A stretch of 50,452 bases of DNA, taken from contig CACHWO010000003.1 of the NCBI GenBank assembly GCA_902583685.1, positions 1 to 50,452 of the forward strand. Reading direction: 5' to 3'. Numbering within the stretch: position 1 is the stretch's first letter; the number at the start of each line of letters is the position of its first letter. Under the pieces are notes generated by a model. The model was not told the DNA's origin. It searched no databases and saw only the letters and a program-made list of their open reading frames with translations. Of this stretch, positions 1 through 50,452 are shown one piece after another. This stretch comes from an uncultured Pelagibacteraceae bacterium (lineage in GTDB: Bacteria; Pseudomonadota; Alphaproteobacteria; Pelagibacterales; Pelagibacteraceae). Made by a program: the position numbers and the translations under genes.

Positions 1-1
1 T

Positions 2-163
2 AAAGAAAACTCTGAACAATTTGAAAATTTAAAAAGAAAATTTCCTACTGCAGCCGTTGCTGAAATAAGTTTTAATTTCAATGATTGGGAAAAGTTATCA
101 AAAGTTAAAGGAAAATTAATATCATTTATAAAGCCAAAAGATCTTCAAACATCTAAGGAATAG
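2..163 (+). CDS. C-terminal fragment of an unidentified protein, truncated by window edge
   Basis: Open frame from base 2 to TAG at 161-163 (KENSEQFENLKRKFPTAAVAEISFNFNDWEKLSKVKGKLISFIKPKDLQTSKE); family not recognised. Confidence 0.55.
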   Translation, partial: KENSEQFENLKRKFPTAAVAEISFNFNDWEKLSKVKGKLISFIKPKDLQTSKE

Positions 164-790
164 CCAGCAGATCTTACTGTTCTGATAAGATCTTTCTTGC
201 CATCAATATTTATTGCTTTTCTTAGTCTTCTGATATGAACATCTATAGTTCTGGCCTCAACATAAATATCATCTCCCCATACAGAATTTAGAAGTTGCTC
301 ACGCGAATATACTCTTTTTGGATTCTTTATTAAAAAATCAATTAGTTTAAATTCGGTTGGGCCGACTATAACTTGTTTATCTGCTCTATAAACTCTTCGT
401 TGAACTCTATCTACTTTAAGATCCTCAAATACTACAACATCAGCGGCAACACTTGGTTTAGATCTCTTTAATAAAGCGTTAATTCTTGCAATAAGTTCTT
501 TTTGGCTGAATGGCTTAGTTACATAGTCATCAGCTCCTGTTTCAAATCCTTTAAGTTTGTCTTCTTCCTCACCTTTGGCTGTTAACATAATGATTGGGAT
601 ATTTTTGTGAAGATTGCTTCTTTTCAAATTTTTACAGACTTCAACACCTGAAATATCTGGCAACATCCAATCTAATAGCGTCTTCTCCATTGACTGCATA
701 ATCAACTTTGTGACCCTCTTTTTCTAAATTGTATTTAAGTAAAGTTACGATGGGCATTTCATCTTCAACAATGAATAAATTTGCCCTCAT
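145..790 (-). pseudogene. phoB: PhoB phosphate response regulator, reading frame disrupted inside the receiver domain
   Basis: ATG at 790 (TAATG overlap with phoU stop) gives MRANLFIVEDEMPIVTLLKYNLEKEGHKVDYAVNGEDAIR; the frame then shifts to LLDWMLPDISGVEVCK...winged-helix C-terminus. Confidence 0.8.
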
Positions 791-1470
791 TATCCTTTTG
801 GTCGGTCTCCCTCTAAATAATCTCCTGTAATCAGAAAATAAACTTGCTCTGCAATATTGGTTGCATGATCTCCAATCCTCTCAATATTTTTAAGCATGAA
901 AAGTAGTTGGGTTACTTTTTGTATATCGTTTTTATTTTTTTCTAAATGCTTTACTGCAGCTTCCATATTAGAATTAGTCATTTGATCTATTTCTTCATCA
1001 GAATTCCAAACATTTTCTGCTGTATCTTTAGCTCTATGTAAATACGAATTTAAAACTGCATTGACTTGTTTTGATGCTTTTAAACCAGCTATTTCGAAAT
1101 TTTTAGTAATATCATTAGGTAAATCAGTTCCAATTTTAGTTAATCGTTTTGAGATGTTTTTTGCTAAATCACCAATTCTCTCTAAGTCTGAAGAAACTTT
1201 TAAGGCAACAACTGTTTCTCTTAAATCTATTGCCATAGGTTGCCTTAAGGCAATCAAATTTACAACTTGCTCTTCTATATTTATTTCATATTTATCAGTC
1301 AATTCGTCATCTTTGATAGATTTTTCTGCTAAACTAATGTCTTTTTTAACTAAAGATTGAATAGTGTTTTCAAGCTGTTTCTCAACTCCAGTTCCCATTT
1401 TCACTATTGTATCTTTTAATAACCGAAGTTGCTCTTCGTAAGATTTTACAATGTGCGGTTTTTCACTCAT
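790..1470 (-). CDS. phoU: Phosphate-specific transport system accessory protein PhoU
   Basis: 226 aa, PhoU repeats (DLERIGDLAKNISKR, NIERIGDHATNIAEQVYFLITGD); between pstB and phoB. Confidence 0.95.
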   Translation of the reverse strand: MSEKPHIVKSYEEQLRLLKDTIVKMGTGVEKQLENTIQSLVKKDISLAEKSIKDDELTDKYEINIEEQVVNLIALRQPMAIDLRETVVALKVSSDLERIGDLAKNISKRLTKIGTDLPNDITKNFEIAGLKASKQVNAVLNSYLHRAKDTAENVWNSDEEIDQMTNSNMEAAVKHLEKNKNDIQKVTQLLFMLKNIERIGDHATNIAEQVYFLITGDYLEGDRPKG

Positions 1471-2225
1471 TAACCAAACCTTCCTGTAATATAATCCTGA
1501 GTTTGCTGATTATCAGGATTTTTAAATATTTTATCTGTTGGTCCAAATTCTATAAGTTTTCCCAAATGAAAGAAACCTGTTTTTTGAGATACCCTAGCTG
1601 CTTGTGACATTGAGTGGGTAACTATCACAATTGTGACCTCTTTTTTAAGATCATCTATAAGTTCTTCAATTTGAGCTGTTGCTATTGGGTCAAGCGCTGA
1701 ACATGGTTCGTCCATAAGAATCACTTCTGGACTTACAGATATAGCTCTAGCAATACATAGTCGTTGCTGTTGACCTCCTGATAAACCAGTTGCGATTTCA
1801 TCAAGTCTATCTTTAACTTCGTTCCACAAGGCAGCTTTTTTCAAACTTGTTTCAACTATTTGATCCATTTCTTCTTTGCTCTGTGCAATACCGTGAATAG
1901 TAGGACCATAAGCTACATTTTCATAAATTGTTTTAGGGAATGGATTGGGTTTTTGAAAAACCATACCAACGTTCTCCCTAAGTCTCACAACATCTAACTT
2001 TCTTGAATTCAGTTCTAGGTTGTCCATTTTAATACTGCCTTCAACTCTACAAATTTCTATGACGTCGTTCATCCTGTTCAAGCATCTTAAGAAAGTAGAC
2101 TTTCCACACCCAGATGGTCCAATTAAAGCTGTAACTTCTTTTTCTGCTATATCTATAGAGACGTCAAATAATGCCTGTTTGGATCCGTAATAAACATTTA
2201 CATTTTCCGCTTTGATTTTACTCAT
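1470..2225 (-). CDS. pstB: Phosphate ABC transporter ATP-binding protein PstB
   Basis: Walker [10 protein letters not shown], signature [26 protein letters not shown] typical of PstB. Confidence 0.97.
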
Positions 2226-3521
2226 TTAACTCCATTTCTTTTCAAATTTGTGTCTAACGATTTGAGCTGCCAAGTTCATTAAAATTAAAAAAGCTAGAAG
2301 CACCATAATACATGCAGATACTTTTTCAACAAAACCCCTCTCAGCACTTTCTGACCATATATATATCTGAACTGGTAAACTTGCAGCAGGATCAACTGGC
2401 GTACCAGGTATTGTATTCACAAAAGCAACCATTCCTATTAAAATTAAAGGGGCTGTTTCCCCTAAAGCTTGAGCCAAGCCAATTATCGTTCCAGATAAAG
2501 TTCCAGGCATTGATAGTGGCACAGTATGATGCATGGTTGTTTGCATATTACTTGCACCCATCGCTAAAGCAGCTTCTCTTATACTTGGGGGAACAGCTTT
2601 TAAAGAAGCTCTTGCAGCAATAATTATTGTTGGTAATGTCATAAGAGACAAAGTAATTCCTCCAACAAGTGGTGTCGATCTTGGTAAATTAAAAACTGCT
2701 AATAAAACACCAAGACCTAGCAAACCAAAGACTATCGATGGAACAGCTGCCAAATTGTTAATGTTTACTTCTATAAAATCTGTAAATTTATTTTTTGGTG
2801 CAAACTCCTCGAGATAAATTGCTGCTAGCACTGCAACAGGAAATGAAAACGCTAAACATACTAGTATACTAAAAACTGTTCCCATAAACGAGCTAGCTAT
2901 ACCTGCTAGTTCTGCCTCTCTTGAATCAGGACTTGTAAAAAAACTAATGTTAAACTCTAATAAAATATCTCCTCTTTCATTAAGCATATCGTAAATCTGC
3001 AACTGGTAATCATTTACTCTTCTATTCTCCTCAGGAATATCTCTTGGATAATTTCCCTTATGAACTTGATCAACATCATCAGAAGCTGTTAATTTTATGG
3101 GCACTATTTTACCTAGATAGTCTGGATTTTTTAAAAGTAGATCTTTAACCTCTGCCTCATATTTATACGAAACCATTTGTATCAATTGACGATCCTCTTC
3201 TTCAGGAAGTCCAGGATCTAATGAGGTCATAGCTTTGTAAGCAACATCATAATAGTCTGCATTTTCTAAATCATCTTTTGATGGGCTTTCTGCATCGATT
3301 AAAAGTAATTCTTTATCATAATGAACTTCTGTTACTATCCAAGTTTTTTGGAAAGCTGAGTAACCTTTTGAAAATATCTGAAACATAAAAACTGCTAAAA
3401 AGCTTAAAGCTAATCCTATAGCTATTTTGCCATACCATTGAAATCTTCTTTCAGCGTTATATCTTTTTTTTAATAAATTTTTCTTAAAACTATTCATATT
3501 TTTCCCTATATTTTTTAACAA
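2226..3521 (-). CDS. pstA: Phosphate ABC transporter permease PstA
   Basis: Permease motif EAALAMGASNMQTTMHHTVPLSMPG; operon position. Confidence 0.93.
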   Translation of the reverse strand: MLKNIGKNMNSFKKNLLKKRYNAERRFQWYGKIAIGLALSFLAVFMFQIFSKGYSAFQKTWIVTEVHYDKELLLIDAESPSKDDLENADYYDVAYKAMTSLDPGLPEEEDRQLIQMVSYKYEAEVKDLLLKNPDYLGKIVPIKLTASDDVDQVHKGNYPRDIPEENRRVNDYQLQIYDMLNERGDILLEFNISFFTSPDSREAELAGIASSFMGTVFSILVCLAFSFPVAVLAAIYLEEFAPKNKFTDFIEVNINNLAAVPSIVFGLLGLGVLLAVFNLPRSTPLVGGITLSLMTLPTIIIAARASLKAVPPSIREAALAMGASNMQTTMHHTVPLSMPGTLSGTIIGLAQALGETAPLILIGMVAFVNTIPGTPVDPAASLPVQIYIWSESAERGFVEKVSACIMVLLAFLILMNLAAQIVRHKFEKKWS

Positions 3522-4866
3522 CTGAAAGAGCGATTACATTTAAGAGTAAAGTTACTATAAATAAAGATATTCCTAATGCAAAAGCTGATTGAGTTTTTGG
3601 ATCTCCAAATTGTTGGTCTCCAATTAAAATTACTACAATTTGCGCTGTAATGGTTGAAGTTGACTCAAGTGGATTTATTGTAAGATTAGCCGCTAGTCCT
3701 GAGGCCATTACAACAATCATTGTTTCTCCCACCGCTCTCGATACTGCTAAAAGTATCGAACCTACGATACCAGGTAGGGCTGCTGGAAAAATTACTTTTT
3801 TTACAGTTTCAGATTTTGTTGCGCCCATTGCGTAACTCCCATCTCTTAAATTTTGCGGTACTGCTGTTATAACGTCATCGCTTAAACTTGAAATAAAAGG
3901 AATTATCATTACTCCCATAACTGCTCCTGCAGCTAAAGCGCTCTCCGCTGAAACTTCTAAACCCATAGCGTTACCAATTTCTTTAACAAAAGGACCGACG
4001 GTTAAAGCTGCAAAAAAACCATATACCACTGTTGGAATACCAGCTAAAATCTCAATAATAGGTTTCGCATATTTTCTCACGCCTCTTCCGGCATACTCAG
4101 ATAGATATATCCCACTCAGCAAACCTATGGGGATGGCAACACACATTGCAATAAAAGCAATAAAAAAAGTTCCAGCAAATAAAGGCACAGCTCCGAAAGC
4201 ATCCTTCATTAATTCAGGATCTGGTTGGCCATCTCTTACAAAAGTTTTAGCAGGATACCAATGAGTTCCGAATATAAAGTCAAAGATTTTTACTGCTTGA
4301 AAAAACCTAATCGCTTCGAATAAAAGTGAAAAAACTATTCCGATTGTAACTAAAACTGCGCCTAATGATGCAACAAATAACACCCATTTAAGAAAAATTT
4401 CTACTGGTTCTCTCATTCGATCATTTTTCTGAACAGATCTATACGCAAAACTCAGAGAGAAAATTAAAATTGCTAAAATAATTGCTACTTTAGCGCTGTT
4501 AGCTATTCCTTTTAATTGAATGTACTTATTAGCAGACTCATCTAGAAAATTAGTAATATTTCCCGTGTAAGTTCCTACGGCTAATGCTTTAACCTTTGTG
4601 TAAATAAGCTGAAGCTCATTTTTAGTTAAGTTCTGATCAGTGTAATCTTGTAAAATAAATGTTTTAACTATTGATGGTTCAAAAACTGACCATAGGACAA
4701 AAATTATTAGTGCTGGTGCAGCACACCAAGCAGCTAAATAATATCCATAAAATTTTGGTAATGCCGTAAGTCTTTGTGATGATTGAATAACTAGAGCTTT
4801 TTTTCTACCGAAATAATAACTTGTGAAAGTTAAGAGAATAATAAAAGTTACAAGTATTAAATTCAT
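3490..4866 (-). CDS. pstC: Phosphate ABC transporter permease PstC
   Basis: Permease motif DGSYAMGATKSETVKKVIFPAALPGIVG; operon position. Confidence 0.93.
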   Translation of the reverse strand: MNLILVTFIILLTFTSYYFGRKKALVIQSSQRLTALPKFYGYYLAAWCAAPALIIFVLWSVFEPSIVKTFILQDYTDQNLTKNELQLIYTKVKALAVGTYTGNITNFLDESANKYIQLKGIANSAKVAIILAILIFSLSFAYRSVQKNDRMREPVEIFLKWVLFVASLGAVLVTIGIVFSLLFEAIRFFQAVKIFDFIFGTHWYPAKTFVRDGQPDPELMKDAFGAVPLFAGTFFIAFIAMCVAIPIGLLSGIYLSEYAGRGVRKYAKPIIEILAGIPTVVYGFFAALTVGPFVKEIGNAMGLEVSAESALAAGAVMGVMIIPFISSLSDDVITAVPQNLRDGSYAMGATKSETVKKVIFPAALPGIVGSILLAVSRAVGETMIVVMASGLAANLTINPLESTSTITAQIVVILIGDQQFGDPKTQSAFALGISLFIVTLLLNVIALSVVKKYREKYE

Positions 4867-4883
4867 ATTGAGCTTCCAGAGAT

Positions 4884-4910
4884 AAAAAGGGGGTAAAATA
4901 CCCCCTTTTT
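4884..4910 (-). terminator. Intrinsic terminator/attenuator between pstS and pstC
   Basis: Perfect 10-bp inverted repeat aaaaaggggg-taaaata-cccccttttt with a T-run on either strand. Confidence 0.85.
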
Positions 4911-4925
4911 GTTGAATTGATACTA

Positions 4926-5930
4926 CTACTTCTTAGCAGGCATGTTAACTAACTTCGTAGCGTTAGTTCTAGATGTTTTGTATAACTTGCCATCTAGAGG
5001 TACTAGCCCGATATCAGTTAAATAACCTTTTTTGCCCATAGCTTTTTTACTTGTGAACTCTTTTACGAATTCATGTAAGCCAGGTACAACGCCCACGTGA
5101 GCTTTTTTCACATAGAAGAATAAAGGTCTTGCAACTGCGTAACTGTAATCTTGAATCGAAGATAGACTTGGTTGACCACCTTCAATGCTTGCAGCTTGCA
5201 ATTTATCTTTTGCAGCTAAGAAATAACTGAAACCAAAGAAACCGAACATTTCTTTGTCCGCAGCTAATTTTTGAATAATAAGTGAGTCGTTCTCACCAAC
5301 TTCAATTACCGCACCATCTTCTCTTAACGCTTTATATTTAGCGCCAGCTTTTTTAGAAGCATCATCGATACCTTTTTTCATTACTAATGAATTCCAAGCA
5401 TCTCTTGTTCCTGATGTTCCTGGAGGCACCATAACTTTGATAGGGTAGTTTGGTAATGATGGGTCGATATCACTCCAATTTTTATATGGATTTGGTACTA
5501 ACGCACCATCTTTAGCAACTTCTTTTGCTAATGCTGCCCATAATTGTTTTTTTGTAAAGTTTACTGGTTTAGCATCTTTAGAATACGCTAGGGTAATTCC
5601 ATCGTTACCAACTGTAATCTCTACGATTTCTTCAACACCATTTTTTTGACATAGCGCATACTCTTTAGCCTTCATAGCTCTAGATGCATTTGTTATGTCT
5701 GGGTGCTCTGTACCAACTCCAGCACAGAATAATTTAGCTCCACCACCTGTTCCTGTTGACTCGATTACTGGTGTTTTAAATTTACCAGACGAACCAAATC
5801 TTTCAGCAACGATTGTTGCATAAGGGAATACAGTTGAAGAACCTACGATTTTAATCTGATCTCTAGCTTGAGCAGAAGTTACAACTAACATTGCAACTAA
5901 TGAAGCTAAAGCGATTGATAGTTTTTTCAT
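4926..5930 (-). CDS. pstS: Phosphate ABC transporter substrate-binding protein PstS
   Basis: Signal peptide; IVGSSTVFPYATIVAERF, ESTGTGGGAKLFCAGVG, PPGTSGTRDAW motifs. Confidence 0.95.
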   Translation of the reverse strand: MKKLSIALASLVAMLVVTSAQARDQIKIVGSSTVFPYATIVAERFGSSGKFKTPVIESTGTGGGAKLFCAGVGTEHPDITNASRAMKAKEYALCQKNGVEEIVEITVGNDGITLAYSKDAKPVNFTKKQLWAALAKEVAKDGALVPNPYKNWSDIDPSLPNYPIKVMVPPGTSGTRDAWNSLVMKKGIDDASKKAGAKYKALREDGAVIEVGENDSLIIQKLAADKEMFGFFGFSYFLAAKDKLQAASIEGGQPSLSSIQDYSYAVARPLFFYVKKAHVGVVPGLHEFVKEFTSKKAMGKKGYLTDIGLVPLDGKLYKTSRTNATKLVNMPAKK

Positions 5931-5998
5931 TGTTTATCCTTTCATTTATTAATTAATTAACAAACATAAGACTCATAGAATTAAGAGGATTCTTAATT

Positions 5999-6016
5999 AT
6001 TACAGATATGTTAAAA
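5999..6016 (-). promoter_or_regulatory. Candidate Pho box upstream of pstS
   Basis: Minus strand TTTTAAC-ATAT-CTGTAAT: second heptamer is a close match to CTGTCAT-type half-site, 4-nt spacer; about 70 nt upstream of the pstS ATG. Confidence 0.6.
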
Positions 6017-6037
6017 ATTTATTAAAATGATAACTTT

Positions 6038-6649
6038 TTAGTTGAACTTTCTAGTTATCTCGATTTGTTGATAATCAGAGGCTAAAGACCCTCCGCAACT
6101 AAAAGGTCTTACTTTATTTTTAACTGCGTAGGATTGAGTTGGCTTTAATGTAACTTCTAGTTGTACAAAGTTAACTAACTTTTGAGTAAATCCTTTGTCA
6201 TATCTCCAAGCATTCCATTGTGTGGGAGCGGTGAATACTTCACTTAAATAAGATGCAGCTTGTGAGTGAATCATATTGCTCTGATTTTGTCCTTTTAAAA
6301 GATTATTTTTAACTTTTTCAAAAATTTTTCTACATTTGATTGAGTCCGCCATGTACGAGTTCGCATTTAAATGAGTACTCATCGGTGCTGACACAATTAA
6401 TTGAATTCCATCGTATCGTCTTGAAAATAAAGCTTCAGTATAAATTGTAGATACATTTTTACTATCTACTTCAAAGACTAAATCGTTTTTAGCTTGCTTA
6501 AGATCGTTTTTCAGTCTTAGAAGCCCAAGATCAAAAACTGTAAGAGGTTGAGAACGTAAAGTTTTCTCTATTAAATTTACATCTGCTTTAACAGTTGTAA
6601 AAATTAAAGTTAATAAAACCAGACTTATATAATTCATTAATCTAGTCAT
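6038..6649 (-). CDS. Predicted secreted/periplasmic protein of unknown function
   Basis: 203 aa, N-terminal signal-like helix MNYISLVLLTLIFTTVKA; located between phoR and pstS. Confidence 0.75.
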   Translation of the reverse strand: MTRLMNYISLVLLTLIFTTVKADVNLIEKTLRSQPLTVFDLGLLRLKNDLKQAKNDLVFEVDSKNVSTIYTEALFSRRYDGIQLIVSAPMSTHLNANSYMADSIKCRKIFEKVKNNLLKGQNQSNMIHSQAASYLSEVFTAPTQWNAWRYDKGFTQKLVNFVQLEVTLKPTQSYAVKNKVRPFSCGGSLASDYQQIEITRKFN

Positions 6650-6712
6650 ACTAAAACTTTAACTATTTTGCCGTCTATCTCAAGACAAAATTTAATAAAA
6701 CTGTAATATTTG

Positions 6713-7918
6713 CTAAAATTTTGAAAAATGGACCTTTATTTCGGTGCCACTTTGAGCTTCACTTTTTATTTCTAGTTCTCCTCTATGCTGATTAACAATG
6801 TGCTTCACGATCGCCATTCCAAGTCCAGTGCCACCAACTTTTTTACTTTTAGCGGCATCAACTCTAAAAAATCTTTCAGTAATTCTCGGAAGTTGTTCAG
6901 TTGGAATTCCAATACCATTATCTTTAATGGACACGGTATAAGAGTCTCCTATAACTTTTCCGTTACCTTGCCCACAATTAATTTCAATCTTTTTATTTTT
7001 TTCTGAATATTTTATACTGTTATCAATAATATTTGAAAAAACTTCTATTAATTTTTCATGATCGCCTTTAATAAAGAAATCATCTTTTATATTATTTTTA
7101 AATTCAAAAGATTTTAAATTTTTTTGATGGATATCTTCAACGTTACTTAAAACTTCTTTTAAATTTACTTTATCTTGAGGCTGTATATGTTCCTCTAACT
7201 CAATTCTACTTAATGAAAGTAAATCTTTAATTAAGCTTTCCATCCTATCAGCTTGCTCAAGCATTATCGGTATAAATTTTTTTTGTGCTTCTAAATCATC
7301 TTTCGCATGTCCGCTTATAGTTTCTAAAAATCCTTTAATAGAAACTAAAGGTGTTTTAAGTTCATGGCTGACATTAGCTACAAAATCAGATTTGAACCTT
7401 TGCGCTTTTATAATATCAGTTAAATCTTTTAGAAATAAAACAACTGAGTCAGGATCATCGACATATGAGTTCGGTCCAGAGAATAGATGAACTTTAAAGA
7501 ACTGAAATGAGGGAGTGGATAATTCTAAATCCATAGTAATTGTCTCTTTTTTTAAAAGTACTAAATCAATATTTTGGAGTAAATCAGGAACTCTCAATAA
7601 AGTAGCCACGTGCTTATTTAAATTATTTTCTCCAAATTTTTTTTTTGCACTATTATTAAAAAATTTGATATTTTTAAATTTATCTACAATTAAAATTAGA
7701 TCATCGATTTGATTTATAATCTTTACTTGCTCATTAGTTTTTTCAATATTTTCATTGGTGATGTCTTCTATCCCCTCTTCTTTATCACCTGATTTTAGTT
7801 TGTCTTTTTGTCTATTTATTTCTGATTTTGCGGCTATACCTGCTCCGATGCTTTTAAAAGATACGAATATAACAAATATAGCAAGACCTGCGCCTATTAA
7901 TATAAAGAGTAAATCCAT
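6713..7918 (-). CDS. phoR: Phosphate regulon sensor histidine kinase PhoR
   Basis: N-terminal TM helix, H-box FVANVSHELKTPLVSIKGFLET, N/G boxes (NIIDNSIKYS, GTGLGMAIVKHIVNQHRGEL); adjacent to pst genes. Confidence 0.9.
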   Translation of the reverse strand: MDLLFILIGAGLAIFVIFVSFKSIGAGIAAKSEINRQKDKLKSGDKEEGIEDITNENIEKTNEQVKIINQIDDLILIVDKFKNIKFFNNSAKKKFGENNLNKHVATLLRVPDLLQNIDLVLLKKETITMDLELSTPSFQFFKVHLFSGPNSYVDDPDSVVLFLKDLTDIIKAQRFKSDFVANVSHELKTPLVSIKGFLETISGHAKDDLEAQKKFIPIMLEQADRMESLIKDLLSLSRIELEEHIQPQDKVNLKEVLSNVEDIHQKNLKSFEFKNNIKDDFFIKGDHEKLIEVFSNIIDNSIKYSEKNKKIEINCGQGNGKVIGDSYTVSIKDNGIGIPTEQLPRITERFFRVDAAKSKKVGGTGLGMAIVKHIVNQHRGELEIKSEAQSGTEIKVHFSKF

Positions 7919-7965
7919 TAATTAATTATAGTTGAAGTAAGGTTAATTTAAAGGGGAGATATGTC

Positions 7966-9000
7966 TTAATTTACTGCAGTGTTATTGATAAATATCTCTG
8001 CACATCTCTTCCAAGTAAATTGTTTAGCAAATTCTTTACAGTTGTCTCTATCTGCTTTTAAAGCTGTCAAAGCCGCTTTTTTTAAATCTTTATCAAGACA
8101 ACCAATTGATTTTCCATTAGCTAATTTAAAAATATCCATTGTACCTGGGCAATCAGCGTAACCTGCTACGGGTGTTCCTGCCATCAAAGACTCTATACAT
8201 ACAATTCCAAATGTTTCCGTTTTTGATGGAAAAACAAAAACGTCAGCTGATGCAAAATAAGAAGCTAATTCACCGTTCGTTTTTTGACCAACAAACTTAG
8301 CATCAGGATACTCTTTTTTGAGTTTTTTTAAATGGGGACCTGTACCAACTAATATTTTTTTACCTGGTAAATCAAGGTCTAAAAAATCTTTAATATTTTT
8401 TTCCAATGCGATCCTTCCTACATAAACAAAAATTGGTTTGTTGTAATTTAATGTCATTTTCTTTGGTTCTCCTAAATGATCTGCCCCTCTTGTCCAAACA
8501 ACCATTTTGTCATTAATTACCCCTATATCGCTTAATTCTTTTTTCATCGACTCTGTAGTGACTAATACCCTTTCAGCTTTGTTGTGAAAGTTACTTAAAA
8601 ATTTTTGGGATATTTTTTCGGGTATTATAGGGAGATATAATTTTAGATATTTATCAAATCTAGTGTGAAAACTTGTAGTAAATTTTATCTTATTTCTACC
8701 TAAATATCTTCTAGCTGATAGTCCTATAGGTCCCTCTGTAGCAATATGTATTCTAAACTGTTCATTATTATTTTGTGCTTCGATCATTTCTTTTTTAATT
8801 AATTTACCAACCCTCCATACATTTATGGCTAATTTGATTTCATTATATTTGGGCATTGGAACTGTGAAAAATTGAGTAGGTTTAATGTAGCTAACTTTGT
8901 GACCCATTTTTTTTAATTCAATTTCTAATCTTGAATAAGATCTGGTCACACCATTTAAAACATGTTCCGGACAAGCATCCGTAACAATTAATATTCTCAT
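7966..9000 (-). CDS. GT4-family glycosyltransferase, likely diacylglycerol glycosyltransferase (Agt/MgdA-like)
   Basis: ATEGPIGLSARRYL, TTSFHTRFDKY, FVFPSKTETFGIVCIESLMAGTPV motifs; paired with a PlcP-like gene. Confidence 0.85.
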   Translation of the reverse strand: MRILIVTDACPEHVLNGVTRSYSRLEIELKKMGHKVSYIKPTQFFTVPMPKYNEIKLAINVWRVGKLIKKEMIEAQNNNEQFRIHIATEGPIGLSARRYLGRNKIKFTTSFHTRFDKYLKLYLPIIPEKISQKFLSNFHNKAERVLVTTESMKKELSDIGVINDKMVVWTRGADHLGEPKKMTLNYNKPIFVYVGRIALEKNIKDFLDLDLPGKKILVGTGPHLKKLKKEYPDAKFVGQKTNGELASYFASADVFVFPSKTETFGIVCIESLMAGTPVAGYADCPGTMDIFKLANGKSIGCLDKDLKKAALTALKADRDNCKEFAKQFTWKRCAEIFINNTAVN

Positions 9001-9005
9001 AAATG

Positions 9006-9818
9006 TTAAACTACCTCTTTAAGCTGAGTTCTGTAATTTACCACTTCTTGTCTAATTTCATCCCACTTAATAATTTCCATTTTTCCATCTAGATGCTCTA
9101 CAAGAGCAGTGCAGTTCTCTACCCAATCACCACAATTTAAATAGTTCACTCCATCAAAATTTTGATTTGAAGCTTTATGAATATGTCCACAAATAATTCC
9201 GTCGACATTTTTCTTTTTACCGTAGCTTGATACAGTTTTTTCATAATCACCTATATATTTAACTGCATTCTTTACTTTATTTTTTAAAAATTTTGCAAGC
9301 GACCACTTCTCCTTGCCAAAAATGTTTCTAATAAAATTTACTAAATTATTTAATCTTAATAATAAATTATAAGCGATGGCACCCACTTTAGATAACCAGG
9401 GTGCATATTTCATAACACCATCCCACTGGTCTCCATGAATTACCACATATTTTTTTTTATCAACTGTTTCATGTATACATTTGTTTATTAACTCAACATC
9501 ACCAAAATTTATTGGAACAAACTTTCTAAAAATCTCATCGTGGTTTCCTGTAATATATTTTACTTTTGTACCGTGTCTTGCCTTTCTAAGAGTTTTTTGA
9601 ATGACATCATTGTGTTCTTGTGGCCAAAAAAAACTTTTTTTGAGAGCCCAAATATCGAAGATGTCTCCCACCAAATAAAGATTTTCTGATCTTGTGTGTT
9701 TATAAAATTCTAAGAGTTTATTTGCTTGGCAACCAACTGTTCCTAGATGAACATCTGAGATGAATATACTTTTAAATGTAAGTATTTTTCCTTCGGCGCT
9801 AGATTTTATTTGTTTCAT
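9006..9818 (-). CDS. plcP: Metallophosphoesterase, PlcP-type phospholipase C (UDP-2,3-diacylglucosamine hydrolase-like family)
   Basis: FISDVHLGTVGCQA, LVGDIFDIW, YITGNHDE, VIHGDQWD, ICGHIHKA metal-binding motifs; next to an Agt-like glycosyltransferase. Confidence 0.85.
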   Translation of the reverse strand: MKQIKSSAEGKILTFKSIFISDVHLGTVGCQANKLLEFYKHTRSENLYLVGDIFDIWALKKSFFWPQEHNDVIQKTLRKARHGTKVKYITGNHDEIFRKFVPINFGDVELINKCIHETVDKKKYVVIHGDQWDGVMKYAPWLSKVGAIAYNLLLRLNNLVNFIRNIFGKEKWSLAKFLKNKVKNAVKYIGDYEKTVSSYGKKKNVDGIICGHIHKASNQNFDGVNYLNCGDWVENCTALVEHLDGKMEIIKWDEIRQEVVNYRTQLKEVV

Positions 9819-9859
9819 TTTATAAAACGAATCTCTTCTTTTAGTTGAATCATAAATAT

Positions 9860-9877
9860 GTTACAGAAATGTTAAAA
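9860..9877 (-). promoter_or_regulatory. Candidate Pho box between plcP and the diacylglycerol kinase-family gene
   Basis: Minus strand TTTTAAC-ATTT-CTGTAAC, 16/18 identical to the candidate box upstream of pstS; 42 nt upstream of plcP ATG. Confidence 0.6.
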
Positions 9878-9878
9878 A

Positions 9879-10778
9879 ATGATTAAAAAATTAAAATTTT
9901 CCATCATTTTTAATGCTAACGCAGCAGGTGGAAGAAAATTAAAGCTTATCAACAAAGTAATAGAGCTTCTTAAAATAGATCATTCGGTAGAGTTATTTAA
10001 AACCAGCTCTGAAAAAGATGCTGAAAAAGTTTTTAGTGAATTATCAAAAAATAACACAGATAGAGTCGTAATTGCAGGTGGTGATGGTTCAGTATGTTTT
10101 GGAATAAATCAGATCATAAATAAGTACAAAGACATTGATAAGCCTATTATCGGTTACATACCTGCAGGAACAGCAAATATACTTCAGATTGAAACACAAA
10201 TAGAAAAAAAAGCTAAAGAAATTTATAAAGTACTTGTTTCAGAAAACACCAAAAAAATTAATCTTGCAAAAATTAATGATAAATATTTCTTTCTTATGGC
10301 TGGGATTGGTTTTGACTCAGAGATTGTGCATTCAATAGACTCTCAAATTAAAAAATATTTAGGTAAGATAATTTTTGCGCTTAAAGGTCTGCAACATTTT
10401 ATATTTCTAAAAAATAAAAAGATGAAAGTAAATGTCGATGGAAAAATAATTAAAGCCGATTGGGTACTTGTAACAAATTCAAAATATTATGCAGGACCAC
10501 ACTCTATTACGAAAAAAACAAATATTTTTGATAATAAAGTTATTGCTTATATATTTGAAGATCTTTCAAGAATTAAAATTTTATATTACCTTTGGCTAAT
10601 ATTATCAAAAGGGGATTTAAGTAGAGCAAAAAGTATTATTACTAAAGAGCTTGATAAGTTAGAAATTGATAAACTTGAAAATAAAGTTCTCTCACAAATA
10701 GATGGTGAGGACTTTGGTTTTGAAGACAAATTAATAATTAGAAAAAGTGATAAATCTTTTAACTTGTTAGTACCCTAG
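9879..10778 (+). CDS. Diacylglycerol kinase-family lipid kinase (YegS/DGK fold)
   Basis: IFNANAAGG, VVIAGGDGSVCFGINQII, IPAGTANILQ motifs. Confidence 0.88.
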   Translation: MIKKLKFSIIFNANAAGGRKLKLINKVIELLKIDHSVELFKTSSEKDAEKVFSELSKNNTDRVVIAGGDGSVCFGINQIINKYKDIDKPIIGYIPAGTANILQIETQIEKKAKEIYKVLVSENTKKINLAKINDKYFFLMAGIGFDSEIVHSIDSQIKKYLGKIIFALKGLQHFIFLKNKKMKVNVDGKIIKADWVLVTNSKYYAGPHSITKKTNIFDNKVIAYIFEDLSRIKILYYLWLILSKGDLSRAKSIITKELDKLEIDKLENKVLSQIDGEDFGFEDKLIIRKSDKSFNLLVP

Positions 10779-11719
10779 ACTTTTGCGAATTCTCCACCTG
10801 ATCGGTAACGCCACAGCCACTTTTCCATTTCTTTTTCAATATCCGTCGGTTTGATATTTAAATCTTTTAAAGATAAGTGATCGCCAGATACTACATTATC
10901 TTTTTCAGAAAGTATTAGACATTGATCTTTTGTTATAATTGGATCAATCGGTAAAATACTTAAAAGCGAACTTTGAATTTTTGCTAAAGTCATCGGCACA
11001 TCAGCAACTATTCTTTTTTTTCCAATTGTGCTTAAAATTAGTTTTATCATATCGCCAAAACTAATCACTCTGCCGCCACCTAGTTCATAAATTTTTCCTT
11101 CATTATTTTTTGTCTCTATAGCTTTTAAAATTGCTCTTGCAACATCATTTACGAAAATAGGCTCAAATTTATAATTTACATTCACTACGGGAATTATTGG
11201 CGAAAGGCTTAATTTTGCAAATAAATTTGTAAAATTATCTTCATTACCAATTACAACGCTTGGTCTAATAATAACTGTTTTATTAAAATTACTTAAAGCT
11301 TTTTCTTCCCCTAAAAATTTAGATTGCTGGTATTTTGATTTAGAATCTTTACTAGCACCAATAGCAGAAACGTGAATAAACTTTTTTACATTTGATTGTG
11401 CGCAAAGTTTTGCGATGCTTTCAGGAATATCTCCGTGAATACTATTAAATTTTTGTTTTCTATTTTCAAATAATATTCCACATAGATTAATAACAATATC
11501 TGAGTTATTTACCGCATTTTTAATCTCTTCAAAATTATTTTGACCAAATTTTATAATTTCAATTGCTCCTGGTGGTGCTTGGGTCTTCAAATAAACCTTG
11601 GAAAATGGATTACGTGTAGGAACAATGCATCTAAAGTTCTTTATGGTCAAATTTCTGACAAGATAACGGCCTATAAAACCACCACCGCCTAGAATTGTTG
11701 CTATCGGGTAATTATTCAT
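10775..11719 (-). CDS. NAD(P)-binding atypical SDR / complex I NDUFA9-type protein
   Basis: Rossmann motif ATILGGGGFIGRYLVRNL; start trimmed to MNNYPIATILGG. Confidence 0.85.
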   Translation of the reverse strand: MNNYPIATILGGGGFIGRYLVRNLTIKNFRCIVPTRNPFSKVYLKTQAPPGAIEIIKFGQNNFEEIKNAVNNSDIVINLCGILFENRKQKFNSIHGDIPESIAKLCAQSNVKKFIHVSAIGASKDSKSKYQQSKFLGEEKALSNFNKTVIIRPSVVIGNEDNFTNLFAKLSLSPIIPVVNVNYKFEPIFVNDVARAILKAIETKNNEGKIYELGGGRVISFGDMIKLILSTIGKKRIVADVPMTLAKIQSSLLSILPIDPIITKDQCLILSEKDNVVSGDHLSLKDLNIKPTDIEKEMEKWLWRYRSGGEFAKV

Positions 11720-11736
11720 GGTATTGAAGAATAGGT

Positions 11737-12363
11737 ATGGCAAAAATACACAAATTTCAAGGAGACATAACTGAAGAAATATCCAAATCATTTAAGGATT
11801 CTGTTGCAATTGATACAGAAGCGACAGGTTTAAAGATTCCTGAAAGAGATAAATTAAGCCTCATTCAAATTTGCGATCGTAATGGAGTTGTTTACATCAT
11901 TCAACCTGATCGAGATACTTATAAAGCGCCAAATCTTGTATCTATTTTGGAAGATAAAAAAATTCAAAAAATTGGTCATTATTTGAGATTTGATAAAAAT
12001 GCACTTGAATATTTTTTAAAGTGCAAAGTTAGGAATATCTTTGACACAAAAATCGCAAGCAAAGTCGTGAGAACATACACTGATCAGCATGGTCTCAAAA
12101 ATTTAGTTTACGAATTTTGTAATAAGAATTTAGATAAAAGAGTTAGTAGCAGTGATTGGAATAAAAATTTAAATGAGTTTAGTGAAAAACAATTAGAATA
12201 CGCATCAAATGATGTAATTTACCTTCATAGGATAAAAAATGAATTAGAAAAAATGTTAAAAAGAGAAAATCGGTTTGAACTGTATGAAAGCTGTATTGCA
12301 TTTTTAGACACACGCATAAAATTAGATCAATCTGGTTTTAAATTTGATGTATTTGAACACTAA
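11737..12363 (+). CDS. rnd: Ribonuclease D-like 3'-5' exonuclease
   Basis: DEDD motifs AIDTEATGL, IGHYLRFDKNALEYF, YASNDVIYLHRI. Confidence 0.88.
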   Translation: MAKIHKFQGDITEEISKSFKDSVAIDTEATGLKIPERDKLSLIQICDRNGVVYIIQPDRDTYKAPNLVSILEDKKIQKIGHYLRFDKNALEYFLKCKVRNIFDTKIASKVVRTYTDQHGLKNLVYEFCNKNLDKRVSSSDWNKNLNEFSEKQLEYASNDVIYLHRIKNELEKMLKRENRFELYESCIAFLDTRIKLDQSGFKFDVFEH

Positions 12364-13322
12364 TGGTAAAAAAAAATTATATAAAAATTGCAAGAAATTC
12401 AGCAAAGATACAAATTTCGGAGTTGAAGAAAATTAACAAAGTTTTTAATAGCTCATTTATAAAAGCAGTCGATCTTATGGCAAATTGTAAAGGCAAAGTA
12501 ATATGTGCTGGGGTTGGTAAATCTGGTTTGATAGCAAGAAAAGTATCTGCAACATTATCGAGTATTGGAGTATCAAGTTTTTTTTGTGATCCTGGTACAG
12601 CAAGGCACGGTGATATGGGCCAGATCCAAAAAAAAGACATTTTATTAATTTTCTCTTATTCTGGAAATTCAGAAGAACTTAATGATATGTTGAATTTTGC
12701 TAATCGATTTGGAATAAAAGTTGTTGGTATAGCTAGTTCTAAAGATAGTATTCTTTTAAAAGCAAGTGATATAAAATTATTACTACCTAAAGTTAAAGAG
12801 GCAGATATAACCTCAATTGTACCGACGACAAGTACAACAATTACTTTAGTTCTTGGAGATACGATATGTGCTGCCATTCAGCATAAAAAAAATTTTTCAA
12901 AAGAGGTTTTTAAGCGTTTTCATAAAGGTGGTAGTTTAGGTAGAACACTTCTTTTGGTAAAAGATATTATGGTAACTGGAAAAAAAATACCAATTATTGA
13001 CAGAAACAAAACTATAGAACAAGCAGTTAAAATTATATCTTCTAAAAAGTTAGGTTTAGTTTTAATAACAAAAAAAGGTAAAGTGTTTTCAATATGCACT
13101 GATGGTGATGCGAGAAGAGGGTTGTCTAAATTCTCTAAAAAAGAAAAGATAGAAAAGATTGCAACTAGAAATCCTTTTAAAATTCAAGAAGATATCACTG
13201 CAAATAAGGCTTTATCTATAATGAATCAAAGAAAAATAACTTCACTGGTAGTTTCCTCTAAATCAGGAAGAGTAAAAGGAATTTGCCATATTCACCATTT
13301 ATTAGCACATGGTATTAAATAA
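12363..13322 (+). CDS. kdsD: Arabinose-5-phosphate isomerase (SIS + CBS domains)
   Basis: GVGKSGLIARKVSATLSSIG, FFCDPGTARHGDMGQI, IVPTTSTT, CBS pair. Confidence 0.92.
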   Translation: MVKKNYIKIARNSAKIQISELKKINKVFNSSFIKAVDLMANCKGKVICAGVGKSGLIARKVSATLSSIGVSSFFCDPGTARHGDMGQIQKKDILLIFSYSGNSEELNDMLNFANRFGIKVVGIASSKDSILLKASDIKLLLPKVKEADITSIVPTTSTTITLVLGDTICAAIQHKKNFSKEVFKRFHKGGSLGRTLLLVKDIMVTGKKIPIIDRNKTIEQAVKIISSKKLGLVLITKKGKVFSICTDGDARRGLSKFSKKEKIEKIATRNPFKIQEDITANKALSIMNQRKITSLVVSSKSGRVKGICHIHHLLAHGIK

Positions 13323-13908
13323 ATTTAGAAAAAAAAAATTAATACAGTTTTCATTATTATTAGTAGGTATTTTTTTAATACTTTTAATCTATTTTTCAAA
13401 TACAATTAAAGAAAGCGTTATATCTCAGGATATAAAATCAAAAGATAACGTTGAAAATAATTTAGAAGGTATAACAATTTTTGAAAATTTAGAGTACAGA
13501 GGAGAGGATAAAAGTGGAAACAAATTTGTTATTTTTTCTGATTACTCTGATTTTGAGGAAAATTTACCAGAGATAATAAGAATGCGAGGTATACTTTGCT
13601 ATTTTTATTTTAAAGATGGCACAATTTTAGAAGTTAGAAGTAAAAAAGGGGTTTATAATAATGTCTCTCTTGACATTAGCTTCTCTAAAAATGTAAGTAT
13701 GTTTTATATGGATAACTCATTATTTTCTGACAAAGCAGATTACAAAAACGAGGAAAACAGGTTGCATGTCGAGGGAAATGTTAGATCAGAAGGTCCGAAA
13801 GGAAATTTTACATCAGATAAGTTAAATTTTGATTTTACAGACAAGACTGTAAAAGTTTCAATGCATCAAGAAAATGAGAGGGTTAACGTAAAAACTAATT
13901 TAAAATGA
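13309..13908 (+). CDS. lptC: LPS export protein LptC
   Basis: Single N-terminal TM helix plus LptC/OstA-like beta repeats (SKKGVYNNVSLDISFSKNVSMFYMDNSLFSDKADY); between kdsD and lptB. Confidence 0.8.
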   Translation: MVLNKFRKKKLIQFSLLLVGIFLILLIYFSNTIKESVISQDIKSKDNVENNLEGITIFENLEYRGEDKSGNKFVIFSDYSDFEENLPEIIRMRGILCYFYFKDGTILEVRSKKGVYNNVSLDISFSKNVSMFYMDNSLFSDKADYKNEENRLHVEGNVRSEGPKGNFTSDKLNFDFTDKTVKVSMHQENERVNVKTNLK

Positions 13909-14657
13909 AGAAAAGATTTAGAATAATAAAATTTAAAAAAGATAAACCAATTTTGCAAGTTAAAGGTATAAGCAAATCATTTGATGGGAGACCTATACTT
14001 AAAAAAATTAATTTAGACCTACATCCTGGCGAAATTGTTGGTTTACTAGGTCCAAATGGAAGTGGAAAAACAAGTTTATATGGATGTATTTTAGGAAGGT
14101 ATAAAATTGATAATGGAAAAATTTTATTAAATCAAAAAGACATAACATCGTTACCAATTCATGAAAGAGCTAAACTTGGTATTGGATATTTAAGTCAGTA
14201 TCGATCAGTTTTTGCAATGTCAACTTACGATAACTTGCTAGCTGTGGCTCAACTTACAGTTAAAAAACACGAAAAACAACGCGCAATGGTTGAACAACTA
14301 TTAACAGAATTCAATCTACAACACTTAAGAAATATTAATGCAAACCTTTTATCTGGTGGGGAGGTTAGAAGACTTCAGATTGCGAGGACTCTAATTAATA
14401 ATCCCAAAATTATTTTACTAGATGAACCAATGGCAGCTTTGGATCCCATTGTTGTACAAGATATTCAAAAATACATTTTAAAATTACAATCTTATGGAAC
14501 TGGAATTCTTGTAACAGATCATAATATTCAAAACTTGCTTCAAGTTGTAGATAAATGTGTTGTTATTGGAGAACAAACAATTATTGCCGAAGGTAAGCCA
14601 AAAGAAATTTTACAATCTGCAAAAGCTCGAGAATTGTACTTTGGATCTTACGATTAG
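13905..14657 (+). CDS. lptB: LPS export ABC transporter ATP-binding protein LptB
   Basis: GLLGPNGSGKTS, LSGGEVRRLQIART, LLDEPMAALDPI, LPIHERAKLGIGYLSQ. Confidence 0.9.
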   Translation: MKKRFRIIKFKKDKPILQVKGISKSFDGRPILKKINLDLHPGEIVGLLGPNGSGKTSLYGCILGRYKIDNGKILLNQKDITSLPIHERAKLGIGYLSQYRSVFAMSTYDNLLAVAQLTVKKHEKQRAMVEQLLTEFNLQHLRNINANLLSGGEVRRLQIARTLINNPKIILLDEPMAALDPIVVQDIQKYILKLQSYGTGILVTDHNIQNLLQVVDKCVVIGEQTIIAEGKPKEILQSAKARELYFGSYD

Positions 14658-14663
14658 AATTTA

Positions 14664-15998
14664 ATGTCAAAAAAAAAGTATTCAGTAATATCTCAAAATA
14701 GAATTGCTGGTTTCAATAAAATTTTAAAAGTTGATAGTGATAAATCTATTTCTATTAGAACTCTTTTAATTAGTTCTATAAGTCAAGGCATTTCAAAAAT
14801 TGATAACATTCTTGAATCTGAGGATATATTTTCTACTATAGAATGTTTGAGGAAACTTGGTGTAAAAATAAAAAAAATTAAAAAAAGTTATTTTGTTTAC
14901 GGAAAAGGATTTGGCTCATTTGCAATTAAAAATAATGCAGTGTTAAACTGCGGTAACTCAGGAACTCTCACAAGACTTCTCATTGGTATACTTTCGACCA
15001 CACCTGGTTTAAAAGTAAATATAACTGGTGACAAATCTCTAAAAAAAAGAGATATGACAAAACTCATAGATCTGATGGGTGAATTTGGTGCGAGTTTTAG
15101 TAAAAATAAATCGTATTTACCTTTTCAAATTACATCTTCATCTATGCCGCTAGGAATAAAATATAAATCAGGTATTTCTGCTCAATTGAAAAGTGCAGTA
15201 ATTCTTGCAGGTCTAAATTCATTTGGGACTACAAATATTTTAGAAAATGAAAGTAACAAAAGTAGAAATCATACTGAAAATTTGCTCCTTAATAATTCAG
15301 GAGTTTTAAGTATAAAAAAAAATGAGATAAAAGTTTTTGGAAAAAAAGCTTTAGATCCCTTTAATATCTCTGTTCCAGGAGACCCATCTAGTGCTGCTTT
15401 TTTTTGTGCATTAGCATTATTTACAGAAAATTCGAATTTAAAAATTAAAAATATATGTCTAAATTCAAGGAGATTAGGTTTTTATAAATTGCTAAAAAGA
15501 CACGGCGCCAAAATAGTTTTTACAAATATAAAAAGAAGATTTAATGAGACTATTGGCGATATTCATGTCAAAAGTAGCAAAATAAGTCCAATCAAAGCAG
15601 GTTCTTATTATTATCCCTCAACAGCTGATGAATATGTAATTTTATCTGTTTGTGCAGCCATGATACCTGGAATATCTGTGTTTAAAGGTATATCGGATTT
15701 ATCAAACAAAGAAAGTTCAAGGGCTTTGGAGATGAAAAAAATATTAAAGCAAATCGGAATTAAGTGTATCTTAACTAAAAGTGAAATGAGAATTTTTGGG
15801 TCAAATGAAATTAAAGTAAAAAAAAAATATATTGTTTTAAAAAATTTACTTGATCATAGAATATGTATGGCAACTGTTTGCTTATCTTTGTTAACTGGTG
15901 TTAAAAGTTTTGTAAAAAATTTTGAAACTGTTGAAACATCATCACCATCGTTTTTAAAGATAATTAAATTAATTGGTGGCAAATATGAAGTTAGATAA
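14664..15998 (+). CDS. aroA: 3-phosphoshikimate 1-carboxyvinyltransferase (EPSP synthase)
   Basis: DSDKSISIRTLL, CGNSGTLTRLLIGIL, SAQLKSAVILAGL, VPGDPSSAAFF, DHRICMA. Confidence 0.92.
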   Translation: MSKKKYSVISQNRIAGFNKILKVDSDKSISIRTLLISSISQGISKIDNILESEDIFSTIECLRKLGVKIKKIKKSYFVYGKGFGSFAIKNNAVLNCGNSGTLTRLLIGILSTTPGLKVNITGDKSLKKRDMTKLIDLMGEFGASFSKNKSYLPFQITSSSMPLGIKYKSGISAQLKSAVILAGLNSFGTTNILENESNKSRNHTENLLLNNSGVLSIKKNEIKVFGKKALDPFNISVPGDPSSAAFFCALALFTENSNLKIKNICLNSRRLGFYKLLKRHGAKIVFTNIKRRFNETIGDIHVKSSKISPIKAGSYYYPSTADEYVILSVCAAMIPGISVFKGISDLSNKESSRALEMKKILKQIGIKCILTKSEMRIFGSNEIKVKKKYIVLKNLLDHRICMATVCLSLLTGVKSFVKNFETVETSSPSFLKIIKLIGGKYEVR

Positions 15999-16644
15999 AA
16001 CCAAATATATTCGAATAGCTATTGACTCAACAGCTGGCTCTGGTTCAACGTCTATAGCAAAGCTTCTAGCTAAGCATTATAAATTAAGATATCTTGACAC
16101 TGGAAAAGTTTATAGATGGTGTGCTTATCAAATATTAAAAAAAAAACCTCAAAATCAAACAAAATTTTTGAGACAAAAGATAAAAAAATTAAAATTAGAT
16201 GAGTTAAAAAGTAAAAAACTTATTGATGATGATGTTGCCCAGTTAACTTCTAGAATATCAAAACAATTGAGTTTGAGAAAACTGGTTTTAGGTTTTCAAA
16301 AAAATATCGCTTATAAAATTCCACCTGGTTTTAAAGGTAGCGTTCTTAATGGAAGGGATATTACGTATAATATAATGCCCGATGCAACTTTTAAATTCTA
16401 TATCACAGCAAATCTACGAGAGAGAAGTAAAAGAAGGTTCAAGGAACTTAGAAGGCTAGGGAAGAAAGTAAATCTTAAAAATGTTGTAATAAGTTTAAAA
16501 AATAGGGATCAATCAGATAAAAAAAGGTCTGGAAAACAAGGAAGGCTTAAAAAAACTCAAGATTCACAGTTGATAAATACAACGCACCTCTCTATAAAAG
16601 GGGGCTTTCTAAAAGTAAAAAAAATTATTGATAGAGAGCTTTAA
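15985..16644 (+). CDS. cmk: Cytidylate kinase, variant P-loop
   Basis: YLDTGKVYRWCAY, NGRDITYNIMPDATFKFYITANLRERSKRRF; aroA-cmk-rpsA order; P-loop reads STAGSGSTS. Confidence 0.85.
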   Translation: MKLDKTKYIRIAIDSTAGSGSTSIAKLLAKHYKLRYLDTGKVYRWCAYQILKKKPQNQTKFLRQKIKKLKLDELKSKKLIDDDVAQLTSRISKQLSLRKLVLGFQKNIAYKIPPGFKGSVLNGRDITYNIMPDATFKFYITANLRERSKRRFKELRRLGKKVNLKNVVISLKNRDQSDKKRSGKQGRLKKTQDSQLINTTHLSIKGGFLKVKKIIDREL

Positions 16645-16659
16645 GAATAAATAAATTAT

Positions 16660-18390
16660 ATGGCTTTAGAAACTAACTTAGAAAACAAAAAAAACCTGAG
16701 TGAATTTGAAAATCTTTTAAATGAAGATTTTAAAAAAAGGGATCTCAAAGAGGGAAAAATTACTAAAGCAGTTGTTAGCGAAATTGGTAGAAAGTATGTT
16801 TTTGTTGACTTAAAAGCTAAATCTGAAGGAATGATACCAATTGAGGAATTTAAAATAACAAAAGAATTAGACTCTTTAAAAGTAGGATCAAATATTGATG
16901 TTTATTTAGAAAGAATTGAAGGATTTAATGGAGAGCTCGTTGTAAGTAGAGATAAAGCCAGAAGATTTAGCTCTTGGGAACGTATGAGTAAAGCTTTCGA
17001 TAAACAAGAAGAGGTTGAAGGAATTATAACTAATCGTTGCAAAGGAGGTTTCGTCGTAAATATAAATTCCTGTCTTTGTTTCTTACCAGGTTCGCAAGTA
17101 GACATAAAACCGTTAAAAAATTCAGAGATCGATGAACTAATGAATACTCCACTAAAATTTCTTTGCGTAAAAATGGATAATGTTAGAGGAAATATAGTTG
17201 TTAGTAGAAAAAGTATTTTAGAAAAAACAAAAAATAAAGATTTAAAAAATATTTTAAGTAAAATCAAAGAAGGAGATATTGTTCAAGGTAAAGTAAAATC
17301 TATTTTAGACTGGGGAGCTTTTATAGATTTAGCGGGTGCTGACTCATTACTACATTGTAGTGATATGAGTTATTCACGAGTAAAGAAACCTTCTGATTTG
17401 TTGTCAATTGGTGAAAAAATTAAAGTAAAAATAATTAAGATTGATAACTCAACTAATAGAATTTCTGTTGGCATAAAACAGATGCATCCTGATCCTTTTG
17501 AAAACTTAGACAAAAATTTTAAAGTTGGAGATATTGTAAAAGGCCATGTTACAAAATGTGTAGAGTATGGTGCTTTTGTTCGTCTAGGAGAAGGACTAGA
17601 AGGTCTTGTGCATTCTTCCGAAATTGATTGGACAAAAAAAAATATCACGCCTAGCAAGGTTCTTTCTCCTTCACAGGAAATAAAAGTTAAAATATTGGAA
17701 ATTGAAAAAGATAAAAGAAGAATTTCTTTAAGTTATAAAGCTACACTAGAAAATCCTTGGGATAAGCTTTTAAAAGAGACCCCAGTTGGATCAATTATAA
17801 GTGCTTATGTCAAAAATATTACCGACTTTGGAATATTTTTAAATATTGAAAACTCTTCATTAAATGGATTATTACATTACAAAGATATCTCTTGGGAAGA
17901 AAATGAGGAGGATTTAAAAAAATTTAAAAAAAATCAAAAAGTAAAAACAAAGATTGTAGAGATAGATGGAGAAAAGGAGAAAATAAGACTTTCGATAAGA
18001 CATTTAGAAAAAGATCCATTTGATTATTTTAAAAATAAAAAAGATAGAGACGTAATAACTGCAAAAGTACACTCAGTATTAAAAAATGGAATTAAAGTTT
18101 CACCTGGCAATGAGGACAAACTACAAATTTTGATTAAAAAAAATAATTTAGCAAAAGACCCAGAAAATTGTAGACCAGAAATATTTAATCCAGGAAATAA
18201 AGTTGACTGCATGATAATTGATCTAAACATAGAGGCAAGACGCGTTAATTTATCAATCAAAGAATTAGAGATACAAAATGAAAAGAGAGATATTAAAAAA
18301 TATGGAAAAGATGGATCAAAAAGTGGTGCTGTATTAGGTGATATTTTAGGAAAAGTATTTAAGACAAAGAAAACAACAAAAAAGAAATAA
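16660..18390 (+). CDS. rpsA: 30S ribosomal protein S1
   Basis: Multiple S1 repeats (GKVKSILDWGAFIDL, GHVTKCVEYGAFVRLGEGLEGLVHSSEI). Confidence 0.96.
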   Translation: MALETNLENKKNLSEFENLLNEDFKKRDLKEGKITKAVVSEIGRKYVFVDLKAKSEGMIPIEEFKITKELDSLKVGSNIDVYLERIEGFNGELVVSRDKARRFSSWERMSKAFDKQEEVEGIITNRCKGGFVVNINSCLCFLPGSQVDIKPLKNSEIDELMNTPLKFLCVKMDNVRGNIVVSRKSILEKTKNKDLKNILSKIKEGDIVQGKVKSILDWGAFIDLAGADSLLHCSDMSYSRVKKPSDLLSIGEKIKVKIIKIDNSTNRISVGIKQMHPDPFENLDKNFKVGDIVKGHVTKCVEYGAFVRLGEGLEGLVHSSEIDWTKKNITPSKVLSPSQEIKVKILEIEKDKRRISLSYKATLENPWDKLLKETPVGSIISAYVKNITDFGIFLNIENSSLNGLLHYKDISWEENEEDLKKFKKNQKVKTKIVEIDGEKEKIRLSIRHLEKDPFDYFKNKKDRDVITAKVHSVLKNGIKVSPGNEDKLQILIKKNNLAKDPENCRPEIFNPGNKVDCMIIDLNIEARRVNLSIKELEIQNEKRDIKKYGKDGSKSGAVLGDILGKVFKTKKTTKKK

Positions 18391-18396
18391 TTTAAT

Positions 18397-18699
18397 ATGG
18401 TGAAATCTGAGATAATTTTAAAGTTATCAGATGAATTCCGCCGAAAAATCAAAAAATCACAAATTAATAAAATTATAAATATAATAACAAATCGTATCGT
18501 TGACGAAATAAAACATAATAGAGCAACAGAGATAAGAAAATTTGGTAGATTTTCCCGGAAAAAGATTAAAAGAAATGAAAACGCAAGAAACCCAAAAACA
18601 GGAGAGAGAATTAGAACAAATGAAAAATTTTCTATAGCTTTTAAAATGTCAAAAGAATTAAAAAAAAAAATTAATCATAGCAAGGAAAATTTAAATTGA
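18397..18699 (+). CDS. ihfB: Integration host factor subunit beta / HU-family protein
   Basis: FGRFSRKKIKRNENARNPKTGERIRTNEKFSIAFKMSKELK; follows rpsA. Confidence 0.9.
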   Translation: MVKSEIILKLSDEFRRKIKKSQINKIINIITNRIVDEIKHNRATEIRKFGRFSRKKIKRNENARNPKTGERIRTNEKFSIAFKMSKELKKKINHSKENLN

Positions 18700-19352
18700 A
18701 AAAAAATATTTTTGTTGCACTTGATTTTTCAAATTTTGATAAAGCATTAGATGTTGCAAATATGGTAAAAGATTATGCAGCCGGACTTAAGATTACTAAT
18801 GAGTTGTTTGCTAATTGTGGAAAAGAAGGAATTAAAAAGTTTTACGATCTTGGTTTAGAAATTTTTTTAGATTTAAAAATCTTTGATATACCAAATACTG
18901 TTAAAAAAACTGTCGCAAGTATTTCATCTTTAAAAACTGTCAAATACCTAACACTACATACCTCAGGTGGATATGAGATGCTGGTAGCTGCAAAGGAACT
19001 TTCTAACCAAATTGAGTTATTGGGTGTTACAGTATTAACATCACAGCCTTCATCACAAGAACAAGTAAAAAGTTTAATAGGTTTAGCTATAAAGTCCAAT
19101 TTAAACGGAGTTATTGTTTCAGCACAAGAATATAAATTAGTAAGATCTTTATCTAAAAACTTAAAAATATTTTGTCCTGGAATACGAGGAGTTGACGATA
19201 GAAAACATGACCAAAAAAGGGTTATGGGATATTCAGAATTTTGTAGAATAACAAAAGATGATAGTTTTGCCTTCGCAGTTATAGGCCGACCAATATATGA
19301 AAGTGGTGATGCTGGTCAAAACATCGAAAAAATTATACAATCAGTCAAATAG
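18696..19352 (+). CDS. pyrF: Orotidine 5'-phosphate decarboxylase
   Basis: VALDFSNFDKA, FLDLKIFDIPNTV (DxKxxD), CPGIRGVDDRKHDQKRVM. Confidence 0.92.
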   Translation: MKKNIFVALDFSNFDKALDVANMVKDYAAGLKITNELFANCGKEGIKKFYDLGLEIFLDLKIFDIPNTVKKTVASISSLKTVKYLTLHTSGGYEMLVAAKELSNQIELLGVTVLTSQPSSQEQVKSLIGLAIKSNLNGVIVSAQEYKLVRSLSKNLKIFCPGIRGVDDRKHDQKRVMGYSEFCRITKDDSFAFAVIGRPIYESGDAGQNIEKIIQSVK

Positions 19353-19371
19353 TAAACAACCCATTTGGAAA

Positions 19372-20607
19372 ATGAAAATTAAAAAAGGAATACCTTTAAT
19401 CGATCAGCACGATAAAAATGGTTTTTACGGAGGAAAGTTTGGGGGCAATTATGTTGCTGAAACCCTAAAAAAACCTATAGACGATTTAACAAAACTATTT
19501 GAAAAATTTAGAAAAGATAAAAATTTTCTAAAAGAAAGAGATGATTTGTACGAGGGTTATGTTGGAAGACCAACAAGATTTATAAAACTTCACAATCTTA
19601 CCGATCATTTAGGGGGTGCGCAGATTTACGCGAAAATGGTTTCTGACGCTAACGGAGGGGCTCATAAAATATATAACGCCATTACCCATGCAATGTTGTG
19701 TAAACGAGCAAAAAAAAAATACATATGTACAGATACTGGGGCTGGTTATAACGGAAAAATGTTTTCTATGGTCGCCAAAAAATTTGGTCTCGGTTGTAAA
19801 GTATTTATGGGTCAAAGAGATATTGAAAGACAAAAACCTAATTGCGATGCAATTAGGAAAAATGGAGCTGAAATTATTCCAGTCACATCAGGAAGTAAAA
19901 CCTTAGTAGATGCTGTTAGCGAATGTATTAGATATTGGGTTTCAAATTGTGACAAAGTTCACATGGGAATTGGAAGCTTAGTTGGTCCTAACATATTTGT
20001 TAAAATTTGTGGATTTAGTACTGCACAAATTTCTAAAGAACTTAAGGTTCAATTAGAAGATGAGTTTGGAGAAATACCAAAAAAATTAAAATTAATTAAT
20101 TGCGTTGGTGGTGGCTCAAGTGCTTATGGATTTTGGAGCGAGTTTGTTGATTATAATAAAAACCAAATAGAATTTATTGGTGTAGAGGCTGGAGGTAGTT
20201 CAAAAAGTAAGCTTCATGCTGCTCCTCTAAGTAAAAATTCAAAATTAGGGGTGCTTCATGGTTCTGCTGCTTACTGTATACAAGATGCAGATGGTCAGAT
20301 AAATGATACAGAGTCTATAAGTAGTGGGTTAGATTATCCATCTGTCAGTCCAATACATTGTCTTTTAAAAGACACTGGTAGAGCAAGATACACTTTCGCA
20401 ACTGATGAAGAAGCCTTGAAAGCTTATAAGTTAGTAACTGAGTTAGAAGAAATTTCACCAAGTTTGGAGCCAGCACATGCTTTTGTTGAGGCAATTAAAA
20501 TTGCCCCAAAACTTGATAACTCAAATATTATAGTAGTTGATAGTTGTGGGGATAGTTTAAAAGACCGAGATATAATAAAAAAACATTTAGGAAATTATTC
20601 AAGATGA
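19372..20607 (+). CDS. trpB: Tryptophan synthase beta chain, divergent
   Basis: GGKFGGNYVAETL, YVGRPTRF, GGAHKIYNA, ISSGLDYPSVSPIHCLLKDTGRARY; start at ATG 19372 (MKIKKGIPL). Confidence 0.9.
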   Translation: MKIKKGIPLIDQHDKNGFYGGKFGGNYVAETLKKPIDDLTKLFEKFRKDKNFLKERDDLYEGYVGRPTRFIKLHNLTDHLGGAQIYAKMVSDANGGAHKIYNAITHAMLCKRAKKKYICTDTGAGYNGKMFSMVAKKFGLGCKVFMGQRDIERQKPNCDAIRKNGAEIIPVTSGSKTLVDAVSECIRYWVSNCDKVHMGIGSLVGPNIFVKICGFSTAQISKELKVQLEDEFGEIPKKLKLINCVGGGSSAYGFWSEFVDYNKNQIEFIGVEAGGSSKSKLHAAPLSKNSKLGVLHGSAAYCIQDADGQINDTESISSGLDYPSVSPIHCLLKDTGRARYTFATDEEALKAYKLVTELEEISPSLEPAHAFVEAIKIAPKLDNSNIIVVDSCGDSLKDRDIIKKHLGNYSR

Positions 20608-21404
20608 TATCTAATATAAGTTCAGTTTTTAAAAATTGTAGGAAAGAAAATAGACCTGCTTTACTTACTTATATTGTTGCTGGAGATAATACTAAAAAAA
20701 AATCATTAGAAATTTTAAAGTCGATATCCAAATATGCTGATATTTTAGAAATTGGTTTTCCACATAACGCACCTACGGCTGATGGTCCGCAAATTCAAAA
20801 TAGTTCTTATAGAGCCTTAAAAAATGGAATTAAGTTAAAAGACGTTTTTCAAATAGTAAAAAACTATAAAAATTTAAGAAACGCTAAACCTTGTATACTC
20901 ATGGGGTACTACCAAATGGTTTTTAGGTATGGTGAAAAAAAATTTGTTAAGAAATGTAAAGAAGTTGGAGTCGACGGATTAATAATTGTAGATTTACCTT
21001 GGCCGGACAATAAAATATTTTCTAAACTATGCAAAAAAAATTCAATAACTTTTGTACAACTTTTATCACCTACAACATCAAGGGAAAGAATGAAAAAGAT
21101 TATAAGCGACTCACATGATATGAATTATTTTATTAGCATGTTATCTACTACAGGTGGTAAACTCAAAGTATCTCCAAGAAAAATTATTAAAAATTACGAT
21201 AAAATAAAAAAATTGAACAAATCCAAAAATACAGTAATTGGGTTTGGAATTACTAAGAAAACAATAAAATCTTTAAAAAAAGCTGATGGTTTAGTAGTTG
21301 GAAGTGCTTTATGTAAAGGTATAACTGAAACATTAAAAAAGCGTCAAAATCCTGTCATAAAATTGAATAAAATGGTAAAAGATTTAAAAAAACAAATATC
21401 ATGA
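20604..21404 (+). CDS. trpA: Tryptophan synthase alpha chain, divergent
   Basis: LEIGFPHNAPTADGPQIQ, LMGYYQMVFRYG, GVDGLIIVDLPW. Confidence 0.9.
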   Translation: MISNISSVFKNCRKENRPALLTYIVAGDNTKKKSLEILKSISKYADILEIGFPHNAPTADGPQIQNSSYRALKNGIKLKDVFQIVKNYKNLRNAKPCILMGYYQMVFRYGEKKFVKKCKEVGVDGLIIVDLPWPDNKIFSKLCKKNSITFVQLLSPTTSRERMKKIISDSHDMNYFISMLSTTGGKLKVSPRKIIKNYDKIKKLNKSKNTVIGFGITKKTIKSLKKADGLVVGSALCKGITETLKKRQNPVIKLNKMVKDLKKQIS

Positions 21405-22330
21405 ATTGGATAACAAAATTTATAAAACCTAAAATAAAGTCGTTATTTAAAAAAAAATCATCTGAGAGTAAGGAGTCACTTTGGTCGACTTGTGAGTGTA
21501 AAAATTTAGTTTATAAGGATGATTTATTTAAAAACCTAAGTGTTTGCCCAACATGCGGGTTTCATCACAAACTTAGTTGCGATGAAAGATTTAAAATTTT
21601 TTTTGATAACAAAGAGTTTAATATTCTACAAACACCCTTACCAAAAGATGATCCTTTAAAATTTACTGATACAAAAAAATATTCTGATAGACTAAAAGCT
21701 GCAAGAAAGAAAACAAACCAATCAGATGCAATTTTAATTGCTGAAGGCATAATGAATGGTATGCAAGTGACAGTGGGAGCTCAAAATTTTAATTTTATTG
21801 GAGGATCAGTTGGAGCTGCCTCTGGGGAAGCCTTTGTGCATGGGGTACAAAACGCAATAGATAAAAAAACACCATTTATATTTTTTAGTTGTAGTGGTGG
21901 CCAACGAATGATGGAGTCTGTAATTTCGCTTAGTATGATGTCTAAAACTGTCTTAGCTGTAAATGAACTAAAAATGAGGAACCTTCCTTATATAGTTGTC
22001 ATGTGTAATCCAACAGCTGGCGGTGTCACAGGAAGTTTTGCTTCACTCGGGGACGTGCTTATAGCTGAACCTAAGGCGATAGTTGCTTTCGCAGGCAGAA
22101 GGGTAATTGAAAGCACTGTTAAAGAAGAATTACCTGAAAATTTTCAAACAGCTGAATTTGTAAAAGAGCATGGGGGAATAGATTTAGTGGTTGAGAGAAA
22201 ATATTTAAAACAGTCAATATCAACTTTATTGTCAATTTTGTTGAAGAAAAAAGAAATGCAGACTATATCTAGTTCTGACAATGTCGAAAATTCCCAAGTT
22301 ATTTTATCAAAAACTTCAAAAGCAGTATAG
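21401..22330 (+). CDS. accD: Acetyl-CoA carboxylase carboxyltransferase subunit beta
   Basis: N-terminal zinc-ribbon-like region, FFSCSGGQRMMES, NPTAGGVTGSFASLGDVLIAEP, FAGRRVIE. Confidence 0.93.
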   Translation: MNWITKFIKPKIKSLFKKKSSESKESLWSTCECKNLVYKDDLFKNLSVCPTCGFHHKLSCDERFKIFFDNKEFNILQTPLPKDDPLKFTDTKKYSDRLKAARKKTNQSDAILIAEGIMNGMQVTVGAQNFNFIGGSVGAASGEAFVHGVQNAIDKKTPFIFFSCSGGQRMMESVISLSMMSKTVLAVNELKMRNLPYIVVMCNPTAGGVTGSFASLGDVLIAEPKAIVAFAGRRVIESTVKEELPENFQTAEFVKEHGGIDLVVERKYLKQSISTLLSILLKKKEMQTISSSDNVENSQVILSKTSKAV

Positions 22331-23537
22331 TCGAAGAATTAATTTAGATCTAAATAGAATACAAAAAGTTTTAGAAAAGTTAGGTAACCCTCAAAATAAA
22401 ATTAATAATGTTATTAATATTATTGGTAGTGATGGAAAAAATAGTGTTCTAACTTGTTTAAAATACTTTTTTGAAGCTAACAATCAGAAATTAAATACAT
22501 TTACTAGCCCTCATTTATATGATTTACGACAAAGATTTTGGTTAAAAAATAGATTTATTTCCCTAAAAGAAATTAAAAAATACAAAAAAATTGTTGAGAA
22601 AACGAAACTAAAATTAACTTTATTTGAACTTCTTACTTGTATATATATTTTAGCCGTTTCAAGAACAGATATTAACTCAATAAATCTGATTGAAGCTGGG
22701 TTATTGTTTGCTAAAGACTCAACAAATCTTTGGTCAGCTCCATTAGCGCAGGTAATTACAAATATTAATTATCAACATCAAGAATGGGTTTATCCAAAAA
22801 CTATAAATGAAATATGTAGACAAAAAGTTGGTTATTTAAGTCATAACACAAAAATTTATGTAGGAAAACAGAAGCAAAAAACTAAAAAAATAATAAAAAA
22901 TATTCTTAAAAAAAATCCGAGTGAAATAATAGATTATGGATCTTGGAAGATTATTAGTAAAAAAAATAAAAAATATTACAAAGATAAAGAAAACTTAATA
23001 ATTCTAAGCTCTAAACATATCCATTCTGATGGCTTGTGGGAAAATGTTGGTTTGGCTATAAAAATAGCATTGGATTTTGGTATAAAAGTAAAATTGATAA
23101 AAAAAACGATACCTAAAATCAAATTTGAAGGTCGTGTACAATTTATAAAAGGAAAATTAACAAAAAATTTAAAGAATACAAAAATACTGATTGACGGTTG
23201 TCACAGTGAAGAATCCTCGAGAAATTTAGCAAAATACCTACGTAAATATAAATTACCTATTTATGGTATTTGGGGTAGCCTCAAAAATAAGGATCCAAAA
23301 AAACTAATAAAAAATTTTAAAGGAATTTTTAAAAAAATTGCGACTGTAAATATACCTGAAGAGCCTAACGCCGAAAATTCAAACAATTTATATAAAATTG
23401 CTTCCAAATTTGAATTTAATGCAATCGATTCTAAAAATGTTAAGAGCGCCTTGAGTAAATTTTCTGACAAAAAGAAGAAAATAATAGTTATTTTTGGAAG
23501 TTTGTACCTTGCTGGACACGTGTTAAGTATTAATTAA
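22281..23537 (+). CDS. folC: FolC bifunctional dihydrofolate/folylpolyglutamate synthase
   Basis: INIIGSDGKNSV, FTSPHLYDLRQRF, VITNINYQHQEW, ILIDGCHS, follows accD. Confidence 0.88.
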   Translation: MSKIPKLFYQKLQKQYSRRINLDLNRIQKVLEKLGNPQNKINNVINIIGSDGKNSVLTCLKYFFEANNQKLNTFTSPHLYDLRQRFWLKNRFISLKEIKKYKKIVEKTKLKLTLFELLTCIYILAVSRTDINSINLIEAGLLFAKDSTNLWSAPLAQVITNINYQHQEWVYPKTINEICRQKVGYLSHNTKIYVGKQKQKTKKIIKNILKKNPSEIIDYGSWKIISKKNKKYYKDKENLIILSSKHIHSDGLWENVGLAIKIALDFGIKVKLIKKTIPKIKFEGRVQFIKGKLTKNLKNTKILIDGCHSEESSRNLAKYLRKYKLPIYGIWGSLKNKDPKKLIKNFKGIFKKIATVNIPEEPNAENSNNLYKIASKFEFNAIDSKNVKSALSKFSDKKKKIIVIFGSLYLAGHVLSIN

Positions 23538-23854
23538 ATATTTTCCTTAATCCAAGAAATAATATTAGACTTTGTTGTAGCACCAACTTTTGTTGCCTTT
23601 AGCTCTCCGGATTTAAATAAAAGCATTGTTGGGATTCCTCTGATTCCATATTTGGTCGGTGTATTTGGTTCTTGATCTATATTATGTTTAGCAATCACTA
23701 CATCATTTGATAACTCGTCAGATATTTCCTCAAGTATCGGGCCAATTTGCTTACATGGTCCACACCATTCTGCCCAAAAATCAACTACAGTTGGTTTTTG
23801 AGATTTTATTACATCTGTATCGAAACTTTCATCTGTTACTTTTTTTGTTGGCAT
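23534..23854 (-). CDS. trxA: Thioredoxin
   Basis: DFWAEWCGPCKQIGPILEEI, YGIRGIPTMLLFKSGE. Confidence 0.97.
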   Translation of the reverse strand: MPTKKVTDESFDTDVIKSQKPTVVDFWAEWCGPCKQIGPILEEISDELSNDVVIAKHNIDQEPNTPTKYGIRGIPTMLLFKSGELKATKVGATTKSNIISWIKENI

Positions 23855-23888
23855 AATTTATAAATATGGTTTTTTTGAAAAATGTCAA

Positions 23889-25307
23889 CTACGCTCTTGA
23901 GTAATTCTTTTCTAATTCTTCAACGTACACGTTAATGTCTTCTAGCATTTTTAGTTTTTTGGTTTCTTTATTCTTTTCGAATTTAGCTCTTAAATCATCA
24001 ATCTCTTTATAAGTCCTAGGAATAGTATTCCACTTCTTATTATCAGTCGTTGACAAAACTCTTTTTACGATTGTTCCGTGTATTTCGTCATAATCCTCTT
24101 TTGATAAGAGGTCTGGTTTTTCTTGATAAATAATTTTTTTTCCAAAATATTGCAGCCTTTTATCTTTAAATTTTTGTAAATAACCTAATTTTTTTTCCCA
24201 ATCTACCTCGTGAAAACCACTTAAAATCTTATTATCTTCAGGTGGTGGAAAGTTATATAGACTTTCTTCTTCATATATATCTTCTTGAGATTTTGTTTCT
24301 GCCTTCTCAAGGGCCTCGTCCCTTAAAATTAATTCAACTTTTTCGGAAAATTCCTTATTTTTTTTTACTATTTCAGCTCTTTCCCTTAGTTTTTTTATTC
24401 CAATCATTTTATATGCATCAAAATTATCTATGTAGGATGGATTCATAACAATTGGGTGTTTGTTATGTCTACAAGTTCTCATTACTTTTGGTTGTTTTTT
24501 TAGTTCAGTTTTTAGAACTTCTAGAGGCATACTCATATAAATATTAGGATCATGTTTTAAATCGAAGGTTTTCGGCCATTGATAAATTGGATGCTGACAA
24601 ACAAAAGTCTGAACAAAAGGAACAACTTTGCCGTAATAAAATTCATTAGTGCAAAAAAGTTTTTCGTTTTTAATTACTTTTAAACTTTCTTCCTTACTTA
24701 TGGTCATAAGAGAAGCATTCCAAACACTGGGTGCTTTCTTTTTAATGATTCTTGCAATTTTTAATGTAGCTAAGCAGTCTCCTATAGCGGTATGTGCAGC
24801 ATGTTCAATATCGTTTAATGGGGCCATGGTATCCAATTTATATTCTAGGTTTCCTTTTTCATTTGTCCTGTTTTTAAGTGTCCCTGGATAGTAGAGATTA
24901 GCAGCTCTAGCTAAATTTATTAGATCGCCTTCTTTATTACCATTAACTGTTGAGGCAAAAGGGTATTCTAAACTTTGAAAAAGAGTATGCCTCCAAAATA
25001 CTTGGTCAAAATCAATATTGTTCCAACCTATGTAAGTTATTTTACCCCATTTTTTTAATTTTTCTACAAACTGCCTTACCATCTGATAATGGGATAAATT
25101 AGTCTCCTTTAATCTTTTTGGAGTAGTATTTGAAACTATTAAACTCATAGCTTCAGGAATAACACCCGGCGCTAGCCTACATTTGGCTTCGAAACGATCT
25201 AACTCATTTAAATCATCATCAGTAAGTATAGCTCCAATTTCAATAATTTGTCCCCAAGCTTTATTGGATGAGCTAGTTTCAAAATCGTAAAAAACAAAAT
25301 TTGACAT
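23889..25307 (-). CDS. sbcB: Exodeoxyribonuclease I
   Basis: FVFYDFETSSSNKAWGQIIEIGA, YIGWNNIDFDQVFWRHTLF, HAAHTAIGDCLAT DEDD exonuclease. Confidence 0.9.
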   Translation of the reverse strand: MSNFVFYDFETSSSNKAWGQIIEIGAILTDDDLNELDRFEAKCRLAPGVIPEAMSLIVSNTTPKRLKETNLSHYQMVRQFVEKLKKWGKITYIGWNNIDFDQVFWRHTLFQSLEYPFASTVNGNKEGDLINLARAANLYYPGTLKNRTNEKGNLEYKLDTMAPLNDIEHAAHTAIGDCLATLKIARIIKKKAPSVWNASLMTISKEESLKVIKNEKLFCTNEFYYGKVVPFVQTFVCQHPIYQWPKTFDLKHDPNIYMSMPLEVLKTELKKQPKVMRTCRHNKHPIVMNPSYIDNFDAYKMIGIKKLRERAEIVKKNKEFSEKVELILRDEALEKAETKSQEDIYEEESLYNFPPPEDNKILSGFHEVDWEKKLGYLQKFKDKRLQYFGKKIIYQEKPDLLSKEDYDEIHGTIVKRVLSTTDNKKWNTIPRTYKEIDDLRAKFEKNKETKKLKMLEDINVYVEELEKNYSRA

Positions 25308-25320
25308 ATTGGAAATTTAT

Positions 25321-26352
25321 TTACTTTAAGACTTTTATTTTATCAGAGTTTTCTTCAACTGTCTCTTTTACTTTACCTGGATCTTTAATGTTATTCAGAG
25401 TATTCATTATAGATCTAGCGTCTCTTCCAAAACTATCAGTTGAAGTCATGGCTTGCTCTAATTTTTTTCTTAAATCAATAATCCCATCAAAATGTTTTTC
25501 AAATCTTCTGGATATAAGTTTTAGGTCACTATAAATCTGGGTTGCATGTTTCTGAACTTTAAGTGTTTGAAATCCTAAATGATAAGACTGCAAAAGTGCT
25601 GATAAAGTATTGGGTCCTGCAATTGTAATTTTATATTTTGTTCTAAGCTCTTCTAGTAAAAGTTCTTTTGTCTTTGGATCACGGTAGCTTGAAAGTTCTG
25701 CGAATAATCCTTCTGTAGGTGCATAAACAATTGCAAAGTCTGTTGTTTTAGGTGGAGCAATATATTTTGAACTGACTGCTTTAGCCTTATTTCTAAAAGC
25801 AGAGGCCAAATCCTTTCTAGCTTGAGCTAAGGCCTCTTTATCTTTGGCTTGGTAAGCATTATCTATCTCTTTAAATTTTTCAATTGGCCAATGACTATCA
25901 ACTGGAACTAAAACATCTTGAAGTTTTATTGCAAATTCAACTGTATTTCCTGTTTCATCAGGTTTCATTTTTACATTTTCAATGTACTGAGATGCGGGTA
26001 ACAAATCTTTCAAAAGAGAAGCTAAAGAAAATTCTGCTAAAACTCCGTATTGTTTAACGCCTGCAAGAATTCGACTAAAATTATCTTGGCTTTTATTTAA
26101 AGCTTCAACTTGTTTATTAAATACTCCAACTTTTTCATCTACTCTTGTAAGAGCACCTGACATATCTTTTGCAATGTCTTTTGACATGTGACCAAAAGAT
26201 TGGCTGAAAGATTCTTTGAATGAATTGAATTCATCTTTAAAAGATTGTTCAGGATTAATAGGTTCTTTTGGTTTGTTTTTAACCAAGAAATAAACAATTC
26301 CAATATTAATTAGAATAAGAGCTACAACTAATATTATAAGTAACGAATCCAT
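25321..26352 (-). CDS. rmuC: DNA recombination protein RmuC
   Basis: N-terminal TM plus coiled coil; YGVLAEFSLASLLKDLLPASQYIEN, DSHWPIEKF, APPKTTDFAIVYAPTEGLFAEL; start trimmed to MDSLLIILVV. Confidence 0.88.
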   Translation of the reverse strand: MDSLLIILVVALILINIGIVYFLVKNKPKEPINPEQSFKDEFNSFKESFSQSFGHMSKDIAKDMSGALTRVDEKVGVFNKQVEALNKSQDNFSRILAGVKQYGVLAEFSLASLLKDLLPASQYIENVKMKPDETGNTVEFAIKLQDVLVPVDSHWPIEKFKEIDNAYQAKDKEALAQARKDLASAFRNKAKAVSSKYIAPPKTTDFAIVYAPTEGLFAELSSYRDPKTKELLLEELRTKYKITIAGPNTLSALLQSYHLGFQTLKVQKHATQIYSDLKLISRRFEKHFDGIIDLRKKLEQAMTSTDSFGRDARSIMNTLNNIKDPGKVKETVEENSDKIKVLK

Positions 26353-26397
26353 TTTATCTAATATACCCCATATTTTTTTCTTTAAAAGCTTTCTTAA

Positions 26398-26418
26398 CGG
26401 GGCCATTAAATGGCCCCG
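26398..26418. terminator. GC-rich hairpin between GIY-YIG gene and rmuC
   Basis: Perfect inverted repeat cggggccat-taa-atggccccg. Confidence 0.6.
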
Positions 26419-26429
26419 TATGTTTTTCA

Positions 26430-27140
26430 TTAGTAGTTAATTGGAACAACATTTTTGTGTCCTCTGTTATTATTATACATCGGCAAACAACCATTTTCTT
26501 TTTCGTGCCTTTCTAAATAGTCGTTTTCCCAATACAATCTATCTTTATTTGAATCTAGAATAGAATATCCTATTTCATCAAAAGTCCACTTGTCAGCAAC
26601 TCTATGATGTGCTGTTCGAGCTTTAAGATTTTTGGTTTCACCAATATAGATCAGTTCACCATTGTTAAAAATCTTATAAATTGCTGGGACAGAATCTAAT
26701 TTGCCAAAATTTTTAGTTTTATACTCAAAGTTTGGAACTAGACTAAATGAAAAAAGATTATTTTTTTCGTCAATATCTACGAAAACTCTTCTTTCGCTTT
26801 TTTTCTTATTATCCTGCAATTTGCTCAATCTTGGACATTCTTTAATAACTGTCATACACGCAATATTTGCTCTCAAAGAACGCTCAGACTTTGGATGTCT
26901 AACTGTAAAATTATACATATCTGAACCGTCGTTATTACCAACAAACCTGATTGCAGTTGCTTTTGATGGGCTTTGATCATCAAATTCAATTCTTATTGAT
27001 TTGAAGTTTTTCAAACCTACTTTTTTAACTAAAGCACTGTTAAAGAAAATACAGTTTGCAGCAATTGTAATTGATGGTTTGTCTAGACTATAATGAGATT
27101 GTCTTTCGTACGCATACCATTTTTTATTATTTTTTGTCAT
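26430..27140 (-). CDS. GIY-YIG nuclease domain protein with an N-terminal AbrB/MraZ-like or unknown domain
   Basis: C-terminal AIYKIFNNGELIYIGETKNLKARTAHH; start at ATG 27140 preceded by GGAGGAAAAT. Confidence 0.75.
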   Translation of the reverse strand: MTKNNKKWYAYERQSHYSLDKPSITIAANCIFFNSALVKKVGLKNFKSIRIEFDDQSPSKATAIRFVGNNDGSDMYNFTVRHPKSERSLRANIACMTVIKECPRLSKLQDNKKKSERRVFVDIDEKNNLFSFSLVPNFEYKTKNFGKLDSVPAIYKIFNNGELIYIGETKNLKARTAHHRVADKWTFDEIGYSILDSNKDRLYWENDYLERHEKENGCLPMYNNNRGHKNVVPINY

Positions 27141-27160
27141 ATTTTCCTCCTTTCTCTTAA

Positions 27161-27553
27161 TCAATTGAGAACACTATGTCCTCTGTTGGTTAAACACTTT
27201 CTATAAATAGATTCTGTTTTTGTCTCTGCTGTAGGGCTTCCTATCCAAAAAACTACGTCTTCTAAAAGTGAAGAGTTTGTTTTTGATAAAATTTTGCAAT
27301 GTTGCAAATCATTAGTAATTTCTGAAGCTTTATTTGAAGGAAAGGTCCCACTACGACCACTAGTATCTATAACCGGTTTATAAGAGCAGTGGGACAAGGC
27401 AACTAAAATTAATAAAATAATTGAATTTCTACTCACCCAGTATTTTAGCTTTATAGCTGGGTGAGATTTTTGTTCGTCCTGATCAAGAGTGAAAGGAGTG
27501 GTGATAAAAGGATATATGTATAAAAACCCCTCTTGATCAGAACTTTTTTTCAT
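27161..27553 (-). CDS. Small lipoprotein/membrane protein of unknown function; start uncertain
   Basis: SRNSIILLILVALSHCSYKPVIDTSGRSG hydrophobic segment plus Cys; ATG at 27553 has GGAGGTAAG Shine-Dalgarno, alternative GTG at 27436. Confidence 0.55.
   Translation of the reverse strand: MKKSSDQEGFLYIYPFITTPFTLDQDEQKSHPAIKLKYWVSRNSIILLILVALSHCSYKPVIDTSGRSGTFPSNKASEITNDLQHCKILSKTNSSLLEDVVFWIGSPTAETKTESIYRKCLTNRGHSVLN
27432..27465. other. Inverted repeat ctcacccag...ctgggtgag
   Basis: 9-bp perfect stem overlapping the alternative GTG start of the lipoprotein; followed by attttt on the plus strand. Confidence 0.6.
27479..27540. other. Inverted repeat ctgatcaagag...ctcttgatcag
   Basis: 11-bp perfect arms, about 40-nt loop, followed by aacttttttt on the plus strand. 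Confidence 0.6.
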
Positions 27554-27682
27554 TCTTACCTCCATGTTATTGTTTATGTTTTCTTTTTTGTTCATTAGAT
27601 AGAGATTAGAATGATTAGGTAACTTAAACCCGTCCTTAAGTTTGGGTATTGCGGGACAATATGAAGGGGTTTAAGATTAAGT

Positions 27683-28231
27683 ATGGTTAAAAAGAAAGAT
27701 AAAACAAGTCCTTATGCTAGAAACCCATATTCTATTGAAGATGGAATTAAATATATAATTGATAAAATAGGTGACGAAGGACTTAGAGAAGCTACAGGTA
27801 AGGGTTATGAATCTTACAAAAAAATGAGTAACCCTACACATCCTGGAAGAAATATAACTGTTAAAGATGCTGTAGATCTTGATACTTATTGCAAACAAAA
27901 AGGTTTAGGAAACCCAATATTAGATTGTTACAAAACTATAATAAAAAAAGTAGAAACAGGTAAAACAGTTAAAACAAAAGAAGAAATACAAAAAAGCCTT
28001 TTGCAGATAATTGAAGAGATGGGGGATGTTTCGTCAAAAACACGTGATGCTCTCCAAGATGGAGAGATTCAAGACCATGAGAGAGAGCCTATTGCTAAAG
28101 AGATTAAGGAAGTCGAGCTTTTGATTTCAGACTTAAAACAAAAACTCGATTTAGGAAAAAAACACGACTACAAACACAGAACAGGAGAAAAAATGAGTAA
28201 TAGAGATGAAGATGGACTAAAATCAGAATAG
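27683..28231 (+). CDS. Phage CII-like transcriptional regulator
   Basis: EDGIKYIIDKIGDEGLREATGKGYESYKKMSNPTHPGRNITVKDAVDLDTYC resembles phage regulatory CII-family layout; charged C-terminal tail. Confidence 0.55.
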   Translation: MVKKKDKTSPYARNPYSIEDGIKYIIDKIGDEGLREATGKGYESYKKMSNPTHPGRNITVKDAVDLDTYCKQKGLGNPILDCYKTIIKKVETGKTVKTKEEIQKSLLQIIEEMGDVSSKTRDALQDGEIQDHEREPIAKEIKEVELLISDLKQKLDLGKKHDYKHRTGEKMSNRDEDGLKSE

Positions 28232-28237
28232 TTTTGT

Positions 28238-28855
28238 ATGAAGTTTATTTATTTGATATCGATACTTTTCTTATTTTTTTCTCCACTACACTCGAAAGAG
28301 TTTCGAGTTCATTTTAGTGATAAAGGAATGAAGCTTCTTAAAAAAAGAGGTTTTGGAAAAAAAACTATTTATACAAATGGTAAGGATGATAATGGTTGGT
28401 TTTTAAAGGCTGAAGCTGATGGTACTGCGACAGGTCTTGGGATGGAAATAGATAAAGAGCTTCTTAAGGAAATGCCTTTTTTAAATATTACATTCAAAAT
28501 TGAAAAAGATTTTACAGATATAGATCAAAAGACAAAAGATGGTCATGATTGGGCAGCTAGAGTTATGGTTGGTCATGGGAAAAAAATCGGTGCCAAATTA
28601 GTAAGCTTGGCTCACTCATCATTTTTAGAAGAAGGTTTTCTTCAACAAAGTCCTTGGACAAAAGGAAGCAGAGATTATGTTATATCTAATGATAAGAGTG
28701 GCGAATGGCATACTCGAAAGGTAAATGTAAAGGAATTACTTGAGAAAACTCACGGAATCTCTTTTACAAACTTTGTTGCTATATTTTCTGACTCGAATAA
28801 CTCAAAACAAAAAATTATTGCATATTACCGAGATATCTATTTTAGTAGTGAGTAA
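28238..28855 (+). CDS. DUF3047-family secreted protein
   Basis: Signal peptide; GWFLKAEADGTATGLGMEID, GHDWAARVMVGHG, VNVKELLEK. Confidence 0.7.
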   Translation: MKFIYLISILFLFFSPLHSKEFRVHFSDKGMKLLKKRGFGKKTIYTNGKDDNGWFLKAEADGTATGLGMEIDKELLKEMPFLNITFKIEKDFTDIDQKTKDGHDWAARVMVGHGKKIGAKLVSLAHSSFLEEGFLQQSPWTKGSRDYVISNDKSGEWHTRKVNVKELLEKTHGISFTNFVAIFSDSNNSKQKIIAYYRDIYFSSE

Positions 28856-29652
28856 TGACCATAAAAGTTGAGCCGTTTAAAAATAACATTGGCGCATCAA
28901 TTTCTTGCGATCTTAAGTTGGTAGACTCAAAAATTATTGATCAGATCAAAGAAACACTCAACAACTATGGTTTTGTTTGTTTCAGAGACCAAAATCTCGA
29001 ACCAGGAGAGTATTTAAAATTTGCAGAACAGCTAGGCAAAATAAAAGAGTACCCAATGTTAAAAGACTTAGAAAATTATAAAGGTATTACTGTTGTTGAA
29101 AGAAAAGAGAATGATAAAGGAAAATCCTATGGTGAAGGATGGCACACTGATAGTAGCTATTTAAATAAAACACCTAAATATACTTGTCTCATGGGTAAAG
29201 TAGTGAGAAATGATCAGGGTCAAACTTTGTTTGCTTCACAATTAGCATCTTATGAAGCTCTCGATAAAATAACTAAAGACAAAATTGAAAATCTAGTTGG
29301 TATTTTTAGTTCAGCTGGACCAATCTCTGCTACTAGACTTGAGAGAGAAGCGGAAATAGGAACGGGAAGGTCAAAAGATTTCGTCGCAGAACATTCAATA
29401 GTAAAAAAGGTTGGAGAGAAAAAAACCCTTTATTTAAGTCCTGGTCACACAATTGCCATAAAAGGCTTAGCTGAAAAAGAATCTAAAGATCTTTTAAAAT
29501 TTCTATTCAACCATCAAACTAAAAAAAAATTTCAGAATAGCTTTTTTTGGGAAAAAAATACTATAGTTATTTGGGACAACCATTCTGTTATTCATTCAGC
29601 TACTCCTTTTAATGGAAAAAGAGTGATGCACAGAATTATTTTAGACGCATAA
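28855..29652 (+). CDS. TauD/TfdA-family Fe(II)/2-oxoglutarate dioxygenase
   Basis: GFVCFRDQNL, WHTDSSYLNKTPKYTCLMG (HxD), WDNHSVIHSATPF, HRIILDA. Confidence 0.9.
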   Translation: MTIKVEPFKNNIGASISCDLKLVDSKIIDQIKETLNNYGFVCFRDQNLEPGEYLKFAEQLGKIKEYPMLKDLENYKGITVVERKENDKGKSYGEGWHTDSSYLNKTPKYTCLMGKVVRNDQGQTLFASQLASYEALDKITKDKIENLVGIFSSAGPISATRLEREAEIGTGRSKDFVAEHSIVKKVGEKKTLYLSPGHTIAIKGLAEKESKDLLKFLFNHQTKKKFQNSFFWEKNTIVIWDNHSVIHSATPFNGKRVMHRIILDA

Positions 29653-29706
29653 AAAAAACAAATTTCAGCCCATCTTAAAACAAGAAGCAAAGCTAAATAT
29701 TTAGTC

Positions 29707-29919
29707 ATGAAAAATATTGTAATAGTATTAACTTGCTCACTTTTACTTGCAAACTGCAGTAACAGATATGTTTTTGGAACCAAATGTACATCTCCAGATA
29801 AAATAACTGGTGCCTATGAAAAATCATTTATTTGGTCTGTAGATAGAAATATGAGCAATGACTTCTTTGGAAAGAGAATTTCTAAGGAAAATTGTCCTAA
29901 AAAAGTAAAAAATTCATAA
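29707..29919 (+). CDS. Small lipoprotein of unknown function
   Basis: MKNIVIVLTCSLLLANCSN signal peptide with lipobox-like LLANC. Confidence 0.65.
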   Translation: MKNIVIVLTCSLLLANCSNRYVFGTKCTSPDKITGAYEKSFIWSVDRNMSNDFFGKRISKENCPKKVKNS

Positions 29920-29940
29920 TTAACTAGTGGTTAAGGGATT

Positions 29941-30045
29941 ATGATTTTTATTGGTTTAACCTTTCTTGGGGTTGTTGCGTTGATTGTGTCTTTTTTGATC
30001 GTGAATTTTCATCCTAAAAACGATAAAAAAGACACAGAACGCTAA
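29941..30045 (+). CDS. 34-aa single-TM microprotein
   Basis: ATG...TAA encoding MIFIGLTFLGVVALIVSFLIVNFHPKNDKKDTER; AAGGG upstream; absent from the ORF track (below size cutoff). Confidence 0.5.
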   Translation: MIFIGLTFLGVVALIVSFLIVNFHPKNDKKDTER

Positions 30046-30095
30046 AATATTTCCTATTTATACTTACTTTTTTTTATTTTAATACTTTAGGAGCA

Positions 30096-31118
30096 ATGGA
30101 TAAGCCCTATCATCACATTTATAAAAATGGAAAACTTTTTGCTTTTAAAAATCCAGAGGGTGGTCCTAAAAGGAACCCTAATTTTAAATGGAATTGGAAA
30201 GTTTTTAGTGAGGAAAAAAAGAAATTAAAAATAAATTATCCACCAGAACACGTTATTGATAAAAAGAATGTTTTGGAAAATTTAGAAAAATTTAAGTCAG
30301 ATTCCTATGTCATGTGGCTAGACCACGCGAGTTTTATTATTAAATTGGGAGATACAACCATTATTACTGATCCTGTTTTCGAAAAAAATTATGGACCACT
30401 TTGGTTTGGGCCTAAAAAATATATTGATTCCCCTTTGACATTAAAAGAGCTTCCTGAAATAAATTTATTTATGCTTACGCATAACCATTATGATCACATG
30501 TCAATTCGAACAATAAAAAATTTTCCTAATAAAAATTCTAAAGTTGTTATTCCTTTAAAACTTGGAAAGTATTTTACAAGAAACGGATATAGAAAAGATA
30601 ACGTGAAAGAGATGGATTGGTTCGATAGAGTGAAAATCAATGATGATATAACTATTACGATGTTACCAGCACAACATTGGAGTAAACGTTGGATTTGGGG
30701 AGATGGAGACACAGATAGAAGCCTTTGGGGAAGTTTTTTAATTGAATACAATGGAAAAAAAATCTTTTTTGCTTGTGATACTGGGCCAGCTCCTTTTTAT
30801 AAAAGTTTAGGGGAAAAATATGGTCCTATCGATTTAGGTTTTGGAAATATTGGAGCCTATAATTTTTATCCAATTATTGATGTCAAAGACAAATCAGTAT
30901 TTCATGCAAATCCCGAGGAACTTTTGTCACTCATGAAAGATTTGAAGGTAAAAAAGGTGGTAGGTATGCACTGGGGTACAGCAATTTTAAGTTTGGAACC
31001 GATTTGGGAACCACCGGTTAGATTTAAAGCAAAAGCTGAGAAAGCTGGTTATAAAAAAGATGATGCGATTATATTTAAAATAGGTGAAATAAAAAAGTTA
31101 GATGATTTAATCAACTAG
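30096..31118 (+). CDS. MBL-fold metallohydrolase, NAPE-PLD-like
   Basis: WLDHASFIIKLGDTTIITDPVF, LTHNHYDHM, LPAQHWSKRWIWGD, FFACDTGPAP, GMHWGT. Confidence 0.88.
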   Translation: MDKPYHHIYKNGKLFAFKNPEGGPKRNPNFKWNWKVFSEEKKKLKINYPPEHVIDKKNVLENLEKFKSDSYVMWLDHASFIIKLGDTTIITDPVFEKNYGPLWFGPKKYIDSPLTLKELPEINLFMLTHNHYDHMSIRTIKNFPNKNSKVVIPLKLGKYFTRNGYRKDNVKEMDWFDRVKINDDITITMLPAQHWSKRWIWGDGDTDRSLWGSFLIEYNGKKIFFACDTGPAPFYKSLGEKYGPIDLGFGNIGAYNFYPIIDVKDKSVFHANPEELLSLMKDLKVKKVVGMHWGTAILSLEPIWEPPVRFKAKAEKAGYKKDDAIIFKIGEIKKLDDLIN

Positions 31119-32247
31119 CTTTTTTTTGCTCAGCTGATTTTTTTAAGTTTCTCTCTCTCTCAATCATTTTAACAACATTATCAATAGCTATTTCTTGAAA
31201 CTGAAAAATTGATTTAATATCAAACTCGATACTCTGATGTTTTTCTGGATTTGTTTTCATTTCTAGTACAATTTTTTGTGAGTCGATAGAGTTGTCCTTT
31301 AGATAGCAAAGCAAAAGAAAATCATCGGAGTCTAATAAATCTAACCATTTAAGATAAACTTCTCCGGTGTCATGGGAAGAGTCGATAATTTTTAAAGGTG
31401 ATAGATGTTTTCCTAATATATTAGAACGGTTACAAAAAAAAGCTATGGATCTTAACGATCTAGTAAAGGGCATTAAATGATTTTCTAATTCGGTTTTTTG
31501 TTGTAAAAGTTTTTTTTCTTTTTCAAGTAAAGCTGTTTTATCTTCGTCACCTTTAAGATCAATCCCGAGATCCTGTAATTTTTTTCTATAACTTTCTAGT
31601 CTTAAATTTTTATATTTTTGTCTAATAGCTGCTATTCTGTCTAATAATTCTTGATAATCCTCTTTCTCTGCCTTGAAAGCCGTTTTTTCAAGCTCTGTTA
31701 TCTCCTTGTTTTGTCTTTCTTCAAAAGCAGCTATTTGTTTATTTAACTTTAAGTTATTTATGATTTCCTGTTGCTGTTTTGCTTTTTCTTTTCTCGTTTC
31801 TCTTTCTTGTTCCCTTAAAAAGATTCTCATATCTCTTTTTAATTCTTTTGAATAATAAGCTTCTTCTTTTAATTGTTGTTCTTTCATCTTTTTAACAAGC
31901 TCAAATTTTTCTCTTTTAATTCTTTCTTCCTCTTTCTCTTTTGCTTCTTGAATTTTCAAAAGCTTTCTCTTTCTGTCTCGTTGAAAATTATAATAGGCTT
32001 CAAAAATAGGTCTGCTTAAATATGAAATAACACTATCAAAATTTGGAGATTTTATTTTTGAAAAAAAGTTAGATAAAATTAATCTAGGTTTTTTTTTATT
32101 TTTAGTCCTTAATTTAACCCGCTTTTTCTTTATGATTTTTTTAAATACCCTCTTCTTGAGGCGTTTTTTATTGATTTTTTTCTTTCTGAGGGATCGTTTT
32201 TTTTGTCTTTTTCTTAGTTTTTTCTTTATTTTTTTTTTCTTTTTCAT
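31111..32247 (-). CDS. Lysine/arginine-rich coiled-coil protein of unknown function
   Basis: About 55 N-terminal residues mostly K/R, coiled-coil middle, distinct C-terminal segment. Confidence 0.7.
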   Translation of the reverse strand: MKKKKKIKKKLRKRQKKRSLRKKKINKKRLKKRVFKKIIKKKRVKLRTKNKKKPRLILSNFFSKIKSPNFDSVISYLSRPIFEAYYNFQRDRKRKLLKIQEAKEKEEERIKREKFELVKKMKEQQLKEEAYYSKELKRDMRIFLREQERETRKEKAKQQQEIINNLKLNKQIAAFEERQNKEITELEKTAFKAEKEDYQELLDRIAAIRQKYKNLRLESYRKKLQDLGIDLKGDEDKTALLEKEKKLLQQKTELENHLMPFTRSLRSIAFFCNRSNILGKHLSPLKIIDSSHDTGEVYLKWLDLLDSDDFLLLCYLKDNSIDSQKIVLEMKTNPEKHQSIEFDIKSIFQFQEIAIDNVVKMIERERNLKKSAEQKKAS

Positions 32248-32272
32248 CAGTAACTTTACTAATATCAGTTAG

Positions 32273-33463
32273 TTAGAAATAAATATAGTCTCTAGTAGCG
32301 GGGGCTGTGTTTAATTTTTTGGTAAGTTGAAGCTGATATACAACCTGGTCTCCATGTTTAAATGCCATTTCACAAGAAGATAAATAAAATTCAAACATTC
32401 GAAAAAATCTTTCATCAAACATTTTTAAGACCTTGTCTTTATTTGTTATAAATCTATCTTTCCAATTTCTTAAAGTGTAAGCATAATGCATTCTTAAAAC
32501 CTCCATGTCCGATAAGATAAGACCTGATTTCTCTATTGGACTTGCTATCTCGCTTAAACTAGGAGTATAACCGCCAGGAAAAATATATTTAGTTATCCAG
32601 GGTTGTGGGTTTCTTGGTGCATTCACAGAGCCAATCGTGTGTAGTAAAGCTAGTCCATCGTTCTTTAAAAGTTCATAAATTTTTTTAAAAAATGTTTTGT
32701 AAAACTTTCTACCGACATGCTCGAACATTCCAACTGATACTATTCTATCATATTTTTCTTTGACCTCCCTGTAGTCCATTAATTTAAATTGAACCTGATT
32801 GCCAAGATTTAGTTCTTTTACTTTAGCCGTACTATACTTGTGTTGGTTTTCGGATAGTGTTACTCCTGTTACTTGACATTTAGCTTGTTTTGCAATTTCC
32901 ATTGACAGGTGCCCCCATCCACTTCCGATATCTAAAACTTTAGAATTTTCTTTTATATTAAGCTTTTTTATTATGTGATTAATTTTATTTTTTTGTGCTT
33001 GTTCTAAAGTATCACTTTCATTTTTAAAATATGCACATGAATATTGTTTGAGTGGATCCAAAAAAAGGAAATATAATTCATCTGAGATATCATAGTGATG
33101 GGCAACATTCATTTTTGATTTTTTTATAAGGTTGAAATTAGTGAGATATCTATAAGAACCTCTAATTGAATTTATAAATTCACTAATTAAATTTGTTTTT
33201 TCACGGCCAACATTTTTAAGTGCGAGATTTAGAAAATCACTTAAATTTCCTCTTTTAAATTTAATCTTCCCATCTGTGTAGGCTTCACCAAGATAAAGAT
33301 CAGGATAAAAAAGTAACTTATAATGCAATTTTTTATCATTTATTTTCATTATGAGTGGACTGTGTGATTTTGGTTTTCCAATCACGTGATTTTTTCCAAA
33401 AGCATCCTCTAATAAAAATCCATCTTCTTTAAACAAATTATTTAAAAATTTTATAAGTAACAT
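32273..33463 (-). CDS. cfa: Cyclopropane-fatty-acyl-phospholipid synthase family methyltransferase
   Basis: VAHHYDISDELYFLFLDPLKQYSCAYF, VLDIGSGWGHLSMEIA, GMFEHVGRKFY. Confidence 0.92.
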   Translation of the reverse strand: MLLIKFLNNLFKEDGFLLEDAFGKNHVIGKPKSHSPLIMKINDKKLHYKLLFYPDLYLGEAYTDGKIKFKRGNLSDFLNLALKNVGREKTNLISEFINSIRGSYRYLTNFNLIKKSKMNVAHHYDISDELYFLFLDPLKQYSCAYFKNESDTLEQAQKNKINHIIKKLNIKENSKVLDIGSGWGHLSMEIAKQAKCQVTGVTLSENQHKYSTAKVKELNLGNQVQFKLMDYREVKEKYDRIVSVGMFEHVGRKFYKTFFKKIYELLKNDGLALLHTIGSVNAPRNPQPWITKYIFPGGYTPSLSEIASPIEKSGLILSDMEVLRMHYAYTLRNWKDRFITNKDKVLKMFDERFFRMFEFYLSSCEMAFKHGDQVVYQLQLTKKLNTAPATRDYIYF

Positions 33464-33465
33464 AT

Positions 33466-34356
33466 TTACGCAGCAATATTTTTATTAATTAAAAAATTCA
33501 AATTTTTAAGCTTCTTTAACATTTCCAATTTTTTTTCATCATTTAAAACTTCTAAAGGTGGAAGTAGATTTTCATAATTTTTGTTTTCTAAACTTTTTAA
33601 GGTATGTAAGGCCGAAATAAGGTTTCCAGTTTCATCAAAAACAGTTCTTAATGCTTTTAATCTTGAGTCATGAGGTGAGTCTCCTTTTTTAAAAAAATCA
33701 TCAAAAACTTTTCGTGCCAAAGTTCCTGTGACATTAGTTGTAGCTGAAATACATCCAACGACCCCTACCTTTAGACCATCTAATAATTTTTTTTCACTTC
33801 CCACAAACATTGAAAAATTTTTTATTTTTAATTTGTCCCAAAGATTTCCTGTACTATCTTTCATCCCAACTATATTTTTTGGAAAATCTTTTATTAATTT
33901 TTTAGTTACATCTACTGAGAATGAATAACCACTTAATTTAGAGAAGTTATAAAGTATGATTTTTGATTTCGGAACAGACGTAACAATTTTTTTATAAAAG
34001 CTATAAACTCCTTTATCTTCATTTTTATAATATGCAACATTCATAATTAAAAAATGGTTGAAACCAAATTTAATAGAGTGCTTCATTAAATTTATTGTAT
34101 CATTTAAGCTATTACACGATGTTCCAATTAAAATTGTTTCTTTAAAATTTTCATTTGCAAGAGCTTCTATAAGTGCTTTTTTTTCAGAAATTGATATTAA
34201 TTGTCCGCAACCTGTACTACCAAAAAAAGCTGAGCCTACCCCATTTTCATCAAGATTTTTTTTTGCATGATTAATGGTTGCTTTAATATCAAGGCTTAAA
34301 TCAGCTTTTAAAACTGACATTGATGCTGCAAATATACCTTTAATTATTTTAGACAT
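33466..34356 (-). CDS. DHDPS/N-acetylneuraminate lyase superfamily aldolase
   Basis: FFGSTGCGQLIS, ILYNFSKLSGYSF, VGMKDSTGN Schiff-base lysine; motif details closer to NAL/KDG aldolase than DapA. Confidence 0.8.
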   Translation of the reverse strand: MSKIIKGIFAASMSVLKADLSLDIKATINHAKKNLDENGVGSAFFGSTGCGQLISISEKKALIEALANENFKETILIGTSCNSLNDTINLMKHSIKFGFNHFLIMNVAYYKNEDKGVYSFYKKIVTSVPKSKIILYNFSKLSGYSFSVDVTKKLIKDFPKNIVGMKDSTGNLWDKLKIKNFSMFVGSEKKLLDGLKVGVVGCISATTNVTGTLARKVFDDFFKKGDSPHDSRLKALRTVFDETGNLISALHTLKSLENKNYENLLPPLEVLNDEKKLEMLKKLKNLNFLINKNIAA

Positions 34357-34402
34357 TTTTTTACCTAATTTTATATATAAACGTACTATAAATACTCAAA
34401 GA

Positions 34403-35323
34403 ATGAAAATTCTTATTATTCAACAAAGGTACGGAATCGGTGATATGGTAATTTTTTTACCATATATTCATGCGATATCTAAAAAATTTAATACACCTGT
34501 TAGTTTATTGGCCAAAGAAAGTTCAAGGGCAAAGGAAATTTTTAATAGCGATGAAAGAATAAATAAAATTATCACACTAAAGAAAGATAATGATGGTTTC
34601 AGCGGCTTTTTTAAACTCTGTAATGAACTTAAAAAAGAGCGATTTGATAAAGTTTTTATTTTCAATAGCTCACTAAGATATAACCTGGTTGCAAAATTTT
34701 CTGGTATCAAGTCTATTTGTCAATATCCGTTATTTCGATCCAAAGATAATTTAGTAAATAGTGCAAAGATTTTTACTGAAAATATAATTAATGAGATTGT
34801 TTCTACAGAACCAAATTTGAAAATAAAAAATTTACAATCAAAGTTTGATAAAAACTATAAACATATTTGTCTTGGTATTTCCGCTTCAGGTCCTACGAAA
34901 AGATGGGATATATATAATTATATCAAGCTGTCAGAAGAGTTAGTAAAAATTAATAAATGCAAATTTTATTTAGCAGGTGGAAAAGAAGATATTAATTTAA
35001 TAAATATATTTAAACAGTCTTCTGTCGGTAAATATTGTGAATCATTTGAAAAACTCAACATTAAAGAAACTTTGCCAATAATTAAAAATTGCGATTGTTA
35101 CATAGGTAATGATACAGGTTTTTTGCATTTATCAGTTGCTTTAGGTGTTAAATCACTTGCATTATTTATGGACAGCCCAGTCCAAGCTTATGGCAAATAT
35201 TCCTCAAAGATTACATTAATTGAACCAGAAGGAGAAAAAAATACAACTACACATAATACGTTGGGTAAGGATAAAATTTCTTTTGAAGAAGTTTTGTCTA
35301 AATCAAATCAAATATTGGCTTAA
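34403..35323 (+). CDS. Glycosyltransferase family 9 (heptosyltransferase-like)
   Basis: QQRYGIGDMVIFLPYIHAI, ISASGPTKRWDIYNYIKL, CDCYIGNDTGFLHLSVALGVKSLALF; start trimmed to MKILIIQQ. Confidence 0.88.
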   Translation: MKILIIQQRYGIGDMVIFLPYIHAISKKFNTPVSLLAKESSRAKEIFNSDERINKIITLKKDNDGFSGFFKLCNELKKERFDKVFIFNSSLRYNLVAKFSGIKSICQYPLFRSKDNLVNSAKIFTENIINEIVSTEPNLKIKNLQSKFDKNYKHICLGISASGPTKRWDIYNYIKLSEELVKINKCKFYLAGGKEDINLINIFKQSSVGKYCESFEKLNIKETLPIIKNCDCYIGNDTGFLHLSVALGVKSLALFMDSPVQAYGKYSSKITLIEPEGEKNTTTHNTLGKDKISFEEVLSKSNQILA

Positions 35324-35832
35324 TTAAAATCGCTTTTTAAAATTGTATCTTTTGCTTCTGATATTATTTGAGCTAACTTTGTTGTGTCCGTATCATTTTT
35401 GTCAGGATGTAGTTTAGCCATTATTTTTTTATACTTTGAGATCACCTCTTGTTTTGTACAACCCTTTTTACAGCCTAAAATGTTATATGCATCGTCTAGA
35501 GAAATATTTGATGATGCTTTTGAGAAATTAGCTCCAGATCTAAAAGAGTATCTTCCAGTTTGCCGCAAATAGCTAATTAATCTCCAGAGCTGAATAAGTT
35601 GAAATATTCCTCCAATACCCTTTAATTTTAAAAGAGGAAGTAAAAAAATTAATATTGGAATACTAAATGCATATCTACCTACCAAAAATAAAGCTATAGC
35701 CAATAGAATTCCAAAGGTAAAGATTACATACCTGATACCTTTTGCGATTTTTTTGCTACTTGCTTTAATAAAAAAATTCAATAAAAGATACGCTACTACT
35801 AAGCAAAATCCAATGAGCAAAAATAAATTCAT
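35320..35832 (-). CDS. Membrane-anchored DnaJ-domain protein
   Basis: N-terminal TM helices, C-terminal J domain with HPD (MAKLHPDKNDTD). Confidence 0.88.
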   Translation of the reverse strand: MNLFLLIGFCLVVAYLLLNFFIKASSKKIAKGIRYVIFTFGILLAIALFLVGRYAFSIPILIFLLPLLKLKGIGGIFQLIQLWRLISYLRQTGRYSFRSGANFSKASSNISLDDAYNILGCKKGCTKQEVISKYKKIMAKLHPDKNDTDTTKLAQIISEAKDTILKSDFN

Positions 35833-35838
35833 AATTTT

Positions 35839-37905
35839 ATGATACCACGATTAAGGAAAGATCCAGAAAAGAAAAGTTGTCATGGTCAAAATTGGGTAGA
35901 TGATTATTCGTGGATTCATCAAGACAATTGTTTAGAGATCTTACAAGATACAAGCAAACTCAATCCAGAAGTTAGAAAATATCTTGAGGCAGAAAATCAG
36001 TATACTAAAGAAAAAATGAGAGATACTGATGCTCTTCAAAAAAAGCTTTTTGAAGAAATCGAAGGTAGAATAAAACTTGATGATGAAAGTTTGGTTTATA
36101 AGGACAAACAATACGAATATTGGACCAAGACTACTAAAGAAGGTAATTACCCAAAAAGATTAAGAAAAAAAAGGGGAACAGACAAAATAGAAACCTATTG
36201 GGATGGAGATATAGAGGCAAAAGGTAAAAAATTTTTTAGTGCTGGAGATCTTGAAGTGTCAAATAATGATGAATTTTTAGCATACTCAATTGATGATAAA
36301 GGTGGAGAATATTTCACAATTTTTTTAAGAAGAATAAAGGATAATAAAATTATTGAGGACCCGATTGAAAATACAGCTGGTGGAATAGTTTGGGCTTATG
36401 ATGATAAATCTTTTTTTTATAGAATACATGACTCCCAACATCGACCACGTAAAATTTTTCAACATGTATTGGGAACATCAAGCAATGATGACAAATTAAT
36501 TTTCGAGGAAAAATCTGAAAGATTTACCTGTTCGATTTCTACAACTAGTTGTGAAGAATTTTATTTAATAGAGACGAGTGAACATACAACTTCAGAAATT
36601 TATTACGTACATAAAGATGAAAAAATATTTAAGCCAAAATTATTTTTTAAAAGAGATGAAGGTGTTCAGTATAGTATAGATAGCTTTGCTGGCTGGTGGT
36701 GGATGCTAACAAACAAAGATGCAGAAGACTTTAAAATATTAAGATGTCCCATAAAAAATTTAGGAGAATGGAAAGACTACATCCCTGCCAAAAATGGTGT
36801 TCTAATCGGAGGTCTCTCATTTTTAAATAATTGGATAATTAGAAGCGAAATTTCTGATGCTCTTCAAAAGATATTTGTAAGAAATATAAAAACAAACAAA
36901 GAGGAAGAAATTATAATTACTGAGGAGAAAGTTATTTCCTCTGGATTTAGTTTTTTACAAAAAGATAGAAATACAGATCTTATTAGGATTGGTTACGAGT
37001 CCCCCAAAACTCCCTCTAGAATTTATGAATATAATCTAAAAACAAAAAATAAAAAATTAGTTAAAGAGCAAGAAGTTCCTTCGGGACATAATAGAAATAA
37101 TTATATTGTTGAAAGATTAAATTGTAAAAGTCATGATGGAAGGCAAATTCCTATAACATTAACCTATCACCAAAATACAAAATTAGATGGAAGCGCATAT
37201 CTTTTGTTGTATGGTTACGGGAGTTATGGGACATCTATGACACCAACCTTCTCTACTTCTAAACTATCTTTGATTGACAGAAATATAATTTGGGCAACAT
37301 GCCATGTAAGAGGTGGCTTGGAAAGAGGTATGGCATGGTGGCGTGAGGGTAAAATGTTAAATAAAAAAAATACTTTTTCAGATTTTATTGATTGCGGAAA
37401 ATTTCTAATCGAAAAGAAATATACAAATAAAAAAAAAATTATAGCTTATGGTGGATCAGCTGGTGGCCTTCTAGTTTCAAACGTAGTTAATCAAAATCCA
37501 GAAATCTTTTTAGGTGCAATCATGGCTGTTCCTTTTGTTGATAATTTAACAACAAATATGGATCATTCACTTCCTTTAACACCCGGAGAATTATTAGAAT
37601 TTGGTGATGCAAAAAATAATAAAGATCACTTTGATTATATTCGGTCATATGCACCTTATGATAATATAGAAAAAAAAGATTATCCTAATATACTAATAAC
37701 AACATCCTTGTCTGACTCCAGAGTCTTATTTGATGAGCCAACTAAATATTGTGCAAAAATGAGAGATTACAAAACAGATAGTAATTTATTACTATTTAAA
37801 TGTGAAATGGATGCTGGTCACGGTTCAAGATCGGGAAGAAAAAATATAATAGAAGATATAGCCTTTGATTACGCTTTTGCCTTAAAAATTTCGCATAAAT
37901 CATAA
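35839..37905 (+). CDS. ptrB: Oligopeptidase B-like S9 prolyl oligopeptidase
   Basis: YGSYGTSMTPTF, CHVRGGLERGMAWW, GGSAGGLLVSNV, DAGHGSRSGR. Confidence 0.93.
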   Translation: MIPRLRKDPEKKSCHGQNWVDDYSWIHQDNCLEILQDTSKLNPEVRKYLEAENQYTKEKMRDTDALQKKLFEEIEGRIKLDDESLVYKDKQYEYWTKTTKEGNYPKRLRKKRGTDKIETYWDGDIEAKGKKFFSAGDLEVSNNDEFLAYSIDDKGGEYFTIFLRRIKDNKIIEDPIENTAGGIVWAYDDKSFFYRIHDSQHRPRKIFQHVLGTSSNDDKLIFEEKSERFTCSISTTSCEEFYLIETSEHTTSEIYYVHKDEKIFKPKLFFKRDEGVQYSIDSFAGWWWMLTNKDAEDFKILRCPIKNLGEWKDYIPAKNGVLIGGLSFLNNWIIRSEISDALQKIFVRNIKTNKEEEIIITEEKVISSGFSFLQKDRNTDLIRIGYESPKTPSRIYEYNLKTKNKKLVKEQEVPSGHNRNNYIVERLNCKSHDGRQIPITLTYHQNTKLDGSAYLLLYGYGSYGTSMTPTFSTSKLSLIDRNIIWATCHVRGGLERGMAWWREGKMLNKKNTFSDFIDCGKFLIEKKYTNKKKIIAYGGSAGGLLVSNVVNQNPEIFLGAIMAVPFVDNLTTNMDHSLPLTPGELLEFGDAKNNKDHFDYIRSYAPYDNIEKKDYPNILITTSLSDSRVLFDEPTKYCAKMRDYKTDSNLLLFKCEMDAGHGSRSGRKNIIEDIAFDYAFALKISHKS

Positions 37906-37906
37906 T

Positions 37907-38206
37907 TTAAAAACAATTTCTACTGCTAAAGCCTACAACAATATTTCTTTTATCAATTTCAAATTTTCTTTCACATTTAATTTTAAATTTAGAATCATAA
38001 AAAATTAAAACTCTATTTTGGTTGTCTATTAATTCGACCATTTCTGGTTTTCCAAATTCTATTTTTAATTCTGATTCTGTTTTTCCAAGAAACTTGTTAA
38101 GTTTTTCCTCCTCATTTTTAGTAATTTTGTCAGCTTTTTTGCTTAATGACTCACAGGCATATAAAGTCAAAGAAATGATAATAAGATTTAGAAATTTTCT
38201 CATCAA
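37907..38206 (-). CDS. Small lipoprotein, SmpA/OmlA-like
   Basis: LTLYACESLSKK lipobox, GKTESELKIEFGKPEMV motif. Confidence 0.65.
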   Translation of the reverse strand: MMRKFLNLIIISLTLYACESLSKKADKITKNEEEKLNKFLGKTESELKIEFGKPEMVELIDNQNRVLIFYDSKFKIKCERKFEIDKRNIVVGFSSRNCF

Positions 38207-38325
38207 TCTGAATATATTATTAAAGTTATAAACATAAATACAACTTTAGATATGCCTTAGGCCCATTTTGAACTTTTATAAGATTAAATAAATGTATAAA
38301 AAGTAAAAAAAAGGAGAACAATTTT

Positions 38326-39696
38326 ATGATGGAAAAATATTTCGAATACAGAAAAAACAAAACAAATTTTAGGACAGAGGTTGTTGCAGGAATAACTACA
38401 TTTTTGACGATGGCTTATATAATGTTTTTAAATCCCTTCATACTTTCTGGAGAATTTGCTGGTCCAGAAAAAGGATTTTTTGATTTTGGAGGAGTTTATA
38501 CGGCTACAATCGTAGCAACCGCAATAGCGTGTTTTATAATGGCTTTTGCTGGAAAAACATGGCCTGTTGGATTGGCTCCAGGAATGGGAATAAATGCTTT
38601 TGTAGCTTTTGGTGTTGTTGGAGGAATGAAGTACACACCTGCAGAGGCTTTAGCAGCAGTTTTACTTTCTGGTATATTGTTCTTACTAATATCTCTTACT
38701 CCAATAAGAGCTTGGATAATAAATTCAATCCCTAGAAGCTTAAAATTTGGTATCGGGGCTGGTATAGGTCTTTTTTTAGCTATTATTGGTTTAGAAATTA
38801 TGGGGGTCGTAGTCGATCATCCGGTCACTTTAGTAACTTTAGGAAATTTAAAAGAACCAATAGTTTTTTTAGGTTGTTTAGCTTTTGTTACAATGATTGT
38901 TTTAGAAAAAATCAAAGTAGGTTTTATCAGTAAAGCAAATATTATTATCGGTATTTTAGTATTTAGCGTAATAGCTTGGTTACCTATTTGGGAATGGACT
39001 GGTTCTACAATTAAGGGAGGAGCATCATTAGCGAAATTTAACGGAATTTTATCCGCGCCTCCTTCAATGAGTTACCTCTTTGATGCCGTAGAGGGATTTA
39101 GTACAGGTAGAGTTTTCACCGCAAGTGGTCTTACAGTTATTTTTACTCTTTTCTTTATTGATTTTTTTGATACTGCTGGAACATTGACCTCAGTGGCTAA
39201 TGTATCAGGCAAAGTTGATAGCAGAGGTAAAGTTCAAGACATTGATAAAGCAATGTTATCGGATAGTGCAGGAACTGTAGCAGGAAGTTTATTAGGAACA
39301 ACTACGGTAACAAGTTATGTTGAGTCAGGAGCTGGTGTAAAAGCGGGTGGAAGAACAGGAATGACCTCTCTCGTAATTGGGGTAATGTTTCTTTTATGTC
39401 TTGGCTTCGCTCCTTTAGCAACAAGTTTGCCTAAAGAAATAGATGGTGCTGCCCTCGTTTATGTTGCAGTATTATTTGTAAGAAATATTGTTGATATAGA
39501 TTGGAAGGATATTGCTGAGTCTGCTCCAGCTGTACTTGCAATGATTACAATGCCTTTAACCTATAGTATAAGTAACGGTATAGCTTTAGCTTTTATAGCT
39601 TATGCATTAATAAAAATATTTAGCGGTCAAGCAAGTAAAACTTCTCCGGCAATTTGGCTTGTAGCAGCTTTAAGTTTTTTAAGTTTTTCACTTTAA
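38326..39696 (+). CDS. NCS2-family purine permease (AzgA-like)
   Basis: EVVAGITTFLTMAYIMFLNP, GLAPGMGINAFVAF, FIDFFDTAGTL, TSYVESGAGVKAGGRTGMTSL. Confidence 0.93.
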   Translation: MMEKYFEYRKNKTNFRTEVVAGITTFLTMAYIMFLNPFILSGEFAGPEKGFFDFGGVYTATIVATAIACFIMAFAGKTWPVGLAPGMGINAFVAFGVVGGMKYTPAEALAAVLLSGILFLLISLTPIRAWIINSIPRSLKFGIGAGIGLFLAIIGLEIMGVVVDHPVTLVTLGNLKEPIVFLGCLAFVTMIVLEKIKVGFISKANIIIGILVFSVIAWLPIWEWTGSTIKGGASLAKFNGILSAPPSMSYLFDAVEGFSTGRVFTASGLTVIFTLFFIDFFDTAGTLTSVANVSGKVDSRGKVQDIDKAMLSDSAGTVAGSLLGTTTVTSYVESGAGVKAGGRTGMTSLVIGVMFLLCLGFAPLATSLPKEIDGAALVYVAVLFVRNIVDIDWKDIAESAPAVLAMITMPLTYSISNGIALAFIAYALIKIFSGQASKTSPAIWLVAALSFLSFSL

Positions 39697-39708
39697 AATT
39701 AATTGCGA

Positions 39709-39740
39709 AGATAAAGGCTAGTAAACTCTAGCCTTTATCT
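39709..39740. terminator. Bidirectional intrinsic terminator between convergent purine permease and phosphoribosyltransferase genes
   Basis: agataaaggctag...ctagcctttatct 13-bp inverted repeat followed by ttctt; overlaps the phosphoribosyltransferase stop codon. Confidence 0.85.
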
Positions 39741-40261
39741 TTCTTATGTTTGCTAATTAAATTTTCTATACGAATTTCCTCGTAACGCTCAAAGGGTTGT
39801 ACAATCCAGGGATTATTTTTTAGTTCAACTGCGCAAAAATCTGGATTAAAAGTTGATTTAGCTTTTTTCCATAATACTGCAGTTTTAATATTTTTAATTT
39901 TATCTTTAAGTGTAGGATAATTTTTTAACCATTCAATGCTTCTGTTTAAAGTAACGCCAGTATCTGAAAGATCGTCACATAGTAATAAATTTCCGCCCAA
40001 ATTTTGAACTGTAGAACTCATTTCTCTTGAAAATATTAATTTTCCTTGTTGATCCTCAATTCCTTTTCCTGAATAAGACTCTACTGCTAAATAAGCACAT
40101 TTTAATTTAAATACACGGCTTAATACATCTATAATAGGTGCTCCACCACGCATTATACCAACAAGTAAACTTGGTTTGTATCCGCTATCATGGACCATGA
40201 TAGCTAATTTCTCTACAGTTTTATTATAATCGTCCCAGGAAACAATTAATTTTTCTGACAT
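39728..40261 (-). CDS. Purine-type phosphoribosyltransferase
   Basis: PRPP motif NLLLCDDLSDTGVTL, VGIMRGGAPIIDVLSRVF; next to purine permease. Confidence 0.88.
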   Translation of the reverse strand: MSEKLIVSWDDYNKTVEKLAIMVHDSGYKPSLLVGIMRGGAPIIDVLSRVFKLKCAYLAVESYSGKGIEDQQGKLIFSREMSSTVQNLGGNLLLCDDLSDTGVTLNRSIEWLKNYPTLKDKIKNIKTAVLWKKAKSTFNPDFCAVELKNNPWIVQPFERYEEIRIENLISKHKKDKG

Positions 40262-40269
40262 ATCTAAAT

Positions 40270-40887
40270 CTAATACTGTACTGGTTCATTGTCCACTGAA
40301 TACCACAATGCCATTACAGCAAGTGTACAGTATGGTGAAAACCTTTTTTGTAGTTTATTCACAAATGATTTTGGAGGTAGATATTTTTTTTTATAATTGT
40401 TTGAAATAGCTCTAAGCAAACCAATATCCTGTACTGGCCATATGTTTTGTCTATTATAAAAAAATATTAGTACCATCTCACTTGACCATCTACCTATTTG
40501 TCTTAAGGAAGATAAATAATTTATAGCTTCCTCGTCTGACATTTTTTTAATTAACTTAGGATTGAAAGATTTATTCAAAATTTTGTCTGCTAAACTTTTA
40601 ATACCCAAAGCTTTCATTCTGCTTAAGCCGCATTTTTTTAGATCTGTAATGGTTAGTTTTGATACAGTTTTTGGTTTTATTTTTCCTTTACATTTTTTTT
40701 CAAACCTTGAAAAAACTACGTCTGCTGCTGATACAGAAATTTGTTGCGAAATAATTGATCTAGTTAGAGAATAAAAAAAATTATTTCTTGTAGTTAAATG
40801 TCCGGTATAAGATTTTAAAAGTTTATTCATTATTTTGTCTCTTCTTAAGAGATGTATTTTACCTTTATTCCACCACTTAGGTTTCAT
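40270..40887 (-). CDS. DNA-3-methyladenine glycosylase II / HhH-GPD glycosylase
   Basis: SIISQQISVSAADVVFSRF, LSSLRQIGRWSSEMVLIFFYNRQNIWPVQDIGLLRA. Confidence 0.9.
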   Translation of the reverse strand: MKPKWWNKGKIHLLRRDKIMNKLLKSYTGHLTTRNNFFYSLTRSIISQQISVSAADVVFSRFEKKCKGKIKPKTVSKLTITDLKKCGLSRMKALGIKSLADKILNKSFNPKLIKKMSDEEAINYLSSLRQIGRWSSEMVLIFFYNRQNIWPVQDIGLLRAISNNYKKKYLPPKSFVNKLQKRFSPYCTLAVMALWYSVDNEPVQY

Positions 40888-41791
40888 ATCTTGGAGGTAC
40901 TATTTGTTTTTTAAGAATTTCTTCTCTTCTAAATATAATATAAGTGCCAGCTACTATAAATACTGCACCAATCAAAGTTGTAATTTTAAGTGTCTCTCCA
41001 AATATAAAATATCCTGCTGTTGCAGCAAAAACTAATGACAAATATTTTATTGGAGTGACAAGCCCTGTGTCAGCCATTCTTAATGATTGAGTAAGTAAAA
41101 TGTTTGCATAACCTCCAGCTAATCCTAAAATAATAAATAGAAAAGCTTCATAAACCGTTGGCCATATCCAGCCATTAACTATTGTAGCAAGGCCAATTAA
41201 CATTGATAATAAAGAAAAATAAAAAGCAATTAAATAATTTGGTTCAGTCTTAGATAATGATTTAATTGATAAAGCAACTTGAGCAAATCCAAATGCAAAA
41301 ATTAATGGCATAAAGTAAAAAAAATTAAATTCATTAAATGTTGGTTTTATAATAATTAACCCTCCTATTATTCCTAGTACAATTGCCGAAATTCTAGTCA
41401 TTCTTATTTTTTCACCAAGAAAAAGAGCTGATAAAATAGTTACAAAAACAGGACCTAAAAAAGTAAGAGAAATACAATCTGCAAGTTCAACATTTCTAAG
41501 GCCAACAAACAGAGCTATAATTGCTATCGCACCCCATATTGCTCTCCAGGCATGAAGGCCTGGTCTTTTTGTTTTATAAAAAGTGAAAATTTTATCTCGA
41601 GGAATTAAAAGAAATATCGGTATCATCCCAAAAGCAAATCTCATGAAAAGAACTTGACCAAATGGTGCATCTTTTAAATATTTAACGATTATATCCATAA
41701 TACTAAAGCAGGCTACGCTTGCTATCATATAAATAATTGCTAATTGGGATTTTGTGAGCATTTTACCACCTTTAATAAATCGAAATAACAT
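40877..41791 (-). CDS. EamA/DMT-family transporter
   Basis: 10 TM-like hydrophobic segments, internal duplication, TPIKYLSLVFAATAGYFIFGE. Confidence 0.9.
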   Translation of the reverse strand: MLFRFIKGGKMLTKSQLAIIYMIASVACFSIMDIIVKYLKDAPFGQVLFMRFAFGMIPIFLLIPRDKIFTFYKTKRPGLHAWRAIWGAIAIIALFVGLRNVELADCISLTFLGPVFVTILSALFLGEKIRMTRISAIVLGIIGGLIIIKPTFNEFNFFYFMPLIFAFGFAQVALSIKSLSKTEPNYLIAFYFSLLSMLIGLATIVNGWIWPTVYEAFLFIILGLAGGYANILLTQSLRMADTGLVTPIKYLSLVFAATAGYFIFGETLKITTLIGAVFIVAGTYIIFRREEILKKQIVPPRYET

Positions 41792-41808
41792 ATTAGAATT
41801 TTAAAACA

Positions 41809-42261
41809 ATGAAAACAGCTTATTTTTCTCTTGGTTGCTTCTGGAGTCCTCAATTAGAATTCGAAAAAATTGAAGGCGTAAAAAAGGCCGAGGTTGGGTA
41901 TTGTGGAGGTAATGATCCAAATACAACCTATGAAAAAGTTTGCTCTGGGTCAACAAACCATGCGGAAACGGTAAAAATAGAATTTGATGAGAATGTAATA
42001 TCTTATGAAGAACTAGTTAAAGTTTTTTTTAAAATTCATGATCCTACTCAATTAAATAGACAAGGCCCAGATATTGGGACGCAGTATAGATCTGAAATTT
42101 TTTACAAGGATGATGAACAGAAAAAAATAGCTGAAAAAGTTAAAAATGAGTTTAATAAAAAATTAAATGGAAAGGTAGTTACTAACATCTCAAAAGAAAA
42201 ACTATACCAAGCTGCAGAAAGTTACCATCAATACTATTTAAAAAATAAAGGTGTATTATGA
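41809..42261 (+). CDS. msrA: Peptide methionine sulfoxide reductase MsrA
   Basis: FSLGCFWSPQLEFEKIEGV, GYCGG, HDPTQLNRQGPDIGTQYRS. Confidence 0.95.
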   Translation: MKTAYFSLGCFWSPQLEFEKIEGVKKAEVGYCGGNDPNTTYEKVCSGSTNHAETVKIEFDENVISYEELVKVFFKIHDPTQLNRQGPDIGTQYRSEIFYKDDEQKKIAEKVKNEFNKKLNGKVVTNISKEKLYQAAESYHQYYLKNKGVL

Positions 42262-43097
42262 ATCTAGTAACAACTGAGTGGCTTAATAGTAATATAGATA
42301 AAGTAAAAATATTTGATGCTAGTTGGCATATGCCATCTTCAAAAAGAAGTGCAAAAAGGGAATTCGAGAAAAAACATATTAAAGGTGCTATATTTTGGGA
42401 TGTGGATGAACATAGTGATAAAGACTCACCTTATCCCCATATGATGAGCAATTCAGATTACTGGGCAAAAATGCTTTGGTCATTTGGAATTCAAAATAAT
42501 GATCATATTGTTGTGTATGATTTTAGTGATACTTATAGTTCTTGTAGGTTATGGTTTGCCTTAAAATATTTTGGTCATAAAAAAGTATCAGTTTTAGATG
42601 GAGGAATGAAAAAGTGGTTAAGTGAAGATCGCCCAACTGAAAATAAAGTAAATCACGATTTAGGAAAATTTAGCAACATTGATAAATTAAATCCTAATAC
42701 TAAATATATAGTTAAAGAAAATACTAAATGGATTAAGAATAAAAAAGAGATTGAAGAAAATATTACAAATCTATCTTTTCAAACAGTTGATGCAAGAAGT
42801 AAAGAGAGATTTGAGGGTAAAGTGGACGAACCACGTCCAGGATTAAAAAGGGGGTGCATCCCTAACTCTATAAATATTCCTTACAAGGATTGCATTAATG
42901 TGGAGACAAATACATTCAAAAAAAAGCATGATTTAAACAAAATTTTTAATAAAAATAAGGTTGATATATCAAAGCCAATAGTTTTTACGTGTGGGAGCGG
43001 CATGACAGCCTGCGTTTTAGGTATGGCATATTCTATCATTAGTGGTAAGAATATCATGATTTATGATGGCTCAGCTTGTGAGTATTTAAAAAAATGA
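42258..43097 (+). CDS. sseA: 3-mercaptopyruvate sulfurtransferase (two rhodanese domains)
   Basis: IFDASWHMP, KKHIKGAIFWDVDEHSDKDSPYPHMM, FTCGSGMTACVLGMA. Confidence 0.92.
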   Translation: MNLVTTEWLNSNIDKVKIFDASWHMPSSKRSAKREFEKKHIKGAIFWDVDEHSDKDSPYPHMMSNSDYWAKMLWSFGIQNNDHIVVYDFSDTYSSCRLWFALKYFGHKKVSVLDGGMKKWLSEDRPTENKVNHDLGKFSNIDKLNPNTKYIVKENTKWIKNKKEIEENITNLSFQTVDARSKERFEGKVDEPRPGLKRGCIPNSINIPYKDCINVETNTFKKKHDLNKIFNKNKVDISKPIVFTCGSGMTACVLGMAYSIISGKNIMIYDGSACEYLKK

Positions 43098-43958
43098 AAC
43101 GATCTAAAAAAGTAACGATTGGAATTATAATTTTTTTTGTGATCATTGGCAGTGTGATAGGTGGAAGAACTGCTATGGGAGTTTATTTTAAAAAAAAATT
43201 TGGAAAAAGACCCCCGCCAAGTGTAATGGTAGAAGTAGTTTCAGAAAAAAAATTTAATAAATCAATTGAAAGTTATTGCACAGCATTAAGTAGTAAAACC
43301 ACCTCTTTTAAAATAAAAAAAAGTGAGCTGTTAGAACCAATCCAATATAAATCAGTAAAAAAAGGAGAAATTATTGTAAAAACCTCTGGAAAAATAATAA
43401 CTGCTCCTTTTTCTGGTAATGTAGGTACAAGAGGTATTAGTTCATCAATTTTAGGAACTGATTCGATTATTGTAACACTTGATGACTCAAAAAAAGTTCT
43501 TTGCGATCTTCAAATTCCAGAAGTTTTTGCTTCAAATTTAAAAAAAAATTTAAAAGTTAAAGCTAAATTTTTAGCGTATAAAAATAAATTATACGTCGGA
43601 AATATAATTTCACATGCATCAAGGGTAGATGCACAAACCCGTAGTATCCTTGCAAGAGCTCAGATTAATAATGATAATCTTGAAATTTTACCTGGATCAT
43701 TGTTAGACATTGAAGTTTTATATAATGAAAAAAAAGCTTTATCAGTTCCTGACACAAGTATTATTTTTGAAGATGAAAAAAAATTTGTTTATAAAATATT
43801 AGAAAATAATAAAATTAAAAAAAACCGAGGTTTTAACTGGTATCAGAAAAGCAGGAAATTTAGAAATTATAGATGGTTTAAATGAAAATGACAGGGTGGT
43901 TAAGGAAGGTTTAGCAAGACTTGTTGATGGCATGACTGTTAAGCTCTTAATGCAATAA
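43094..43958 (+). pseudogene. RND efflux periplasmic adaptor (MFP), frame disrupted near C-terminus at an A8 tract
   Basis: N-terminal TM, barrel-sandwich and beta-barrel regions in ORF to 43885; removing one A at 43817-43824 restores KKTEVLTGIRKAGNLEIIDGLNENDRVVKEGLARLVDGMTVKLLMQ to TAA at 43956-43958. Confidence 0.8.
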
Positions 43959-43963
43959 ATTAG

Positions 43964-46900
43964 ATGCATAATTTTTGTTTGCTTAATATTAGAAGACCAG
44001 TTTTAAGTGCTGTCTTTTCCCTTTTGTTGGTTGTTTTTGGTTTATACACTTTTTTTGAACTCAGCAGTAGAGAGTTACCAAAAAATCTACAACCACCAGA
44101 AGTGGTTATTTCAACAAATTACACTGGTGCAAGTCCCTCAATAATTGCATCTGAAATATCTGAACCAATTGAGCTAGCTATTGGTGGAGCTGAGGGTATT
44201 AAATCAATTGATACAATATCTGAAGTAGGTCGAAGCACAATCAAAATTGAATTTTTTTCCAGTATAAAAATTGATGATGCCGCTAATGACATTCGTGAAC
44301 GTATTGCAAGAATCATAGATAATTTACCCAATGATAGTAAAGCACCAGAGGTAAGAAAAGCATCCGCTGGTTTTTCAACAAGTATGTGGTTATCAGTGAG
44401 TAGTACCTCTTGGGACTCTTTGGATATAGGTGATTATGTAAAAAGAAATTTAATAGATGCTTTTAGTTCTGTTCCTGGAACGGGTAGAGTTATAATCGGG
44501 GGTATTAATGAAAAAGCAGTAAGAGTTTATCTAAATCCAATTCAATTAAGTGCAAATGACTTGGACATAAGCGAAGTTGAGATTGCAATAAGAAAAAATA
44601 ATATTGCTATACCTGCGGGTACTATTGAGTCGAACAATGTAGATTTAACATTGGATCTTGGAAAAACCTATAAAGATATAGAGTCGATTAAGAAGCTTCC
44701 TGTAAAAAAAATTAAAGGTAAAACTATTACTTTGGGTGATCTCGGTAAAGTTAAATACGGTCCAGTTTCCGAAAAAACACTTTTTAAGAGTCAAAGCCCT
44801 GACTCATTAAACGAAAATACTGTTGGTATTGGTATTTATGCTCGTACAAATGAGAGTACGGTTGTTTTGTCAAAAAATATTCGTGAAAAAATAATAGAAG
44901 TAAATAAAACCTTGCCTGATGGGCTTAAATTATCAGTTAGCTTTGATAGAGCAACCTACATTAAAGAAGCAATACAGATGTGTTATCAGTCAATAATTTT
45001 AGCACTTTTTTTAGTTGTTGGTATAATTTATCTATTTTTGGGAAATATTAGGGCTACCGTTGTTCCAGCTGTCACACTTCCTGTTAGTTTGATTGGTGCA
45101 TGCCTTGGTTTATGGATATTTGGATTAACAGTAAATGTTTTTACACTTTTGGCAATAATTTTGAGTGTTGCTATAGTTACTGACGATAGTGTTGTAATGA
45201 CGGAATCAATTTATCACAGGGTCGAAAAGGGAGATGAGTCATTGACAGCGGCAGTTACAGGATCTAAAAACGTAATCTTTGCAATTATTTCAACTAGTAT
45301 TATTTTATTAGCAACATTTGCTCCCTTATTATTTATAGGAGGGATTAGCGGAACTCTGTTTCGAGAAATGGCAATCACTCTATCTATAACTATAGTTATA
45401 AGTACTTTTACGGCTCTTTCGATTGCACCAATGCTAGCTTCAAAACTACTTAATAAGAAGAAATCAAAACATAAATTAATTTTAAAATTTGAGAGAATTT
45501 TCGACTCTTTCGGACAGTTTTATTACGAAACTTTAAATTATTGGATTAAAAAACCAAAAATAATTATATGGTTTATGGTTTTTGTTGTTGCATTTGCAAC
45601 ATTACTTTTTAAAATTACGCCTAAAACATTGCTTGAAAGGGATCCCGATAGAGGAGTTTACATTGTTTTTGGAAAGACAGACGAGTCCTCATCTTTTGAA
45701 TATACAGTAGATAAAGCTGAGAAAGTAGAAAAAAGATTATTACCACTTCTACAAGATAAAAAAGAGTCTTATCAAAAATTGATTATGAGAGTGCCAGGAT
45801 TTGGTAGATCATCTCAATCGTACAATAGTTTTATTATAATAGCTCTTTTAGATAATTGGAAAGATAGAACTGATAGTGCACAAACAATAGTTAGAAAGGC
45901 AATAGGAAAAATAGTGACTGTTCCAGGTACAATGGCATTCCCACTCACTCCAAATTCTGTACGAGTAAGCAATTACCAAAAACCCGTTGTCGTAACTATG
46001 ACAGGTCCAACCTATGAAAGTCTATTTAAGTGGCAAAATTCAGTTATTAATAAATTAAGAAAAAATAAAGGTCTTGCAGATATAACTTCTGATTACACTA
46101 AAAATAAACCGGAGGTTCAACTTGTTATAGATGAAAACAAAGCTAAAGATTTAGGTTTATCTATTCAAGCTATTGGAAGGTCAATAGAAACATTATTTTC
46201 AGGAAAAAATGTAACTTCACTAAATGAGAATGGAAAAGAATATCCAATAATTTTACAAGCTGATATTAAAGATAGACGGAAAACCGAAAGTCTAAGTAAA
46301 ATATTTGTTAGATCAGACACAACGGGAAAATTAATTTCTTTAGCTAATGTAGTGAGTTTTGAGGAAAGAGGCTCTGCTAAGTTATTAACACGTTACCAAA
46401 GATCAAAATCTATTACTTTAACCGCTCGATTAGTGGGCGGATATACTTTAAATGAAGCATTAAATTTTATAGAAAAAACTATAGATGATGAAGCACCTAA
46501 AGCTGGTATTTTTTATAAAGGAAAATCTTTAGATCTTAAAGAGGCCTCGAGTGAATTAATAATTATTTTTGCTCTAGCTTTAGTTAGTGCTTATTTAGTA
46601 ATGGCGGGTACTTTTAATGCATGGAGACAGCCTTTAGTGGTAATGTTAACAGTTCCATTGGCTGCTCTAGGTGGTTTAATTTTTATTCTTTTATTCAATA
46701 GCACGATAAATATTTTTTCTCAAATAGCACTAATTGTCTTAATAGGGATAGCAACAAAAAATAGTATTCTTATTGTTGACTGGGCAAATCAACTCAGAGT
46801 GAGTGGAAAAAATGTAGAAGATGCTATAATTGAATCTTGTCTTAGAAGATTTAGACCTATCATGATGACAAGTTTATCTACACTTATTGCGATGATTCCT

Positions 46901-47095
46901 CTAATAGTCGGTAATATTGGCCCTGGTGCAGGTGAAGGTATTAGGTTAGCAGTAGGATGTACTATTTTCGGTGGAATGTTAATAAGTACATTTTTAACTT
47001 TATTTACCACCCCAGTATTTTATCTTCTTTTATGTAAGAAATCTAAAAGGATGGATGAAGTCGACATTCAGTTAAAAAAAGAGTTTAGTAAATAA
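43964..47095 (+). CDS. RND-family efflux pump inner membrane permease
   Basis: 1043 aa; ILSVAIVTDDSVVMTESIYHRVEKG, TLPVSLIGACLGLWIFG, LIGIATKNSILIVDWANQLR. Confidence 0.95.
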   Translation: MHNFCLLNIRRPVLSAVFSLLLVVFGLYTFFELSSRELPKNLQPPEVVISTNYTGASPSIIASEISEPIELAIGGAEGIKSIDTISEVGRSTIKIEFFSSIKIDDAANDIRERIARIIDNLPNDSKAPEVRKASAGFSTSMWLSVSSTSWDSLDIGDYVKRNLIDAFSSVPGTGRVIIGGINEKAVRVYLNPIQLSANDLDISEVEIAIRKNNIAIPAGTIESNNVDLTLDLGKTYKDIESIKKLPVKKIKGKTITLGDLGKVKYGPVSEKTLFKSQSPDSLNENTVGIGIYARTNESTVVLSKNIREKIIEVNKTLPDGLKLSVSFDRATYIKEAIQMCYQSIILALFLVVGIIYLFLGNIRATVVPAVTLPVSLIGACLGLWIFGLTVNVFTLLAIILSVAIVTDDSVVMTESIYHRVEKGDESLTAAVTGSKNVIFAIISTSIILLATFAPLLFIGGISGTLFREMAITLSITIVISTFTALSIAPMLASKLLNKKKSKHKLILKFERIFDSFGQFYYETLNYWIKKPKIIIWFMVFVVAFATLLFKITPKTLLERDPDRGVYIVFGKTDESSSFEYTVDKAEKVEKRLLPLLQDKKESYQKLIMRVPGFGRSSQSYNSFIIIALLDNWKDRTDSAQTIVRKAIGKIVTVPGTMAFPLTPNSVRVSNYQKPVVVTMTGPTYESLFKWQNSVINKLRKNKGLADITSDYTKNKPEVQLVIDENKAKDLGLSIQAIGRSIETLFSGKNVTSLNENGKEYPIILQADIKDRRKTESLSKIFVRSDTTGKLISLANVVSFEERGSAKLLTRYQRSKSITLTARLVGGYTLNEALNFIEKTIDDEAPKAGIFYKGKSLDLKEASSELIIIFALALVSAYLVMAGTFNAWRQPLVVMLTVPLAALGGLIFILLFNSTINIFSQIALIVLIGIATKNSILIVDWANQLRVSGKNVEDAIIESCLRRFRPIMMTSLSTLIAMIPLIVGNIGPGAGEGIRLAVGCTIFGGMLISTFLTLFTTPVFYLLLCKKSKRMDEVDIQLKKEFSK

Positions 47096-47732
47096 TATAT
47101 TTTTTCTTATTTAATTTATCCTTACATCTTGTGAGCTGTTTTCTGTACGCATTTGCTGTGTCTCTGGCAGATTTTGCGTAAATAATTGCTTTCCTATCCT
47201 TAGAATAATTTTTATAATCTCCCCAACCTTTGTAATAAGCCAGGTATTGCCTATAGGCATCTTTCTTTGGTATTTTTAAAATCTTGTTTGATTTATTTAC
47301 GTACCAACCAATAAAATCTACAGAGTCTTTAAATCTTGCCCTTGTAGCTAATTTATTTCCTGTTTCTTTTTTATATTGATCCCAGGTACCTTTAACAGCT
47401 TGCGAATATCCAAAAGAACTGGATTTGCGTTTATAGGGAATAACTTTAAAAATTTTATGCCTAGGAGGTTTAGCAAGCCAATTAAAGTCGCTTTCTTTTT
47501 TTATAAAAGCCAATTGAATATAAACTGGTACGCCCCATTTTTTTTCTGCATTTTTGGTATGTTTGTACCATAAATATCTTTCTTCAAAAATTGAACAACT
47601 ATTCTTAGTATTTTTGGGTATAGAAGAACAAGCTGACAAAAAGAATAAAAAAATTAATAGAAATTTATTTATTTTATAAAAATGAATCACTAAATGTTTT
47701 ATATAAGAATTTACTTCGTAATTCTTCTCCAT
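47085..47732 (-). CDS. Lytic transglycosylase-like (SLT domain) lipoprotein
   Basis: LFFLSACSS lipobox, GVPVYIQLAFIKKESDFNW, SFGYSQAVKGTWDQYKKETG. Confidence 0.82.
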   Translation of the reverse strand: MEKNYEVNSYIKHLVIHFYKINKFLLIFLFFLSACSSIPKNTKNSCSIFEERYLWYKHTKNAEKKWGVPVYIQLAFIKKESDFNWLAKPPRHKIFKVIPYKRKSSSFGYSQAVKGTWDQYKKETGNKLATRARFKDSVDFIGWYVNKSNKILKIPKKDAYRQYLAYYKGWGDYKNYSKDRKAIIYAKSARDTANAYRKQLTRCKDKLNKKKYIIY

Positions 47733-48232
47733 TTTTCAGGCTCTATGAAAAATCCCTGCCAAATACCTAATTTATTTTCTTTGGCGTATATTTCATCAAA
47801 GATATATTTTTGTGAGTATCTTCTGTAAGCTATAGCGTAGCCGTTTCTTACTAGCCATGAATTAATATCCTGATTTTGTAAGAAGCAAATTCCAATAAAT
47901 CTTTTATATATATCTTTACCAGTTTGTATGTGACAAGTAATTTTTTTATCTTTTAATTTTTTTTTTAATGCATTTGTGGATTTTTCTCCGCATTTGTAAT
48001 CCTTTTTAAAGTTAAAAATTAAAAAACTTAAATAAATCTTTTTACAAAATTGTTTTTTTTCTGGTGCATCAATTCCAAAAAGTCTTATTTTTTTTTTGTT
48101 AATTTTTATGGTATCCCCATCAGTTACTCTTGCTTTTCCTGTTATAACTTTGGCTTTTTCAAAAGATATCAATGGGGTAATTAAGATTAATGATAAAATA
48201 ATACTAAATAAAATCAGACTTAGCTTTTTCAT
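47711..48232 (-). CDS. Thermonuclease-family (SNase) secreted nuclease
   Basis: Signal peptide; RVTDGDTIKINKKKIRLFGIDAPEK, YKRFIGICFLQNQDINSWLVRNGYA. Confidence 0.9.
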   Translation of the reverse strand: MKKLSLILFSIILSLILITPLISFEKAKVITGKARVTDGDTIKINKKKIRLFGIDAPEKKQFCKKIYLSFLIFNFKKDYKCGEKSTNALKKKLKDKKITCHIQTGKDIYKRFIGICFLQNQDINSWLVRNGYAIAYRRYSQKYIFDEIYAKENKLGIWQGFFIEPEKWRRITK

Positions 48233-48512
48233 TAAGTTCTTTCATTTTATTTCTTATCTCATCATCAGAAATATTATGATCTTTTAAGTCTGTTTTTATT
48301 TTTCTAAAAACATCCTCGTCACCGGCTTCTTGGAAATCTGCTTTTATTACAGACTGAATATATTCACTTTCTTTTTTTGCGTCATAACTAAGTATCTTAG
48401 ATACCCATTGACCAAGATATTTATTTCTTCTTGAAGAAACCTTAAATTTCAACTCCTCGTCATGAGCAAATTTTTTTTCAAAGGATTTTTTTCTTTCATC
48501 AAATTTTTCCAT
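48204..48512 (-). CDS. DUF1476 protein (alphaproteobacterial F1-ATPase zeta-subunit family)
   Basis: MEKFDERKKSFEKKFAHDEELKFKVSSRRNKYLGQWVS, EAGDEDVFRKI. Confidence 0.9.
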   Translation of the reverse strand: MEKFDERKKSFEKKFAHDEELKFKVSSRRNKYLGQWVSKILSYDAKKESEYIQSVIKADFQEAGDEDVFRKIKTDLKDHNISDDEIRNKMKELNEKAKSDFI

Positions 48513-48897
48513 TTTTTATTCTCTTATATAAAAATATTATAGTAATTGCTAATAATGTGCCAAATAAATTTGACATAAGATCTAAATACTGGAAAGATCT
48601 ATTGGGTACAATTAAATGAGATAATTCTAGTATAAAAGACAAGATTATCAAAAAAATTGCAGTAAGATTAAAACTAAATTCTTTAATACAACTAATTAAA
48701 CCAATTATTGATAAATAAAAAAAAGCTATTAAGTGATTAATAGAGGTTCCTAATGGATTTGGAATAAAATCAGGTTGAATTTGACAATCCTTGTAAATAA
48801 AGCAGCCAATTATACTTCCAGGAAAAAGATATATTATAAAAAGACCAAACAAAGAAAAATAATACAAGTATCGAACTAAACTGATTTTATTATCCAT
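48499..48897 (-). CDS. VanZ-like membrane protein
   Basis: Four TM segments; NHLIAFFYLSIIG, LSFILELSHLIVPNRSFQYLDLMSNLFG. Confidence 0.75.
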   Translation of the reverse strand: MDNKISLVRYLYYFSLFGLFIIYLFPGSIIGCFIYKDCQIQPDFIPNPLGTSINHLIAFFYLSIIGLISCIKEFSFNLTAIFLIILSFILELSHLIVPNRSFQYLDLMSNLFGTLLAITIIFLYKRIKNGKI

Positions 48898-49190
48898 CTT
48901 AAAAAATCTGTATTACCATTTTTAATATCAAAAAAAATGATACAAGGTGTTTCATAACTATGCAACTTCTTAACACTTTTAATTATTTTTTGGACTTTTT
49001 TATCCATGGTTTTACCAACAATTAAAATTTCTTTTTCCTTTTTAACTTTACCTTTCCAAGTAAATATAGACTCGGCATTATTAATAATATTAGCACATGC
49101 TACTAGTTTGTTTTTAACAAGGAATTCAGCTATTTTATTGGCCTCCTTTTTTTTTGGACTGGTAATGTAAAAGAATTTAATACCCTTCAT
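48876..49190 (-). CDS. cutA: CutA1 divalent cation tolerance protein
   Basis: KKEANKIAEFLVKNKLVACANIINNAESIFTWKGKVKKEKEILIVGKT, SYETPCIIFF. Confidence 0.93.
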   Translation of the reverse strand: MKGIKFFYITSPKKKEANKIAEFLVKNKLVACANIINNAESIFTWKGKVKKEKEILIVGKTMDKKVQKIIKSVKKLHSYETPCIIFFDIKNGNTDFLRWIIKSV

Positions 49191-49229
49191 TATTTTAAAA
49201 ATTTAATATATTACATATTATTATATTAA

Positions 49230-49943
49230 ATGAGTAAACTCATAGCAATTAGACATGGCCAAAGTATTTGGAATGCAGAAAATCGCTTCACTGGTTGGGT
49301 TGATGTTGGATTATCAGATCAGGGAATCGAAGAAGCTAAAATATCTGGAGAATTGATAAAGAACTTGAATTTAAATTTTGATGTTTATTTTACATCATAT
49401 CTAAAAAGGGCAATAAACACTTTAGAAATAATTATGAAAGTTACTAAAAAAAAAAATAAATTCATAAAAGCATGGCAACTTAATGAAAGACATTATGGTT
49501 CTTTAACTGGCTTGAATAAAGCAGAAACAAAAAAAAAAATTGGAGATAAAAAATTTAATACATATAGAAGATCTTGGAATATTCCACCGCCTAACCTTGA
49601 TAAAGATTCTAAATATAGTTCACATCAGGACAAATTGTATAAAGATTTAAAAAATATACCTAGTAGTGAGTCACTAAAAGATACTTATGAACGTGTTGTA
49701 CCTTACTTTGAAAAAAATATGCTTAATCAAATAAAACAAAGAAAGAATATAATTCTTTCTGCACATGGAAATACAATAAGGGCTCTGGGGAAAAAAATTT
49801 TTAATATTTCAGATGAAAATATTAATTTACTCGAAATACCTACTGGAAATCCTCTAGTAATTGAATTTGATGATACTGGTAATTTTAAGGATGCAAAGTA
49901 TTTAGATGAAAGTAGACAAAAAGAAATAATATTTAATAAATAA
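49230..49943 (+). CDS. gpmA: 2,3-bisphosphoglycerate-dependent phosphoglycerate mutase
   Basis: AIRHGQSIWNAENRFTGWVDVGLSDQG, LNERHYGSLTGLNKAET, LSAHGNTIRAL. Confidence 0.96.
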   Translation: MSKLIAIRHGQSIWNAENRFTGWVDVGLSDQGIEEAKISGELIKNLNLNFDVYFTSYLKRAINTLEIIMKVTKKKNKFIKAWQLNERHYGSLTGLNKAETKKKIGDKKFNTYRRSWNIPPPNLDKDSKYSSHQDKLYKDLKNIPSSESLKDTYERVVPYFEKNMLNQIKQRKNIILSAHGNTIRALGKKIFNISDENINLLEIPTGNPLVIEFDDTGNFKDAKYLDESRQKEIIFNK

Positions 49944-50452
49944 TTTTTTTGCTTAATTTTTTATATATCTTATATGTGTTGATATGAAAAAATTTTTGTT
50001 TACTTATCACACCTGTCAGCTGTTCCTTTTTAATTAGTTGATTCCAAACAATATTTATTGGAAATGGGGCTGTTCTCATGTTTTTGAATATATTTTTGTT
50101 AAGAATTTGTGCACCGGTAAAAATATAACTATTTTTTTTTTCTCTTAATACTATTTTTTTAAAATTAATATTAAAATCTCCTTTAAATGAACGATCAAAA
50201 CTTTTAATTTTTTTTACCAATAACATTGTGGATTTTTTACTTTTAAAATACTCATTCTCTAGATTTTTAAAATCCTTTTTATAGTTTTTTCCCCAAAGAG
50301 TATCAGGGTTTAAAACTAAAAATGATTTGTTTTTAAATTTTTTTGATGCATTTAAAATTCCGCCACCAGTATTAAGAATTTTTTTTTTTTCAATAACTAT
50401 TTCTATTTTAGGTGAAAAATTTTTTTTTTTAATAAAATTACTTATTTCTTTA
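49933..50452 (-). CDS. Nucleotidyltransferase (MurNAc-1-P uridylyltransferase/MurU-like), truncated at window edge
   Basis: Frame stays open past the ORF-track start: KEISNFIKKK...EKKKILNTGGGILNASKKFKNKSFLVLNPDTLWG then MLLVKKIKSFDRSFKGDF. Confidence 0.8.
   Translation of the reverse strand, partial: KEISNFIKKKNFSPKIEIVIEKKKILNTGGGILNASKKFKNKSFLVLNPDTLWGKNYKKDFKNLENEYFKSKKSTMLLVKKIKSFDRSFKGDFNINFKKIVLREKKNSYIFTGAQILNKNIFKNMRTAPFPINIVWNQLIKKEQLTGVISKQKFFHINTYKIYKKLSKKIIY

Follow-up and report, generated by a model that had tools for sequence, protein, structure and literature searches.

The cytidylate kinase (Cmk) encoded in the window, by which we mean the whole 50,452-nucleotide stretch of DNA analysed here, has no Walker A lysine, and it shares this absence with an entire clade of SAR11 bacteria. 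We consider it a working CMP kinase in which the phosphate-binding charge most likely comes from a different residue, Lys41, a combined reading to which we give an even chance. The gene (cmk, 15985–16644, forward strand) runs from an ATG at 15985 to a stop codon ending at 16644 and encodes 219 residues. Residues 11-205 matched PF02224 (Cytidylate_kin) with 130.5 bits (cut-off 26), and the match to the (d)CMP kinase equivalog TIGR00017 (121.2 bits) lay slightly under its cut-off of 135.55. PF13189 (Cytidylate_kin2) was matched just above its cut-off of 28, with 29.9 bits, far below the score for PF02224. The AlphaFold2 model (pLDDT 91.2, pTM 0.87) found its top PDB matches in the Cmk structures 2h92, 2cmk and 7l4a, with TM values of 0.78-0.82. 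Upstream lies aroA (14664–15998, forward strand), the 3' end of which overlaps the start of cmk by 14 bp, and downstream rpsA (16660–18390, forward strand). The order in the window is lptB, aroA, cmk, rpsA, then ihfB and pyrF, the names being given by eye from the translations and from operon order. Tblastn searches with the window genes recovered the order lptB-aroA-cmk-rpsA-ihfB around lysine-less and canonical Cmks alike across SAR11. Because the same genes surround both types, the window cmk occupies the orthologous slot. The family match, the fold matches and the operon slot identify the ORF as a Cmk ortholog, and the original prediction named it correctly. It resembles other bacterial (d)CMP kinases (PF02224/TIGR00017) in fold, operon position, CMP-binding residues and lid residues, but differs from them in lacking both the lysine and the first glycine of Walker A and in its score below the TIGR00017 cut-off. 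An Rfam scan of the window gave no match.

The degenerate P-loop comprises residues 15-23 (STAGSGSTS; 16027–16053, forward strand), within a segment (residues 11-26) that reads IAIDSTAGSGSTSIAK. We aligned 102 distinct intact lysine-less and 81 distinct canonical SAR11 Cmks. At position 21, the column of the Walker A lysine, the window has serine (codon tca, 16045-16047), as had been read from the sequence at the outset, whereas all 81 canonical proteins have lysine. Position 15 (K-6 relative to the lysine), where Walker A has its first glycine, is likewise serine in the window. This position is serine in 101 of the 102 lysine-less proteins, against glycine in 81/81 canonical ones. A survey of P-loop structures found that the Walker lysine contacts oxygens of the beta- and gamma-phosphates and also the carbonyls of residues K-5 and K-6 (PMC9599734). 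The K-6 glycine is replaced together with the lysine, as if the loop had been re-packed. A sequencing error can be rejected: the GSGSTS loop occurs in two independent single-cell genomes (L079/L044 and L080), and the 99 other distinct sequences have alanine. The rest of the active site is kept, but the NGRDI motif, listed at the outset among the retained fold markers, is itself changed. It reads NGRDI (16348–16365) in the window's subclade, against DGRDI in 97% of lysine-less Cmks. The lid of this subclade (16528–16545) also departs from that of other lysine-less Cmks, by a two-residue insertion (KRSGKQGRL).

At position 21, lysine is absent from all 102 distinct intact sequences of a single SAR11 clade; 99 of them have alanine there (SPAAAGAGT-type loops) and three have serine, namely the window and two close relatives. 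Aligning Cmks across SAR11 clades, a check proposed with the original prediction, bore out the missing lysine but showed the loss to be a property of the clade and not of this gene alone. In the window's genus eight genomes carry the lysine-less type, the window and G026 with GSGSTS and six with SPxAAGAGT; others are canonical (GKTT or GKST). A scan of genome_contigs returned 479 relatives, and the best 80 of these 479 all lacked the lysine and all belonged to SAR11, as judged by record title, being single-cell, MAG or strain genomes that include records named Candidatus Pelagibacter ubique. In a sample of 198 genomes of the family, 177 had a match, and 81 of the 177 scored at least 264 bits on a lysine-less profile, these classes being assigned by profile score, with sequences read for the 183 aligned. 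On the same profile canonical Cmks reached 193 bits or less and the g5 group, which has both lysines (see below), 234-238 bits; two partial copies, at a contig edge or frameshifted, scored in between. A search for a viral origin or phage copies recovered no relative in viral_contigs, only remote phage Cmks of about 30% identity.

When the trait columns were left out of the tree, a single branch (SH-aLRT 97) divided the lysine-less sequences from the rest, with one change of state. The lysine-less type has a single origin, in one loss within SAR11; an ancestor would have gone from GPxxxGK to SPAAAGAG. The three GSGSTS sequences are nested within the lysine-less clade (support 99) and adjoin SPxAAGAGT sequences. 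The window's loop would therefore be explained most simply as a second remodelling, confined to its small subclade, of a loop that was already lysine-less. Lysine-less and canonical types occur in the same genera and in the same operon slot, which implies either differential loss or replacement in place.

The lysine-less gene is clearly maintained, and several observations bear on whether its product is active. In 20 independent pairs dN/dS was 0.044-0.166 (median 0.085), which shows purifying selection. With such a ratio, and with the loop shared by independent genomes, we reject the idea that the window cmk is a pseudogene. The window also holds the equivalents of the E. coli Cmk residues R41, R110, R131, D132, R181, D185 and R188, and all of them are kept in 102/102 distinct intact lysine-less proteins. 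On the forward strand these are Arg44 (16114–16116; E. coli Arg41, a phosphate contact, kept also in 81/81 canonical proteins), Arg98 (16276–16278; Arg110, a cytosine contact), Arg124-Asp125 (16354–16359; Arg131-Asp132) and the lid residues Arg174, Asp178 and Arg181 (16504–16527; Arg181, Asp185 and Arg188), with the roles of all but Arg174 taken from PMC3603445. The Yersinia Cmk variants R110A, R131A and R188A are inactive (PMC3603445).

A further consideration is whether another enzyme could phosphorylate CMP in these cells. In each of four genomes that are 99-100% complete (G075, G081, G116 and G112) we found a single PF02224 match and a single adenylate kinase; G075 and G081 are single-contig genomes (1,308,759 bp and 1,456,888 bp) with the lysine-less type. 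In a fifth genome, G103, PF02224 also gave a second hit, weak or minor, but the A2 profile recovered a single lysine-less Cmk. No separate PF13189 gene was found in any of these five. The single strong PF00406 match per genome looks like ordinary adenylate kinase, with the canonical loop GPPGAGKGT in the 5 of 10 genomes where a motif search recovered it, and we rejected it as a UMP/CMP-type kinase; the search for another CMP kinase of that kind, also suggested at the outset, thus ended with adenylate kinase only in the genomes checked. A second canonical cmk, which was to have counted against the original prediction, was absent from the window's genome (65% complete) and from the near-complete or single-contig relatives checked, with G308 as the exception. 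In this genome a canonical operon Cmk (L246, G308:C7:1-4500) and a divergent lysine-less Cmk (L247, G308:C7:37500-42500) lie 38 kb apart, the latter adjoining an ATP-sulfurylase-like and a radical-SAM-like ORF (functions by eye). In G170 the lysine-less cmk of the operon is a pseudogene with many stops, and an intact second lysine-less copy is found about 37 kb away (L254/L255, G170:C2), as expected if the intact copy does the job. Its neighbours are nucleotidyltransferase-like and HAD-phosphatase-like ORFs, which suggests a surface-sugar cluster.

It could be argued that the protein is a pseudoenzyme that binds CMP or another nucleotide in some other role, CMP being phosphorylated by, for example, PyrH or adenylate kinase. 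Both the lysine and the first glycine of Walker A are gone, and a K14A variant of another P-loop enzyme, Kti12, is almost inactive (PMC7363723). Moreover, cmk has been reported as dispensable in some bacteria (PMC3603445), so that the gene need not be essential, contrary to what had been supposed. However, a protein kept for binding alone would be likely to lose its lid residues, whereas the lid arginines and Asp178 are present in 102/102 proteins. No further member of a CMP kinase family was found in the genomes searched, and both Cmk types sit in the same SAR11 operon slot. We therefore regard a pseudoenzyme as improbable. Taken together, selection, the kept residues, the confident model, the lack of a second Cmk and the case of G170 make a dead protein unlikely, and that the lysine-less Cmk is functional, probably as a working CMP kinase, is well supported by these comparative data. 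With no second cmk found in the near-complete and single-contig relatives, G308 excepted, and the active site kept, the natural reading is much as first put forward: the phosphates are bound in some other way, or the kinetics have changed.

Lys41 of the LDTGKVYR motif (16105–16107, forward strand) is the residue that we infer to be the best candidate substitute for the Walker lysine. It is lysine in 102/102 distinct intact lysine-less Cmks versus 20/81 canonical SAR11 Cmks. We take its position to match that of Asp33 in adenylate kinase, close to the Mg2+ site. The position is alanine in the Cmks of known structure from S. pneumoniae, S. aureus and E. coli; in the last of these it aligns with Ala38, at the start of helix alpha2 and beside the CMP-phosphate contact R41 (PMC3603445). 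A fixed lysine elsewhere co-occurs with the Walker loss, with the main limit that, the Walker lysine having been lost once, the association amounts in effect to a single event followed by stasis. The Fisher p-value calculated for this comparison takes no account of phylogeny and does not count as independent evidence. In the mechanism that we propose, the P-loop would go on holding the ATP phosphates by its backbone amides and by Mg2+, and CMP binding and lid closure would fall to the arginines and aspartates, which have not changed. Lys41, in the DTGK motif at the start of helix alpha2 and beside the site of phosphoryl transfer, would bring positive charge to the beta and gamma phosphates.

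Other residues might take this role. Lys212 and Thr39 are likewise invariant in the lysine-less clade and variable in canonical SAR11 Cmks; Lys212, in the C-terminal helix, is a weaker candidate than Lys41. Arg147 is invariant in lysine-less Cmks, but it is arginine in E. coli Cmk too. The lysine of the IAK motif (position 26), raised earlier as a possible occupant of the site, drops out: it is leucine in L079 and L080, two of the three members of the window's GSGSTS subclade. A comparison is offered by 3fdi and 3hdt, which we take to be assigned to PF13189 and which the PDB records name 'putative kinase' or 'uncharacterized protein'. They share a Cmk-like fold and lysine-less loops (GSGGH and GSGGR) with the window protein, but differ from it in their identity of only 14-20% in the fold match and in the absence of the DTGK motif; these solved PF13189 proteins have no obvious equivalent of Lys41.

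A quite plausible alternative, though one that we hold to be less likely, is that an active CMP kinase simply tolerates the loss, backbone amides, Mg2+ and lid arginines being sufficient, at the price of looser ATP binding or a lower turnover and with no replacement residue. Kti12 of the Eurotiomycetes (K14L) offers a natural parallel to SAR11 Cmk: this P-loop enzyme has lost its Walker A lysine throughout a clade, and it stays active with weaker ATP binding (PMC7363723). It differs in family and in having leucine instead of alanine or serine, and no replacing lysine has been proposed for it. In addition, mycobacterial CoaE K14A keeps about 81% of the wild-type kcat, a loss of only 19% (PMC3019153). 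This explanation accounts equally well for the purifying selection and for the retained active site. Nonetheless, tolerance alone leaves unaccounted for why Lys41, variable in canonical SAR11 Cmks, is fixed in 102/102 lysine-less ones. Another thought is that the phosphoryl donor has changed, to another NTP or to a non-nucleotide, so that the Walker lysine is unneeded. In its favour is only that the loop for the donor phosphates is remodelled (G15S, K21A/S) with the CMP site untouched, and fold and lid match those of ATP-using Cmks; we consider this very improbable.

Returning to Lys41, its history may have begun before the loss. The canonical group g5 (GPAASGKNT...LDSGKLYR) has both the Walker lysine and Lys41, hence Lys41 could predate the loss of the former, and the both-lysine state is a plausible intermediate. 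Canonical outgroups often have lysine or arginine at position 41, and the residue there probably predates the loss. We tentatively suggest, as something short of an even bet, that the Walker lysine has moved to helix alpha2 through such a both-lysine intermediate, a WNK-like relocation in a central-metabolic P-loop kinase. In WNK protein kinases the catalytic lysine is gone from its usual place and is supplied from another position; these are protein kinases of another fold, and the comparison is an analogy only. The same holds for the gp28 terminase of phage Mu, in which another lysine is thought to compensate for a deviant Walker A (discussed in PMC7363723): lysine is supplied from elsewhere, but in gp28 it sits close by, in the loop region. 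If the relocation is true, the active site of an NMP kinase has been re-engineered within SAR11, with old and new types in the same slot.

For P-loop NTPases, the lysine of Walker A is taken to be the catalytic residue that defines them, and its change to alanine is the standard 'dead' mutant. Here nature has fixed that change in the only detectable CMP kinase of very abundant ocean bacteria, a caution that Walker A sequence alone is poor ground for calling proteins inactive. The enzyme itself is known, and the novelty lies in its lysine-less form, of which we found no description in the literature searched (subscription journals were mostly outside its coverage). Close relatives carry Cmks of the lysine-less, both-lysine and canonical kinds in the same operon and offer a ready-made comparison set, which makes the question of a lysine-free P-loop kinase directly testable.

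Some further irregularities concern individual copies of the gene. The lysine-less cmk of G272 (L256, G272:C1:60500-65000) is split by a frameshift and has arginine at position 41, the only charged substitution seen there in the clade. A canonical-type cmk in a 58% complete relative (L050, G001:C2) is broken over three frames, through either pseudogene formation or assembly errors. Finally, in some genera of the SAR11 family (g7 and g15, L187-L190 and L031, and also G062 and G072 of g12) the Cmk match lies inside an open frame of 655-669 codons, with the canonical lysine wherever it was read; the other part of the L031 frame resembles AroA, and the frame probably encodes an AroA-Cmk fusion.
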